Of a stretch of 64,000 nucleotides of DNA, positions 1-64,000 are shown one piece after another. The DNA comes from Pseudobdellovibrionaceae bacterium (lineage in GTDB: Bacteria > Bdellovibrionota > Bdellovibrionia > Bdellovibrionales > Bdellovibrionaceae): positions 1-64,000 of the forward strand of contig JALHMX010000016.1 of the NCBI GenBank assembly GCA_022843825.1, written 5' to 3'. Numbering within the stretch: the stretch's first letter is position 1; each line of letters opens with the position of its first letter. The notes beneath the pieces were generated by a model. It was not told where the DNA came from. It saw only the letters and a list, made by a program, of their open reading frames with translations, and ran no database searches. A program made the position numbers and the translations under genes.

Positions 1-1
1 C

Positions 2-70
2 AATTGCAAGCCAAGCATACGCATTAAAGTAGACTTAATGCGCGTTCAAATCCGGATAAGTAAAGAATGA
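2..70 (+). CDS. Possible C-terminal end of a CDS entering from the left edge (…SIRIKVDLMRVQIRISKE*)
   Basis: Frame 2 is open from the window edge to TGA at 68-70; only 22 codons are visible. Confidence 0.3.
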   Translation, partial: NCKPSIRIKVDLMRVQIRISKE

Positions 71-133
71 TCCGTAAATCCAATATCTTAAGGAGAGGTT
101 AGGGATTGCTTTGCACCTTGTAAGGGATCAGTT

Positions 134-718
134 TCAGAAATTCAGTTTTACCGTTGCACTAGGCCCTGTGATTGTCATTAATTGAGGTTGATTTTCGATC
201 TGCGTGGTGGGAATAGGAAATTCAACCGTATAGGCTGAAGAGAATCGATTATGGTAAGGATACAAGACCTGTAAAGTAGCCAACGGGGTTTTTACTTTAA
301 CCACACGGCCCTCATAGCGTTGACCTGCAACATCTAAATAAATTCTCCATAGCGGTTTCAGTGAAGTTAAATTATTATGGGCTCGCTCAGGAGTATAGAA
401 ACTCATGAAATACTCAGACTTTGTTGCCAAATCTTTTTCAGATTTAATTTTTTCATTCTGGTAATTCGTTTTATCCCACTCATAGATTTGCGCGGATCGA
501 GCTAATACAGCTTCACTCATCTGAGTATCAATTTTAGTAACAGATACGTTAAGTTGGTTGTAAATACCCTTATAGGACTCAATATTGCGAGTTTTAAGGT
601 CGACAATTTTTTCATAGTCATAAACTTGTATTGGCGGTACTCCGTCGCGAACTACGGTTTGTATTGAACAGGAATACATAAAAGATATAACGGAGAAAAT
701 AAGTAAAAACTTGTTCAT
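134..718 (-). CDS. Hypothetical lipoprotein
   Basis: ORF; N-term MNKFLLIFSVISFMYSC looks like a type II signal peptide with lipobox Cys. Confidence 0.7.
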   Translation of the reverse strand: MNKFLLIFSVISFMYSCSIQTVVRDGVPPIQVYDYEKIVDLKTRNIESYKGIYNQLNVSVTKIDTQMSEAVLARSAQIYEWDKTNYQNEKIKSEKDLATKSEYFMSFYTPERAHNNLTSLKPLWRIYLDVAGQRYEGRVVKVKTPLATLQVLYPYHNRFSSAYTVEFPIPTTQIENQPQLMTITGPSATVKLNF

Positions 719-722
719 TTTC

Positions 723-1595
723 TTATTTTATATAAGGTAAACAATATTCCGCAACTGATTTGAAGACTTCTTCTCGGCAGGTGTCATTAAAAAGTTCATG
801 TTTGGCCCCATTGATAATTTTTAATTTTTTTTCTTGTGTTCCTAAGGCTTCAAAGAAAGTGATTGCAGCCTTAGTAGACACAATGGGGTCACTATCTGAC
901 ATAGTTAGATAGGTGGGCAGGTGAATCTCCTGGGCCCGCGTCAGCATATTATGGCTTTCTCGATTCATTCCTAAGAACACTGCAGGCGAAATCTTGCTAT
1001 GGCGGTAAGTATCCTTTTCGTATTCTTTGATAATTTCGATTTCTCGAGTAAGATATTCGTATTTAATTTCATTACTTAATGTCAGTTTGGGGACAAACTG
1101 TTGAATTAAGCCTGCTGCAGACTCTTTCCAAGGCGGAATGGGAATGTCCAATCCAAACAAGGGTGCGCTTAATATTTGGGCCTTAAATTCAGAGTATTTG
1201 TTTTGCACTAATGCGCAAGTTTGGACCAGGGCTCCCATGGAGTGAGCGAGCGCAAAAACTGGTCGATTACCCCTAAAAGGTAGACTTAAAGCTTCTTGAA
1301 CAAATAGCTCATAGTCCGAGACATAATTATTAAAATCTTTAGCGTAGCCCCTTTGTCCATCAGATTTGCCGTGCCCACGCATATCCCAGGCAATAAAATT
1401 AAGATTAAGGTGTTGGGACACTCCATGAATAAAACGCAAATAACATTCCGAATGTTCGGCTTGCCCATGAGTAATAAGGATGGTGGCTTCTGCTTGTGGA
1501 TTCTCCCAAGTTTGCAAAAAAAGTTTAGTATCGTCAGAGCCCTTAAAAAATTTTTCAGCTCGATTTAACGATGGATGCGCATTTGTACGTGACAT
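723..1595 (-). CDS. Alpha/beta hydrolase (monoacylglycerol lipase/lysophospholipase-like, Hydrolase_4)
   Basis: DMRGHGKSDGQRGY and nucleophile elbow ALAHSMGALV; C-terminal D and H (SDSDPIV, GAKHELFND). Confidence 0.88.
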   Translation of the reverse strand: MSRTNAHPSLNRAEKFFKGSDDTKLFLQTWENPQAEATILITHGQAEHSECYLRFIHGVSQHLNLNFIAWDMRGHGKSDGQRGYAKDFNNYVSDYELFVQEALSLPFRGNRPVFALAHSMGALVQTCALVQNKYSEFKAQILSAPLFGLDIPIPPWKESAAGLIQQFVPKLTLSNEIKYEYLTREIEIIKEYEKDTYRHSKISPAVFLGMNRESHNMLTRAQEIHLPTYLTMSDSDPIVSTKAAITFFEALGTQEKKLKIINGAKHELFNDTCREEVFKSVAEYCLPYIK

Positions 1596-1597
1596 AA

Positions 1598-3223
1598 TTA
1601 TAAGATACCTCGAAGTAAAATAGTATTCTGAGTTACATTGGAATCAGGCGGAGTACTTTCTGAAGGGTAATCTAAAGAATAGTGAATTCCAATGGATTTT
1701 TGGCGTTTTAAAGCGCATTTTACGGTCAAATCTGCAACTACTGCAATATTTCTTAGTTCAATAATGTCGCTATGGATTTTCATATTCGAATAATATTCTT
1801 TTACTTCGTTTAAAATGTTTTGGAGTCGATGCTGTGCGCGTTTCAGTCTTTTAGTTGAGCGCACGATACCTACATAATTCCACATTAAGCGTCGAATCTC
1901 ATCCCACATATGAGTGATGACAATCATCTCATCGGAATTAGTTTCTTCGGGCTCTTTCCAGGGGGCTGCTGGTTTCGTAGAAGCGAACTCTTCTACTGTT
2001 TCATTCCAGTTTTTTTTAATGTCTATAGTCGCGTTGTGGGACATGGCTAAGCACTCCAACAGTGAATTGGACGCTAAACGATTAGCCCCATGAAGTCCGG
2101 TGCAGGCCACTTCCCCAATAGCATAAAGCCCCGCAATGTCGGTAACTCCGTGGATATTCGTCAGTATGCCTCCGCAAAGGTAGTGAGCGGCTGGAACCAC
2201 AGGTAAGGGTTGCTGAGTGATATCAATGCCGTACTCTAAACATCTTGAGTAGATCGTAGGGAAATGTGATTTAATAAAGCTGGCGGGTTTATGAGTGATG
2301 TCTAGATAAACACAGGGTGCTGCTGTTTTTTTCATTTCAGCGTCGATACTACGGGCAACTACGTCTCGAGGAGCTAACGAGCCCATAGGATGATACTTCT
2401 TCATAAATTTTTCACCTTCGGCTGTAATCAGCTCGGCGCCTTCGCCGCGCATAGCTTCAGTAATCAAAAAGTTTCGTGATTCTTTGTGATAGAGACAGGT
2501 AGGGTGAAACTGCATAAACTCAAGATTTGCTATGCGAGCGCCTGAGCGATAGGCCATGGCAATCCCGTCACCTGTAGCACCGCTCCAGTTGGATGTGTAT
2601 AAGTAGACCTTTCCCGCGCCGCCCGTGGCCAGAACAGTATTTTTTGCAGAAAAAATTTGAACATGTCCGGTCAGCTTGTTTAAAGCGTATACGCCAACCA
2701 CACGGGTTTTTCCAATAAAGTGGGGATCAGTTTGTTTATTAACAATGAGATCAATGGCGAACATATTCTCGAAAATTTGAATTTGGGGCATTTCAGCTAA
2801 CTTTTTTAAAAGTTTTCGTTGAATTTCTGCACCGGTTTGATCTTCAAAGTGCACAATTCGACGTTCTGAATGGCCCCCTTCGCGCGTAACATCTGCATCA
2901 AATTGTACCCCCCAGTTTTGAAGGTCTTTAATGCGATCAGGCGCTTGAAAAACAACATTTCGCACCGCTTCAAGGTCGTTGAGGCCAGCCCCTGCAGACA
3001 GAGTGTCCGCAATGTGTGATTCAAAACTGTCACTCGATGACGTTACTGCAGCCACGCCACCTTGAGCCATGGCACTGTTAGCCGACTGCAAAACGTCTTT
3101 AGTAATAAGAGTGATTTTCAGATTTTCAGACTTAAACTCTTCGGCTGTCTTAAGTGCCATACTGATTGCGGCCAGCCCGGATCCAATAATTAAAATATCA
3201 CTCTCAATGGTTTGTTTATTCAT
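1598..3223 (-). CDS. nadB: L-aspartate oxidase
   Basis: FAD motif DILIIGSGLAAISMAL; SANSAMAQGGVAAV; HPTCLY; EAMRGEGAELI; GLYAIGEVACTGLHGANRLASNSLLE. Confidence 0.96.
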   Translation of the reverse strand: MNKQTIESDILIIGSGLAAISMALKTAEEFKSENLKITLITKDVLQSANSAMAQGGVAAVTSSSDSFESHIADTLSAGAGLNDLEAVRNVVFQAPDRIKDLQNWGVQFDADVTREGGHSERRIVHFEDQTGAEIQRKLLKKLAEMPQIQIFENMFAIDLIVNKQTDPHFIGKTRVVGVYALNKLTGHVQIFSAKNTVLATGGAGKVYLYTSNWSGATGDGIAMAYRSGARIANLEFMQFHPTCLYHKESRNFLITEAMRGEGAELITAEGEKFMKKYHPMGSLAPRDVVARSIDAEMKKTAAPCVYLDITHKPASFIKSHFPTIYSRCLEYGIDITQQPLPVVPAAHYLCGGILTNIHGVTDIAGLYAIGEVACTGLHGANRLASNSLLECLAMSHNATIDIKKNWNETVEEFASTKPAAPWKEPEETNSDEMIVITHMWDEIRRLMWNYVGIVRSTKRLKRAQHRLQNILNEVKEYYSNMKIHSDIIELRNIAVVADLTVKCALKRQKSIGIHYSLDYPSESTPPDSNVTQNTILLRGIL

Positions 3224-3310
3224 CTCTTCAAAATAGGCAAATACTTCAAAAAAATCAAACTGATAAGTTGATTCTCGAATAAAAACAAAACTACAATAAA
3301 AGAAGCAAGG

Positions 3311-5104
3311 ATGCAGCAGTTAATGAAGTTAAGAAACGTATACGCAATAGTTGGTGTAATTGTATTTATTCTGATTTTTGTCGTTTGGAAACTAAATGAT
3401 TATTATAAGCATGAGCGATCTGCTTTGGTGCAGAATCAGATTCATCAACAAACTCTCAATCTTAAGACGACTATATCCAGCCAGTTATCTCAGCTTAAAA
3501 ACACTATTTCATCTTATCAGGGAAGAATTGATGAAAGTAAAATAAATTGGGTACAACTAAGTCCATTTTATGCATTGGTGCAGTTGGAAATTTCAACTCA
3601 AGGCAATTACAAAATTAAAAATTTGTATGTAAGGTCAGGAACACCTGCAGCCAATTGGTCCGCAGATTATGTTCAAAAGGCATTGGCCTACAGTCGTTTT
3701 TCTAATAAAGATATTCATGCTCAACTTTTTCAGAATAAGCAGGGAGGCAAATTTTTATCCTTGATTTTTTCTGATGCCAAGATACAAAATTCACGTCAAG
3801 CGGTCGCACTCATTGGAGAAGCATCATATTTCCAAAAATACTTTGATGCCCTTAGAAATAGAAGAGCCTCGAATGTTTTGCTGACCAACGATTCTATTGT
3901 CGTAAGCCACACGCAGTCAGACTACATAGCAACGAGAACACAAGAAAGCCAGCTCAGTGATAAAAAATACCTTATAGATAAAGACCAAATAAGGGCGTCG
4001 AACTTATCGATCATATCTTACTCCCCAAAACTTGTGGGTAAAGAATTAATTTATATACCCATGTTCGTTTTATTTTTTGTATTTGGTTTTGCCTTAATTT
4101 TAATTGGATTATTATTTTATGCATTAAAGCCGTTACGCAATGAGCATCGTAAAGGGGAAATTTTTAAGAGGGTTTTCGAAGAGGTGCGAAAAGAGCCGAA
4201 GTCGCTACCAGTGGACAAGGCGATAGCCGAGAACAGACTTGATGTAACGGTGGCTCCCATTGACCGGGCTAATTTCATGTTAGATGAAGAAGAGGAGTTG
4301 ACGACAGTTCAACTGGACAAAATAACCCCACAAGATCTAGTTAATAAAGGTCTGCAAACTTTATCTTTAGCAGAAGTCGTAGATTTGGCTTTGGAGTCAC
4401 TTAAGGAAAAAATTTCGGCGAATGGCGCAGCGATTGAAAAACAATATGGATCGTATCTCAAGCATAAAGTAGATGCAGAGCGTTTTCAGCGAGCCATTGA
4501 GAATATAATTTCCAATTCAATAGAAGCACAAGCCAAGAATATCACGATAAATATTTATGATATTCAGGGACTGAGTAATCAGGTTACGAATATTGACATC
4601 ATAGATGATGGACATGGCGTTGAGCCGGGGATAACAGATAAAATTTGGCAACCGTTCTACGGAACCAAAGACAAACGACTACATAAAGGCTTGGGTCTAC
4701 CCGAAACAGTAAGTATAGTTCAACGTTATGGTGGAGATATTAAAATTATTGAAAACCAACCGCGAGGGTCAATATTTAGAATTGAAATGGATATGGAGGC
4801 CCGCGGTCAAACAAATGAGGTAACAAATATTTCACCACCGATTGAAATTATCGACCAAGAAACTGAAATTGATATTGATGCCATTCTTAAGTTGGATGAC
4901 TCTGATGATGAACCAACAGCGGTGGGTGAAAATACGACTGTGGCACCAATGCCTTCCATTGATCTGGATAAAGAGTACAAAACAAAGCAGTATAAAATTG
5001 ATCAGCACATAGATATTTTAGAAAATCCTGATATTCATTTTTCTAAGCCAGAGAAAAAATTTGATCATTTGGAAGTAAAAGTAAGAAAGCCGCAAAAGTT
5101 ATGA
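3311..5104 (+). CDS. Membrane sensor with C-terminal HATPase_c domain (histidine-kinase-like, no recognisable H-box)
   Basis: Two TM segments flank a periplasmic domain; N-box NIISNSIEA, G1 DDGHGV, F-box WQPFYGTK, G2 GLGL; no phosphoacceptor-His motif seen. Confidence 0.85.
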   Translation: MQQLMKLRNVYAIVGVIVFILIFVVWKLNDYYKHERSALVQNQIHQQTLNLKTTISSQLSQLKNTISSYQGRIDESKINWVQLSPFYALVQLEISTQGNYKIKNLYVRSGTPAANWSADYVQKALAYSRFSNKDIHAQLFQNKQGGKFLSLIFSDAKIQNSRQAVALIGEASYFQKYFDALRNRRASNVLLTNDSIVVSHTQSDYIATRTQESQLSDKKYLIDKDQIRASNLSIISYSPKLVGKELIYIPMFVLFFVFGFALILIGLLFYALKPLRNEHRKGEIFKRVFEEVRKEPKSLPVDKAIAENRLDVTVAPIDRANFMLDEEEELTTVQLDKITPQDLVNKGLQTLSLAEVVDLALESLKEKISANGAAIEKQYGSYLKHKVDAERFQRAIENIISNSIEAQAKNITINIYDIQGLSNQVTNIDIIDDGHGVEPGITDKIWQPFYGTKDKRLHKGLGLPETVSIVQRYGGDIKIIENQPRGSIFRIEMDMEARGQTNEVTNISPPIEIIDQETEIDIDAILKLDDSDDEPTAVGENTTVAPMPSIDLDKEYKTKQYKIDQHIDILENPDIHFSKPEKKFDHLEVKVRKPQKL

Positions 5105-6558
5105 ATATACAAGAAGTGGCATCAGATTTCTTTATAGCTATTTTTTCTCAGGATGTAGAGTTCGGAGTCCAGCTTAAATTAAACTTAAAAAATAAAAATT
5201 ATCAGGTAGACCTTTTTTCTAATCACGAGGATTTATACGACCGCTTCGAAAAAAATCCTTTTCATATTGTCATACTAGACGTGGCCACATTGATTATACC
5301 TGTTCATGAGTTCTTCGCTAAAATTCTTAGCATTTCAAATGAAACGCGTCTTTTGGTTGTTAGCCCAGCGCAGAATATGAATTCATTTGCGAAATACAAT
5401 GAATATAACTTGTGTGGAGTATTTGCACATGAAGATGAAAATAAGGCTTCATATATTTTGAATGCTTGTGACTTGTTGGTGGAGATTTTGTACCGTGTTT
5501 ATCAAAATGAACATCTTTACGACTTGTATGAAACGGCACAAAAGCAGTACGAAGAGACGCAGCTCACTTTACAAAATGAAAGATCTAGTCCCAAAGTGCG
5601 CCCATATCAATTGCGTATTTCTGAGTATAAATCTTGCGCGTCCAAGGAAGAACTTCTAGATACTTTTTATAAACAAACTGATCAACAGAGTTGGGTGTAT
5701 TTAAAGTATATTGCTACAATAGAAACTTTTATCAGCGTTTCTCAACACGAAGCTCCAGACAGCTGGGTAGAGGGGCTTTCGTTCAAGGTACCTGGGCAGG
5801 ATAAAGAATTTCTATCGCAAATTTTTCAGGGTCAATTGCCAGCGGCATTTGAGAACTATTTGTTAGGAAAATTTAACGTCAGTCAAATCAAATTCATCCC
5901 TTTAATAATTAAAAATCAAATTGAAGGTTTGATGATTTCTCCACAGGATATTACACCTGAAGCGGCAGAAGATTTTTCATTGATGGGTTTAGTCTACACC
6001 AACTTAATGTATGAATCTCAGCCTAAATACATGGATGTCGAGGATCAGTTGACGGGCTTTTACAACCAACTTTTTTATAAGCGAATTTTAGATAAAGAAG
6101 TTGATCGCTCTAAAAGAACTATGTCTCCACTATCACTGCTTAAGGTAAATATAGACAAATTTATAGAAATAGAGACGACTTTAGGAAGAGCAACAACTGA
6201 CGAAATCATAAAAAAAATTGCAGATATTATTAAACAGACAAGTCGATTGCCAGATCATCTATGCAGAACAACAGAAAGCGAATTCGCTCTTGTTCTTGTT
6301 AATTGTGATCGCAAAGGGGCCGTCATTCGTGCAGAGCGCTTGCGTGAGGCGCTCAATAAAGAAAACTATTCAATGATGGGCATACGGGTTTCAGTAAGTC
6401 AGGGGATTAGTGAGTATCCTACCTTGGTGTCAACGGCAGATGATCTTAATACATCCGCCGAACAGGCCATGAAGTTTATTGCGGCTAAAGGTGGAGATAA
6501 AATTTGTTTGTCTAAAGCCAGTCCCCAACATCAACCAGATTTTTTGGTGACTGAATGA
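5101..6558 (+). CDS. Receiver-like + central region + degenerate GGDEF domain protein
   Basis: N-terminal REC-like (VILDVATL); C-terminal GGDEF fold with DQLTGFYNQLFYKRIL and RLPDHLCRTTESEF (I-site RxxD kept, GGDEF replaced by TESEF). Confidence 0.83.
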   Translation: MNIQEVASDFFIAIFSQDVEFGVQLKLNLKNKNYQVDLFSNHEDLYDRFEKNPFHIVILDVATLIIPVHEFFAKILSISNETRLLVVSPAQNMNSFAKYNEYNLCGVFAHEDENKASYILNACDLLVEILYRVYQNEHLYDLYETAQKQYEETQLTLQNERSSPKVRPYQLRISEYKSCASKEELLDTFYKQTDQQSWVYLKYIATIETFISVSQHEAPDSWVEGLSFKVPGQDKEFLSQIFQGQLPAAFENYLLGKFNVSQIKFIPLIIKNQIEGLMISPQDITPEAAEDFSLMGLVYTNLMYESQPKYMDVEDQLTGFYNQLFYKRILDKEVDRSKRTMSPLSLLKVNIDKFIEIETTLGRATTDEIIKKIADIIKQTSRLPDHLCRTTESEFALVLVNCDRKGAVIRAERLREALNKENYSMMGIRVSVSQGISEYPTLVSTADDLNTSAEQAMKFIAAKGGDKICLSKASPQHQPDFLVTE

Positions 6559-7688
6559 TTAATACTATATACCGCCCTAGTATTGCTGAAATAAATCTAA
6601 AGAATTTAGATCATAACCTTTCAGTTATAATGAATAAAGCAGGGGCTGATCGTTTTGTTTGTCCCATGATAAAAGCAGATGCCTACGGACATGGGGCTGT
6701 AGTTGTGGCAAAAAGAATTTTAAAAAATTACCAACTGCCGTTAGGTGTCGCTTTGATTGAAGAGGCCTTGCAGTTGCGTGAAGCCGGCATTCAATCTGAT
6801 ATTATAGTTTTTGGTGGATTTAATCGTGCAGGAGCGAAAAAAATTGTAGAGGCGCGATTGACTCCTGTGGTTAGCCAACGAGAACAATTAGATATTTTGG
6901 CAGAAGTTGCTCAAGAACCTTTAGACATTCATGTTAAGTTTAATACGGGTATGAATCGTCTTGGTTTTGATATAGAAGAGGCAGACTTTGTTTTGCAATT
7001 TTTAAAGAATAATGGGCGAATACAAATTAAAGGTTTAATGTCCCATTTACACTCCGCTTATTTGGCTCAACAGGAAAATTCTCAGGCCGGTCAGCAAGCG
7101 AAGAAGTTATTATATTTGGCAGAACTATTTAAATCCTTTGGAGTTGTCGTCCATTTACTTAATTCGGATGCGATTGTGAATTTGGAATTAGCCTCTGCAA
7201 TGAATATATACAAGTGGGGATTTCGCCCAGGTATAATGCTTTATGGATATGTGTCATCGGCTCAGCTTCAGCAGCAACTCAATTTAAAACCTGTAATGTC
7301 GTTAAGATCGCGTTTGCAAAGCATACGCAAAATTAAAAAAGGCGAAACCGTGTCTTACGATGCGACTTGGGAAGCCCCATGTGACTCAGTGATTGGAGTT
7401 GTCCCGATGGGATACGCTGACGGTGTTCATCGTTCATTATCTAACAGAGGCCAAATATTTATTATGCAGCAGCAAGTGCCAATCCGTGGAATAGTTTGTA
7501 TGGATTATACAATGGTCGATTTAACATCACTAGATCATTCGTTGAGTTGGTCAGAGGCGCAGGTTGAGCTTTTCGGCCCGCATCAGGGTGCAGACGTTTT
7601 TGCGCGAACGGCAGAAACTATATCCTATGAAATTTTGACCTCTGTAAGTTCTAGGATTCCCAGAAGCTATGTAGAGGCGTGGACATGA
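6555..7688 (+). CDS. alr: Alanine racemase
   Basis: PLP Lys motif MIKADAYGHGA; FNTGMNRLGF; RPGIMLYGY; PMGYADGV; CMDYTMVDLT. Confidence 0.96.
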   Translation: MINTIYRPSIAEINLKNLDHNLSVIMNKAGADRFVCPMIKADAYGHGAVVVAKRILKNYQLPLGVALIEEALQLREAGIQSDIIVFGGFNRAGAKKIVEARLTPVVSQREQLDILAEVAQEPLDIHVKFNTGMNRLGFDIEEADFVLQFLKNNGRIQIKGLMSHLHSAYLAQQENSQAGQQAKKLLYLAELFKSFGVVVHLLNSDAIVNLELASAMNIYKWGFRPGIMLYGYVSSAQLQQQLNLKPVMSLRSRLQSIRKIKKGETVSYDATWEAPCDSVIGVVPMGYADGVHRSLSNRGQIFIMQQQVPIRGIVCMDYTMVDLTSLDHSLSWSEAQVELFGPHQGADVFARTAETISYEILTSVSSRIPRSYVEAWT

Positions 7689-8482
7689 AAGCAATAAGCA
7701 ACTTATTAAACAAAATTCAAAAATCAATTTTTAGTGTAGGTGAAGTTGTTGTATTTGCATGGCGTAGCTTAGTTCTCATTTTTCAACCACCGTATCGATT
7801 TACAGAAATTATGCGACATATGGAGTTTGTAGGTAACCAATCAGTTGGGATTATTACATTAACCAGTATTTTTACAGGCCTAGCGTTGTCATTTCAAATA
7901 TATTTGGGATTTAAATTAGTTAATGCGACGAACTTGGTAGGCCCCATTGTTGCCATGGGTATCACTCGAGAGCTAGGACCAGTTCTAACTGGTCTCATCG
8001 TGGCCGCGCGGGCTGGCGGAGCTATGGCCGCACGCTTGGGTACAATGCGAGTGAATGAACAAATCGATGCGCTGGATGTTATGGGGGTCAATACTAAGCA
8101 ATACTTAGTGGCTCCCCGAATAGTCGCCGCCGCGATTTGCATGCCTTTGTTAACGGCGCTCTTCGATTTTATGGCGATGTTTGGCTCATGGATTTTATGT
8201 ATTAAAATCGTCGGACTAGATCAGGCTATTTTCTTTGAGAAAATACGCCAAACCGTCGAGGTCTACCATATTAATGAGGGTTTATTTAAGGCGTTTATTT
8301 TTGGAATTATTTTTTCGGTTATTTGTACCTACCGTGGGTTTAATACTACAGGAGGCGCAAAAGGAGTGGGTGAAGCCACGAACAAGGGAGTTGTTAACAG
8401 TATGGTGGGGATTATTATATTGGATTACTTCCTTATGAATTTGATTCGTATTTTTTACCTTATGACAGGGATTGGTTCATGA
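7679..8482 (+). CDS. mlaE: MlaE-family ABC transporter permease
   Basis: RELGPVLTGLIVAARAGGAMAARLGTMRVNEQIDALDVMGVN is diagnostic of MlaE/YrbE. Confidence 0.95.
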   Translation: MDMKAISNLLNKIQKSIFSVGEVVVFAWRSLVLIFQPPYRFTEIMRHMEFVGNQSVGIITLTSIFTGLALSFQIYLGFKLVNATNLVGPIVAMGITRELGPVLTGLIVAARAGGAMAARLGTMRVNEQIDALDVMGVNTKQYLVAPRIVAAAICMPLLTALFDFMAMFGSWILCIKIVGLDQAIFFEKIRQTVEVYHINEGLFKAFIFGIIFSVICTYRGFNTTGGAKGVGEATNKGVVNSMVGIIILDYFLMNLIRIFYLMTGIGS

Positions 8483-9252
8483 TGGATAAAATTAAAAATA
8501 ATACTTTGGCGATCCAGCTTATCAATTTGAAGAAAAGCTTTGACGCAAACAAATATGTCCTTAAGGGAATAAATTTGGAAATTCCGAAAGGAAGCCTCAC
8601 CGCTATTATCGGGTTTTCAGGAACAGGAAAAAGTGTTTTGCTAAAACACATGCTGGGGTTATATCAACCCACTTCCGGGCAAGTTAAAATTTTAGGAACA
8701 GACCTTTCAACGTTAAATGATAACGAACTGACCAAGTTTCGCTGTCGTTATGGCGTTCTGTTTCAGAGCTCAGCCCTGTTTGACGATATGACTGTATTAG
8801 AAAATGTTTGTTTTCCTCTTGAAGAGCACCGTCGCGAGTTGTCTAAAGAAGAAGTTGTGGCGATTGCCGAGAAGAAATTAATGATGGTAGGGCTTGATCC
8901 CGAACACTACAGTAAACTTCCTAGTCAAATATCTGGGGGAATGCAAAAAAGGACGGGTCTAGCTCGAGCCCTCGCCTTAGATCCAGAAATTCTGATCTAT
9001 GACGAGCCCACCACAGGTTTAGATCCCATTCTGACTGAAATGATAGATAATTTAATACTGGAGACTCACAAGTTAGGCGGGGGAACTACGTCTATAATGG
9101 TATCTCATGACCTATCCGCAGCATTTAGAATCGCGGATCATATCGTGATGTTAGACGCAGGAAACGTGTTGTTGTCGGGAACGGCAGATGATTTTTTCAA
9201 AAGTGATATTGAGTTGGTTAAAAGATTTGTTAATAAAGGGATAAAGCACTAA
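8479..9252 (+). CDS. mlaF: MlaF-like ABC transporter ATP-binding protein
   Basis: Walker A GFSGTGKSVLLKH, signature SGGMQKRTGLARAL, Walker B ILIYDEPTTGLDP. Confidence 0.95.
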   Translation: MMDKIKNNTLAIQLINLKKSFDANKYVLKGINLEIPKGSLTAIIGFSGTGKSVLLKHMLGLYQPTSGQVKILGTDLSTLNDNELTKFRCRYGVLFQSSALFDDMTVLENVCFPLEEHRRELSKEEVVAIAEKKLMMVGLDPEHYSKLPSQISGGMQKRTGLARALALDPEILIYDEPTTGLDPILTEMIDNLILETHKLGGGTTSIMVSHDLSAAFRIADHIVMLDAGNVLLSGTADDFFKSDIELVKRFVNKGIKH

Positions 9253-10631
9253 TGAAGTTATTCAACGCGATTGAGTTTAAAGTAGGCGCATTAGTAATAA
9301 TTATTGGTGGTATCATAGCCTACATGTCTATGCAGGTCAGCGATGACCCCAGCTACTTAGGACGATCTAAAAAGGCCTGGTTCTTACTTCCTAATGCCAG
9401 CGGTCTAATTAAGGGTTCGGCTATTCGCTCAGCGGGTATACCTATTGGCGTTATTAAGGACATCCGCCTGCAAGATGGAAAAGCACGTATTGAGGTTACT
9501 GTTAAATCAGAACTACGACTGACGCGCTCGGCTTATGTAGAAATGAAGGCCAGCGGTATTTTGGGGGATAAGTACATCGAAATTGCACCAGGTGACCCGA
9601 ATGATCCTGAATTAGAGTCAGACGGACAAATTATAAATGTAAAAACTGGTGGCGGCCTTGATGATATGATGGGGCAAATTTCTGAAATAACGATGTCATT
9701 AAAAGACGTCGCTAAAAATCTAAATGAAGCCATAACAAATGATGGAACTCAGTCACATGTTTTAGGTCGTATAGTAAGAAACATAGAGAAGCTTACGCAA
9801 AACTTTGCAGAAATTTCTGATAATAACAAAGATCAAATTTCTGAAGTGGTGTCACAGCTCAACAGTATTACTAAAACTGTGAATGATTTAGTTAACGACG
9901 AATCCGATCAGGGCTTCAAGAAAACGTGGAAAACAACATTGGCGCGTTTGGACACGTCGATGAAAAATATTGAAGATATTACAAGTAAAATCAATCGAGG
10001 CGAAGGAACTATCGGCAAGCTGATCTCTGACGAAAAAACAGCGGATGAAGTGGCGGCAGCTATTGAGGGGCTGGGCGGAATGCTAGACACTGCAAATCGC
10101 GTATCAACCGCGGTCGATTTTCATGGCTACTATATGGATAAAGTCAATTACACGAAGTCTGCAATTGGTATTCAGATTCAGCCGGGCTTAGATCGTTATT
10201 ATTATTTGGGTATTGTTACTGATCCAGCAGGTGTTGTAGAAAAAACAAATACTTATACAACGGGAACCGGTGGAACAACCGAATATGATCAAACGATCAC
10301 TTACAAAAGTAAAACGAAACTTACTGCCTACTTTGCAAAGAATTTTTACGACTTTACTGTTCGCGGCGGTCTTATTGAAAACACGGGGGGTGTCGGATTT
10401 GATTATCGTATGCTACCTAACCGTCGCTTGAAGGCTTCGGTGGATGCTTTTGATTTCGATAACCTTCAGTTGCGCGGCAACGTAAGTTATCAATTTAAGT
10501 ATGGTGTATATATTATGGCTGGATATAATGACATTTTAGATAAAAACAATACTCAATCGGTTTTCGGTGGTGCGGGTTTATTTTTAACTAACGACGATCT
10601 GAAACTTTTACTGACGAAATCTCCATTCTAA
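9252..10631 (+). CDS. mlaD: MlaD/MCE-domain substrate-binding protein with C-terminal barrel-like extension
   Basis: N-terminal TM + MCE domain (FLLPNASGLIKGSAIRSAGIPIGVIKDI…ASGILGDKYIEIAPG); follows mlaEF. Confidence 0.9.
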   Translation: MKLFNAIEFKVGALVIIIGGIIAYMSMQVSDDPSYLGRSKKAWFLLPNASGLIKGSAIRSAGIPIGVIKDIRLQDGKARIEVTVKSELRLTRSAYVEMKASGILGDKYIEIAPGDPNDPELESDGQIINVKTGGGLDDMMGQISEITMSLKDVAKNLNEAITNDGTQSHVLGRIVRNIEKLTQNFAEISDNNKDQISEVVSQLNSITKTVNDLVNDESDQGFKKTWKTTLARLDTSMKNIEDITSKINRGEGTIGKLISDEKTADEVAAAIEGLGGMLDTANRVSTAVDFHGYYMDKVNYTKSAIGIQIQPGLDRYYYLGIVTDPAGVVEKTNTYTTGTGGTTEYDQTITYKSKTKLTAYFAKNFYDFTVRGGLIENTGGVGFDYRMLPNRRLKASVDAFDFDNLQLRGNVSYQFKYGVYIMAGYNDILDKNNTQSVFGGAGLFLTNDDLKLLLTKSPF

Positions 10632-10632
10632 C

Positions 10633-12282
10633 ATGAGTGCAAAAAATAAGTGGCTTATTAAATCCGATTCCAAGATTTTAGGTCCTTATTCGTATGAGCA
10701 AGTCGAAGACCTTATACTTAAAAAACAAATTTCGCTCATCGATGAAATCCGAGATATGGAAATGCGTTGGTCGTATGTTCGCGAGGTGCCTGAGTTTAAA
10801 AATTTTGTCGAAAGCGTTAGGACAAGCGGGGATCAAAAATCAGACATTACCCAAACTATTCAAACCGCATTGCAAAAGACAACGACCAAGGGAGGGGCTA
10901 CCTCAACAGATGCGAATATGAACTTCAGCGAAGTAGACATCGCTCCATCAGTCCCCGTGCAAGTTGAGCAAGCACCTCGTCAGCAAAATAGAGTTGCTTA
11001 CGTTAAACCCGAGGATACACCACTAGAGGTTCGTCGTAATACAGCTCTAAAAATCTCTATTATTTTTGCAGTGTTTTTAGGTTTAGTTGGAACGATCTGG
11101 TACTATGTTAATAACTCAGAGCAAAGTCGGAGTGAGAAAAATCTTTTTCAACTTATTCGTATGTACAATTTGTATGGCCAAGATGAGCGAAGCCTGGAGG
11201 CCTTTAAAAAGCTTCCCCAGTCGACACATGAAAAAATGCTGGTAGACATAATTCCATTATGGCCGAAGCTTGAAGCGGTTGGTGCCATTCATCCAGAGCA
11301 AATTTTGGACTTGGTAACGACCGACAAGTTAGAGGGAAACGAAAGAAACTCTCAGTATCAGCTTTTTAAAGTGTACAAAGCATATAACTTAGGTGACACG
11401 CAAAATGCACAAGATGCTTTAGTGAAGGCCATTGACCTAGATCCGTCATCACAAGATGTGAAAGAAAATAATGCTTTATTTTCTTTTTATCAAAAAAAGT
11501 ATGCAATATCCTCTAAAATTTTTAAAGAGCTCTATGATCAGTATGGTCATGGGCGCTATCTTTATGGCCATGTCCTAAGTCAAATCAAAAATAATAATGT
11601 CGATAGTGCACAGACACTGAAGGCTATCGATGGACATATTCAAAAACGTGTCGATTTCTCTAAAGAACTAATGCTGTTGCATCTTTATTTGTCGAAAAAG
11701 AATCAGACTTCAGAATTATATTATGAACAGTTTGTCCAATTTCCTCATGCCTTTTCAAAGTATTTTAAAATTAATAATTTAATTATATCAGATTTATATC
11801 ATTGGGATAATCTTAAAAATATCATGGACGAATATACCAAGGGACTTAGTACGGACAAAAAAATTATGATGAACATTAATTTTTTACTTGAAAAAGGGCA
11901 ATATGAGGTGGCTTTTGAAACCTATAAAAAACACCAGACTTTGTTTGATTCAAAAGATCAAATCAACTTAGAAATAGCGTTAAATTATTTTAATAAATAC
12001 TATAATTACGCATTAGAGTCTACTGTAGACATATCGACTTTACATTTGTCTTCGAAATTATATTTGTTGCTTATGCATATATCGGACCGCCCTACGGCAA
12101 TAGATACTCAGTATGCACAAAGCTTACAGCAAGAGAAGGCCTTATTTGCAAACTGGGCACAACTGATGTTATTAAAGTTACCTCGAGATAAATCTCAAAT
12201 ACGATCAATAGTGAATAAAGATGCAGTTCATGGTCATGATTTTTTGCCCTACTTGGAAGTGAAGGCATTGCTTAATGAGTAA
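10633..12282 (+). CDS. GYF_2-domain (DUF4339-like) membrane protein with TPR-like periplasmic region
   Basis: N-term KWLIKSDSKILGPYSYEQVEDLILKKQISLIDEIRDMEMRWSYVREVPEF; TM near residue 145; helical repeats. Confidence 0.75.
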   Translation: MSAKNKWLIKSDSKILGPYSYEQVEDLILKKQISLIDEIRDMEMRWSYVREVPEFKNFVESVRTSGDQKSDITQTIQTALQKTTTKGGATSTDANMNFSEVDIAPSVPVQVEQAPRQQNRVAYVKPEDTPLEVRRNTALKISIIFAVFLGLVGTIWYYVNNSEQSRSEKNLFQLIRMYNLYGQDERSLEAFKKLPQSTHEKMLVDIIPLWPKLEAVGAIHPEQILDLVTTDKLEGNERNSQYQLFKVYKAYNLGDTQNAQDALVKAIDLDPSSQDVKENNALFSFYQKKYAISSKIFKELYDQYGHGRYLYGHVLSQIKNNNVDSAQTLKAIDGHIQKRVDFSKELMLLHLYLSKKNQTSELYYEQFVQFPHAFSKYFKINNLIISDLYHWDNLKNIMDEYTKGLSTDKKIMMNINFLLEKGQYEVAFETYKKHQTLFDSKDQINLEIALNYFNKYYNYALESTVDISTLHLSSKLYLLLMHISDRPTAIDTQYAQSLQQEKALFANWAQLMLLKLPRDKSQIRSIVNKDAVHGHDFLPYLEVKALLNE

Positions 12283-12943
12283 AGTATTAAAAATTATTTT
12301 TTGTGCAGTTTTTTTGTCACAGCTATTTGGCTGTGATTCTATTTATAAGAAGCCTCTTTTGGTTGACGAAATAGCTATAACCGCGAAAGCCAACGACTTT
12401 AAAATTCCTAAAAGCATTTTTGATGAAATAGAAATGGAGATTCAAAAGGAGCCCTCACAGCTCCAATCTGTGTATTTGTTTTCACCTCTAAAAGTTATAT
12501 TATATACCCAAAGCGGGATCTTGAAGTCAGCAACGCAAGGTGCGCTACAGTTAAACTTTCCAGTGGGAGGCGGCGTACTCGACTTTAAGGATTATATTCA
12601 GGGCCAAGGCTCATTTTCGATAAGTTTTCCACCTGAGCAGTTTAAAGAATTGCCTAGCTTACTAGGGTTGTACTTTTTAAGTGATAGTCCTCAGCGAAAA
12701 ATAGATAATGAAGAGTTTGGGTTAGGATGTGGAAAAATGGCTCATCTGAAAAGCCGCTTTAGCTCATTGCAAGAAGTTAATTATTTAAAACTAAATACGA
12801 CTCAGTTAAGACACTTATATGTAGTGTCTGGAACTTTTATTTTCGCTTTTCGTGATCGTAATAAGGTGTATTTAAGTCACTTACATGTTAAAGATAGCCG
12901 TTACCCTGATTTTTATTGTTCTTCATTATATAAACAACAGTAA
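12275..12943 (+). CDS. Hypothetical lipoprotein
   Basis: MSKVLKIIFCAVFLSQLFGCDS lipobox; overlaps previous ORF by 8 nt. Confidence 0.75.
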   Translation: MSKVLKIIFCAVFLSQLFGCDSIYKKPLLVDEIAITAKANDFKIPKSIFDEIEMEIQKEPSQLQSVYLFSPLKVILYTQSGILKSATQGALQLNFPVGGGVLDFKDYIQGQGSFSISFPPEQFKELPSLLGLYFLSDSPQRKIDNEEFGLGCGKMAHLKSRFSSLQEVNYLKLNTTQLRHLYVVSGTFIFAFRDRNKVYLSHLHVKDSRYPDFYCSSLYKQQ

Positions 12944-12959
12944 GGGTAAGTAAGGATTT

Positions 12960-13952
12960 ATGAGTTCAGAAGGTAATGCACCAATACCCCTAAGAGAATT
13001 ATCAGATAAAGATCTGATTTCAGAGCGTATTTTTATAGTTAAAGACAAGCATCTCGGAGTGGGTAAAAACGGTAAAATATTTTTAACGGCTCTATTGGCG
13101 GACAAGTCAGGACAAATTGATTCGCGTCTGTGGGATAACGTAGAAGCTGTCAATTCTGTTTTTGAGGTCGGTGATTTAGTTAAAGTTAAGGGCATCGTTC
13201 AAGTCTATAATCAGAAAAAACAGTTTATTATTCATAAATTAGAAAGTGCTGCTGGACTGAATTTAAATAAAGAAGACTATATCTTGGAAACAGAAAAAAT
13301 TGATGCGTCAGTTTTATATGTTAAGTTAATTTTTATAGTAAACTCGATACAAAGTTTGCCGATTAAACAATTGTGTTTAGATTGTTTGCAAGATGAAGAA
13401 ATTAAATCTAAACTTATGCAAGCCCCAGCGGCTAAAACAGTGCATCATGCGACCCGTGGTGGCTTGCTAAAGCATATCGTTTCAATTTGTCATATTATGG
13501 AGTTCGTTTCGAACCATTATAGTTTTCTGAACCGAGATTTGCTTTTATTTGGGGCTCTGTTTCATGATATTGGTAAAATTTGGGAATTAGAAATTACGAC
13601 GCAAGATCAGATATTTTACACTGAAAAAGGTCAGCTGTTAGGCCACATGAACCTGGCCTGTGAACTGGTAGATAAGAAGTCACAAAAAATCTTGGGATTT
13701 CCCGAAGATTTAAAAACGATTTTAAAACATATTATATTATCACATCATGGAAAAATTGAATATGGGTCTCCTAAGCTACCGATGTTTCCCGAGGCTTTAA
13801 TGGTCGCCATGGTGGACGATTTTGATTCAAAAATAGATCAGGTTTTTAATTTTGTTCAACAGGAAAGACAAAGCGGCGAAAAGTGGTCAAGATTTAACGA
13901 GTACTTTGAAAGATATTTTTATTTGGATGATCTAAAAGGAAAGTGGTTGTAA
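12960..13952 (+). CDS. OB-fold + HD-domain 3'-5' exoribonuclease YhaM-like
   Basis: OB region (IFLTALLADKSGQIDSRLWDN…VVQVYNQKKQFII) followed by HD (HHATRGGLLKHIVSI…ALFHDIGKIWE…HHGKIEYGSP). Confidence 0.87.
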   Translation: MSSEGNAPIPLRELSDKDLISERIFIVKDKHLGVGKNGKIFLTALLADKSGQIDSRLWDNVEAVNSVFEVGDLVKVKGIVQVYNQKKQFIIHKLESAAGLNLNKEDYILETEKIDASVLYVKLIFIVNSIQSLPIKQLCLDCLQDEEIKSKLMQAPAAKTVHHATRGGLLKHIVSICHIMEFVSNHYSFLNRDLLLFGALFHDIGKIWELEITTQDQIFYTEKGQLLGHMNLACELVDKKSQKILGFPEDLKTILKHIILSHHGKIEYGSPKLPMFPEALMVAMVDDFDSKIDQVFNFVQQERQSGEKWSRFNEYFERYFYLDDLKGKWL

Positions 13953-14458
13953 TGCTTGAATTTTTGCGTGCATATAAAAACTATGATCCAGCAGCCAAGT
14001 CTTTGCTGGAGATCTTTTTTCTGTATCCAGGACCCCGGGCTTTGCTCATTCATCGTGTAGCTCATTTTTTCTATAGGATAAGACTTTATTTTATAGCTCG
14101 TTTGGTTGCGGATGTTTCACGTACAATTACGGGAATTGAAATTCATCCCGGAGCTCAAATTGGTCGGCGTTTAGTTATTGATCATGGCGTTGGCTGTGTT
14201 ATAGGGGAAACGGCGATTATTGGTCATGATTGTGTGATTTTTCATGGAGTCACTTTAGGTGGAACTAAGTTTGATCCAGTAAAACGTCATCCTACTGTTG
14301 GAAATAACGTGATGATCGGCACGGGGGCAAAAGTTTTAGGCCCAATTCATATTGGAGATCGGTGTAAAATCGGAGCCAATGCAGTTGTTATGAAAGATTT
14401 GCCTCCGGACACAATTATCGTAGCTCCTCGATCCGAGATACTCCAACGAACTACCTAA
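13952..14458 (+). CDS. cysE: Serine O-acetyltransferase
   Basis: Left-handed beta-helix hexapeptides: GIEIHPGAQIGRRLVIDHGVGCVIGETAIIG…HGVTLGGT; start overlaps the previous stop (tAATG). Confidence 0.92.
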   Translation: MLEFLRAYKNYDPAAKSLLEIFFLYPGPRALLIHRVAHFFYRIRLYFIARLVADVSRTITGIEIHPGAQIGRRLVIDHGVGCVIGETAIIGHDCVIFHGVTLGGTKFDPVKRHPTVGNNVMIGTGAKVLGPIHIGDRCKIGANAVVMKDLPPDTIIVAPRSEILQRTT

Positions 14459-15167
14459 CACACGCAGTGATTTTTTTAGTAATAGCAGATATTTCTGATA
14501 TTTTGGTGTATCGTCCATCAATCTTTAATACTGCCCAATAGACTCCGCTAGAAAGAGAGATCGCTCTTTTGTTTTTAAGTTGTCGAGCCATAATTTTGAT
14601 GCCACATCTTAAGTTAAGTTTGGGATCAAAAATAGTTTTTCTTGGATCATTAACACCAAGAAGTCTATCCCTGTTCCAATCAAATCCGCAGTTAAATCCA
14701 TAGCTGCGTTCATCTTGATAAGACAGTTGCAATAACCCTTCACTGGCCACTTGTTGTCCTGTGACGGGATCTATGCCCATCGTTGTTTCAATCATGCGAG
14801 TCGCCGGATTCCAAGAGCTTTCAAACTTTGCCATACCGGCAAAAAGTTGTCCCCAAAAATTAAGACGTTGATTGTCATTTAGCGTGCGGTACTTAGGACA
14901 AAACTTTTCTATATCATCAGCGACATTTTGTCCTAGCATTTGTGGTTCTTCATTTCGAATAACATCATAAATGTGGTTAGACCATGCAGATGATCCACTT
15001 CTGGTTGCTTCCCACTCTAAGGCTTGAAATTTGAAAACAGGATCGGGAGGAATATCATCGTCGCCTGAAGAGGTATAATTTGTTGATGAGCCTATTTCGG
15101 ATTGAAATGAGTTTGGCGAGCAGGACAAAAGGGCAGCTAAAATGGCCAATAATAAAAGTACCTTCAT
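14451..15167 (-). CDS. Lytic-transglycosylase-like (SLT fold) lipoprotein
   Basis: Lipobox LAALLSCSPN; LFAGMAKFESSWNPATRMIE…EGLLQLSYQDERSYG resembles the SLT ES/GLLQLS motifs. Confidence 0.72.
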   Translation of the reverse strand: MKVLLLLAILAALLSCSPNSFQSEIGSSTNYTSSGDDDIPPDPVFKFQALEWEATRSGSSAWSNHIYDVIRNEEPQMLGQNVADDIEKFCPKYRTLNDNQRLNFWGQLFAGMAKFESSWNPATRMIETTMGIDPVTGQQVASEGLLQLSYQDERSYGFNCGFDWNRDRLLGVNDPRKTIFDPKLNLRCGIKIMARQLKNKRAISLSSGVYWAVLKIDGRYTKISEISAITKKITACVR

Positions 15168-15246
15168 AGCCAGTCTGTCGGCTATTCGTTGAAGATACTT
15201 TATTGTTGCACAAACTGTTTATGAGATCGACAAAAAGTCTAAATTA

Positions 15247-15861
15247 TTATCTGTAAGCCAGAAGTATGCTGCCGCTTCGGATAAGAGGGCGTACGGCGGT
15301 CCAGTCATTAGGGCTAAGCGCTGGACACCCCCAGCTGCGTCCAAGACGTCCAGTGGATTGAACGACATTCGGCGATACATAATTCGCAGCATGCATAACT
15401 ATACTTCGCATGCGCGCATTGGAATTTGTGGCTTCTAGCCCATCCATTCGTAGTGAAGGGCCATGTTTCCCGCGATATTCCTCTTGGACTTTAAATAAGC
15501 CTAAAGAACTTTTCTTCGACTCAGGTTTGTTGGAAAAATCTGTCGCATAAAGCTCACCACTCAGTTTCCCATGTGCGACCAGGTATTTACTGATTTTACC
15601 ATTAGAAAGATCAACGACATAAAACCTTTTTTTAGATGATGGTTGACTGAAATCTATAAATGAAACGACTTTTTTATTTTCTATTTGGTTGTAGTACTTG
15701 CTATAGTATCGAATGACTTTATCGTACGCTTCAGGCCTTATACCAGAAGTGATAGCCGCTTTTCTCATATTCAACCCAACGGCTAAAGCCCCTATCGAAG
15801 ATTGGGCTATCCCATGGCGTGTTACTGTTATTAACATAAAAAAAACACATAATGCTTTCAT
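15247..15861 (-). CDS. Murein L,D-transpeptidase catalytic domain family protein (YkuD_2-like)
   Basis: VMHAANYV…GRLGRSWGCPALSPNDW catalytic His/Cys motif; signal peptide MKALCVFFMLITVTRHGIAQ; start moved to the ATG preceded by GGGGAG. Confidence 0.85.
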   Translation of the reverse strand: MKALCVFFMLITVTRHGIAQSSIGALAVGLNMRKAAITSGIRPEAYDKVIRYYSKYYNQIENKKVVSFIDFSQPSSKKRFYVVDLSNGKISKYLVAHGKLSGELYATDFSNKPESKKSSLGLFKVQEEYRGKHGPSLRMDGLEATNSNARMRSIVMHAANYVSPNVVQSTGRLGRSWGCPALSPNDWTAVRPLIRSGSILLAYR

Positions 15862-15878
15862 ATATATCTCCCCTTTAT

Positions 15879-15906
15879 CTGAGTCCAACTTTCCAGTTGG
15901 GCTCAG
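15879..15906 (-). promoter_or_regulatory. 5'-UTR hairpin upstream of the L,D-transpeptidase-like gene
   Basis: CTGAGtCCAACT-TTCC-AGTTGGgCTCAG; in the mRNA sense this is a GGAA-looped stem with one mismatch, just upstream of GGGGAG. Confidence 0.5.
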
Positions 15907-16029
15907 CCCCTACATAGATGTTAAGCGATCATTGTGCCAAAGTACTTAAAGCAACTTTAAGGCGTGCTGATGTGCAGGCATGATTATATGAAGTATTAAA
16001 TAGAACTTAATTTCAGTATTTTAAAAACA

Positions 16030-16935
16030 TTACAATTTTTTGCCAAAATACGTCGAAAGGAATGCGCTTAAAAGTATCAAACCAGCTCCTGCGGCCTGAC
16101 TTAGGCTGATGGTTTCACTTAATAATAAAGTAGCAAAGAAAAATGAAAAAGGCGCCTCAAGTAAGCAAAGCATCCCCGCAGTTGTTATGGACACAGTTCT
16201 TTGTCCACTGACTTGAAGATAAAAAGCTAAAACACTGACCAATAAAGTTAATGCTAATAAACCAAGTAAAGCCTTTTGTGTTACTTCTGCGGGCCATAGG
16301 CTTGTTTGTTTATAATTCATTTCGTAAAATAAAAAAGGAATAATCGTTAGAAATGACCACAAGTTTTGAAAATTATTAAAGCGAAAGGCACTAACGCTAT
16401 TTTTAGCGTGAACACCAATAAGCATAATTTGTATGGCGGCTGTGGCCGCACAAAATACTGTAAGCATATCGCCATAGTTAAGGTCTTTAATGCTAAATCC
16501 AGAAGAGCCAAGCAAATCAAGTAGAAAGAGCATTCCTACGGCGGCTAACAAAGCAAGAAAAAGATCTCTTACTTGCAGGCTGTGCTTTAAGAGTATGTAA
16601 GCAAAAAATGGAATCATGACCACATAGGTAGTAGTGATAAATGCAGATTTCGTCGCTGTCGTATAATTAAGTCCGTGTATCTGAAAAAGCAAAGACAACC
16701 CTAAAGCAATCCCCACATACTTGGCACTCTTTATGTCTGAATGCGAAGCATAAAATATCTTTCGATTAAATATAAAGAGTAAAGCTTCCCCGATAAGATA
16801 GGCAAACAGTAGACGCCAAATCAACAGTTGAGCCGTGCTAAAACTTTCGAGCGACCATCTTACTAAAGTGAAAGATAGACCCCATATAATGGCCGCTAGG
16901 ATAATCTTAGATACGGCCAATGAGTATATTGACAT
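16030..16935 (-). CDS. DMT-family (EamA) transporter
   Basis: Ten hydrophobic segments; AAIIWGLSFTLVRWSLESFSTAQLLIWRLLFAYLIG; LLEAPFSFFFATLLLSETIS. Confidence 0.88.
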   Translation of the reverse strand: MSIYSLAVSKIILAAIIWGLSFTLVRWSLESFSTAQLLIWRLLFAYLIGEALLFIFNRKIFYASHSDIKSAKYVGIALGLSLLFQIHGLNYTTATKSAFITTTYVVMIPFFAYILLKHSLQVRDLFLALLAAVGMLFLLDLLGSSGFSIKDLNYGDMLTVFCAATAAIQIMLIGVHAKNSVSAFRFNNFQNLWSFLTIIPFLFYEMNYKQTSLWPAEVTQKALLGLLALTLLVSVLAFYLQVSGQRTVSITTAGMLCLLEAPFSFFFATLLLSETISLSQAAGAGLILLSAFLSTYFGKKL

Positions 16936-17652
16936 TTAGTCGAAGGCCTCCGACCAAATTTTAGTTTTTTCTAAGCCATCCACTTCAATCAATTGGTGTT
17001 TAACGGCTTGGATCATTCCGCCATTTCCACATAGATAAAAAGTGGTTGGAGTATTTATATAATCAAAAGAGGAAAGATGATTTTGAACATAGCCTTTTAG
17101 TCCAGTCCACTCTGATGAAGGTCGACTTAATACATAAGAATATTCAAAGTGGGGAAGCTGTTCTTTAATTTTTTTTAGTTCTGACTCAAAATAAATATCG
17201 GCTTCGGACCGTACTCCAAAAAATAATTTATATTTTAAATTGGGGTACTGGTCCATTTTGGAAAGTAGAAAACACATATGTTGCGACAAACCACTTCCTG
17301 TGTTCAAAAAAACCACCTGCTCGGTGGGTGGCTCTTGGAAAAAGACCTTACCAAACGGGCCCGTGAATTTAAGAATCTCGTCACCTTTTAGCTTCCACAC
17401 AAATTCTGAGGCTTTTCCAGTTTCTACATATTTAAACAGTAATGATATTTTCTTAACGTCGTGTTCAGAGGAAGCGATTGAATAGGCTCGTAATGCTGGT
17501 TTACTATTTTCTACCGGAACATGAAGCATAACAAACTGACCAGCTTTAAATTTGAATTCTGGCTGATTGATGAGCTCTAAAAAAAGTTCACGGATTTGAG
17601 CCGTATGATCAACAATCGAGGTCACTTTATATTCATAGATCGTTCTAGACAT
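16936..17652 (-). CDS. FAD-dependent oxidoreductase (ferredoxin-NADP reductase family)
   Basis: RAYSIASS FAD motif; GPFGKVFF; NTGSGLSQHMCFL; YLCGNGGMIQAV. Confidence 0.87.
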   Translation of the reverse strand: MSRTIYEYKVTSIVDHTAQIRELFLELINQPEFKFKAGQFVMLHVPVENSKPALRAYSIASSEHDVKKISLLFKYVETGKASEFVWKLKGDEILKFTGPFGKVFFQEPPTEQVVFLNTGSGLSQHMCFLLSKMDQYPNLKYKLFFGVRSEADIYFESELKKIKEQLPHFEYSYVLSRPSSEWTGLKGYVQNHLSSFDYINTPTTFYLCGNGGMIQAVKHQLIEVDGLEKTKIWSEAFD

Positions 17653-17749
17653 ACGGGGATATTCAGTTTTTGGTCTAAAAATGTCAATTGAAACGTAGGT
17701 TTGTAAACTCTACCTGTACAAAATACTAACACTTTCCAGACGGGTACAG

Positions 17750-19180
17750 ATGCTTTACTTTCATAGAGTTACCTGGGGGGATCGTTTGTACAGTACTAAA
17801 AAACTTGTAATTTATATGGCTACGTTTTTGTTTTTCTCTTGTCAGCCTTCAACGGAAACGCTGAAACCACATGAGGGATCCAATGATAAAACATCACCTA
17901 CAGAAGAATCCAGCGAAGTCCAAAAGAGATATGATGGTACGCCTATTTATTCGGTAGATACCCAAATTTTAAAATCTTCCAAGGCTATGAATAGGTCTAT
18001 ACCAGGGATAGATGACTCACGAGTAACTTATTGCGAGTCAGTCGACGGCGATGCTGAAAAATACAATGGTGTACGAGACTCTCAAAAATATCCTTTGGCG
18101 TCGCTATCTAAGATGTTTTTGAGTGCTTATGCGATTGATAAGCTTGGTCCCTACTATACGTTTGAAAATATATGGTATCTTAAACAGGTGGGAAGCGAAA
18201 CCGGTGAATACGACGCCTACTTTCGAGCTAATTACGACCCAGTATTAAATATTGAAAAAATGCTTTACGCTATGGCTGAGCTCAATAAACATGGTGTAAA
18301 AAAAATCAGACGGCTGATCATAGACGAGACCACACGCGTGTATCTCTCAGTTTTGTTGGATCCACACGTAGATCTTACGGAAGTTCCTGTTGGTATAAAT
18401 AAATCTATAGAGAATTTAAATATTATATTAAACTCACAGCGGTGGGGTCAACAAACTGTAAAGGCTCGAAGTCAACTCATTGCTTATGCTCATAAAACTC
18501 AAAGGAATTTAATTATACCTCAAAGTTTTTCTGTTCAACATGTTAGTTATATTCAGGCTCAAAAAATAAATCTTAAAGACTATACCCAAACCGTAAAGAT
18601 TAAGTCTGCACCGCTGTTGAAGTATTTAAAGGAAATTAACGTAAGGTCTAATAACTATATGGCGGACATGTTGTTTAATACTTTAGGTGGTGTCTCTGAA
18701 TTCAAACGCTTTCAACAGTCACGTTTAAAAATTTCAAGTCAAGATTTGCAGCTTTATACAGGCTCAGGATTGGCTATTACAGGGATGGGCGTACGAACAG
18801 ACAGCCTAGGATCTTGTACTGCAGTATTGAGTACTTTAAAATTTTTAAACACTTTATCACAACAGCTAAAATTTAATTTAGGTCACGTACTACTAACAGC
18901 AGGTTCAGATCAAGGTACGTATGAGGCAACGCAAGCTATGGCATTTAATCAAAGCGTTGTTTTAAAAACGGGTCGGCTATTTGATGTGCCCGCGTTGAAT
19001 GTGGCCGGCGTCGCTCAGTTAAAAAGTGGAACATTATTTTTCTCATATATGGCTCACGGTTTTGCGAACTCGCAAGAATCTATTTATAAAAGTAAAAGAG
19101 ATAATATTCTATTGAGTTTACTAAACCATTATCCTGTGGTTCCATTTTACCAAACTGTAGATACCGATGGAATTTATTGA
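17750..19180 (+). CDS. D-alanyl-D-alanine carboxypeptidase/endopeptidase, PBP4 (S13) family lipoprotein
   Basis: SxxK (SLSK), SxN (SNNYMADML), KTG (VLKTGRLFDV); lipobox FLFFSC. Real start may be the in-frame TTG at 17786 after GGGGGG. Confidence 0.85.
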   Translation: MLYFHRVTWGDRLYSTKKLVIYMATFLFFSCQPSTETLKPHEGSNDKTSPTEESSEVQKRYDGTPIYSVDTQILKSSKAMNRSIPGIDDSRVTYCESVDGDAEKYNGVRDSQKYPLASLSKMFLSAYAIDKLGPYYTFENIWYLKQVGSETGEYDAYFRANYDPVLNIEKMLYAMAELNKHGVKKIRRLIIDETTRVYLSVLLDPHVDLTEVPVGINKSIENLNIILNSQRWGQQTVKARSQLIAYAHKTQRNLIIPQSFSVQHVSYIQAQKINLKDYTQTVKIKSAPLLKYLKEINVRSNNYMADMLFNTLGGVSEFKRFQQSRLKISSQDLQLYTGSGLAITGMGVRTDSLGSCTAVLSTLKFLNTLSQQLKFNLGHVLLTAGSDQGTYEATQAMAFNQSVVLKTGRLFDVPALNVAGVAQLKSGTLFFSYMAHGFANSQESIYKSKRDNILLSLLNHYPVVPFYQTVDTDGIY

Positions 19181-20389
19181 TTAAAATCGAATAGTTTGCG
19201 TTAATTGAGGCTTATCTTGAGCATCAATGATTTGAAACAGGACTTGTTTACGAACCCAATCCACTTCAGCTAAACCAAAATTAATTTTTAAGAAACTAGG
19301 AGCCGTGTAAAGCTGATCAACTTCGGGTTGAGCAGCAGGCGAAGGCTTGTTAAGGCCGCTTGAAGTAATGTCATACAGAGTTTGATTTTTAGTTTGAAGT
19401 TGCGCAATTGAAGACAGATGTCGATCCCCTGAAAGTATAACTAGGTTTTTGATGCGATTTCTATCTAATAGGTCTAAAAGTCTCTTTTTTTCTAATGGAA
19501 AATTTCCCCACTTTTCAAATCCATGATCATCAGCGATAAACTGAATCGAAGATACTAAGATGCGTAACTCTGCAGGCTTTTTAAGTTCGGCCTCAAGCCA
19601 TTTCCACTGGGCTTCAGAAAGCAGGTTCGCCTTAGGGTCATTATTAGGACTGTAGAAGCGTGGAACTTTTGGAAGCAATGGAGTAGGTGATTTAACGACG
19701 ATAACATTGGGTACAGAAGCATCGGCTGTTGCGGCTTCAGGAACTGGTGATGAAGGTGCAGTGGGCTCTACGTACGGAACTAATGGAGATCTATCGGTGC
19801 GAGTATCTAAAAGTATAAATTGAATGCGTCTGTTCTTATCTCCAACGATTCGACTGTGGTATATGGCAGACTGAGTGCGAGGGATTAAATTTTTGATGTA
19901 GGTCCAATAGTTTACAAATACGCGGCGGGCCTCATTTTTTTCTGGATTATCTGCCCCGCCATCTTGTTGTCCGTAATCATGGTCATCCCAGGTCGCAAAA
20001 AAGGGAACACTTTCACGAAGAGCAAGATAATCTTTATTTTGATTAAGCTTGATATATTGATCAATGATAGGCTGAGTTTCAGGTTTTGAAGCGTATACGT
20101 TGTCACCCATCATAATCATCAGTTGAGGGTTTTTGCTGCGAATGAGTTTCCACAGGGGCTGCGGTTGGTTTTGATCATTACAGGATCCAAAAGCAAAAGT
20201 TGTGATCGATTTAGACGTGTCTAGAGTACGGTAGGGGATATTAAGTAATACTTCTTTACGAATATTGGACTTGTCGTTTTCAAAACGATTTTTTTGTGAA
20301 GTCTGGTTACCAGGTATTGAGGGTAAATACTGGCACGAACTGATGATAATTAAACTTAAAGCACATGAAACAATGATGTTTATTTTCAT
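19181..20389 (-). CDS. PhoD-like alkaline phosphatase D family lipoprotein
   Basis: FAFGSCNDQNQP; MMGDNVYAS; FATWDDHDYGQQDGG; ILSGDRHLSSI; lipobox LIIISSC. Confidence 0.9.
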   Translation of the reverse strand: MKINIIVSCALSLIIISSCQYLPSIPGNQTSQKNRFENDKSNIRKEVLLNIPYRTLDTSKSITTFAFGSCNDQNQPQPLWKLIRSKNPQLMIMMGDNVYASKPETQPIIDQYIKLNQNKDYLALRESVPFFATWDDHDYGQQDGGADNPEKNEARRVFVNYWTYIKNLIPRTQSAIYHSRIVGDKNRRIQFILLDTRTDRSPLVPYVEPTAPSSPVPEAATADASVPNVIVVKSPTPLLPKVPRFYSPNNDPKANLLSEAQWKWLEAELKKPAELRILVSSIQFIADDHGFEKWGNFPLEKKRLLDLLDRNRIKNLVILSGDRHLSSIAQLQTKNQTLYDITSSGLNKPSPAAQPEVDQLYTAPSFLKINFGLAEVDWVRKQVLFQIIDAQDKPQLTQTIRF

Positions 20390-20452
20390 TTGGTGATTCC
20401 AACATACTTTTTTTCAGTGGGCCAGAGTAAACTCGTCTTGTCAGGCACAAAT

Positions 20453-20483
20453 AAAAAAAGCCAAGATTTAACTTGGCTTTTTT
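20453..20483 (-). terminator. Rho-independent terminator downstream of rpsT (symmetrical)
   Basis: AAAAAAGCCAAGATTTAACTTGGCTTTTTT. Confidence 0.85.
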
Positions 20484-20511
20484 AAAAAAACTTAACGTCT
20501 TGTTGTGTGCG

Positions 20512-20787
20512 TTATTTGCCAGTACCGAAAGCTTTGTGAACTTGAGTCGATAAACGAGCAATTTTTCGAGAAGCTGATTGCTTGGTGAAAACACCTTTTT
20601 GAGCGGCTTTCATCATTTTACTTGTGTAGTCTGACAATAAAGATTTAACGGCTTTAGCGTCTTTGTCTTTAATGGCTTTAAGTAATGATTTTTCACCGGT
20701 GCGTACGCGAGATTTGCGAGCTGTATTAACTGCATTTTTTTTAACAGACTGACGAGCTCTTTTTGCTGCTGACTTATGCTGTGCCAA
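20512..20787 (-). CDS. rpsT: 30S ribosomal protein S20 (TTG start)
   Basis: MAQHKSAAKRARQSVKKNAVNTARKSRVRTGEKSLLKAI…; start codon at 20787-20785 is TTG, preceded by GGAGG. Confidence 0.97.
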   Translation of the reverse strand: MAQHKSAAKRARQSVKKNAVNTARKSRVRTGEKSLLKAIKDKDAKAVKSLLSDYTSKMMKAAQKGVFTKQSASRKIARLSTQVHKAFGTGK

Positions 20788-20807
20788 GGTATATCCTCCA
20801 ATAAATA

Positions 20808-22448
20808 ATGTCTAATGATATAAAATCAAACCAGCAAAGAATTAACACAGGCGCGTCCACGACGCAAGCAGGTAGTGTTATCAAAAATGCCTTAAAAATG
20901 GCTTTTGGAACAATGGCCAGCCGAGTTTTAGGTCTTTTTCGCGAGATTTTTATAGCGGCGCTTTTTGAGAAACAAATTACCGACAGTTGGGCTGCGGCTT
21001 TTCGTATACCCAATTTATTTCGACGCCTACTTGGCGAGGGGTCTTTGTCAGTAAGCTTCATTCCTGTTTTTGTGGATGCACACTTGGATTCAGAGTACCG
21101 GGCAAAAAACTTAGTAAATACCATGTACACGATATTACTCATTATTTTATCGGTTATCACTGTGTTGGGAGTCATGTTTCCCCATGCTATTTTATCCACA
21201 GTCTTAGACCCAAGTTATGTGGCCCAAACAGAAAAATATAATCTGACCGTGTTGATGGCGCAGATTATGTTTTTATTTGTATTCTTTATTTCATCCTTCG
21301 CTTTTTTTATGGGGATTTTAAATGCCTTAGGTGATTTTTTGCTTCCGGCCATAGCGCCTACCTTGTGGAATTTGGCTATGGTTATTTCAACCGTTTTACC
21401 GGCTTCTTGGCTATTTAAGCAGGGCGATTTAAGCCCCTATCAAGGAACGCAATTAGCGTGGGGAGTTGTGATCGGGGGAGTACTTCAGTGCGGAATACTT
21501 GTGCCTTCGCTCTATAAAAAAGGTTACTTACCTCGATTAACGTTATCCTTTAAAAATTCAGATGCAGGTCGGGTTTTTAGAAATATGGTGCCTGGCCTCA
21601 TAGGTATGGGATTGTTGCAATTTACCACCATAGTTAATTTGCGATTTGCCTCAAGCTTAGCTGAGGGAACAATTTCATATACAAACTATATTGATCGTCT
21701 GATCGAACTGCCACTATCATTGATATCTGTTAGTTTGGGGACAGCCTTGCTGCCCTCATTATCTAAATTATGGTCAAAAAATTCGCGTCAAGAAATGGCT
21801 GAGCAGTCACGAAAATATTTAGAGCTGACATTGCTCATCGCCATTGCCGCTGCTTGTGGTTTAAATGCATTGGCGTACCCGATAGTGCAGTTACTATTTG
21901 GGAGGGGTCGCTTCACGCCTGAAGACGTACTCATCACGTCGCAGATTTTACAAACCTATTGTTGGATTCTGATTTTTTCAAGCGCAGTAAGAGTCTTAAC
22001 TCCGGCCTACTATGCCGTTAAAAACACATGGTTCCCCGCAGTTATATCTGCATTTAGTTTAGGGATTCATTTGTTTCTTGCTCCCTTTTTAATGGGTAAA
22101 TATCAAGTCCACGGGTTAATGATTTCTACCACCGCAACGGCAGCTATTAATATGATATTGTTATTATTATTTTATAACTTTTTTATCCACCAGTTTAATT
22201 ATCGTCATTACTTCTTGAATGTATTTAAATTTTCCATCGTTGGCTTAATTGTGTTTAATGTGGCTAAAATTTATTACTCAGTTGCTGACTTTTTTCCTGA
22301 TGGAAGTCTAGGTAGAGGTATGAACTTACTGTTAACGATGGCGATTACAGCCTTAATGTTTGTTTTTGTTTGTCGTTGGATGAGGATTGATTTGATCGAA
22401 GAGATCCTCATCAAGATTCGACAACGGGTATTACGGCGCAGAAACTGA
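20808..22448 (+). CDS. murJ: Lipid II flippase MurJ/MviN
   Basis: MASRVLGLFREIFIAALFG-like start; AFRIPNLFRRLLGEGSLSVSFIPVF; LPSLSKLW; multiple TM. Confidence 0.96.
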   Translation: MSNDIKSNQQRINTGASTTQAGSVIKNALKMAFGTMASRVLGLFREIFIAALFEKQITDSWAAAFRIPNLFRRLLGEGSLSVSFIPVFVDAHLDSEYRAKNLVNTMYTILLIILSVITVLGVMFPHAILSTVLDPSYVAQTEKYNLTVLMAQIMFLFVFFISSFAFFMGILNALGDFLLPAIAPTLWNLAMVISTVLPASWLFKQGDLSPYQGTQLAWGVVIGGVLQCGILVPSLYKKGYLPRLTLSFKNSDAGRVFRNMVPGLIGMGLLQFTTIVNLRFASSLAEGTISYTNYIDRLIELPLSLISVSLGTALLPSLSKLWSKNSRQEMAEQSRKYLELTLLIAIAAACGLNALAYPIVQLLFGRGRFTPEDVLITSQILQTYCWILIFSSAVRVLTPAYYAVKNTWFPAVISAFSLGIHLFLAPFLMGKYQVHGLMISTTATAAINMILLLLFYNFFIHQFNYRHYFLNVFKFSIVGLIVFNVAKIYYSVADFFPDGSLGRGMNLLLTMAITALMFVFVCRWMRIDLIEEILIKIRQRVLRRRN

Positions 22449-22449
22449 G

Positions 22450-23097
22450 TTATTTACCCTCTTTGAGTCCTTGGTAAGTGTCATGAATTTTTTGTTGGCG
22501 ATCGGCCTCAGCGGTCCAACGTTTAACTTCGATTTCATAACCTTTTTTGCGATTAGCCCATGTTGACTCTTCAGCCGAGATAGTGCGTACAGCCTTTATA
22601 GTTTCACCTTCTTGGTTGCGTAATTCAGATTCACGATTTTTCCAAGCGGTTCTTTCATCAGTTGTCGCCTTAAGCTGATCTTGGTAGTTAGCTATAATGG
22701 CTTGCCGCTGCTGTTGGTTTTGCTTGATTTGCTCGACGAGCGCTTGAAGCTGTTCAATTTGCTTGTTCTCAGCAGCAATTTTTTCTTCTTCTATTTTAAT
22801 ATGCTTTTGAATATCGCGCTCTTGCAACATGACTTTTTTTAGCGAGTCATTATTTTTAATAATTTCTTGGCTGATATCATTTTTTTGTTTGATCACTGTG
22901 TTTTTAGCCTTAGTAATTTCATTTACATTATTATTTACTATGGCTAAATTTTTATTGTACTCGTTTTTGTTCGCTTTTGAATTTTCAAAATTCGTTTTGA
23001 TTTTATCAAATCCTTGTTGAACATTGTAGGGTTCAGCAAAAGCAGCAAACCCTATGAATTGTGAAGCTAATAATGTTTTTAAAAATAATTTTTTCAT
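22450..23097 (-). CDS. Exported coiled-coil protein
   Basis: Signal peptide MKKLFLKTLLASQFIGFAAFA; Q/E/K-rich heptad-like sequence. Confidence 0.7.
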   Translation of the reverse strand: MKKLFLKTLLASQFIGFAAFAEPYNVQQGFDKIKTNFENSKANKNEYNKNLAIVNNNVNEITKAKNTVIKQKNDISQEIIKNNDSLKKVMLQERDIQKHIKIEEEKIAAENKQIEQLQALVEQIKQNQQQRQAIIANYQDQLKATTDERTAWKNRESELRNQEGETIKAVRTISAEESTWANRKKGYEIEVKRWTAEADRQQKIHDTYQGLKEGK

Positions 23098-23115
23098 TGT
23101 TCTATTCCTTTTATA

Positions 23116-25251
23116 TTAGTTTGATTCTAATTCTGCAGCTTCTGCAGTTTGTACACTTTCGGAGTCATCCTTCGGGCATACATTTTTCAAAGACGAGCGG
23201 AAGTGACCAATTTCATCTTCCCAAACCTCTTCTTTAAATTTCCATTGATAACTGGCTTTACCCTTTTCTTCAGCTAAGCGACGAGTTTCTTTGTCCTCTG
23301 CTTTTCCGCCAGCCATTTGGTAGCGAATATGTTCCCCAGCTCCAGAATAGATCTCGTAAGATAGAACTTCATTTTGATCGATAAGGTGTTCTAAGGTTGA
23401 AGCAAACAGCTCATATCGCGATTTTAAATTGCCAGCAGCTTTAGTGACGAGCTCACGCTTCTCATTAACAAGGCGCGCGACGGCAGCTTCGCGCATTTTT
23501 CTTATACTTTCGCGGCCTTTGGCATAAATGACATGTTCTGCACCAACAGCTAAGTATAGTTTTTCTGCAGCTACAACATCTTCAGCCGAAGCCTTCTTTC
23601 TTTTAGCCGCAGTTAAGGCATTCTTAGCTTTAAGCATATTCAAGCGGGCTAAACGCTCATCGCGAATAAGATCAACAGTGATTTTATTGAATCGAGAGTT
23701 TTCATCTTCATAGTTATTAATTTGTTTTTGCACGGCCATATAGTTAGGGTGGCGAGCTAGTTCTACGACAAATGAACGAGGCAATCCATCAACCTCCTGA
23801 GCATTCGTGTTTTTCATCCATGTCTTGACTAAATCATAATATTTAATCGAATCAGTATTTCTTGTCTGGAAAGATTTAATATTATTATAGATGCTGTTGT
23901 ACTTCTTCTTAAGATCTGCTAATACACCGACGCCATCACCGTACTGACATAAATTAAGATAGCCCACAGTTCTTACAATATAAGTATCTGGAGCATAGGC
24001 CTTCTGAAAGTAGTTAGTATGTAATGCAAACATATTTCCAGCAGCACCAACATTGTCGCCTGATAGCACTTGTGTCCAAGCTTGTTCCACCATACTTTGC
24101 AACCATTGACCACTAGACTTATCAACTAATAGGTAATTTTTGTAAGCCTGTGCATAATTGCCCTTTTGAAAATACAGACGGCCTAGAGTTAACGCGATTA
24201 GATTTCTTACAGAATCTTTTTTATTCTTTTCAATTGTAGGCCAAACGGCTTCTAATTCTTGTATCCCTGCATCCAATTCGCCTTGGCGGTAGTTAAAAAT
24301 GGCTTTAAGCAACACGGCTTCTTTATATTCAGGGGCAGTCATTAATATATTACTAAGACTTGACTCAACTCCACCCAAGTTTCCGCGATCCATTTCAAAC
24401 TTAGCTTTTTTAAGTGAGTAAGCTGGGTACTCCGAAACGTTGATGTTGTGTAACTCGACTAAAGCATCAATTTTTCCAATATCTGAAATCTCTAAATGCT
24501 GAATGTTTTTGACTAAGCTTTCAACCGCTAATTTTCTTAAAACTTCCTCTTTAGAGGTTGTCGCTACCTCAATCATCTTGTGACGAAATTCTGAATATAG
24601 TCTTAATGACAGCGCGGTAGCAGCATAGTGATAAGTGGCTTGTAGTTTATATTGAGGGTTATTCATTAGCTCAACAAATAAGGCCATCGCCAGCGTATAT
24701 TTTTTATGATAGTCGTGAAAAATCAAGGCTTGAATCATTTTATATTCATCAGGCTTAATTTCCACCAAATTTTGAACCGAATCAACGGGCTCTACCGGAC
24801 TGTAAACCGGAAACGGTTGCATTAACGGCACTTCTGGCAACTGTGCCGTTGTCGGTGTAGTTAATGTTTTAGCTTTTTCAGCAGCCTTAAAGTAACGAGT
24901 AAGTTCAGGATTAATTTTTATAAAATCCGGTGACTTCGCACCTGAAAATGGTTTTAAGCGGCTAAGATCGCGCGCTGGAGGAATTTTAATATTTAAATCC
25001 TGAGCCGCAATTTCTTTTTCTTTTCCTATATCTAAGGCAGGAATATCTTTAACTCTAACGTTTTGTTTTCCTTGTTTTTTCACCAAAGGATATACAGGCA
25101 CTCCTGCTTGACGATAAATCACGTCAGAAGCAGGTTTTCGAGGAGGACTTTTTTCGATAAGTGCTGAGTTAGCAAATGCAGAGGATGAAGTAGTCAATGC
25201 TAGGGCCATAGAGGCCGCGCCAATTAATATATTTTTTTTGTTGTTACTCAT
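23116..25251 (-). CDS. Exported TPR-repeat protein of the Glt/Agl-like cluster
   Basis: Signal peptide; TPR-like repeats (AVLLKAIFNYRQGELDAGIQELEAVW…LGRLYFQKGNYAQAYKNYLLVD). Confidence 0.72.
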   Translation of the reverse strand: MSNNKKNILIGAASMALALTTSSSAFANSALIEKSPPRKPASDVIYRQAGVPVYPLVKKQGKQNVRVKDIPALDIGKEKEIAAQDLNIKIPPARDLSRLKPFSGAKSPDFIKINPELTRYFKAAEKAKTLTTPTTAQLPEVPLMQPFPVYSPVEPVDSVQNLVEIKPDEYKMIQALIFHDYHKKYTLAMALFVELMNNPQYKLQATYHYAATALSLRLYSEFRHKMIEVATTSKEEVLRKLAVESLVKNIQHLEISDIGKIDALVELHNINVSEYPAYSLKKAKFEMDRGNLGGVESSLSNILMTAPEYKEAVLLKAIFNYRQGELDAGIQELEAVWPTIEKNKKDSVRNLIALTLGRLYFQKGNYAQAYKNYLLVDKSSGQWLQSMVEQAWTQVLSGDNVGAAGNMFALHTNYFQKAYAPDTYIVRTVGYLNLCQYGDGVGVLADLKKKYNSIYNNIKSFQTRNTDSIKYYDLVKTWMKNTNAQEVDGLPRSFVVELARHPNYMAVQKQINNYEDENSRFNKITVDLIRDERLARLNMLKAKNALTAAKRKKASAEDVVAAEKLYLAVGAEHVIYAKGRESIRKMREAAVARLVNEKRELVTKAAGNLKSRYELFASTLEHLIDQNEVLSYEIYSGAGEHIRYQMAGGKAEDKETRRLAEEKGKASYQWKFKEEVWEDEIGHFRSSLKNVCPKDDSESVQTAEAAELESN

Positions 25252-25339
25252 CTGTTTTCATAATTTACTTCATCCTTTATGTGAACAATAACTTGCTTGT
25301 TCCTATCGGCTTTTAGCCGTCAAATCTTTAGTCGGGTCA

Positions 25340-26116
25340 TCAGTTCGTAAAAAGTGTCAAACCAAACATAATATACGTGTTGTTTTGGGATTTACTCTCT
25401 CCATCTGGATTAGTGGTATAAATGTTTGTTTCATACGGTATAATTTTTTGATTCATAAAGCTGTTTTTAATATCTAAGCGAAACGCAAAGTTTTTACTTA
25501 AAAATAGCTGCTGCATAATTCCGATTTCAAAATGGGTAGAAGTCTGTTTGGTTTGAAGGTCAGGTAATGTGGGTGTTGAGCCAGGAGTAGCATTGGTGAT
25601 TTGGTAATATTCACTTTGACCAAGACCAGCTGTAATACCCATATCAAAATACATAATCGCCATGTTCATAAAAGCTAGTTTTGCATAAAATGGAGTATAG
25701 GCTACAGATAGCGTATAGGCATTTCCTTGCATGTTATAATCTGGAGAAGTATTGGCCGCTGCACTTCTAAAGCCTGTAACGGCATCACTTTGTTCAGAAT
25801 TATTACCAATATATCCTAATTCAACACCAAAGTCTTCGTTGAAATAATATCCTAGAGCAGCACCAAAAGGCTTACTCTTAACGAAAGGATCATTCATTAA
25901 AGATCCGACTGTTCCAGAAAAGAAAAATTTTCCAGATTTAGAAAAAGTTCTATTTTGGATAACTGCGTAGTCTTCGTCTTTAACAGACCAGTATTTTTCT
26001 TCAAGTTTTTTAAGATCAACTTTGTCAGAAGATCTAGGTTGCTGCGCAGGCGTTGCCTGTGCCATAACGACTGTGGTTGCAAATTGAGCGGCTATTAAAA
26101 GGAGTGCGGTTTTCAT
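25340..26116 (-). CDS. Outer-membrane beta-barrel protein
   Basis: Signal peptide; GAALGYYFNEDFGVELGYIGNNSEQ; alternating beta pattern; within the Glt-like cluster. Confidence 0.75.
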   Translation of the reverse strand: MKTALLLIAAQFATTVVMAQATPAQQPRSSDKVDLKKLEEKYWSVKDEDYAVIQNRTFSKSGKFFFSGTVGSLMNDPFVKSKPFGAALGYYFNEDFGVELGYIGNNSEQSDAVTGFRSAAANTSPDYNMQGNAYTLSVAYTPFYAKLAFMNMAIMYFDMGITAGLGQSEYYQITNATPGSTPTLPDLQTKQTSTHFEIGIMQQLFLSKNFAFRLDIKNSFMNQKIIPYETNIYTTNPDGESKSQNNTYIMFGLTLFTN

Positions 26117-26131
26117 ACAGTATTTTCCTTC

Positions 26132-27586
26132 TTAGTTAGTACTTTTGAACATGAACGGGTAGGTAACGACAACTTTGGTTCCGCCTTTTGGCTCAGGAAA
26201 TTTCCATTGCGCAACTTTACTTAACATACATGATTCAGTAGGTAGATTTTTCATTTCTGTTTCTACAATATTTTGAGTAACGACTTGGCCCGTGCCTGAT
26301 ATGATAAACTTCACGGAAACTTTACCGTGTAGGTCAGGGTATGCTGACAACTGTCTTTCATAACAATTTAAAATATGTCCAAGTTGGCTTTTGATATATT
26401 GTGCAATCACTTCGCGATCTAAACCGCCTTCAACTTCGGACTCGTCCTCTAAAAGACCAACGCCGCCGGCCCCAGTTTTCCCGGCAGCTAAACCTGAACC
26501 CAATGAAGCAGCACCACGGCCTCCGGCAATACCAGCCGTATTGACTTTACCGTTGGCAGAGCCAACGGCCTCGCCACTCCAGTCACGACCCGAGGACTCA
26601 ACGTTACCTAAGGCAGACAGCGCGCGACCACTTGGGCCAGATCCTGCCTTAATACCTTGAGATGTTGCGATGACGTTAGCTGTACGAGCATCTGTAGCAG
26701 AAACTTTTCCCATTAGCTGAGATATTCGGGCACCAATTGCGCCTTTTAATAGAGCTTGAGCTTTATTTGGACTCGTTGCTGCAGCAGCCTGAGGAGTAGG
26801 AGCTTTTTCATTTTTAACAGCTACAGCCTTTTCAGGCGTAGCTGCCTTAGGTGCAGACTGTTTAGGTCTTTGAGGCCTTTTCTCTTGTTTGACCACAATA
26901 TTTTGAGCTGCGATCGGAGCCGGAGCAGAAACAACTTGCTCGGGTTTTTTCGAGAATAATCCAATGAAGACAAAGATAAACATAGAAAGCAACGTTGCAT
27001 AAAGCATACGTTTGCTTTCTTTATCAAGCATATTATCTGTTGAAAGTTTGCTAAACCCCTTTAGGTCTTCGACTTGTATTAGTTTTGACTGAAACCCAAA
27101 GTCTTCAATTGAATGCCGATCCCATTCGGTGGTATTCTTAAAAGGAACTAAATGCTTTTCGTTTCCAATGCGATAATAAAATGGCGTATCTACGTTAGTA
27201 ATATCAGTTTTAAGAATTTTACCTTGACGACTAACTAAGATAATTCTTTTTTGAAGTGGACCGCTGGTTTGTACAGCATTTAGTTGCTCGGCTAAGAATT
27301 CATTTTTTTCAATTAAATTGAATTTAAGAGTTGACCCCTCAAATTTATATTCAAAATTATCTTTAATCTCAATGCACGGCTCTTTACAATCTTTTTCAAA
27401 CTGAATAAACACCCATTTGTTATCGTAAAATTCAATAACGGCCTGGAAAGGTGAGTGGTTAGGGTCAACAGAAGATAAATCCGCTTTACGCGATAAACCT
27501 AAAGTTACGCGTTTTTGCTTGGAATCTATTTTCCAAACTTTAGAATGCCCTCTGTTTGAAGTCTGTTTAATTTGTAAAGTTCCCAT
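26132..27586 (-). CDS. FHA-like domain / TM / AgmX-PglI (TonB-like) C-terminal domain protein, GltG-like
   Basis: N-terminal FHA-like beta region; TM MLYATLLSMFIFVFIGLF; Ala/Pro-rich linker; C-term IKSQLGHILNCYERQLSAYPDLHGKVSVKFIISGTGQV…VAQWKFPEPKGG. Confidence 0.82.
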   Translation of the reverse strand: MGTLQIKQTSNRGHSKVWKIDSKQKRVTLGLSRKADLSSVDPNHSPFQAVIEFYDNKWVFIQFEKDCKEPCIEIKDNFEYKFEGSTLKFNLIEKNEFLAEQLNAVQTSGPLQKRIILVSRQGKILKTDITNVDTPFYYRIGNEKHLVPFKNTTEWDRHSIEDFGFQSKLIQVEDLKGFSKLSTDNMLDKESKRMLYATLLSMFIFVFIGLFSKKPEQVVSAPAPIAAQNIVVKQEKRPQRPKQSAPKAATPEKAVAVKNEKAPTPQAAAATSPNKAQALLKGAIGARISQLMGKVSATDARTANVIATSQGIKAGSGPSGRALSALGNVESSGRDWSGEAVGSANGKVNTAGIAGGRGAASLGSGLAAGKTGAGGVGLLEDESEVEGGLDREVIAQYIKSQLGHILNCYERQLSAYPDLHGKVSVKFIISGTGQVVTQNIVETEMKNLPTESCMLSKVAQWKFPEPKGGTKVVVTYPFMFKSTN

Positions 27587-27612
27587 TTGGCCCCCGCCAT
27601 ATATCCTAAACG

Positions 27613-27849
27613 TTAATCTATAAATGCTGCTGTCTCTCGTATTTTTCGGTCCATATCCTTTTGAACTTCATGAAGTGGCGCGAACTTAATTCCTCTTTTT
27701 TGAACTAAATAAGCTCCATCAGGATTTCGAATAGTTCCCTTAAGGCTCATTTCAGAGAAATTAACCTCTTGTACATCGCGAGTTTTTTTCTTCTTCGCCT
27801 GTGCAAAAACACTTGCTGAACAGAATAGAATTAATATAAATAGTCTCAT
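27613..27849 (-). CDS. Small exported protein in the Glt-like cluster
   Basis: MRLFILILFCSASVFAQAKKKK signal peptide; overlaps the upstream ORF by 4 nt. Confidence 0.7.
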   Translation of the reverse strand: MRLFILILFCSASVFAQAKKKKTRDVQEVNFSEMSLKGTIRNPDGAYLVQKRGIKFAPLHEVQKDMDRKIRETAAFID

Positions 27850-30800
27850 TTTGCCGCCTCACTTAAAAAGCTGATTTTTCGCTTCAACCAGTTTTTTTGT
27901 TCGTTGTTATCGGATCGACTTAATGCTTTTTGATAGTTTTCTAAGGCTAATTTTTTAGAATTTTCAATATTTAACGGAAATTCCTCATGAACACGAGCCA
28001 TTTGTAAGTACATATCAACATTTTTAGGATTACTGCTGAGATATTTTTCTCCCATTTTTAGAGCCTCTGCAGTATTTCCTTTCTGTGCGGTTGATTCAAC
28101 TAAAAGTACAGAAATATTATATCGATCTTGATCTTCAGTGCTTAGACGTTTTAACTCATCAGAGGCACTGATGAAGTCCTTGTCTGAATAGGACTTTAAC
28201 CCAGAGATCAAAGTGATTTCTTTTGAGCTGCGTTTTAAGTCTACAGATTTTTCAAACAGCGGAAGTGCTGCATCAATGCCGTCAAAAGCATAAATCAGTT
28301 TGCCTTTTTGATAGTTAAACATTGAAACGTCACTATCTAGGGCTAACGCTTTTTCAATAAACCATAATGACTTATAGTGCTGTCTGTTTAGATCGGCGAT
28401 AACGCTGAGATAATACAGCCCAATAGCGCGATTTTCCTTAGTTGCTGTCAGCTGTAACGATAATGCTTCAGCGGGGCTATATTTTTTAGCTAATATGCAG
28501 CTTCCAATAGATTGTGCAGAGGCCTTTTTCACATCACATTGTTTGTCATTAGTTCCAGCAGGTAAACGGGTCGTCGTGTTACCTGCAATTTTTAAATCAC
28601 TAGGCAAATAGGATGTCAGTTTTACCGCTTCAGGAAAACTGAGTTGAGGAGATACAGTTTGCTCTGCGCTCAAAGTCGCCCAAATAACATTGCTAATCTG
28701 AGCCGTGTTTTTTGAAATCTGACGAATCTTATCTATGTTTTCATTTTTCTTAGCTATAAAGGGAGTGGACATTTTAATTAATTCCGCACGAAGTGCTTCT
28801 TGATCGGCTTTCCCTAAGCTTGCTGGAATAGGCATTGTTGTTAATGACTCAATAAAATGAGTATATAAACGGTCGATACCTCGCAATGCCTGTTCGTGTA
28901 TTTTTACATTTTTAGCCATTTTAATAGCTGAAGTGTATGCGGTATAAGCCTTATCTAGTTTTTCTGTTTTCATTCCAAGCACTAAGGAAAACTTGGCTTC
29001 CGAGGCTTTAACACTTTGATCTACAAATTCTTTTTCTAAGATTTCAGCTTGAACTAAACGAGCATCAGCGCGAACATCAGAATCAACTGAGCGAGAATTA
29101 ACTTTCAGTGAAAGCTGGAAGGCTTCCGAGTACTTTTTGTCAGATTGAAGTTTGCGAGCCTTTTGAATCAAAAATTCTGTAGCGTAGGGCTCAATATTTT
29201 CTTTCATGATCAACGACTCAATGCCGTTTACGCTAGACAAACTTTGATTTTTGTCTAATGTGCCTGAAAGCTTTTCAAGGATTTTTTGTTTTTTTGAGCT
29301 ATCTGCTTTGGACAGCAAGTTCACATAGCAAGATTGGGCTTCGCGGACTTGGTTATTGACTTGGAGTAAACCACAGTTGGTCTCAGCATAAAATTCTGAA
29401 TTTTTAGGTTCAAGCTTGGAAATTATAGAGAAAGTTTTAATCGTCTGCGAAATATATCCAGCATCAGAATAGGCTTTTGCGGCCTCTTTCAAAGACGAAA
29501 GATTCTTTGCTTCGCTTGGAAACCTTTCGTAGTACTGCAAGCTTAAGTCCGCACCTTTAACATCATATCCATTCGCATAGGCTAAGGAAATTGATTGCCA
29601 TAAGGCTTCTTTAGATAGTTTTGAATCTTTGTGTTCGTTCGAAAAAGCTAACAAGGCGTCAATCTTTTTTGTTGTATCTTGCTTGTCCATTTCGATTTGC
29701 ATTTGTGAGAAATGTGCTTCTTGCTGAATTTGATTTAAGTTTTTACGTCTATCGTCTGAAGTCTTGCTTGCCGCTTTTTGAGCAAAAGACTGAATTGACT
29801 TATAGTCTTTCTTAAGATTATAAATATCTAAAATTATATCTTCAGATTTAAGTTTCAACTTGGCATCTTTTGCCGTGCTCGAAAGAGGTATTAAATACTT
29901 TAAGGCCTCATCTGTGTTTTGTTTTTGATAAGCTAAAAATCCAAGCTTAAATTTTAAAGGCTCTAAGTGTTCGCCCTTCGGGTATTCGCTAACGTAGCGC
30001 AAAGTAAGTTTTTCCTGATCAATAGCTAAAATGTCCTGTTGCTTCTTATCTTTTTCAATCATTTTATCCATGCTGTAAATAGCACCATACAATGCATCAT
30101 GCTTTTTTGCTGGATCTAATTTCTTGTCATTAGAAACAAGTTCATAGTTTTCACTGGCTTTGTCGTATTTTCCCATTTGAAACAAAAGTTCAGCATAGGC
30201 AAATCGTGACAATGAGTCGGGTGATGTCGTATCATCCTTTGCAAGTAATATCTCAAAAGATTTTTCTGTCAACTTTGAAAACTCAACGTGATTTTTATTT
30301 TTAAGCCAGATATCCCACCATTTTTTTGAAATATCTAAGCTGATTTTTTTGAATTCAGATTTACAAGTCGATTCTTTGCTGAAGTCTTTTTCAAAGCAGT
30401 GGTCTGAAAGCTTCTGCATATATCCCAAGACAGCTTCTCTTTGTTTTAACGCCTCATTAACGTCAATGAGTTTAGCGTAGGCTTTTGGTGTTAAAGGACC
30501 ATTTTCATTCTTTTCAATAAACTCTTTTAAAAATATGTTAACATCTTTTTGTAAAGAGTGTGACTCATATAACGAGGCTAGGTTAAGCATCACTTCGCCC
30601 AGCTCATCTTCTGTAGTTATTTTTTGAAAAAAAGAATAAAGCTGCTCTGATGGAAGATTATTTTCAACAAACAACGTCAAATCTCGTAAGGCTTCTTTGC
30701 GCATGTTGTATCTGCGCGCATCCGAGCCTGGAGGGTTATTTTTAACGACTTCTTTAAGCTTATTAACAGCTAAATCATTCTGGTGCATATTATAATAACA

Positions 30801-31493
30801 CCATGCTGACTTATACGATCCATACGGATAGGCTTTCGATTTAGGAAAAGCATCGATTTTTTTGAATTGTTCTAGTGCCGCTTGAAAGTTTTGCTGGTTA
30901 TAGTAAATTTCCCCTAACTCAAGCAGAGCATCGGGGTAAATTGAAGACTTCGTATAGTCTGTTGTGATTTTCGTATAATGCATTTTGGCTTTTTCAGTTT
31001 GTCGAGTTTGAAGGCTAGCCATCGCAATATTAAAATGAACTGCATCCAGATTTTCATATTTAGGAAATCTAACAATGATAGAGTCATAAATTTTTATCGC
31101 AGAATTAAGATATGTAGTAGCACCTTTAACTCCGACATTAGAAACAAATTGTTGTTTTTTGGTGTTCAAATCAAAGAAGCGACCAGACTTAGCACGTCTC
31201 ATGTAAAGCTCGGCTAAACGATAGAGAAGGCCTGCTTCCTCAGGTGTTCCTTTTTTCTTTTCTAATATTCGTGTTAAAGATTCGATAGCTTTAGTTTCGG
31301 ATTTGGTTATTAGTAGTTCTGAATTTAAGGCACGGTCCTGGTTTTTATTTTCGTCAGTGGCATCTAATGCTACTTCTGGCAAAAGACCTTTAGTTTCTTT
31401 TGACTTTTTTAGTGCAAAAGATACCGACGAGGTCGTAACCATTGTTGCAATTAATGACATATTTAATAAATGACGAAAATGATTTAGTTTCAT
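27846..31493 (-). CDS. Large (1215 aa) exported TPR protein, Glt/Agl cluster
   Basis: Many TPR-like units (YPDALLELGEIYYNQQNFQAALEQFKKID, SLSRFAYAELLFQMGKYDKASENYELV). Confidence 0.82.
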   Translation of the reverse strand: MKLNHFRHLLNMSLIATMVTTSSVSFALKKSKETKGLLPEVALDATDENKNQDRALNSELLITKSETKAIESLTRILEKKKGTPEEAGLLYRLAELYMRRAKSGRFFDLNTKKQQFVSNVGVKGATTYLNSAIKIYDSIIVRFPKYENLDAVHFNIAMASLQTRQTEKAKMHYTKITTDYTKSSIYPDALLELGEIYYNQQNFQAALEQFKKIDAFPKSKAYPYGSYKSAWCYYNMHQNDLAVNKLKEVVKNNPPGSDARRYNMRKEALRDLTLFVENNLPSEQLYSFFQKITTEDELGEVMLNLASLYESHSLQKDVNIFLKEFIEKNENGPLTPKAYAKLIDVNEALKQREAVLGYMQKLSDHCFEKDFSKESTCKSEFKKISLDISKKWWDIWLKNKNHVEFSKLTEKSFEILLAKDDTTSPDSLSRFAYAELLFQMGKYDKASENYELVSNDKKLDPAKKHDALYGAIYSMDKMIEKDKKQQDILAIDQEKLTLRYVSEYPKGEHLEPLKFKLGFLAYQKQNTDEALKYLIPLSSTAKDAKLKLKSEDIILDIYNLKKDYKSIQSFAQKAASKTSDDRRKNLNQIQQEAHFSQMQIEMDKQDTTKKIDALLAFSNEHKDSKLSKEALWQSISLAYANGYDVKGADLSLQYYERFPSEAKNLSSLKEAAKAYSDAGYISQTIKTFSIISKLEPKNSEFYAETNCGLLQVNNQVREAQSCYVNLLSKADSSKKQKILEKLSGTLDKNQSLSSVNGIESLIMKENIEPYATEFLIQKARKLQSDKKYSEAFQLSLKVNSRSVDSDVRADARLVQAEILEKEFVDQSVKASEAKFSLVLGMKTEKLDKAYTAYTSAIKMAKNVKIHEQALRGIDRLYTHFIESLTTMPIPASLGKADQEALRAELIKMSTPFIAKKNENIDKIRQISKNTAQISNVIWATLSAEQTVSPQLSFPEAVKLTSYLPSDLKIAGNTTTRLPAGTNDKQCDVKKASAQSIGSCILAKKYSPAEALSLQLTATKENRAIGLYYLSVIADLNRQHYKSLWFIEKALALDSDVSMFNYQKGKLIYAFDGIDAALPLFEKSVDLKRSSKEITLISGLKSYSDKDFISASDELKRLSTEDQDRYNISVLLVESTAQKGNTAEALKMGEKYLSSNPKNVDMYLQMARVHEEFPLNIENSKKLALENYQKALSRSDNNEQKNWLKRKISFLSEAAK

Positions 31494-31982
31494 TTAGTTG
31501 CCCACCGTCGTTACAAGCTTCAGATTTGGAAATCCTGCCATAGATGCCGTATACATAACTTTGCGTAGAGTAGCGAAAGGAAGTTCCTGGTCAGCTTGAA
31601 GTAGTACTTTTCCTGTTTTTGCTAGTTTTTCGTTTGCAGCATTAAACTTTTTCAGCTCATCAAACAAGGGCTGAATAAAATTAGAATCTCTTGGGTCAAT
31701 AGCTGACTGTTCAATTTGGTTGTTTTGAACCTTAGCCAAGACAACCTGATCGAATTTAAGCTCAGTCGGTGAAATCGAAAGCTTAACGCCCTCGATAGGA
31801 TTTTTATCAGTGCTGGATGATGGCAATCTTAAACCTTCAACCATGTCTATTTGCACTTCACTTGCGGCATAAGACTGAAGCAAGAATACTAATAAAATAG
31901 TAAAGATGTCCGTCATTGACGTGATATTTAAATTAAAGGACTGATTTTTTTTGATAGGTACTTCATATCTACTTCGTGGCAT
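31494..31982 (-). CDS. ExbD/TolR-family biopolymer transport protein (TM Asp present)
   Basis: NLNITSMTDIFTILLVFLLQSYA; next to TolQ-like gene. Confidence 0.87.
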   Translation of the reverse strand: MPRSRYEVPIKKNQSFNLNITSMTDIFTILLVFLLQSYAASEVQIDMVEGLRLPSSSTDKNPIEGVKLSISPTELKFDQVVLAKVQNNQIEQSAIDPRDSNFIQPLFDELKKFNAANEKLAKTGKVLLQADQELPFATLRKVMYTASMAGFPNLKLVTTVGN

Positions 31983-31983
31983 A

Positions 31984-32529
31984 TTAACCGTCCATTACGT
32001 TTGAGAAAACCACTTCAGGAAACATGTAGTCTGTAGTCGCTTCAGTTCCTGTTTTGGTATCTGTAAATTTAAATTTAATATCATTTGATCGTGACTTACG
32101 GGCTTGGTCCATAATCAGCACCAAATCTTTGTAGGCCACATCTGCATCGGGGCTTAGGTCAATTTTAAAAACTTCCGGGTGAGCTTGTTTTATCTCAACC
32201 AATTTCGAATACAGGGCCGCGTAATTAAATTGTTCGTTGAGGTTAGAAATCACATCAACTTTTTCTTGGCCTTGTTTATTGACAATAATTTTGATTCCTT
32301 CTTTTTTATCTACTTCCAAAGTGATATGGGCCGCATTAGCATTATTGGCTTGTTGCTTAATAGCTTCCTGTACAACTTGTGGTAAATCAGTTTCAATAAT
32401 CATCATCTGAACAAATGCGGCAGAAATTAACAGAACCGGAATAAGTTTAACCATAACCGCCAGTAAGGGAGCTAAATCTAGTCCAAACTCTGAGTTATGA
32501 TCAATATTCAATTTAAATCTGCGTCTCAT
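31984..32529 (-). CDS. ExbD/TolR-family-like protein (TM Asp replaced)
   Basis: FGLDLAPLLAVMVKLIPVLLISAAFVQMMIIETDLP aligns to the ExbD N-terminal TM, with A where Asp is expected. Confidence 0.82.
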   Translation of the reverse strand: MRRRFKLNIDHNSEFGLDLAPLLAVMVKLIPVLLISAAFVQMMIIETDLPQVVQEAIKQQANNANAAHITLEVDKKEGIKIIVNKQGQEKVDVISNLNEQFNYAALYSKLVEIKQAHPEVFKIDLSPDADVAYKDLVLIMDQARKSRSNDIKFKFTDTKTGTEATTDYMFPEVVFSNVMDG

Positions 32530-32556
32530 ATTAATTCCTTATCCTTACTCGATTTA

Positions 32557-33273
32557 TTAAGAAGCTTTGCTATTTGTCGCAGGCGGTACAGGTGCTGCCG
32601 GCGTGTGCGACGGAGTTGCGTTAGCACTTGGAAAAACATGATTTTTATCCAAGCCAGAAATATGACTGCTGGTTAAAGTTTCTGTTAGTTTCGAACATTT
32701 TTCAGAAAGCTCTTGAAGCAAATGGTTTTGCCGAGAAGTGAGGAAAGAAAAAATAACCATTGATGGAATAGCTACAGCTAATCCCAAAGCAGTAGTGTAC
32801 ATAGATACTGCGATACCAGTCGCTAGCATGGTTTGCTTTAAAGCAGGGTCCGCTTGTGCGACCGCTTGGAACGATAAAATTAAACCGTGGATAGTACCTA
32901 ATAGACCTAACAACGTAGCAACGTTAGCTAACATTGATAAGTAATGTAATCTTCGAGTGTACAGCGGAACTGTTTCGGCCATTGCAATATCTTGAGCTTG
33001 AAAGATGGTCTCATCATCACGATCTGCTTTTTCCAAAATACCTTTGTAGGCATTAGCTAGTGGCTTATCTTTTAATTGAGCACAAGTTACAATCGCTTCA
33101 TCGATTTTCTTTGATAAAACCAAAGATTGAATTTTGTTGGTGAACGCATCGACGTTCATGCCGTAGGTAAAATACAAAGCACGAATTCTTTCAATAGCTA
33201 ATCCGATAACAACTATACCAGTACAAAAAATAACCCATCCAACGACACCTGATTGCGCGATAAAACTAAACAT
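32557..33273 (-). CDS. MotA/TolQ/ExbB proton channel family protein
   Basis: LHYLSMLANVATLLGLLGTIHGLILSFQAVAQADPALKQTMLATGIAVSMYTTALGLAVAIPSMVIFSFL. Confidence 0.94.
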   Translation of the reverse strand: MFSFIAQSGVVGWVIFCTGIVVIGLAIERIRALYFTYGMNVDAFTNKIQSLVLSKKIDEAIVTCAQLKDKPLANAYKGILEKADRDDETIFQAQDIAMAETVPLYTRRLHYLSMLANVATLLGLLGTIHGLILSFQAVAQADPALKQTMLATGIAVSMYTTALGLAVAIPSMVIFSFLTSRQNHLLQELSEKCSKLTETLTSSHISGLDKNHVFPSANATPSHTPAAPVPPATNSKAS

Positions 33274-33314
33274 ATAAAATTCTCCTTATAATAAATATTA
33301 ATTAACTAAAAAAA

Positions 33315-33920
33315 TTAAGCAGTTCTCTGAGATTCAGCTGGAGTATCAATCCATTCTTTAATCTGAGCTAAGCCGCCAGCATCTAGATCGACAAAATTGA
33401 CTACGTAATAAAGTCCAGATTTTGAGTTCAGGCGCTCTTTGGAAAAGTTTTTACGGGTTATAACGCCTTCAATATTAAATGACTTTTCTATAGTCGATTT
33501 AGTTTTCAGATGAATTTTAATCTTATCACCAACTTGGACTAAAGGCGTGTTCAATAAGCAAAGGCCACCTTCTTCAGATATTGAAGTAATCATGCCATCA
33601 AAAAAACGAATATGGTTGTGACCTAAAATCTCCACGTGATTTTGAATGCGTCGATTTTTTCGTTGGATAAATGCATCCTTATACTCAGGATTATCCTTGA
33701 GTAATAGAAAGCGATCTCTAGAAAATTCTTGCAGGCTATACACCTGAGACCATTTTGGTAAGTGTGGTGCCCAAACATAGCTATAATCCATTAACTCATT
33801 TTTTTGGATCATATGGATCATTTGCTTATAATCATAAGGTCCAACTTTTAAGTTTCCGTTAAGGATGTACCAGTTTTCTTTTGATTCGATTTCCATTTTG
33901 TCGTTACCTTTCAATTTCAA
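33315..33920 (-). CDS. GYF_2 + PilZ domain protein
   Basis: NWYILNGNLKVGPYDYKQMIHMIQKNELMDYSYVWAPHLPKWSQV (GYF_2); RKNRR…ITSISEEGGLCLLN (PilZ-like). Confidence 0.8.
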   Translation of the reverse strand: MKLKGNDKMEIESKENWYILNGNLKVGPYDYKQMIHMIQKNELMDYSYVWAPHLPKWSQVYSLQEFSRDRFLLLKDNPEYKDAFIQRKNRRIQNHVEILGHNHIRFFDGMITSISEEGGLCLLNTPLVQVGDKIKIHLKTKSTIEKSFNIEGVITRKNFSKERLNSKSGLYYVVNFVDLDAGGLAQIKEWIDTPAESQRTA

Positions 33921-33927
33921 TCGTTAA

Positions 33928-35049
33928 TTAAGGAATTGTTAAATCTGGGTAGTAAGTTAATGATACTGCAGCACCATTTTGAGGTCTGTACTGAGAGCCA
34001 TTGACTTTCACCACATTTGAATCAGTATAGTAGCTCCAGCCATTGGTATCACTTTGAGGAACGATAACACCATCAACAGTTAACTTGATGGTGGATACGA
34101 TAGGCTTTTTGGCTAACTGGAAAATAGCCGAGCCTTGTTCTTCAATTTGAGAGCTAATATTATCCAGAGTCTCATCAAAAGGATTGCAAAGTGAGTTCTT
34201 AGAGCCGCCGGTTAAGTCAGCCAACTGCATATAACGATGTCCAATTTTTCTTAAGATGCTTCCATTGGGATCAAGCGTTGCTAAACAGGCACTGTCTAAG
34301 ATTGAAATAGTTGAAACCGAAAAATCATTTGCAGCTGTTCCGCCGGTAAAGTTTTCTAAGAAAGTTTTAAATTGATCTACGGGAATTAAATTTGGATTAG
34401 AATAGTTTTCATTCAAGCCGATACCTGTGTGAGAGAAATCTTCTTCATCAGAAATGATAACCACAGCTAAAAAAGCCTCCGGGCGATGAAAGTTGCGATT
34501 AGGACTGGCGCTGCCGTTAGCCATTGTTTGATATTCTAAGGCTGCTTTGAAGCTAGAAAGTGCGCGTTCATCTCCTGAGCCATCAACACCCATGTGTGCG
34601 TTACCAATAAAGTCATCTTTTAATCGTTGTTGTTCTGTCGGGTTGGTTAAATCGTAAAGGACATTATCTAATACGTAATTTGATGAGCTCGCACCTTTGC
34701 GGAATACAGTACGATACTCAGCGCAGTATGAATAACCAGTGCATCCTGCGGGCAAAGACATAAAGTGAGGATAGCGCCAAGCTTCAGAAGTGGTTACTGC
34801 AATTCGGAAGTCATAACCTTTAGTGATGAAGCGATCGATGAATGACGAAAAGTTAGCGCCAAGCTGTTGTTGGAAGTTATTCATGGATCCTGAATTATCT
34901 ACTACAAACAGAACATCTATTTTACGAGCGGTATAAACTGCTTTTTGTTCATACGTCGATGAATCTGCTAAAACAGAAAATGATCCGCCACCTTTATCAC
35001 AACTTGATAAGAGCGAAACCGCAGCTAGAGTTAATAATAAGTATTTCAC
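33928..35049 (-). CDS. VWA-domain lipoprotein
   Basis: MIDAS-like VLFVVDNSGSMNNFQ; lipobox AAVSLLSSCDKGGG; start set to GTG at 35049 preceded by GGAGGATCTT. Confidence 0.82.
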   Translation of the reverse strand: MKYLLLTLAAVSLLSSCDKGGGSFSVLADSSTYEQKAVYTARKIDVLFVVDNSGSMNNFQQQLGANFSSFIDRFITKGYDFRIAVTTSEAWRYPHFMSLPAGCTGYSYCAEYRTVFRKGASSSNYVLDNVLYDLTNPTEQQRLKDDFIGNAHMGVDGSGDERALSSFKAALEYQTMANGSASPNRNFHRPEAFLAVVIISDEEDFSHTGIGLNENYSNPNLIPVDQFKTFLENFTGGTAANDFSVSTISILDSACLATLDPNGSILRKIGHRYMQLADLTGGSKNSLCNPFDETLDNISSQIEEQGSAIFQLAKKPIVSTIKLTVDGVIVPQSDTNGWSYYTDSNVVKVNGSQYRPQNGAAVSLTYYPDLTIP

Positions 35050-35529
35050 AAGATCCTCCATTGACTCAATTATCGTCGGAACGATTTTAAAAGTTGAGTA
35101 CGACAATTAGAATATGATCTTTATTTTTTTTTAGCGAATGAGTGTATAAATGACCTGATTTGTTCAGCTATTTTTAAAAAGAATCAAAGTGAGACAAGCT
35201 AAGTATTTGTTTTTTCAATAGAAACAAAAATAAAGAAAAAAAAATAAAAAAAAGTTTGTAAACTTAATCGACGAAATCGAAATAATTCTTAGAGTGAAAG
35301 TTGATTTTTGTGTACAGTAGTTTTTCAGTTTTAAGCAAACATTTTTCTGGCTTAAAAAAGTATTTTTCAAAGTTGAAATGCCCTTACTATTAACCTCATT
35401 TTACGAGACAATTTGTCATTCCAACTATAAGCAGCGGCGGCGTGTTATTAACATTTAACATAAGCATTTGTTATGGATAATGCACGCATTCTAATCAACT
35501 ATAACGTGAGAACGAACCAGTTCCATTTT

Positions 35530-35592
35530 GGACTTTATTTATTTTAACGTAAATTTTTGCTGGTTAAATAAATGTCATATTTGAAAAAGTCC
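35530..35592. other. Long imperfect inverted repeat in the upstream region of the subtilisin genes
   Basis: GGACTTT-ATTTATTTTAAC…GTTAAATAAAT…AAAGTCC. Confidence 0.5.
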
Positions 35593-35683
35593 TTTAAAAA
35601 TTGTTATTTACAAATGGTTCCAAACTGGGTCAAAGTTTTATCCAAGACCTAGGTCTATAGAAAAATAACTCAGTGAAGAGGGA

Positions 35684-37456
35684 GTGTTTGTGAAGGCAAT
35701 GAGAACAATGAAGTTTTTAATCTTAACAGTCGTTTTTACTTTATTAACAAGTGGAACAGCTCAGGCAAAACGTTATTTTGTAGTCTACAAAAGCCAACAG
35801 GGCTTTAAAATGATGGATAACTATATGAAGTTAGAGTCAGCTGCAAAAGCTTTTGGTTTAACTCAATCATTAAAGAACGTTCATGCGATGGTTGTTAGCA
35901 CTGATAATCCAGCAGTTGTTGAGCAGCTCAAAAAACATCCCGAGATCGAAGCGGTTGTTGAGGAAGGTTTTTTACCAGCTCCTAAACCAGTAAATGGTTT
36001 TCATGCTGCGATTTCTTCTCGGTCGCTAAATGCCTTCCCAGCCAATGCTAACGCTAACCCTGATTCATTCATTCAAACATCAGGAACTCCGTGGGGAATT
36101 ATTGCTGTAAAAGCGCCAGGAGCATGGGGATTGTCTGATGCGGGATCGCAAACTCGAGTTTTAGTATTAGACACAGGTATCGATAAGAATCACGAATCTT
36201 TAAAATATAATATCGAACAAGCTAAAAACTTTGTGACTGCAGCCGTAGGGTCAGCGCCGAGCGATCCTAATGATGTGACTGATGATATTGGCCATGGAAC
36301 TCACGTGGCGGGAACTATCGCTGGTCAGTATAATGATCAAACAGGGTTCGTTGGTGTAGCACCAAAAACTAAAATTTTAATGGGTAAGGTTTGTGCGGCT
36401 AGTGGCTGTAGTATGATAGATATCGCAGCGGGTATCGACTGGGGTATTGAACAAAAAGTTGATGTGATTAATATGTCTTTAGGCGGCCCAGGCGCAGAGA
36501 AATGCAAATTATTAGACTTACAATGTTGGGCAATGAACTATGTTATTGAGCAAATGAGTAAGCCAATTATTCAGTCTTTGCAAAGCGCGGAAACTGCAGG
36601 AGTATTTGTTGTCGCTGCAGCGGGAAATTCAGCGACGGAGGCTGATGGCACCAATCCGGCGAAAAATCCAGCGATTGGTTACCCTGCTGCTGCAACTACT
36701 GTATTGTCTGTAGGGGCTCTTGATTCAACCTTAACTAAAACATCATTTTCTCAATGGGGACCAACTTTAGATATATCTGCTCCAGGTGCTGCGGTGTTAT
36801 CTGCGGTTCCTATGCAAATGGGCCGTGAGTCTTTAGTTTATTTAATGATGAACGGACAAAAAAATAAAATAGCCAGTGTTTCGTTTGCGGGAACAAAAGA
36901 GATAGTAAATCCTAAGTTGGGTGAGTTAGTGCACGCAGCATTAGGAAAGCCAGAAGACTTCAAAGGTAAAAACTTCGCTGGTAAATTCGCTTTAATTGCT
37001 CGCGGAGAAATTGCTTTTGCGGATAAGGTTAAGAATGCTCAGGCCGCACATGCAGCGGGCGTTGTTATATACAATAATGCTGCAGGCTTGGCACAAGGAA
37101 CAATCACCGCTGATGGTACTGAGATTGATTATCCTGTTGTGATGATTGAAAAAACAGTGGGTGAAAACTTGGTCAATCTTTTACGTGGTGGAGTTGTGGC
37201 TTCAACTGAAATCTCAACGGTAAAAACCAATTACGCTAACTTTGATGGAACTTCAATGGCATCGCCGCATGTTGCCGGGGTAGCGGCATTGGCGATTTCA
37301 GCATACAAACTTAAGCATGGAGGAAAGACTATTTCTCCTATGGCATTAAGAGATTTGTTAAAAAGAACTGCGTTTCCATTGGGTCCTAATACAGATAACA
37401 AATATGGATCGGGAATCGTTCAGGCAACGTCTGCAGTAGCAGCGGCAGCTAAGTAA
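35684..37456 (+). CDS. Secreted S8 subtilisin-like protease with I9-like propeptide and PA domain
   Basis: Catalytic D (VLVLDTGIDKNHE), H (GHGTHVAGT), S (GTSMASPHVAG); PA-like insert (FALIARGEIAFADKVKNAQAAHAAGVVIYNN). Confidence 0.95.
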   Translation: MFVKAMRTMKFLILTVVFTLLTSGTAQAKRYFVVYKSQQGFKMMDNYMKLESAAKAFGLTQSLKNVHAMVVSTDNPAVVEQLKKHPEIEAVVEEGFLPAPKPVNGFHAAISSRSLNAFPANANANPDSFIQTSGTPWGIIAVKAPGAWGLSDAGSQTRVLVLDTGIDKNHESLKYNIEQAKNFVTAAVGSAPSDPNDVTDDIGHGTHVAGTIAGQYNDQTGFVGVAPKTKILMGKVCAASGCSMIDIAAGIDWGIEQKVDVINMSLGGPGAEKCKLLDLQCWAMNYVIEQMSKPIIQSLQSAETAGVFVVAAAGNSATEADGTNPAKNPAIGYPAAATTVLSVGALDSTLTKTSFSQWGPTLDISAPGAAVLSAVPMQMGRESLVYLMMNGQKNKIASVSFAGTKEIVNPKLGELVHAALGKPEDFKGKNFAGKFALIARGEIAFADKVKNAQAAHAAGVVIYNNAAGLAQGTITADGTEIDYPVVMIEKTVGENLVNLLRGGVVASTEISTVKTNYANFDGTSMASPHVAGVAALAISAYKLKHGGKTISPMALRDLLKRTAFPLGPNTDNKYGSGIVQATSAVAAAAK

Positions 37457-37472
37457 TTGGATTTTTTTTAAT

Positions 37473-37502
37473 AAAAGGACTGTCACACAGCGGTCCTTTT
37501 TA
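37473..37502 (+). terminator. Putative terminator between the tandem proteases
   Basis: AAAAGGAC TGTCACACAGCG GTCCTTTTTA. Confidence 0.7.
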
Positions 37503-37520
37503 AACAGGCGGGGAAAAATT

Positions 37521-39200
37521 ATGACTTTAAATAAAATAGCAGCAGCATTATTTGTTGTACTCGTAACATCAGTGGCTTTTGCCAAAGATCGCTATGTTGT
37601 GATTTACAAAAGTAAGCAGGGTTTTACAGCAATGAATTCATTCATGAAGTTAGAGTCTGGTAAAAAATTCGGACTTAACAAGTCACTTCCGTATATTAAA
37701 GGGATGGTTTTAAAAAACGTTACCGAACAAGCTGTTGAAAGCTTACGAAAACATCCAGAAGTTTTACTCGTGGAAAAAGAAATTCTTTTTCCTGGGCCAA
37801 AGCCAGTTAATGGCTTTACGTCAAAAAAAATGAAAACAACTTATACTCCAACTACGTTCACAGGCGATATCACCACTTTCAAAGTGGGAGAGCTAACCCC
37901 CTGGGGTATTACGGCTGTTAACGCAGAAGCAGCTTGGATCGCATCACCTGATGCGGGATCCTCGGCCCGCGTGTTGGTCTTAGACTCAGGATTAGACACA
38001 ACACACGCAGCCCTTAGTAGTAATTTTGAAAAAGGTCAAAATTTTTATGATGCTGATACGGCAGGGGAAGGCACCTTCGTAGATAATGTGGGACACGGAA
38101 CGCATGTTGCTGGCACTATAGCAGCTCAATATAATGAGCAAACAGGTTTTGTAGGTGTTGCACCTAACGCTAAAATTCTTATGGGAAAAGTTTGTGAAAC
38201 ATTCTGTAACAGCGTCGGCATAGCTGAAGGTATTAACTGGGGAGTTCAAGAAAAAGTTGATGTTATTAATATGTCTCTTGGCGGCGCAATGACTTCATTG
38301 GGAGTAATGGCTGCGGTGCAGGCGGCAGAGAACGCAGGAGTTTTTATCGCAGCGGCATCGGGAAATGGTGCCGAAGTTGATGCAGACGGTTTTCCTACAA
38401 CGCCTGGAGTTTCTTACCCAGCAGCTCTTCCAACGGTCTTTGCAGTAGGTGCAGTTGATTCACAATTAGTGAGATCGACTTTTTCAAATTGGGGTCCGGA
38501 ATTAGCTATCGTAGCTCCTGGCTCTAGTGTTTACTCCACTATTCCAGTAGGGACTGGCCGAGAGGCCCTATTGAATATGGTCGTAGCTGGCGTAACTACT
38601 CCTTTAAAAGGTACAACATTTTCTGGAGCTTCGGAGATTCTTCAATTAGTCAGTGGAGCAGCAGTTTCAGCGGGGCTTGGTAAACCCGATGACTATGTAG
38701 ATCTAGATGTTACAGGTAAAATTGCGATCATAAGCCGTGGCGAAATTACTTTTAGAGAAAAAGTTTTACATGCGCAGGCCGCAGGAGCAGTAGGCGCTGT
38801 CATTTTTAATAATGTCAGTGGAATGCTAGCTGGAACTTTAGTTCAGCCGGGAGACAGTCCGATTAATTTTCCTGTATTAGCTGTTGAGCAATCTGAAGGA
38901 CTTAAATTAGTAGGTCAACTTGCAGCTGGAGAAGCCATCAACATCGAATTACAAACGTTAGTTACAGATTACGCTGTGTTTGACGGAACCTCAATGGCCA
39001 CGCCGCATGTTGCAGGTGTAGCGGCCTTAGTTATCTCAGCTTATAAAAAGGCTCATGTTGGGGCTTCTATTGCTCCAGCACAGCTTCGTGCTGTATTGAA
39101 AAACACAGCTAAGACGTTAGCCCCTAATATTGATAATCAGTATGGGTCGGGTTTGATACAAGCAGATGCAGCAATAAGTGAGGCTGTAACAGCACCGTAA
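37521..39200 (+). CDS. Secreted S8 subtilisin-like protease, tandem paralog
   Basis: VLVLDSGLDTTHAAL, GHGTHVAGT, GTSMATPHVAG; same propeptide/PA layout as the preceding gene. Confidence 0.95.
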   Translation: MTLNKIAAALFVVLVTSVAFAKDRYVVIYKSKQGFTAMNSFMKLESGKKFGLNKSLPYIKGMVLKNVTEQAVESLRKHPEVLLVEKEILFPGPKPVNGFTSKKMKTTYTPTTFTGDITTFKVGELTPWGITAVNAEAAWIASPDAGSSARVLVLDSGLDTTHAALSSNFEKGQNFYDADTAGEGTFVDNVGHGTHVAGTIAAQYNEQTGFVGVAPNAKILMGKVCETFCNSVGIAEGINWGVQEKVDVINMSLGGAMTSLGVMAAVQAAENAGVFIAAASGNGAEVDADGFPTTPGVSYPAALPTVFAVGAVDSQLVRSTFSNWGPELAIVAPGSSVYSTIPVGTGREALLNMVVAGVTTPLKGTTFSGASEILQLVSGAAVSAGLGKPDDYVDLDVTGKIAIISRGEITFREKVLHAQAAGAVGAVIFNNVSGMLAGTLVQPGDSPINFPVLAVEQSEGLKLVGQLAAGEAINIELQTLVTDYAVFDGTSMATPHVAGVAALVISAYKKAHVGASIAPAQLRAVLKNTAKTLAPNIDNQYGSGLIQADAAISEAVTAP

Positions 39201-39209
39201 AATATTTTA

Positions 39210-39815
39210 TTAGAAGCTTTTTGAAATATGAAAAGACATACTTTGTGAATCGACTTTTTCATAGTATGTCTTAGCATCTTCGTATTGACCGACTGTATTT
39301 AAGTAAACTTCGTTGAATTGATGTATTTCATACTGAGCCAGCAAAGTAACAGTTTGTGTAATATTAAAACCTAGTCCTACTTGATAACCTGGTCCCTTAA
39401 GCTTACTACCGTCAACGGAGTCAGAACCTTTAGCCGTAAGCTCATCATATAATAAATAACCAAGATGAATTTTAAAAAGACTGGCTTTAACTCCTAATTG
39501 AAATGCTCCAGTGACATGGGTGTAGTCGCTTTCAATTTCACCGGCCAGGCTTTCTGTTTTGCCTTTACCTGAAGAGTATGACCCTACAAGACTTATGCTT
39601 GCGCCGCCGAAAGTCTCTAATCCCAATCCTAGTCCAAACACAGGATGATTCATTTTAAGGGTGCTTTCGTTGCCTATAATGTTGTCTTTGAATTTGATGG
39701 TATGGTTCTTATAGCCAATACTTGGCGTTACGCTAAACACTGCTGCGTTTGTTGCGGTAGCTAATGTTGTTAAAGATAATGCGAACACAATTGGCTTTAA
39801 TAAATATTGAAACAT
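39210..39815 (-). CDS. Outer-membrane beta-barrel protein
   Basis: Signal peptide; repeated amphipathic beta strands; C-terminal MSFHISKSF ending in Phe. Confidence 0.7.
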   Translation of the reverse strand: MFQYLLKPIVFALSLTTLATATNAAVFSVTPSIGYKNHTIKFKDNIIGNESTLKMNHPVFGLGLGLETFGGASISLVGSYSSGKGKTESLAGEIESDYTHVTGAFQLGVKASLFKIHLGYLLYDELTAKGSDSVDGSKLKGPGYQVGLGFNITQTVTLLAQYEIHQFNEVYLNTVGQYEDAKTYYEKVDSQSMSFHISKSF

Positions 39816-39914
39816 AATTTTACCTTATCGAATGTCAGAAGTGTTAGGTATCTAAAACTGGAGCAATGAAAAATATTTAGACGTAAGGACCTTGGACTTT
39901 AATCCAGTTGAGCA

Positions 39915-40514
39915 CTAGATGCCAAATCCAACAGCAACAGCATTTTGATACTCGTTTTGTTCCATATCGTTAATATCTTTAAATACGACAGTCGTACCAA
40001 TACTAATTCTTACTGCCTTGCCAAGCTGTATGCCGAAGGCCGCGCCTGCGTAGGGTGAATACTCAATGGGTTTTTCTTCAGTGGTTGTAACGCCGAGATT
40101 TGTAACTTCTTGTGTGGTTTTTTTAGCTTGGCAACCTAAGCGCGTGGACATATTAAATAAATCTGTTAAACGAAACGTCGATCGAATACCGAGTTTAGCT
40201 TTTTCATCAGTGGTTTTAATTTTTTCCGGCGCGATATCATAATCTTTGGTGTCATTACCTTGTGTGTATTCAAGTTCGGCTGAAACAATATCAATTCCGG
40301 CAGTTACTCGAGCTCCGTAAAACATGCGAGTAACAGTGTGAGACTTAGGCGTAGACCTATAAACTGTCTCGTATCCGAAGATAGGCTCTATCCTATAAGT
40401 AATATCTTGTAAGGCTGGAGAGGAAGACCGTCGTTGCGCAAACGATTGGGTTGAAAGGCAGATCATACTGATGATTCCGCAAATAAGAATTTTTTTAAGT
40501 AGATTTTTTAACAT
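39915..40514 (-). CDS. Outer-membrane beta-barrel-like protein
   Basis: Signal peptide …LSTQSFAQ; IEPIFGYETVYRS…YGARVTAGIDIVSAELEY. Confidence 0.62.
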   Translation of the reverse strand: MLKNLLKKILICGIISMICLSTQSFAQRRSSSPALQDITYRIEPIFGYETVYRSTPKSHTVTRMFYGARVTAGIDIVSAELEYTQGNDTKDYDIAPEKIKTTDEKAKLGIRSTFRLTDLFNMSTRLGCQAKKTTQEVTNLGVTTTEEKPIEYSPYAGAAFGIQLGKAVRISIGTTVVFKDINDMEQNEYQNAVAVGFGI

Positions 40515-40589
40515 GTAAACCTCGTTGTGAGTTTATATTTTAGTCTTAGAATATATACGGGTCAATTACCTCAGGGCTAGTCGAGGATA

Positions 40590-41282
40590 TTAAAAGTAAT
40601 AAGTCAGATAAATTTGCGATGCTACACCAGTTAAATCATTTTCATCGCTGGCACTACTGACACGCTGTATTTGGTAACCAAGTTCAGTTTTTAGTGCGAC
40701 AGGAGAGTTATTGATATACCAGGTTAAGAATGCAGAAAGCTTGGCTTGAGTGAGTTGCGCACTACCTCCGGCTTCGAAATTACGATTTCCTAATGAAACT
40801 TGCACGGAAGGACCGAATATCCATTCGCGCGGAGCTCTATTTGGTGTATAGTTATAATCAAAATATCCACCGATTAAATAAGTCGTATTCATTCCAAAAC
40901 CTTTATCATAAATATGAAGTTGCAGGACTGGGCCGAACTCGAACGTCGTGTGATTCCAGCCGTATTTACCATAAAAAGAAAAGTTATTGTCTAAAGTTTT
41001 AGTACCACTTAAAAAACTAAGATCCGAGCCTAAGCTGATAGAGTTGTATCTAGATTTAAAGGCTTGAGAAAAATCAGCATCGAGAGTGAGTTTTTCAGTT
41101 TCTAAGTTGTAGGTTTTTCCCGCCTCTAATGGCAAGGTCGTTTCAATAATAGCTTGCTTGCCACGAATTTTTTTAACTGTGAATGAGGCAAATGAAGATA
41201 AGCTAAATGTTAGGATGGAAGTGATGATAACGAGTTTAGACAAAGGTCTGGCGGCGCTAGAGTTCAATATTGGTTTTTGCAT
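40590..41282 (-). CDS. Outer-membrane beta-barrel-like protein
   Basis: Signal peptide (…SILTFSLSSFA), barrel-like strands ending ASQIYLTYYF. Confidence 0.68.
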   Translation of the reverse strand: MQKPILNSSAARPLSKLVIITSILTFSLSSFASFTVKKIRGKQAIIETTLPLEAGKTYNLETEKLTLDADFSQAFKSRYNSISLGSDLSFLSGTKTLDNNFSFYGKYGWNHTTFEFGPVLQLHIYDKGFGMNTTYLIGGYFDYNYTPNRAPREWIFGPSVQVSLGNRNFEAGGSAQLTQAKLSAFLTWYINNSPVALKTELGYQIQRVSSASDENDLTGVASQIYLTYYF

Positions 41283-41325
41283 GTTTAATTTTGGCGGTAT
41301 ACGCAGCACTTATTCAAGTCTAGAA

Positions 41326-41901
41326 ATGACTTTTATCTCTTTAGAGTCAAAGGCCATTTACCGATGCGAAGGCATGGGAGTTCCTCAGCATAATAAATTC
41401 TTATCAAAAGCAACCATAACTACCATTAAGGCCATTCGTAATGACATTCTAGGTCTTGTCGGAAGTGGTCATTATGCTCAGGCTGTGCAGTCGTTGAAAG
41501 AGTTTCTTGATAGCGACTTTGCATATCCCAACTTTAGATTAAAAGTTGAAAGATACGTTAACCACTGTATTGATTTAATTTTAGCGATTGAAGCGAATAG
41601 AAATTTTTCTAGTTTGGCTTCATTGACCAAGCCCAAGCAGTATGAGCTGCGGGAAAAATTTAAGAAACACTACGACGAGCTATCTACAATATTACACAAA
41701 ATCGAAGTGTCTTACGAGGAGCTGAAAGCTAAAGATGACAAATCCACGAAATATTTTGTTAAAGCAGTTTGGGCGTCTTTACTCATTGTGACCATAAATG
41801 CGTTGCTTCTTGATGTTTTTGCAGGCTTAGCTGAAACGGTTTATAGCGTCGTTGATAATAGTATAAATAAGCTGGCCGAAATCATCAGCCAGTATCTTTA
41901 G
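41326..41901 (+). CDS. Hypothetical protein, helical with C-terminal TM
   Basis: ORF trimmed to internal ATG at 41326 to avoid overlap with the divergent OMP; hydrophobic YFVKAVWASLLIVTINALLLDVFAGL. Confidence 0.55.
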   Translation: MTFISLESKAIYRCEGMGVPQHNKFLSKATITTIKAIRNDILGLVGSGHYAQAVQSLKEFLDSDFAYPNFRLKVERYVNHCIDLILAIEANRNFSSLASLTKPKQYELREKFKKHYDELSTILHKIEVSYEELKAKDDKSTKYFVKAVWASLLIVTINALLLDVFAGLAETVYSVVDNSINKLAEIISQYL

Positions 41902-43091
41902 AAAGTATTGATAATTGCTTTTAAACCGATCGGAAGATGATCAGCTCTCATTTCCACTTTTTTACCGTTAAGATATACGGCAGGCGTACCTTGAACGCCA
42001 GCAGCGATAGCCTCATCGGCCATCTTTTTAATTTCATCGTATGCCGTCTTAGACACAGCACATTGCTCAATCTCTTCGTAGTTCAGATTTAAACTCTGTG
42101 CGATTTCTTGGTTTGTTGATGTCATATCTGATACGCTAATTAAAGACTCTTGGCGATCAAAATACCAATAGCTAACATCCCAACCTTTTTGTGCGATTTT
42201 CTCGGCACAGAAAGACCATGTGGCCATTTTACAACGGCTGCCATCGCCTTTGAACTGAACATGTGGATTACAAGTGCCGTCTAAGGCGAATGATTTAAAG
42301 ATCAATTTCACATCACTTCTATCTTGCATAAAGGATTTAAGTGATTGCGCCGCCACTTTGCAGTGAGGACATTTATAGTCGGCAAACTCAGTGACTGTAA
42401 TAGTTCCTTGAGGATTTTTAACTAGACCTAAGCTAACATCAAAGTTATGAACCGGTGACATTTGCCAAAGATTTATTTTTTCGTTAAGCCCTCGGCGCAT
42501 GTCCGCTAAGCCATACTTATCTTGGATAGTTCCCGATATAAACCATGCAATGAGCAATATAGTAATACCAGCGACCCAAGTGCCCTTGTCGCTAAGGATT
42601 TCTATAGGATGATATTTGGCCGGACTAAAAACGGACCAAACTAAGTATAGATTTACGAACGCGAAAATATAGGTGGCTATGCAGAACGGACAAAGGACTT
42701 TGATTTGGAAAGCAGATATGCCAGCTAGTGCAATTGATGCGAAGGCGGATATAAGAAAAAGGCTGCGAACGAAGCCGTTTTGCGTTTCAGTGGATTCTGA
42801 CCAGTCGAGTTTTTTAAAAAGTAACAAGACCAGCATCACTAAATTAAAACACAATCCTAAGACGGCAATGGGTATACTAAAGAGTTCTGAGTACCGACTG
42901 CTTGCGGCGGCATCACAATTTAAGGTGGAACTGATTGAGCAAAGTCCAGCTTCGTTAGTACCTAACTGAACGGCATAGTGATGGACCGTCAGGTAGATAA
43001 ATAGACCAATACTGATTAAAAGTGAAATAATAAGAAGGTTGGATTTGTTTTTCATATATAACATGATTTTTCGTTTAGGCTCTAAAATCAA
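41898..43091 (-). CDS. VKOR-DsbA fusion (vitamin K epoxide reductase family + thioredoxin domain)
   Basis: VKOR region: CSISSTLNCDAAASSRYSELFSIPIAVLG, KVLCPFCIATY; DsbA-like EFADYKCPHCKVAAQSLK, GVQGTPAVYLNGK. Exact start uncertain. Confidence 0.92.
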   Translation of the reverse strand: MILEPKRKIMLYMKNKSNLLIISLLISIGLFIYLTVHHYAVQLGTNEAGLCSISSTLNCDAAASSRYSELFSIPIAVLGLCFNLVMLVLLLFKKLDWSESTETQNGFVRSLFLISAFASIALAGISAFQIKVLCPFCIATYIFAFVNLYLVWSVFSPAKYHPIEILSDKGTWVAGITILLIAWFISGTIQDKYGLADMRRGLNEKINLWQMSPVHNFDVSLGLVKNPQGTITVTEFADYKCPHCKVAAQSLKSFMQDRSDVKLIFKSFALDGTCNPHVQFKGDGSRCKMATWSFCAEKIAQKGWDVSYWYFDRQESLISVSDMTSTNQEIAQSLNLNYEEIEQCAVSKTAYDEIKKMADEAIAAGVQGTPAVYLNGKKVEMRADHLPIGLKAIINTF

Positions 43092-43189
43092 GATTTGTTT
43101 TTAGCGTCATATGTTTATATGATAAGTTAAGCTTCGATGGTGGTATTTGTAGTGTAATTGAGGAAAAAACAGTAAATAAGGAACAACTT

Positions 43190-44809
43190 GTGGTGAAACA
43201 GCGGGAAAGGCATCTTTCCAACATTCAGTTTGGCTATTATAAAAAAATCAGACAACAGGTTGATCGAGTTTTAGGTTCGGCGCCTCAGGAGCTTAAAAAT
43301 TACACGAAAAAATACGAAAGTGAACTGAAAAAGGCGGCTTACAAGCCCATAAGCTCGAATAGATTTTTTAAGGCAGTAAGTTCGGCTCAAATCCTTTTAG
43401 TCGGAGATTTCCATGCGCAGCCTCAGTCTGCGCGAGCTTTATTAAGAATATGTAGAAAATTAGGGGCCTCACGAATTGTTTTAGCTTTAGAATGTTTTAG
43501 GTCTGCTGATCAAAAGCACATCAATTCATACATTTTAGGCGATCTTTCAGAAACAGATTTTTTAAAGGCGATTGGATGGGAAAAGTATTGGGGTTTTCCT
43601 TGGGAACCCACGCGCACCTTGATAAAATGGGCCTCACACCATTCTGTGCCTGTGTATGGAATAAATCTTTCAGGAAAAAATAAAAAATTGAAGCAACGAG
43701 ATCGGCATTTTTCTCAAGAACTAAGTCGCTTAGTCCAAAGTCATCCAGATAAAGTTATAGTAACACAAATTGGAGATTTTCATTTAGCTGATAAACACCT
43801 ACCTTTGGAATTAAAAAAAAATAATGCTAAGATAAGTGTTCATAGCTTGTTTCAAAGTCCCGATGCTTTGTATTTTAAAAATTTAAAGAGTCGATCCGCT
43901 CAAACAGCAGATTTGAAAAATGTTGATTTTTTCAGTCTCGGTGGAAATCGGTGGGCTTTAATGACCGTTGTTCCTTGGGTAAAGTGGCAGGATTATCTGC
44001 TTTATCTAGAAAGTGGGTGGGATAAGAGCGTTGCAGCTGAGGATGTCAGTGATATAGATATTACTGATCATGTCGATAAATTCGTTCATCTGATGAGTCA
44101 CTCATTAAGAGTAACCATCGATAACACCGATTTAAGCGTCTATCACAGTCAGGATCCTCAAGTCGCTAAAGCCGCGAAAAAACTTGATGGAGCTATCTAT
44201 CGTAAAATAAAAAAAGATCTATCTAATAATATTTCAATGTATATTCCAGAGCTGCAAATGGGTGTTGTTAGTCGTTTAACAGTCAACCACATTTCGCGCG
44301 TAGCGGCGCAGTTTATAATGTTTAAGTTGGGTGCTTATAATAAAACTTTGGTTGATGTTAAAAGTCATTTTTTGAAAATGATTTGGTTGGAAATGTTAAC
44401 ATATTTTATGTCAAAAATTGCGAATCCTAAAAGAAAAACAGACACATTAAGTGATATTCGGAACACCTTAAGTAATGCGGAGTTTGAAGATAGTGGTCGG
44501 CAAACATTGGCTTTGGCGCTAGAGCAAAAAATGAGAGAAATTCAGTATATTAACTCCGGCGATGTATCCATAGCTCAATCTCGCAAATCTAAGTTTCAGA
44601 ATTATACCGTGGCCAGTGGAATACTCGGTGGGGTTTTGGGAGAAAAAGTTTTTCATGCCTTTAACAAAAAACTTATACGTTTTCCGGCAGCTCAAAATTT
44701 TCTATTTAAAGACTTAAATGAAAAAAATTTCGAAGCTGTTTACTACGATGCTATTGAGGTTATAGATTCGTGGCCACTTCCTTTTCAAAGCAAGTACGAT
44801 CAGTTTTAA
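43190..44809 (+). CDS. ChaN/Tiki-superfamily protein
   Basis: ILLVGDFHAQPQSARALLRICRKLGASRIVLALECF; WASHHSVPVYGINL; VTQIGDFHLADKHLP; GTG start. Confidence 0.72.
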   Translation: MVKQRERHLSNIQFGYYKKIRQQVDRVLGSAPQELKNYTKKYESELKKAAYKPISSNRFFKAVSSAQILLVGDFHAQPQSARALLRICRKLGASRIVLALECFRSADQKHINSYILGDLSETDFLKAIGWEKYWGFPWEPTRTLIKWASHHSVPVYGINLSGKNKKLKQRDRHFSQELSRLVQSHPDKVIVTQIGDFHLADKHLPLELKKNNAKISVHSLFQSPDALYFKNLKSRSAQTADLKNVDFFSLGGNRWALMTVVPWVKWQDYLLYLESGWDKSVAAEDVSDIDITDHVDKFVHLMSHSLRVTIDNTDLSVYHSQDPQVAKAAKKLDGAIYRKIKKDLSNNISMYIPELQMGVVSRLTVNHISRVAAQFIMFKLGAYNKTLVDVKSHFLKMIWLEMLTYFMSKIANPKRKTDTLSDIRNTLSNAEFEDSGRQTLALALEQKMREIQYINSGDVSIAQSRKSKFQNYTVASGILGGVLGEKVFHAFNKKLIRFPAAQNFLFKDLNEKNFEAVYYDAIEVIDSWPLPFQSKYDQF

Positions 44810-44832
44810 GGCTGCAAAGTCAGCCTTTTTTA
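44808..44832 (+). terminator. Rho-independent terminator
   Basis: AAGGCTGCAAAGTCAGCCTTTTTT. Confidence 0.75.
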
Positions 44833-44842
44833 ATAGTCATAT

Positions 44843-45388
44843 TTATGCTGAGCTAGGCTTATGTTTTCTGTAGGCGTAGTTTTCTTTTCTTGGCGTATAC
44901 GGAGTAAACCCTAATGCTTCTAAAGTATTTTGTAAGAGATAGCTTATCGCTGTCTTATAGTCCTTCCCCCAATGCAGCAGTCTTGAAAACGGCCTATACT
45001 CCCAGAAGGCTTGTCCTTTATAAGGAGTTTTATACCCCTCGCCCCGTTTATGATTATCAGAAATAGAGTCTAAGGCCAGATGAAGTAAAAAATCTTTAAA
45101 GCTCATGTGGTTCATCATAAACGATGCAATTTTTCCGGAGATAATCGAGATAAAACACTTATACGCATATTTAGAAGGAACTTTTATAATCAAATGGATG
45201 TGATTAGACTGAATGGCTTTGCGGTAAATTCGTATTCCGTACTTGGAAGCGGTTTTGCTCAATATAGATTCTATATTTTTGTGATTTTTTACAGTCCTGA
45301 ATGATCTGCGACCACCAGCAAACTGAGATCTTAACACGAAGTGAATTGGTTCTTTGGTGTTAATGGGGCGAGGGGGCCTAAGCCACAC
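44843..45388 (-). mobile_element. REP-associated tyrosine transposase (RAYT)/IS200-like Y1 transposase family CDS
   Basis: HUH motif AIQSNHIHLIIKVPSK; flanking FVLRSQFAGGRRSF and SYLLQNTLEALGF as in TnpA-REP proteins; no flanking IS ends identified. Confidence 0.8.
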
Positions 45389-45583
45389 TACGAAGTCAGA
45401 AAAAAACGCAGATCGGAGCGTGGTCGTTGTTAAAACTAAGTCAAAGAGTTATTAAAGCGAAGACCCTAAGTCAGATTTCGGTTAAGAAGATATAAGTAAA
45501 AAACTATTTTTTAAGCATAAGCTGGACTATGGTCTATTGCGATTTTATGTATCGGTAAACTAGTCTTGAGAGTTCTTACAAGT

Positions 45584-45613
45584 TTGACATAAAATTCACC
45601 TATGCAATAAAGA
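45584..45613 (+). promoter_or_regulatory. Candidate sigma70-like promoter for the UDG-like lipoprotein gene
   Basis: TTGACA, 18-nt spacer, TAAAGA; followed by AAGGAGA SD before ATG. Confidence 0.45.
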
Positions 45614-45647
45614 TTCATAGTTTTTAAAATCACTGCAAGGAGAATGA

Positions 45648-48116
45648 ATGAAGAATATTTTAAAGTTGAATAAAATTATAATGATGGGGTTGGTGACAAC
45701 TTTTTTAGTTGTTACAAGCTGTACCCACTTCAATAATAAAACATCACAGCCCCGAGATCCTGCCAGTGAGATCCCTTTAAATCAGCCGTGGTCGTATGAT
45801 CCAGGTCCATCTCCGGATACAGCTATGGGTAAGGAGCTTATTGATATCGTTGCCTCTCAACCTAACATGCCAGGTATTTCAATGGATATAATTGGTTCAC
45901 AAAAATTTCGTCCGGCGTTTGGTCCGACTTTGTGGAGAATGTTACAAAATCCTAACAGTGTGAAGATTTTATTCATCGGACAAGATGGTACTCACATCGC
46001 TGAAGCGGCAGGACGAACAGCGACTGCGGGCTTTGGTGGCCGGGCTCAGGATATGGCCTATCATTTTGGAGTTTCGCAAAGCTCAGCGTTTATGAATACC
46101 TACGCTTTTACTATTAAGGGACAGTATTCAGCGTTTGGAGTACCTGTGATTTCTGAAGAAAATGGCGTCAAGCGCGTATCATATGACTCTGTTGTAGAAA
46201 ACAGCTTATGGTTAGTCTCACAAGATAACAACAGTCCGATGGTTAAATGGAGAAACCGTTTAATCGATTGGATTATTCGTAATAATAAAGACTCTTTAAA
46301 ATTAGTCGTCTTATTCGGTGGAGCCGCTCAGGATGCCGTTGGAACTTTTATTGAAAGTAAAGGCGGAAAAGTAGGCGCGCGCTACACAGCGCAAGAGCTG
46401 GCTGCAAAAAAAGTTAAAGTTCCTATGTTTCAAAATGTATCAACTGGTGGAAACGGTGAAATGCCAGTGGCCTTAACTAAGGATAATAAAGATGTCTTTA
46501 AAGCTACGGGATTTGATGTTCCATACACGGAGTTAACTTTGCAGTTGCCCCGTGGTGATAAAACCACTCCGCAATATTTAGCTATAGAAAAGCGTTTAAA
46601 GGCTGCGCAGGCCAAATTAATGGAAGCTAAAAATTATTTATCGACAAACATCGAAACGGAATATTCTCGTTTGGCTATTCCTAACGGCGGCTTGGCAAAT
46701 AGTGGAATAATTCATCCAGCTCAGATCGGTGGTTTTGATTTGGCTCAGATCACTATTAACGGCCAAAAAACAATTTCCTTAAAAGGTTTGCCTTTGGATG
46801 ATGGATCTACAATTCAAAATGATATTCTCGTCGCAGAGTTCCCTCACCCAACTGCGTTAAGTAATAATATGGCCACGGCTTCAGAAAGAGTGGGGAAATC
46901 ACTTGAGCTATTAAAACCTATGAAGGCTAAAGGGTGGCAGATCACTCCTGACCCAGGTATGGTTAACAAGTTTATAAATGACGAGCCTTATAAATATGGT
47001 CGCGTGGACATTCCTTTAGATTTTTATGATTTTGGAACTCCGAACAATCGTATGGTATCAGTCTCTTCAGCATCACGTATGTCAAGAATGGCTAATGTAA
47101 TAGTTATCGGCACACGTGATAAAGCAACCTTTGATATGACTAAACTAAACGCGGCTACGAAAACACCGATGCCTTACGGTATTTCTGCTGACGAGTTTTT
47201 CACCGCAAGACCACGTGGCATTACTGATCGTTACATTTTTGATCGAGGGCCAGGTGAAAGAATGGCTCGTATTATGAAAGAAAATATTGATATGAAAGTT
47301 ATTGGCCAGCCTAAGGCGGGTACTACGGATTCATTCAATATTAAATCTCACCCTGAAGATGTAGGTGATTTTGGTCACTACCGCGGGACTTTTAATCGTC
47401 CGGAAGTCGTTATCTTAGCTGACCCAGACGGTGTAGACGACATTTTAACTTCGCGAGCATTAACGGGGACGCGTGGACAATACTTACAAAGCATGATGAA
47501 CGCGATAGGTGTTCCAACACAGTACTTAGTTATTAAAACGGTGCCCTTTGCAATGGATGGAGCTACAGCTACAGAGTGGAAAACCGTGCTAGACCAAACT
47601 GCAAACTATCGCCAAGCTATTTTTAGAGCGGTTTTAGAAAATCCGTCAGTTAAAATGATTATCACGGATGGCTCTTACGCTGCCGCAGAAATAAAAAATA
47701 TAAATACGCAGAAAATCCCAGTGGTTAATATTCAAAGAGTCGGATTAGAAAACAATTCTGGTATTGACAAAGCACTTTCTGACATTAATAAAAAGAAAGT
47801 TTTTTCAAAAGTTCAGAGCACTAAATATGTTGCTAGTCGAATGTCGAATATTCCTCGATCTCACTTGGGTTACTTTTCTCGTGTGTGGGAAGGAACCAGT
47901 GGAACGCGTGTATTTAATGCGACATCGCCAGCGGATCGTGGTATTGCTTACGCGATTGTGGCGCCTCAGTGGTCGTATTATCAGAAAAACATCGAGCAAA
48001 GTGCTCAAGAGCGCAATGACGTGAGAAACTTAAAGTCTATACTCGTGAATCAAAAATTACCGCTAGGTGGTCAGACGTACCAACAGTACATTGGCACTCA
48101 AGGACAAATTCAGTAA
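45648..48116 (+). CDS. Lipoprotein with uracil-DNA-glycosylase-superfamily-like domain, apparently duplicated
   Basis: Lipobox VVTSC; domain 1 VKILFIGQDGTHIAEAAGRTATAGFGGRAQDMA…FMNTYAF…LVVLFGGAAQDAV…EFPHPTALS; domain 2 VVILADPDGVDDILTSRALTGTRGQYLQSMMNAIGV…IPRSHLGYFSRVWEGTSGTR. Confidence 0.7.
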   Translation: MKNILKLNKIIMMGLVTTFLVVTSCTHFNNKTSQPRDPASEIPLNQPWSYDPGPSPDTAMGKELIDIVASQPNMPGISMDIIGSQKFRPAFGPTLWRMLQNPNSVKILFIGQDGTHIAEAAGRTATAGFGGRAQDMAYHFGVSQSSAFMNTYAFTIKGQYSAFGVPVISEENGVKRVSYDSVVENSLWLVSQDNNSPMVKWRNRLIDWIIRNNKDSLKLVVLFGGAAQDAVGTFIESKGGKVGARYTAQELAAKKVKVPMFQNVSTGGNGEMPVALTKDNKDVFKATGFDVPYTELTLQLPRGDKTTPQYLAIEKRLKAAQAKLMEAKNYLSTNIETEYSRLAIPNGGLANSGIIHPAQIGGFDLAQITINGQKTISLKGLPLDDGSTIQNDILVAEFPHPTALSNNMATASERVGKSLELLKPMKAKGWQITPDPGMVNKFINDEPYKYGRVDIPLDFYDFGTPNNRMVSVSSASRMSRMANVIVIGTRDKATFDMTKLNAATKTPMPYGISADEFFTARPRGITDRYIFDRGPGERMARIMKENIDMKVIGQPKAGTTDSFNIKSHPEDVGDFGHYRGTFNRPEVVILADPDGVDDILTSRALTGTRGQYLQSMMNAIGVPTQYLVIKTVPFAMDGATATEWKTVLDQTANYRQAIFRAVLENPSVKMIITDGSYAAAEIKNINTQKIPVVNIQRVGLENNSGIDKALSDINKKKVFSKVQSTKYVASRMSNIPRSHLGYFSRVWEGTSGTRVFNATSPADRGIAYAIVAPQWSYYQKNIEQSAQERNDVRNLKSILVNQKLPLGGQTYQQYIGTQGQIQ

Positions 48117-48141
48117 TAGAAATTGCTTTAGATAAAGACAA

Positions 48142-48174
48142 TGAAAAAGGCAGGTCTAAAACCTGCCTTTTTCA
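48142..48174. terminator. Bidirectional-looking rho-independent terminator
   Basis: TGAAAAAGGCAGGTctaaaACCTGCCTTTTTCA. Confidence 0.88.
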
Positions 48175-48261
48175 TTCGTAGAATCTCATTTTGATATTTA
48201 TAATTTCTTATTAACCAAGAAAGTATTAAACTTTAGTCCAGGTCCGGCCGATAGTTTATTC

Positions 48262-48882
48262 ATGTCAAATAATAAACTCTATGTGATTACAGTGAGCGCC
48301 ATATTTTTAGGGCAACTCTATTTTGCCAGTCTGTTTATTGCTTCATTAAACGGCTCTGAAATACACAGAAAAGAAATTACGCTACTGCAAACTCAGAATA
48401 GTTCTTTAGCTTCGCAGGTCATTGATTTAAAAAAGATTAAAGGTCGAAATATAGCCTCTATTCCACCAAGCACTTATGTTCGGGCTCAAGAGTCTGATTT
48501 AAATTTTGAACTGACAGGGCACTATTTTTCACAGTTTGAAAAAGTGAGGAAAACGGATAAGCAGGCCGCATTAGCCGTGTTGGACAAAATACAAAGTTCT
48601 ACGACTCATCGTGATCATTTGGCTCAGGCTAAGTATGAAAAAATAAATCTCATCTGCGATATTAGCTTAGACTTTAAATGTATGTCTGAAATTGATGGTA
48701 TTGTGAGTCACTTTCCTGAATCCAATTGGACCGCCCGTAGCCTATTGCTACTGAGTCATTTTTATTATAAGCAAAATCGCGTCACAGAAGCGAAGTCACT
48801 GATTCAAGTTATTAAGACAGAGTTCAAGTCCTACAGCGAAATAAATCAAGATATTCAAAAGTTGGCTCAAAGAAGTCAGTAA
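48262..48882 (+). CDS. Hypothetical bitopic membrane protein with coiled-coil/TPR-like region
   Basis: N-terminal TM VITVSAIFLGQLYFASLFIASL; TPR-like C-terminal half (NWTARSLLLLSHFYYKQNRVTEAKSLIQVI). Confidence 0.65.
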   Translation: MSNNKLYVITVSAIFLGQLYFASLFIASLNGSEIHRKEITLLQTQNSSLASQVIDLKKIKGRNIASIPPSTYVRAQESDLNFELTGHYFSQFEKVRKTDKQAALAVLDKIQSSTTHRDHLAQAKYEKINLICDISLDFKCMSEIDGIVSHFPESNWTARSLLLLSHFYYKQNRVTEAKSLIQVIKTEFKSYSEINQDIQKLAQRSQ

Positions 48883-48922
48883 GTTTCTGGACATTCGCAA
48901 AAGATCAAATTACGCTTATAAG

Positions 48923-50407
48923 ATGCTAGCACATCGAAGAGCTAAAATAGTTGCCACTATAGGTCCATCTACTCGTCAACCTGAAAACATTGAGAAAGCT
49001 ATTGTTGCTGGCATGAATGTCGCTCGACTCAACTTTAGCCATGGAACACACGAAGAGCATTTAGCTGTTATCAAAATTATTCGTGAAAAATCCAGATTTC
49101 TTAAGGCTCCGGTGACGATCTTACAAGATTTACAGGGCCCAAAAGTTCGTGTTGGTCTTTTTGCAAAGGGATTTATCGAGCTTCAGCAAAATGAAATAGT
49201 CACCATCACAGTGGAAGAAGTTCTGGGTGAGTCTGGTTTGATTCCTAGCGATTTTAAAGAGCTCTGCCATGTAGCGCACAAAGGTCATCGCATTTTACTC
49301 GATGATGGACTTATTGAATTAGAGGTTTTGGAAGTGGATAAAACCTCGCTTAAGGCAAAAGTCATTTACGGTGGTATTTTAAAAAATCGCAAGGGTATGA
49401 ATCTGCCTGGAGTTAATTTACCGGTAGAAGCTATGACGGAAAAAGATAAGGAAGATTTAGAGTTCGGGCTGAGTCATGACGTTGATTATGTGGCTTTAAG
49501 TTTTGTTCGTCATGGAAAAGATATTCGACAGTTACGAGAAATTATTGAAAGTCATAAATCTCAGGCTAAAATAGTTGCCAAGATTGAAATGCTTGAGGCC
49601 TTGGAAAATCTAGAAGAAATTATTCGACTCAGTGATGTCGTTATGGTGGCGCGTGGTGATTTAGCCGTCGAGATCGGCCAGAGCCGACTGCCAAGTGCCC
49701 AGAAGCGAATTATTACTTTGTGTAATGAAATGGGAAAACCTGTCATCACGGCCACTCAGATGTTGGATTCAATGGTCGAGAACCCGCGCCCAACACGTGC
49801 AGAAATTACCGATGTAGCCAATGCCGTTTTGGATGGATCAGATGCTTTAATGCTTTCAGCAGAAAGCGCCAGTGGTAAATATCCCTTCAAAGCTATTCGC
49901 ACCATGCATGAAATTATTTTGGAAGTTGAAAAAAATGAAAATAATTATTATAAACTTTCACTAGAAAATGAATTACTAAGTGTGCCGGCAGCCATTGCGG
50001 CAAGTTCGGCGTTAACAGCGCTCAAGGTCAATGCTAGCGCAATTGTTTGTCTAACGACTACTGGAAAAACAGCACAGATAATTTCTAGTTTTAGGCCGAA
50101 GGCCCAAGTTATTTCCATCACAACCGATTTTCAAGTTTTGGATCGTTTAGAAATTACTTGGGGTCTTCAAGCCTTACATATAAAACCCTATGAAAACTTA
50201 AAAGATATTCTTATACAAATCGAAAAAATGCTAATTGAAAACGGTCTGTGTAAAACCGGCGATCGTATTATTCTAACGCTAGGTCAGCCTATTGCAGATC
50301 GTGGCACCACCAACTCAATTCATGTACATACTATCGGTGGAGAAGAGTTTAAGAAGGCGGCAGCTCAACAGCTACCACTAAGGTATCGACCTTTACTAGA
50401 GATTTAG
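48923..50407 (+). CDS. pyk: Pyruvate kinase
   Basis: RRAKIVATIGPSTR; NVARLNFSHG; MVARGDLAVEIG; PVITATQMLDSMVENPRPTRAEITDVANAVLDGSDALMLSAESA. Confidence 0.98.
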   Translation: MLAHRRAKIVATIGPSTRQPENIEKAIVAGMNVARLNFSHGTHEEHLAVIKIIREKSRFLKAPVTILQDLQGPKVRVGLFAKGFIELQQNEIVTITVEEVLGESGLIPSDFKELCHVAHKGHRILLDDGLIELEVLEVDKTSLKAKVIYGGILKNRKGMNLPGVNLPVEAMTEKDKEDLEFGLSHDVDYVALSFVRHGKDIRQLREIIESHKSQAKIVAKIEMLEALENLEEIIRLSDVVMVARGDLAVEIGQSRLPSAQKRIITLCNEMGKPVITATQMLDSMVENPRPTRAEITDVANAVLDGSDALMLSAESASGKYPFKAIRTMHEIILEVEKNENNYYKLSLENELLSVPAAIAASSALTALKVNASAIVCLTTTGKTAQIISSFRPKAQVISITTDFQVLDRLEITWGLQALHIKPYENLKDILIQIEKMLIENGLCKTGDRIILTLGQPIADRGTTNSIHVHTIGGEEFKKAAAQQLPLRYRPLLEI

Positions 50408-50965
50408 TCATTGCACGGGAAACAAATAGGTCGTGTTCATGTTTTTTGCATCAAGTACTTCATAGATTTCAACGACCGCACCGTTTCCGACAAGTTTTCT
50501 TTCGAGCATAAAATCTTCGACTTTTGGATAAACTTTAAATGGCCCTATTCCGGGTGATCCATTAAATAGTGCAACGATAGTTTTTCGTTTGGGGAGCTCA
50601 GTGATTTTAAAACCTTCGGGTAAAGTGGCTTTTTTAAAGCCCAGAACATCTTCCACTTGAGTTGAATCAATTAAACATCCCCCACGCGATTTGAGACGCC
50701 CTTCTTCGGCTACGTTGGGGTTGTCAAAAAATTCTCCAAAGGTGAAACGACAGTTCAAGGAATTATCTTTGGCCCAAGTTTCTACTTGTATAATTTTATC
50801 GACAATTTTGTGATATGCGCCAGTGTGCTCTAGATAAATTAACGTATAGGGTCCACGTTCATCAGTTCCGATAGCGACGGATTTAAAAGCTCCAGTATGT
50901 TGTAGTAAGTACAGAAAAAACAAAACTAAACCAATAGATACTGCAAATAGAGTATGTTTAATCAT
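50408..50965 (-). CDS. Membrane-anchored GyrI-like domain protein
   Basis: N-terminal TM; GyrI-like: GPYTLIYLEHTGAYHKIVDKIIQVETWAKDNSL…SRGGCLIDS…VVEIYEVLD. Confidence 0.72.
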   Translation of the reverse strand: MIKHTLFAVSIGLVLFFLYLLQHTGAFKSVAIGTDERGPYTLIYLEHTGAYHKIVDKIIQVETWAKDNSLNCRFTFGEFFDNPNVAEEGRLKSRGGCLIDSTQVEDVLGFKKATLPEGFKITELPKRKTIVALFNGSPGIGPFKVYPKVEDFMLERKLVGNGAVVEIYEVLDAKNMNTTYLFPVQ

Positions 50966-51684
50966 AGATTTTTAACCACATCTTTAAAGTCAGTGTATTT
51001 ATTTTCTAATAGGGGATTTTGATTTAAAACTTCAATAAGATTGGCCTGCTGAGTGCTTGTCAGATCTTCACTGGCGGTGCCTACGATAGCCGAAAGCTCG
51101 AAGAGAAAGCGATCTAAGAACAGTATCCAGTCTTCGCCAAGTAGGGGTGTTGACTTTGATAAATTAGAAATTATGTCCGTTGAAGTTTCAATATCTTTAG
51201 GATGTGAAAAGACATTTAAACCTACTCCAATAAGTAGGCGATAGTCATCGCCCTGAGAAACAGTTTCTACTAGAATGCCGGCTACTTTTCTGTTTTTTAT
51301 ATAAATATCGTTTGGAGCCTTGAGACTTAAAGGCAAGGTTTGCCACGTGTTTTTTAAGGCACTATAAAGCGCAAGTCCTACTTTAGAGGTTATGTGAAGG
51401 GAAGGAGTTTCGTTAATTAAAAATGACCAGGTCGACAACAGACTGCTTCCGGCAGCGGGTGTCGTCCAAGTTCGATCAAAACGACCCCGGCCCTGGTTTT
51501 GAGCTTCTGCTAAATATAAAACAAATTCATTTTCAAATTCATCTGGGGTAAAGGCGCAGTTTTTAGCTTGTAAATTCGTGCTGTCGGTCACTTTGTAGTA
51601 GTTGGTTTTTAAACGATGTGACTTTGCCCAGCCCGCAGTGATTTCACCAATTTTGATGTCGCTTAGTGGAGATTCGTCGATCAT
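50962..51684 (-). CDS. birA: Biotin--[acetyl-CoA-carboxylase] ligase
   Basis: YYKVTDSTNLQAK; EAQNQGRGRFDRTWTTPAAGSSLLSTW; LKAPNDIYIKNRKVAGILVETVSQGDDYRLLIGVGLNV; no N-terminal HTH. Confidence 0.93.
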   Translation of the reverse strand: MIDESPLSDIKIGEITAGWAKSHRLKTNYYKVTDSTNLQAKNCAFTPDEFENEFVLYLAEAQNQGRGRFDRTWTTPAAGSSLLSTWSFLINETPSLHITSKVGLALYSALKNTWQTLPLSLKAPNDIYIKNRKVAGILVETVSQGDDYRLLIGVGLNVFSHPKDIETSTDIISNLSKSTPLLGEDWILFLDRFLFELSAIVGTASEDLTSTQQANLIEVLNQNPLLENKYTDFKDVVKNL

Positions 51685-51687
51685 TTT

Positions 51688-52509
51688 TTAATTCCAATCA
51701 AACAATAAACTTATATCGGCTGTCGGGGCTGAGTGTGTTAATGCACCCACAGAGATGTAATCAATATTAAGTTCAGCTACTGATTTGACACGCTCTAATG
51801 TCATATTGCCACTAGCCTCAGTTTTAATGTGCTCGGGAATTATTGCCACGGCCTGAGATAATAGATCGTTATTCATATTATCCAGTAGTATGCGATCAAT
51901 TTTTAAAGCCACGCACTCTTTAACCTGTTCAAGGTTAGAGGCTTCCACTTCTATTTTGAAATCACAGTTGTCGCGAACACGTTCGACAGCTTTAGTAATT
52001 CCTCCAGCCAGGCTGATGTGATTATCTTTAATAAGAATGGCGTCGGATAAATTAAAGCGATGATTAATGCCGCCGCCATGGGTAACAGCTTTTTTTTCGA
52101 GCTCTCTAAAAAGAGGTGTGGTTTTCCGCGTATCTAAAATACGAGTCTTGGTTCCTTCTACTGCTTTTACAAACTTACGAGTGTAGGTAGCTATCCCTGA
52201 TAGCCGACCTAAAAAGTTTAAAGCGACGCGTTCAGCTTTAAGAATTTGAATGAGGTTGCCTTCGATACTACATATATTTTGGCCTTGATAAACCAAATCG
52301 CCCTCTTCAAAAAGCCATTTAATTTTAACGTTAGGCTCTAGAAATTGCAGAGTTTGTTCAAACACAGGATTTCCAGATAAAACCAAGTCACTTTTAGCTT
52401 TTAAAACAGCTTCGCCCTGGCGGGGTTTTACAGCTAAGGATTCAGTTGTCACGTCGCCCATGGGCATATCTTCTTTAAGGGCAGCTTTGATCAACTCTGT
52501 AGTGGTCAT
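51688..52509 (-). CDS. nadC: Nicotinate-nucleotide diphosphorylase (carboxylating)
   Basis: ALNFLGRLSGIATYTRKFV; TRILDTRKTTPLFRELEKKAVTHGGGINHRFNLSDAILIKDNHI; IEVEASNLEQ. Confidence 0.97.
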   Translation of the reverse strand: MTTTELIKAALKEDMPMGDVTTESLAVKPRQGEAVLKAKSDLVLSGNPVFEQTLQFLEPNVKIKWLFEEGDLVYQGQNICSIEGNLIQILKAERVALNFLGRLSGIATYTRKFVKAVEGTKTRILDTRKTTPLFRELEKKAVTHGGGINHRFNLSDAILIKDNHISLAGGITKAVERVRDNCDFKIEVEASNLEQVKECVALKIDRILLDNMNNDLLSQAVAIIPEHIKTEASGNMTLERVKSVAELNIDYISVGALTHSAPTADISLLFDWN

Positions 52510-53408
52510 AATGATTTTTCAATGTTTTTCATTAGCTTTTCGAGCTCTTCTTTAATTAACCTTTCGGCAATATCTGGAATAATTTGCCAACAAATTTTTT
52601 CCGTCATAATGCGAACTTCTTCGCGAATTAGATTTTCATCAAAACGGTTACTTAGGCGGCCAGAAACGTTTTGAGTAGGCTGGGAAAGTTGTTTATTAAC
52701 TTCGGCGTTCAATTCTTTTTGAATATGTTTTTCAATCTTATTTAAAGCTGTTGGAGAGTTTTCTAAATAATTTCTTATTTGATTATTAATTTTAGATTGA
52801 GCATCGCTTCTTTGCGCGTTGGACTGAACTAATACAACTTCTTCAAAGTCTCCGTGAGATTCGGTTTCAATATGTACGGTATCATTGCTTCGGGTCTGTG
52901 AAGACGACGAAGAGCTGCCTACTGGTGTAGATGTTGGTTGATGTGATAGTTGTACTGGCGTAAAATCTTCATCAAATTCCGGTAGCTGCTCTGTTGAAAA
53001 TTTGGGAAAGTCCAACATTCCTTTAAGCGGATGAGACTCGGACTCTTTATAAAACTTATTAACAATACTTCTTAAGGCATCGGTATCAAAAGGTTTTTCT
53101 AAGCGGTCGGAATACCCAGCTTGAGTGGCCAAGGTATTGTCGAAAGCCATAAAATTACTCCACATAAGTATGACAGGAATATGTTGAGTTTCATTACTGG
53201 CTTTAATCTCGCGGCAGACATCATAACCTGATTTTTTAGTTAAAAGTACATCTGCAAAAATCATATGTGGTTTAAATGCAGTGGCCACGGTCATCACATC
53301 TAAGCCTGACGGGACACTTTTTATTTCAGCACCCAGATCGCTCAAAGCGACTTGAAAGGCTTTTTTAATTGAAGAGCTCTCGTCTGCTAACAGAATACGC
53401 AAAGGCAT
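52506..53408 (-). CDS. Response regulator with receiver domain, variable linker and conserved C-terminal helix motif
   Basis: REC: LLADESSS…MIFADVLLTKKSGYDVCREIK…EKPFD; C-term EKICWQIIPDIAERLIKEELEKLMK. Confidence 0.88.
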   Translation of the reverse strand: MPLRILLADESSSIKKAFQVALSDLGAEIKSVPSGLDVMTVATAFKPHMIFADVLLTKKSGYDVCREIKASNETQHIPVILMWSNFMAFDNTLATQAGYSDRLEKPFDTDALRSIVNKFYKESESHPLKGMLDFPKFSTEQLPEFDEDFTPVQLSHQPTSTPVGSSSSSSQTRSNDTVHIETESHGDFEEVVLVQSNAQRSDAQSKINNQIRNYLENSPTALNKIEKHIQKELNAEVNKQLSQPTQNVSGRLSNRFDENLIREEVRIMTEKICWQIIPDIAERLIKEELEKLMKNIEKSL

Positions 53409-53506
53409 TATGTAGGTTCCTTAAATAAATACGGTTTGGAAACGTTCCTTTAACTAAGTACATAATACAATGACTACGCAGTCAAGATTAAGGCACACTA
53501 TTTTAT

Positions 53507-54589
53507 GTGAATAGAGCCGATCGTTACATATTACAACTTTTTTGGACTTATTTTATAGCTGGTTTGCTGGTCTTTGTTACTCTGTTTTTAGCCACCGATG
53601 TAATGTCGGCCTTAGTAAAGTTTCAACAGATTTCTTCCTCGGCCCTAATACAATATTATCTTTTTTATATTCCCGAAGTGGTCCATCGAATGATTCCTGT
53701 AGCCACAGTTGTTGGCACAGTAATGACAATTTCAATTTTGAATAAGGGCTCGGAATTGATAGCGCTGTTTGCTTCAGGTTTAAGTTTGTTTCGAGTTTCT
53801 CGATTTATTTTTCTTTCGATTATTGTGATTGCTATTTTAGACTATGCTCTTAGTGATCGCTTGCTGCCGGTTTTTGCTAAGCAGAAGAATTATATTTACT
53901 ATAATGACATAGCAAAAAAGCCTGGACAGTTTCAAACCATTAAAACGAATAGAATCTGGTATCGATCAAAAAATAATTTGTTTAACATAAAAACTTTGAA
54001 TTCCACAGGAAACCGAGCTCAGGGTTTGACGCTTTATTTTTTCGATGAAAACTGGAAACTGTTACAACTGATTACAGCTAAAGAAGTTGACCTTGATGGG
54101 AAGCAGTGGACGTTAAAAAATGGATCAATCAGCGTTTTCGAAGATGAAACAAGTTTTCCATTATTCACAGAATTTGAAGAAAAAACTATATCTATGACTG
54201 AAGACGCTCAAGATCTACGAAGTACCGGTCAAACCAGTGATTTATTGACTCAGTCCGAGCTTTGGCGATTTATTAGGAAAAATAAGGAAGCCGGCTTAGA
54301 TACAATTCGCTATGAGGTGGAGCTGTATTCTAAAGTCAGCTTTGCCTTAGCTGGCCTGGTGATGAGTTTATTAGCCATTCCTTTTCTCGTTAGTAATGCC
54401 CGGCACGGCGGAGGGATGGTCAAAAATTTAAGTATTTGCCTAGGCTTAGTTATGGCCTATTGGATACTTTACAGCTCTGCTCAAACTGTTGGCCAGCATG
54501 GTCAAATTCATCCTTTCTTAGCCGCATGGGGAGCCAATATCATTATGGGTGCCTTAGGCGGATACTTCCTGTTGCGCCTGCGTCGATGA
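53507..54589 (+). CDS. lptG: LptF/LptG-family LPS export permease (LptG-like; GTG start)
   Basis: RADRYILQLFWTYFIAGLLVFVTLF; PEVVHRMIPVATVVGTVMTISILNKGSELIALFASGLSLFRV; C-terminal TM bundle. Confidence 0.85.
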   Translation: MNRADRYILQLFWTYFIAGLLVFVTLFLATDVMSALVKFQQISSSALIQYYLFYIPEVVHRMIPVATVVGTVMTISILNKGSELIALFASGLSLFRVSRFIFLSIIVIAILDYALSDRLLPVFAKQKNYIYYNDIAKKPGQFQTIKTNRIWYRSKNNLFNIKTLNSTGNRAQGLTLYFFDENWKLLQLITAKEVDLDGKQWTLKNGSISVFEDETSFPLFTEFEEKTISMTEDAQDLRSTGQTSDLLTQSELWRFIRKNKEAGLDTIRYEVELYSKVSFALAGLVMSLLAIPFLVSNARHGGGMVKNLSICLGLVMAYWILYSSAQTVGQHGQIHPFLAAWGANIIMGALGGYFLLRLRR

Positions 54590-54605
54590 TGGTTTAAATT
54601 CGGCT

Positions 54606-55214
54606 ATGGCTAAATTAGAAATACTCACTTATCCCAATCCGGTATTACGCGAAATCTCAGCTCCGGTGACTAAGTTTGATGCTCAATTGAAGACCTTGGT
54701 TTCCGATATGCTGGAGACCATGTACGAAGCTAATGGAATAGGATTAGCCGCTATACAAGTCGGTCGGCCTTTGCAACTTTTGGTGATTGATACGCGACCA
54801 CGCGATGAGGAAAATCGTCGTTATGCCTACGACGAGATGACTGATTTAGAAAAACAAATCGAACAGCCTTTAGTTTTAATTAATCCTCAAATTGTTAAAG
54901 GCTATGGATCGACGACTTTTGATGAGGGCTGTCTGTCGATTCCTAGTTTTTATGAAACAGTGAAACGATTTGAGAAAATTGATATGAAAGCTCAAGACGT
55001 TAATGGTCAAGAATTTACCTTTACCGCGGATGGGCTGTTGGCGATTTGTATTCAGCATGAGATGGATCATCTAGCAGGAACTTTATTCATTGATCATATT
55101 AGTTTTTTGAAAAGTAACAAGATCAAAAACACCATTAAGAAAAATGGTTATCCTACGCCGGAAGAATTAAAAGAGCAGAAAAAGAAAAAAACAGCGGAAA
55201 CCCAGAAGGCTTAA
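54606..55214 (+). CDS. def: Peptide deformylase
   Basis: GIGLAAIQVGRPLQLLVID; EGCLSIPSF; CIQHEMDHLAGTLFIDHIS. Confidence 0.97.
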   Translation: MAKLEILTYPNPVLREISAPVTKFDAQLKTLVSDMLETMYEANGIGLAAIQVGRPLQLLVIDTRPRDEENRRYAYDEMTDLEKQIEQPLVLINPQIVKGYGSTTFDEGCLSIPSFYETVKRFEKIDMKAQDVNGQEFTFTADGLLAICIQHEMDHLAGTLFIDHISFLKSNKIKNTIKKNGYPTPEELKEQKKKKTAETQKA

Positions 55215-55216
55215 GC

Positions 55217-56161
55217 ATGAGTGTGGTTCGAGTTTGTTTTTTAGGAACTCCAGAATTTGCAGTCAAACATTTACAAGCTTTACTGGATGATGAACATTAT
55301 GAAGTCGTAGGCGTCGTGACTCAGCCGGATAGGCCATCAGGGCGAAAAATGCAGCTAACCTCTTCACCTGTGAAGCAGTTAGCGCTTTCTTGCAATATTC
55401 CCATTATCACCCCTGAAAATTTGCGCAAAGACACAGATGCATTGGAAACTATAAAATCTTGGCGAGCAGAGATTGCCGTTGTCGTCGCTTTTGGTCAAAT
55501 TTTATCCGAAGACTTTTTAAAGACCTTTCCATTAGGTGCGGTGAATATACATGGAAGTCTTTTGCCATTGTGGAGAGGGGCTGCGCCTATACAGCGCTCT
55601 ATCCAAGCTGGAGACAAGTCGACGGGAGTTTGTCTGCAAAAAATGGTTTATAAATTGGATGCAGGGGCTATTATCGGACAGCGTAAAGTCACTTTAGATA
55701 ATCGCATAACCGCTCGTCAGTTGTATGACCAGCTTGCGGATCTAGGAGCGGAGCTTTTACATGTCGAGCTGATGGATTACATTCGTGGAAATTTAGCACC
55801 GCATGAGCAAGATGAATCCAAAGTCACGATAGCTAAAAAAATTTCGAAAGAAGAGTCTCTACTTAATTTTAATAAAAAAGCTTTCGATTTGCATAATACA
55901 GTAAGGGCTTTTGACATGGGGCCAGGTGCTTACGTCATGTTTCAAGGAAAGCGCTTGAAAATTCATGAAACTGATTACGTGGAAAGCGGAAATAAACTAG
56001 CTCCGGGACAGGTCTCGGAAATTTCAGCAGAGGGTCTTTTTATTCAAACTGGGGACGGACAATTAATTTTGAAGCAAGTTCAACCAGAATCAAAGAATAA
56101 AATGTCTATCGCTGAGTTTTTAAAATCAGTGACGCTAAAAAAAGGAGACGTCTTTGTCTAA
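55217..56161 (+). CDS. fmt: Methionyl-tRNA formyltransferase
   Basis: VCFLGTPEFAVKHLQAL; TQPDRPSGRKMQL; AVNIHGSLLPLWRGAAPIQRSIQAGDKSTGVCLQKM. Confidence 0.97.
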   Translation: MSVVRVCFLGTPEFAVKHLQALLDDEHYEVVGVVTQPDRPSGRKMQLTSSPVKQLALSCNIPIITPENLRKDTDALETIKSWRAEIAVVVAFGQILSEDFLKTFPLGAVNIHGSLLPLWRGAAPIQRSIQAGDKSTGVCLQKMVYKLDAGAIIGQRKVTLDNRITARQLYDQLADLGAELLHVELMDYIRGNLAPHEQDESKVTIAKKISKEESLLNFNKKAFDLHNTVRAFDMGPGAYVMFQGKRLKIHETDYVESGNKLAPGQVSEISAEGLFIQTGDGQLILKQVQPESKNKMSIAEFLKSVTLKKGDVFV

Positions 56162-56822
56162 TTTTGAAAAAAGAAGAATTGCACCCAGTATTTTATCTGC
56201 AGATTTCGCACATTTGGCTGTGGAGATGAGTAAAGTCACTGAGGCTGGGGCTGACTTACTTCATGTCGACGTCATGGACGGACACTTTGTTCCGAATTTA
56301 ACGATTGGAATGCCGGTGGTGCAATGCTTGAAACCACATGCCAAGATTCCCATGGATGTGCACCTGATGATTGAAAAGCCTGAAAAGTATATCGAACAAT
56401 TTATTAAGGCGGGAAGTCAGTATCTAACATTACATGTAGAAGCCACTGAACTGATGGAAGAAAGCTTAAAAAAAATTCGCGAGTTAGGCTGCAAAGCGGG
56501 AATCACCGCGCGACCAGGTACATCGTTGGAGGCTATGAAACCTTTTCTACATCTGGTCGATCTGGTTTTAATCATGACGGTTGAACCTGGATTTGGTGGT
56601 CAAAAATTTATGTCATCACAGTTGGATAAAATAAAAGAGCTAGTCGAGTTAAGATCTAAAAATGGATGGAATTACTTAATAGAAGTCGACGGCGGTGTTA
56701 ATGCGGAAACTTCAAAATTATGCTGGCAAGCCGGCGCAGATATTTTAGTTGCCGGATCAGCAGTGTTTGATGGTGCTTACACAGCTGAAGACTATAAAAC
56801 GAACATTGATAAGTTAAGATAG
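56154..56822 (+). CDS. rpe: Ribulose-phosphate 3-epimerase
   Basis: IAPSILSADFAHL; LLHVDVMDGHFVPNLTIGMPVV; DVHLMIEKPE; VDLVLIMTVEPGFGGQKFM; EVDGGVNAET. Confidence 0.98.
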   Translation: MSNFEKRRIAPSILSADFAHLAVEMSKVTEAGADLLHVDVMDGHFVPNLTIGMPVVQCLKPHAKIPMDVHLMIEKPEKYIEQFIKAGSQYLTLHVEATELMEESLKKIRELGCKAGITARPGTSLEAMKPFLHLVDLVLIMTVEPGFGGQKFMSSQLDKIKELVELRSKNGWNYLIEVDGGVNAETSKLCWQAGADILVAGSAVFDGAYTAEDYKTNIDKLR

Positions 56823-56828
56823 GGTTTT

Positions 56829-58346
56829 ATGGCATTTAAAAAAGTATATTTAGACGGAAACACATTAACGATGAACCAACTGCACGACTACGTTTATGCA
56901 GATGGCATAGAGTACTCTTTGAATGAAGCTGCTTGTACAAAGGTAAAGAGTTCCAGAGATTACATCCAGTCGCGCATTCAAAAAGGCGATGTTATGTACG
57001 GTGTGAACACGGGCTTTGGTGCTTTTTCCTCAGTTCGTATTTCTGATTCCGATATTGACCAGCTTCAAAAAAATTTAATTCGCTCACATTCAGTGGGAAT
57101 CGGCGATCCATTTACTAAAGAGCAGTCAAAAGCCATGATGATTTTGCGAGCCAATACCTTAGCCCGTGGCCACAGTGGTGTGCGGATAGAAGTGATTGAA
57201 AAGATATTAGAATTTTTGAATCAAGATATTATTCCTGTTATTCCTTCACAGGGTAGCGTAGGAGCCAGTGGAGATTTAGCGCCGCTATCTCATTTAGCTT
57301 TAGCATTAATTGGTGAAGGTGAAGTGTGGGGCGGTAGTTTTAAAAATGTTAAGCCTTTAGAACTAAAAGCCAAAGAGGGTTTATCATTAATCAATGGGTG
57401 CCAAGTCATGACGGCCGTTGGCTTGTTGTCATTGTATGACGCCATTCAATTATTAAAATTAGCTGATATTGCCGGGGCCATGTCACTTGAGGGCCTTCGC
57501 GGAAGCCGCGGTCCCTTTGATCCATTGATAGCAGCAACTCGACCGCATTCCGGAGAAGCGAAGACCGCTCAGAATTTATTGAAAATCTTGGGAGCAAAAT
57601 CTGAAATATCAGAAAGTCATGCGGTCGGTGATACGCGAGTGCAGGATGCCTATTCGCTTCGATGTATGCCGGCAGTGCATGGCGCAGTTAAAATGGGTTT
57701 GGCTTATGTGCAAAAAGTTTTAGAAACCGAAGCCAACTCCAGCACAGATAATCCCTTGGTATTTGCCGAAGAGGGAAAAATTTTGTCTTGTGGAAATTTT
57801 CATGGAATGCCGGTGGCTCATGCTTTAGATTTTGCAGGAATATTGGTGTCGTCTTTAGCTAGCATTTCGCATGAACGTATTTCAAAATTTATATCGACCC
57901 AGATGAGTGAGCTTCCGCCGTTTTTAGCTCCACAGGGGGGATTAAACTCGGGACATATGATTGTTCAAGTCGCCAGCGCAAGTCTTGTCAGTGAGAACAA
58001 AGTTCTATCTCATCCTGCAAGTGTAGATTCCATGCCGACTTCGGCCGAAAAAGAAGATCATGTTTCTATGGGTTCCATTGCCGCTCGAAAATTTTCAAAT
58101 ATCGTAAAAAATGCCTACAATGTTGTGGCGATGGAATTTTTATCTAACACACAAGCGTTAGATATGTTGTCACCGTTAAAGCCTGCGGCAGGCGTAGCGA
58201 CAGCTTTCAGCTGTATTCGTGAAAAAGTCCCCTTTGCAAAGGAAGACCGAATTTTTTCAAAAGATGTGCAAAAAATTTCTCAGTTGATGACTGACGGAAG
58301 TATTATTCAATCCGTTGAAAAGGTAACAGGGGAGTTATCGTGTTAG
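56829..58346 (+). CDS. hutH: Histidine ammonia-lyase
   Basis: MIO motif [64 protein letters not shown]. Confidence 0.97.
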
Positions 58347-60025
58347 AGAATAAATATCCACATAAAAATATAAAGGCCCCCCACGGAACAAAATTGCATT
58401 GTAAGGGTTGGCTGCAAGAAGCGGCTTATCGCATGATTCAAAATAATTTGGATCCCGAGGTCGCTGAAAACCCTGATCAGTTGGTCGTGTATGGGGGAAT
58501 TGGTAAAGCCGCACGAAATTGGGAATCTTACGATAAAATTTTAAATGCTTTAATGGCCCTAGAAAATGACGAAACTCTTTTAATTCAATCAGGAAAACCA
58601 GTCGGAGTTTTAAAAACTCATGAAGATGCGCCAAGGGTATTGTTAGCAAATTCTAACTTGGTGCCTAAGTGGGCCACCTGGGAACACTTTCATGAGCTCG
58701 ATAAAAAAGGCTTAATGATGTATGGCCAGATGACGGCGGGCTCTTGGATTTATATTGGAACTCAAGGCATAATTCAGGGTACCTATGAAACTTTCGCAGA
58801 AATAGGTCGACAGCATTTTGGGGGTTCTTTAGAAGGAAAAATTATTCTCACTGCAGGCCTTGGTGGTATGGGCGGGGCGCAGCCCTTAGCCGGTGTATTC
58901 GCCGGCGCAACTGTGATTGCAGTTGAGGTTGATCAAACGCGCATTGATATGCGCATGCAAAAAAAATACGTGGATGAACAAGCTTCATCGATTGAAGATG
59001 CGATCACGCGCGCAAAAAAATATGCCAGTGAAAAGAAAGCGATATCTATCGCACTTCATGGAAATATGGCCGAAGTGATTTGGAAAATGATCGATCAAGG
59101 GTTTACTCCCGATGTTTTAACAGATCAAACCTCTGCCCATGATCCGTTAAATGGTTATATTCCTGAAGGTTATTCTATAGAGACCGCAAAAAATTTCCGA
59201 GAGAAAAATCAAACGGACTATCTTAAAGCAGCCTATGCTTCTATGGCCAAGCACGTTGAAGGCATGCTAAAAATGAAAAGTAAAGGGGCTATCACTTTTG
59301 ACTATGGAAATAATTTACGTGCCCGCGCGGAAGAAGCGGGCGTAAAGAATGCTTTTGATTATCCAGGATTTGTCCCGGCCTATATTCGCCCACTTTTTTG
59401 TAAAGGCAGCGGGCCTTTTAGATGGGTCGCTTTATCCGGTGATCCCGCAGATATCAAAGTGACTGATGAGGCCATTAAAAAACTATTTCCCGATAAAAAA
59501 GATCTTCATCGATGGATTGATATGGCATCAAGCCGTATTCAGTTTCAGGGATTGCCCGCACGCATATGTTGGTTAGAATACGGCGAACGTGAAAAAGCCG
59601 GATTGATGTTGAATCAATTAGTTAAAGAGGGAAAAGTCAAAGCGCCAATTGTAATTGGTCGTGATCATCTGGATTGCGGATCCGTGGCCAGTCCTAATCG
59701 TGAAACTGAAGCGATGAAAGACGGAAGTGATGCGGTCAGCGATTGGCCGATGTTGAGTGCCATGGCTTTAGTGGCCAGCGGATCAACGTGGGTCGCGCTT
59801 CATCACGGTGGCGGTGTAGGTATGGGGTATTCTCAGCACAGCGGTCAAGTCATCGTCGCTGACGGAACTGACGCTGCAGCCAGAAGACTAAAACGCGTTT
59901 TAACGACAGATCCTGCAATGGGAATTTTTCGCCATGCGGATGCAGGATATGAAGAGGCAAAACAAATTGCGCAAGAACGAGGAATAAAGGTGCCAGGCTA
60001 CTTTTCGGGACGCGCGGAATCATGA
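58340..60025 (+). CDS. hutU: Urocanate hydratase (GTG start)
   Basis: [81 protein letters not shown]. Confidence 0.98.
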
Positions 60026-60044
60026 TGTATATTGTGGAGCCAAA

Positions 60045-60455
60045 ATGAAAAAAGTGATTGGAATTTGTATTTTAATTTTTAGTTTAGGGGTTCTTTGTTG
60101 GGCTTCTTACTTTAAAGCAAAGTTTTTAACTGCAGCCGAAGCTGAAAAAAAGTGGGGAGTGCAAACTCTTGACATTAAAAAATTTAAGTCAGGTGATGTA
60201 GCCAGCCGCGCACCGATGGCTGTGGATATCATTAAGCGCTCTTTATACGTCAATAAAACCAGACAGTCTGTCCGAGAAGAACTCGGCGATCCTGATAGTT
60301 ATTATTTTAGTGATACTATTTATGCATACAAAATCATTCCGTTTCCAGGTAAGGATAAAGAGAATTGGCATCTCGTTTTGATTCCGGACGAAAAACTAGA
60401 GAAAATTAAAGAAGTTAAAATTCATAAGAAATGTTGTTATCAGTCACCGCTATAG
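60045..60455 (+). CDS. Hypothetical exported/membrane-anchored small protein (SmpA/OmlA-like region possible)
   Basis: N-terminal TM/signal; VDIIKRSLYVNKTRQSVREELGDPDSYYFSDTIYAYKIIP resembles lipoprotein-assembly type LGxP motifs. Confidence 0.6.
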   Translation: MKKVIGICILIFSLGVLCWASYFKAKFLTAAEAEKKWGVQTLDIKKFKSGDVASRAPMAVDIIKRSLYVNKTRQSVREELGDPDSYYFSDTIYAYKIIPFPGKDKENWHLVLIPDEKLEKIKEVKIHKKCCYQSPL

Positions 60456-60469
60456 AAGAGGTTGTTGGG

Positions 60470-61756
60470 ATGGAAAGTATACTCAGAGGCATTTTAGGAA
60501 TTTTTGTTTTAGTCGCGATATCGTACTTTTTAAGTCGCAGCAAAAAAGCCATCCCGTGGAAATTGGTTGTTAGTGGGCTATGTATTCAAATTATTTTTGC
60601 CTTAGCCGTATTAAAAGTTCCATTGGTTGCGGGTCTTTTTGAAACCATAAGTAGCTTTTTTGTTATAGTGCTTAATTTTACTAAGCAGGGTTCTGAATTT
60701 GTTTTTGGAAACCTAGTGAATGTTAAATCTTCGGGATTTATTTTTGCCTTTCAAGTATTGCCCACGATTATCTTTTTCTCAGCTTTAACCAGTTTATTAT
60801 TTTATCTGGGTGTATTGCAAAAAATTGTATACGCATTAGCCTGGATCTTGGGAAAGACCTTAAAAATTTCTGGAGCTGAAAATTTATCAACAGCCGCAAA
60901 TATTTTCTTAGGCCAAACTGAAGCCCCGCTTTTAATTAAACCTTACTTAGCCCAGATGAATCGCTCGGAAATGCTGTTAGTTATGATCGGCGGCATGGCC
61001 AGCATTGCAGGCGGTGTTTTGGCAGCCTACGTGGGATTTTTGGGCGGAGATGATCCGGTTCAACAACTGTATTTTGCAAAACATTTATTAGCGGCTTCGG
61101 TCATGTCGGCTCCAGCGGCCATTGTGATCTCAAAAATATTAATTCCTCAAGAGCAAAGCGTATCGGAAGTTATACCCGTTCCTGCAAAACAAATGGGTTC
61201 AAATATGCTGGAGTCCATTGTGAATGGAACAGAAGAGGGATTAAAGTTGGCCTTCAATGTGGGATCAATGTTGATCGTGTTTATTGCGATGGTAGCCATG
61301 GTCAATTATATTTTTGGAGACATGATAGGAAGTTGGACGGGCTTAAATTCAGTCATTGCCGATTGGAGCGGTGGTCGCTATCAGCAGTTCTCACTGCAAG
61401 CCGTGTTAGGGTATTTATGTGCGCCTTTAGTTTGGTTACTAGGAGTTTCTTCCAGCGACATGTTAATGGTGGGACAACTTTTAGGGGAAAAAACCGTACT
61501 TAATGAATTCGTGGCGTATATTTCCTTAGGCACGATGAAAACTCAGCAAGCTTTTACCGATGAAAAATCAATTATAATAGCGACCTATATGCTTTGTGGT
61601 TTTGCGAATATTTCATCTATTGGAATTCAGATCGGAGGCATAGGCGCCTTGGCGCCGACCCAAAAGAAAATGCTTTCAGAGCTCGGCGTGCTGGCCTTAA
61701 TCGGCGGCACACTGGCCGCCTTAATGACAGCGACCATTGTGGGGATGTTGTATTAA
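60470..61756 (+). CDS. nupC: NupC/CNT-family nucleoside transporter
   Basis: FAFQVLPTIIFFSALTSLLFYLGVLQ; NIFLGQTEAPLLIKPYL; MIGGMASIAGGVLAAYV; CGFANISSIGIQIGGIGALAP; start trimmed to ATG 60470. Confidence 0.94.
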   Translation: MESILRGILGIFVLVAISYFLSRSKKAIPWKLVVSGLCIQIIFALAVLKVPLVAGLFETISSFFVIVLNFTKQGSEFVFGNLVNVKSSGFIFAFQVLPTIIFFSALTSLLFYLGVLQKIVYALAWILGKTLKISGAENLSTAANIFLGQTEAPLLIKPYLAQMNRSEMLLVMIGGMASIAGGVLAAYVGFLGGDDPVQQLYFAKHLLAASVMSAPAAIVISKILIPQEQSVSEVIPVPAKQMGSNMLESIVNGTEEGLKLAFNVGSMLIVFIAMVAMVNYIFGDMIGSWTGLNSVIADWSGGRYQQFSLQAVLGYLCAPLVWLLGVSSSDMLMVGQLLGEKTVLNEFVAYISLGTMKTQQAFTDEKSIIIATYMLCGFANISSIGIQIGGIGALAPTQKKMLSELGVLALIGGTLAALMTATIVGMLY

Positions 61757-62154
61757 TTGTCGATAAATTCAGACCAGTTAGATTCGTCGATTTGCTCCGC
61801 TGAACCCATTGCGCACTCTAAAAATTCTCCCGTTTCGTTATCAGTCATAAGTGCGAGTTCAACAATAACCAAGTCTTTGATGGCACCATTTTTATTATCT
61901 ACTATTTTAAAAACTTCATACATGGGAGAAGCGTATCGTAGACGAGTAGATCCGTCTTCAGCTTCATAGGTATCCGCAGTGTCACCATCAAGAGTTTCAC
62001 CGGTAACATATACAGAGCTATAGTTTTTAGCTTCTGATTTTAGATTTTTTTTCATATAAGTTTGTACTTCGGCTTCGGCCTCAGCCAAACAATTGTCTTG
62101 GGCATAAGCCGTACTAGATAATGCGATAAGTGTAGCAATGATTAAATTTTTCAT
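61753..62154 (-). CDS. Hypothetical secreted protein
   Basis: MKNLIIATLIALSSTAYAQ signal peptide; SD AGGAGA upstream of 62154. Confidence 0.72.
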   Translation of the reverse strand: MKNLIIATLIALSSTAYAQDNCLAEAEAEVQTYMKKNLKSEAKNYSSVYVTGETLDGDTADTYEAEDGSTRLRYASPMYEVFKIVDNKNGAIKDLVIVELALMTDNETGEFLECAMGSAEQIDESNWSEFIDN

Positions 62155-62459
62155 GGGGGATCTCCTATTTAAAGTTTTAAGCAAGATACAATATTTAAGC
62201 TAAATAAAAAATGTCAGTGTTCTAACGGTGTCAAAACCGTAAACAATTTATGAATATAGGTCTGTTGTTTTAGGGATTTAGAGAGTTGAAAACTATACAT
62301 TGTTCAGTTTTATATGGAAGTGACATTGTTTGACCGCTTTTAAATTGTTGTACACAGAAAAGGACTATACTCGTCTTAAAATGCATATAAACATGGTTTA
62401 CTTATAGCAACTAAGCGCTGTGGAATGAACTAACCCACAAAATAAAACAGGAGAAAAAA

Positions 62460-62840
62460 ATGAAAAAAACAGTATTTGCTTTAGCAATGGTTATGGCCTC
62501 AGTATCTTTTGCTCAACTATCTACAAAAGTGATCGGAACTTTAAAATCTTATCAGTATTCAAAAGAAAGTTCAGGATTTTATTTAACAATAAACGGAAAA
62601 GCTGCTGAGACCCTATATCTTAGTATTGTAAATAATGGTGGCGCAATAGATTTAGACAGCTATCGTTCAACTAAAGGGAAATTAACTACTGAAACTCATA
62701 TTGCTTACTCGAAGTCTCTAGTGTGCAAAAGAGACATAACAGATTTAAAACCTATTAAAAAGGAAGAAATTAAAGTTGAGTACTCTTGCGAAATAGATAT
62801 TTCAAAAGATGGAATTGCAAAAGAGCCTGCACGAGGTTAA
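62460..62840 (+). CDS. Hypothetical secreted protein
   Basis: AGGAG SD; signal peptide MKKTVFALAMVMASVSFAQ. Confidence 0.75.
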   Translation: MKKTVFALAMVMASVSFAQLSTKVIGTLKSYQYSKESSGFYLTINGKAAETLYLSIVNNGGAIDLDSYRSTKGKLTTETHIAYSKSLVCKRDITDLKPIKKEEIKVEYSCEIDISKDGIAKEPARG

Positions 62841-62861
62841 TTTAAGTTAGTATTTGAAAAC

Positions 62862-62891
62862 AAAAGGCTATGGATTTTCCATAGCCTTTTT
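62862..62891. terminator. Bidirectional-looking rho-independent terminator
   Basis: AAAAGGCTATGGATTTTCCATAGCCTTTTT. Confidence 0.88.
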
Positions 62892-63048
62892 ATTTTAAAG
62901 AGTCTTGTTTCTGCTTGTCCTTTAAATCTTGATCATGTTTAGTGGCCCAGAGGTAAATAACTAGTACGCCCACGAGTAAAAAAACGATCAACCAAAAACC
63001 TAGAATTATGGTGGCGAATGATATAAAAGATCCGTCATCAGTATTCAT
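62890..63048 (-). CDS. Small (52 aa) single-TM membrane protein, not in the supplied ORF track
   Basis: Hand translation MNTDDGSFISFATIILGFWLIVFLLVGVLVIYLWATKHDQDLKDKQKQDSLK*; hydrophobic core plus charged tail. Confidence 0.6.
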   Translation of the reverse strand: MNTDDGSFISFATIILGFWLIVFLLVGVLVIYLWATKHDQDLKDKQKQDSLK

Positions 63049-63083
63049 AATGCGTTGTTTACAGTTTGGTTGCCTGGCACCTA

Positions 63084-64000
63084 TTAGCCTTGGCGCTGGC
63101 GTTTGTCGACGGCTAGCGCAGCTTCGCGGATAACTTCGGTCATGGTGGGGTGGGAGTGGAAGCTGCGGGCGACGTCTTCACTGGATCCGCCGAACTCCAT
63201 GGTAACAATTAACTCGCCCAGCATTTCGGAAGCACCGGCACCGACAATATGTGCACCAAGAATTTTATCTGATTCTTTATCCGCAATAATTTTTACAAAA
63301 CCCTCAGTGGCGCCGCGAGCTTTAGCTCGGGCATTAGCTGAGAATGGAAATTTTCCTACGTTAATTTCATGACCGTTGGCTTTACATTCAGCTTCCGTCA
63401 GACCCACACTGGCCACTTCAGGAAAGGTGTAAATTACTGACGGGCAAGTTGTATAATTCACATGTCCATATCCAGTTTTAATAAATTCCGCAACAGCGAC
63501 GCCTTCTTCTTCGGCTTTGTGGGCTAGCATCGGGCCTACGATGACATCACCAACAGCGAAAATGTTGGGAACATTAGTTTGCAAGTGCTTGTTCGTGACT
63601 ACGCGGCCACGCTCATCTTTAGCAATATTCACATTTTCTAATCCCAGCCCCTCGGTGTAGGGTTTACGTCCGGTAGAAACTAAAACAACATCGCCTTGAA
63701 TCGATGCCTTTTTATTGTCTTTTAAATTTTCATACTCTAGCTCAACACGCCCACCAGAAGAGCGAGAGCCTGTCACTTTTGTTGAGGTCATAAATGTTAC
63801 GCCCATTTTTTTCATCGATCGGACCAGAACATTAATGCAATCTTGGTCCATCATGGAGCAAATGGTGTCGGCATATTCAATTACAGTCACTTTTGACCCT
63901 AGACGCGCCCACACCGATCCCATTTCAAGACCAATAACTCCGCCGCCGACCACTAGAAATTCTTTGGGAACATAATCTAAGGCAAGCGCACCGGTTGAAG
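63084..64000 (-). CDS. lpdA: Dihydrolipoyl dehydrogenase, N-terminus beyond the right edge
   Basis: FLVVGGGVIGLEMGSVWARLGSKVTVIEY; NIFAVGDVIVGPMLAHKAEEEGVAVAEFI; SFHSHPTMTEVIREAAL; frame stays open to 64000. Confidence 0.96.
   Translation of the reverse strand, partial: STGALALDYVPKEFLVVGGGVIGLEMGSVWARLGSKVTVIEYADTICSMMDQDCINVLVRSMKKMGVTFMTSTKVTGSRSSGGRVELEYENLKDNKKASIQGDVVLVSTGRKPYTEGLGLENVNIAKDERGRVVTNKHLQTNVPNIFAVGDVIVGPMLAHKAEEEGVAVAEFIKTGYGHVNYTTCPSVIYTFPEVASVGLTEAECKANGHEINVGKFPFSANARAKARGATEGFVKIIADKESDKILGAHIVGAGASEMLGELIVTMEFGGSSEDVARSFHSHPTMTEVIREAALAVDKRQRQG

Follow-up and report, generated by a model that had tools for sequence, protein, structure and literature searches.

An exported lipoprotein with two uracil-DNA-glycosylase-fold units in Bdellovibrionota and its association with a NADAR-like protein

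The window analysed here, a contiguous stretch of 64,000 nucleotides from a genome of the Pseudobdellovibrionaceae, encodes at 45648..48116 (+, stop codon within these coordinates) an 822-residue lipoprotein with two units of uracil-DNA-glycosylase (UDG) fold, hereafter called tandem UDG. The ATG of the gene lies 5 nt downstream of a Shine-Dalgarno sequence, AAGGAG, which can be read at 45637..45642 (+), and the reading frame starts with a predicted signal peptide closing with the lipobox VTSC (45648..45722, +; assigned from the sequence by a hydrophobicity/lipobox rule). Hereby, Cys25 of the lipobox is the sole cysteine among the 822 residues, and the mature protein has a calculated pI of 9.3. 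The length of the reading frame, the lipobox (V-T-S-C25) and the motifs quoted in a first-pass annotation of this DNA are all present in the sequence as written there. Downstream of the gene, an inverted repeat of 17 bp with T/A-rich ends (48140..48176, no strand) likely represents a terminator. The tandem-UDG gene, followed by this terminator-like repeat and flanked on the other side by a Y1 transposase gene on the opposite strand, looks like a single-cistron unit. The transposase, of the IS200/REP-associated type Y1 (PF01797), is encoded just upstream at 44843-45388 (-). It is preceded by the gene of a ChaN-like protein (PF04187; 539 aa; 43190-44809, +), which is near-universal in the class (92/107 genomes), and by that of a membrane protein (41898-43091, -) which by eye resembles a fusion of VKOR and a DsbA-type thioredoxin (oxidative folding). 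No relatives of the tandem-UDG protein were found in phages, plasmids or viral contigs, and a mobile or phage gene was rejected on this ground; searches of NCBIfam and PHROGs with the window protein gave no match, and neither did PADLOC. UDG-superfamily enzymes are intracellular repair proteins, and the window genome has an additional gene for an Ung bearing GQDPYH and HPSPLS, so that cytosolic repair is already covered.

The first-pass annotation had proposed a UDG-like fold for both halves of the protein, on which Pfam, profile searches, Foldseek and hhalign agree. On the C-terminal half, the Pfam UDG family (PF03167) scores above its gathering cut-off (residues 584-689, E = 2.6e-5), although this is borderline at 24.8 bits versus 24.3, and it matches 14/20 family members at E values up to 0.01. 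When single sequences were compared to the whole PDB by phmmer, BdiUng (5gn2) was found both with the full protein, via its N-half (E = 0.0046), and with the C-half alone (E = 0.0033). With family profiles the same structure was recovered at E = 3.2e-21 (whole protein), 6.4e-22 (N-half profile of subtype II, see below) and 8.6e-11 (C-half profile), and was the sole PDB match under E 0.01 for each family profile searched. The possibility that both halves adopt a non-UDG fold was addressed by AlphaFold and Foldseek, and both halves came out as UDG. Hereby, the model of the full-length protein (pLDDT 88, pTM 0.88) retrieved BdiUng first and only UDGs among the best 50 PDB matches listed, and the C-half modelled alone (pLDDT 92) again retrieved BdiUng first (E = 4.5e-11, TM 0.62/0.67), with ranks 2-41 taken by the UDG/TDG/SMUG superfamily. 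Finally, hhalign comparison of the N-half and C-half profiles yielded probabilities of 97% and 98.4% (E = 1.2e-10 and 8.6e-15). That the motifs are a chance likeness, or belong to a non-UDG alpha/beta fold, has in its favor the weak single-sequence similarity to solved UDGs (E about 0.004), but family profiles, structure, Pfam and the half-versus-half comparison agree on UDG, so that this explanation is already refuted and its probability is practically nil. Based on the Pfam and PDB profile matches, AlphaFold/Foldseek and the comparison of the halves with each other, the window protein consists of two fused UDG-fold halves, and the duplication is established as far as computation goes. The suggested resemblance to families 1 and 4/5 has to be revised: as judged by sequence profiles and predicted fold, the nearest known family is that of BdiUng, not family 1 or 4/5.

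Spread across the phylum, which the annotation had named as a point to check, amounts to 57/242 Bdellovibrionota genomes in two clades, with generally one copy per carrier genome. When 84,980 species, each represented by a single genome, were scanned with an alignment, 63 relatives were returned, nearly all named Bdellovibrionota; a few relatives from MAGs are labelled otherwise, e.g. Deltaproteobacteria, and one of these (L101) matches genome G244, which is placed in Bdellovibrionota. The family is split by a single fully supported tree branch into subtype I, to which the window protein belongs (signature GQDGTH / ADP / Lys / IPRxHL), and subtype II (GQEGAQDEN / ADQ / Arg / IPRxDL), which is about 100 aa shorter. 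Both run through Bdellovibrionota and co-exist in the window's genus, where genome G002 carries subtype I and Ca. B. qaytius (CP025734, L092) subtype II. Among the carriers, two with a complete genome fall in the epibiotic Pseudobdellovibrio group. In genus g6, which we take to include B. bacteriovorus HD100 (G060), tandem UDG was found in none of 22 genomes, so that it does not qualify as a general predation gene, nor does predation as such require it.

Export to the surface or periplasm had likewise been anticipated. A hydrophobic signal sequence, called by a simple hydrophobicity and lipobox rule distinct from SignalP, is present in 65/65 complete N-termini, the two rows without it being cut by contig ends. 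Many type I members are free of cysteine, and cysteine counts in type II are mostly even, as for disulphides. Taken together, the family-wide signal sequence, the lone lipobox cysteine of the window protein, the Cys-free type I members and the even counts in type II make the predicted extracytoplasmic location of the family well supported.

The N-terminal UDG unit (residues 86-420; 45903..46907, +), as delimited by profiles and the AlphaFold model, contains the motifs GQD, FMNT, VVLFGGAAQ and HPTALS. Residue conservation was counted over 67 non-redundant relatives. Motif A, GQD in the window protein (residues 111-113; 45978..45986, +), reads GQ(D/E) in 66/66 relatives bar one GED; hereby, the position of Asp113 is occupied by Asp in 41 and by Glu in 25. 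The base-recognition residue Asn150 (46095..46097, +) is kept in 64/65, and in motif B, His400-Pro401 of HPTALS (46845..46850, +), His is found in 65/66 and Pro in 66/66. A segment inserted between core strands 3 and 4 (residues 241-389; 46368..46814, +) is poorly conserved and mostly missing from subtype II. The residues that mark the UDG superfamily, namely the Asp/Glu of motif A, the base-binding Asn and the His of motif B, are thus present in the N-half. The family alignment also bears out the annotation in that the Asp of GQD (apart from the 25 relatives with Glu) and the His of HPT are kept and the Tyr of Ung is lost. The correspondence of D113 and H400 to the active site rests on the alignment with GQD and HPT of BdiUng, of which the latter aligns with HPG of subtype II in a profile alignment. 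Judged by these alignments, the N-half keeps the UDG catalytic set (Asp/Glu of GQD/E, Asn150, His400) family-wide. The HPTALS loop including its Leu is retained in subtype I. The subtype II half of the family, in which Glu replaces Asp113 and the Leu of the intercalating loop is missing (HPG), may not cleave DNA. One degenerate member of 525 aa (L039 in genome G014, 7863-9437, -) has a shortened N-half in which N150 is changed to Q and H400 to N.

A different picture emerges for the C-terminal UDG unit (residues 528-822; 47229..48113, +), whose fold was confirmed on the C-half alone. Here the position of the Gln of GQD is taken by the invariant Asp592, kept in 64/64 relatives, and that of the catalytic Asp by Pro593 (47421..47426, + for both), this position being Pro or, in subtype II, Gln, and never Asp. 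Lys630 (47535..47537, +) occupies the position of the base-recognition Asn of UDGs; it is Arg in subtype II, and Lys or Arg in nearly all relatives, with Asn or Ser in six. The residue equivalent to the His of BdiUng is Arg697, with Arg or other residues in relatives. The UDG catalytic set is accordingly lost from the C-half. Apart from Asp592, the residues Arg579-Gly580, Ala604, Gly607, Gly610-Gln611 and Pro633 do not vary among the 64 covering sequences, and the two UDG cores have 16 and 15 columns conserved at at least 90%. Hence, while the duplicated pattern seen in the annotation was recovered by hhalign, its description of the second copy as eroded does not hold. Since residues are invariant despite the lost catalytic set, the C-half is not decaying; it has apparently been re-purposed for another job, with an invariant pocket of its own. 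An element IPR.HL....R.WEGTSG (residues 735-752; 47850..47903, +) is conserved 3' of the C-terminal UDG core. The second HPS loop which had been read into this element, at IPRSHLGYFSRVWEGTSGTR, has to be withdrawn, as this segment aligns in the subtype II profile with the N-half element IP.RDFAFGTNWRMG..GTTS, downstream of the UDG core.

A strongly conserved C-half without a catalytic set is also what one would expect of a non-catalytic receptor located outside the cytoplasm, which would capture nucleotides, bases or DNA for sensing or uptake. Anchoring as a lipoprotein, the change of Asp to Glu in subtype II and the precedent of other UDG-fold proteins which became binding modules agree with such a role. 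In the N-half, however, Asp/Glu, Asn and His are nearly always retained, a trio that a pure binder would not need, and its site residues are lost in G014, a genome lacking the NADAR-like partner described below, as if activity were under selection. Overall, we regard a receptor as unlikely.

When neighbouring genes were clustered across the tandem-UDG loci, three recurrent exported neighbours were found: a NADAR-like protein, a protein of the endonuclease/exonuclease/phosphatase (EEP) family (PF19580) and an amidohydrolase with closest resemblance to TRZ/ATZ nucleobase deaminases. The NADAR-like gene is present in 53/57 genomes with tandem UDG versus 27/185 others (Fisher p = 3e-28) and, at the genus level, in 38/40 tandem-UDG genera versus 8/93 others (p = 6e-23), in statistics which treat species as independent, which they are not; the control, the upstream ChaN-like gene, is weak, being near-universal (92/107 genomes). 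At 11 distinct loci from both clades (L051, L057, L073, L075, L076, L084, L085, L090, L096, L139 and L140) the NADAR-like gene adjoins the tandem-UDG gene. In the window's genus, six genomes have both genes and five neither; in the window genome itself, the NADAR-like gene lies at G000:C5:96880-97518 (L116), unlinked to the tandem-UDG gene. Three of the four tandem-UDG genomes without the NADAR-like gene are 91-92% complete. The fourth, G014, is 99% complete and, with its decayed N-half site, fits a shared function of the two proteins, as a single case only.

By profile, the partner matches the YbiA structure 2b3w (E = 2.6e-6); it remains below the Pfam NADAR cut-off (22.9 versus 35.1 bits), its TIGR02464 match is weak, and by alignment it retains the Glu and Lys whose importance in NADAR/YbiA is known. 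This exported subfamily, lipoprotein or with signal peptide and with an invariant P..WW...WEI.P leader, occurs in 80/242 Bdellovibrionota genomes, including a genome of genus g6 (G060:C1:1944611-1945195, L143), and in L136 (G154, 331-1860, +) the exported NADAR-like domain is fused to an unassigned C-terminal domain of about 290 aa. We found no description of the subfamily in Bdellovibrionota in the literature. A NADAR-UDG fusion was looked for and none found; there was no UDG-like protein among the genes around NADAR in Bdellovibrio, and no DarT toxin gene beside the NADAR-like gene in the loci read. NADARs either take ADP-ribose off guanine or act as hydrolases on riboflavin intermediates (PMC11543638).

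Regarding the other two neighbours, co-occurrence of the EEP nuclease was set aside, the profile being too broad (92/107 genomes), so that only the adjacency of this exported nuclease-like protein to tandem-UDG loci counts. The exported amidohydrolase, 520-1100 aa in length, has a TRZ/ATZ deaminase-like core and often an extra C-terminal part (L042, L077, L080, L081, L083, L085, L091, L092, L093, L099, L100 and L149), and within the class, tandem UDG is likewise present in 10 of the 12 genomes that carry it. At L080, L081, L088 and L093, the subtype II gene is closely followed by genes for two small exported proteins of unassigned family, one of about 180 aa and the other of about 290 aa, which precede the amidohydrolase where it is present. 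The two-domain fold might also serve a small molecule other than nucleic acid, in a periplasmic flavin, pterin or nucleoside-like pathway together with NADAR and amidohydrolase, given that NADAR/YbiA hydrolyses riboflavin-pathway intermediates (PMC11543638), that the partner's weak TIGR02464 match is to that very enzyme and that the linked amidohydrolase is TRZ/ATZ-like. Against this speak the linked EEP-type nuclease, the basic mature protein (pI 9.3) and the HPTALS loop with its Leu kept in subtype I, and we consider such a pathway improbable.

Our preferred reading, which we judge to have an even chance of being correct, is that tandem UDG is an exported, membrane-anchored enzyme, a fused BdiUng-type pseudo-dimer, which processes bases of external nucleic acid together with the NADAR-like protein. 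The notion of a fused dimer derives from BdiUng itself, which according to a 2017 study is reportedly a dimer, broad in substrate range and Ugi-resistant. We infer catalysis, substrate, partner chemistry and the link to prey as follows. The N-half would flip out and excise, or at least bind, an aberrant or modified base outside the cytoplasm, acting on single-stranded DNA, oligonucleotides or nucleotides, and the missing gatekeeper Tyr of Ung might, as in BdiUng, let it accept a broad range of bases. The putatively non-cleaving C-half would hold nucleic acid or phosphate via its Asp592/Lys-Arg630 pocket and the IPR..W.GTSG element. The exported NADAR-like protein could act on the same material, e.g. 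by freeing bases of ADP-ribose or some other N-linked group, and the linked exported nucleases and deaminase-like amidohydrolases could process the resulting fragments. The material would probably be prey-derived or environmental DNA in predatory or formerly predatory bacteria. The simplest role that tandem UDG and the NADAR-like protein could have in common is to act jointly, outside the cytoplasm, on modified bases or nucleotides; the linked nuclease and the deaminase-like neighbour favour this, as does the basic pI, which is compatible with nucleic acid binding. Co-occurrence of the two genes can, though, reflect a shared lifestyle rather than a shared substrate; 27 genomes carry the NADAR-like protein without tandem UDG, and the ligand could be a free nucleotide rather than DNA.

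In the literature searched we found no description of an exported UDG, nor of a tandem-UDG family of Bdellovibrionota. The tandem UDG represents a new family inside the known UDG superfamily, possibly with a new system around it. Such a phylum-specific extracytoplasmic system for nucleobase editing or stripping on prey or environmental nucleic acid, consisting of tandem UDG and NADAR and often nuclease and amidohydrolase, is a tentative proposal which we give somewhat less than even chances. If true, base-excision chemistry would have been relocated to the outside of the cytoplasm, where it would serve feeding or the neutralisation of modified foreign DNA; a conserved, exported and doubled UDG with its own partner points to an extracellular use of base-flipping chemistry. 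The family gives a testable handle on the handling of foreign nucleic acid by Bdellovibrionota, and may supply a robust Cys-free enzyme for base binding or excision as well as a function for the exported NADAR subfamily.

Of the proteins with a solved structure, BdiUng (Blr0248 from Bradyrhizobium diazoefficiens; PDB 5gn2) is closest to each of the two halves, both in sequence profile and in fold. Common to BdiUng and tandem UDG are GQD without the Tyr of Ung, VNTF, HP(T), aligned through the subtype II profile, and the elements YR.K.F and fR..GP..hRGrL. BdiUng is a single-domain protein of 272 residues of the cell interior, whereas tandem UDG has two fused units and a signal peptide; the second unit is without the catalytic set, and subtype I adds the long segment inserted between core strands 3 and 4. 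Broad base specificity is described for BdiUng-like enzymes (PMC8307549). With family 1 UDG (Ung), tandem UDG shares the superfamily and the order of GQD then HP(S/T).LS, but it is exported, doubled and without the Tyr and Pro of GQDPY (GQDGT or GQEGA). Family 4/5 UDGs and UdgX share the overall fold and follow BdiUng among the top matches of Foldseek, yet tandem UDG has neither the 4Fe-4S cysteines nor the KRRIH loop of UdgX, and membership in family 4/5 was rejected, as the single Cys25 stands against the four cysteines of a 4Fe-4S cluster. The partner, finally, differs from the NADAR/YbiA family in being exported and in forming its own subfamily with the P..WW...WEI.P leader.
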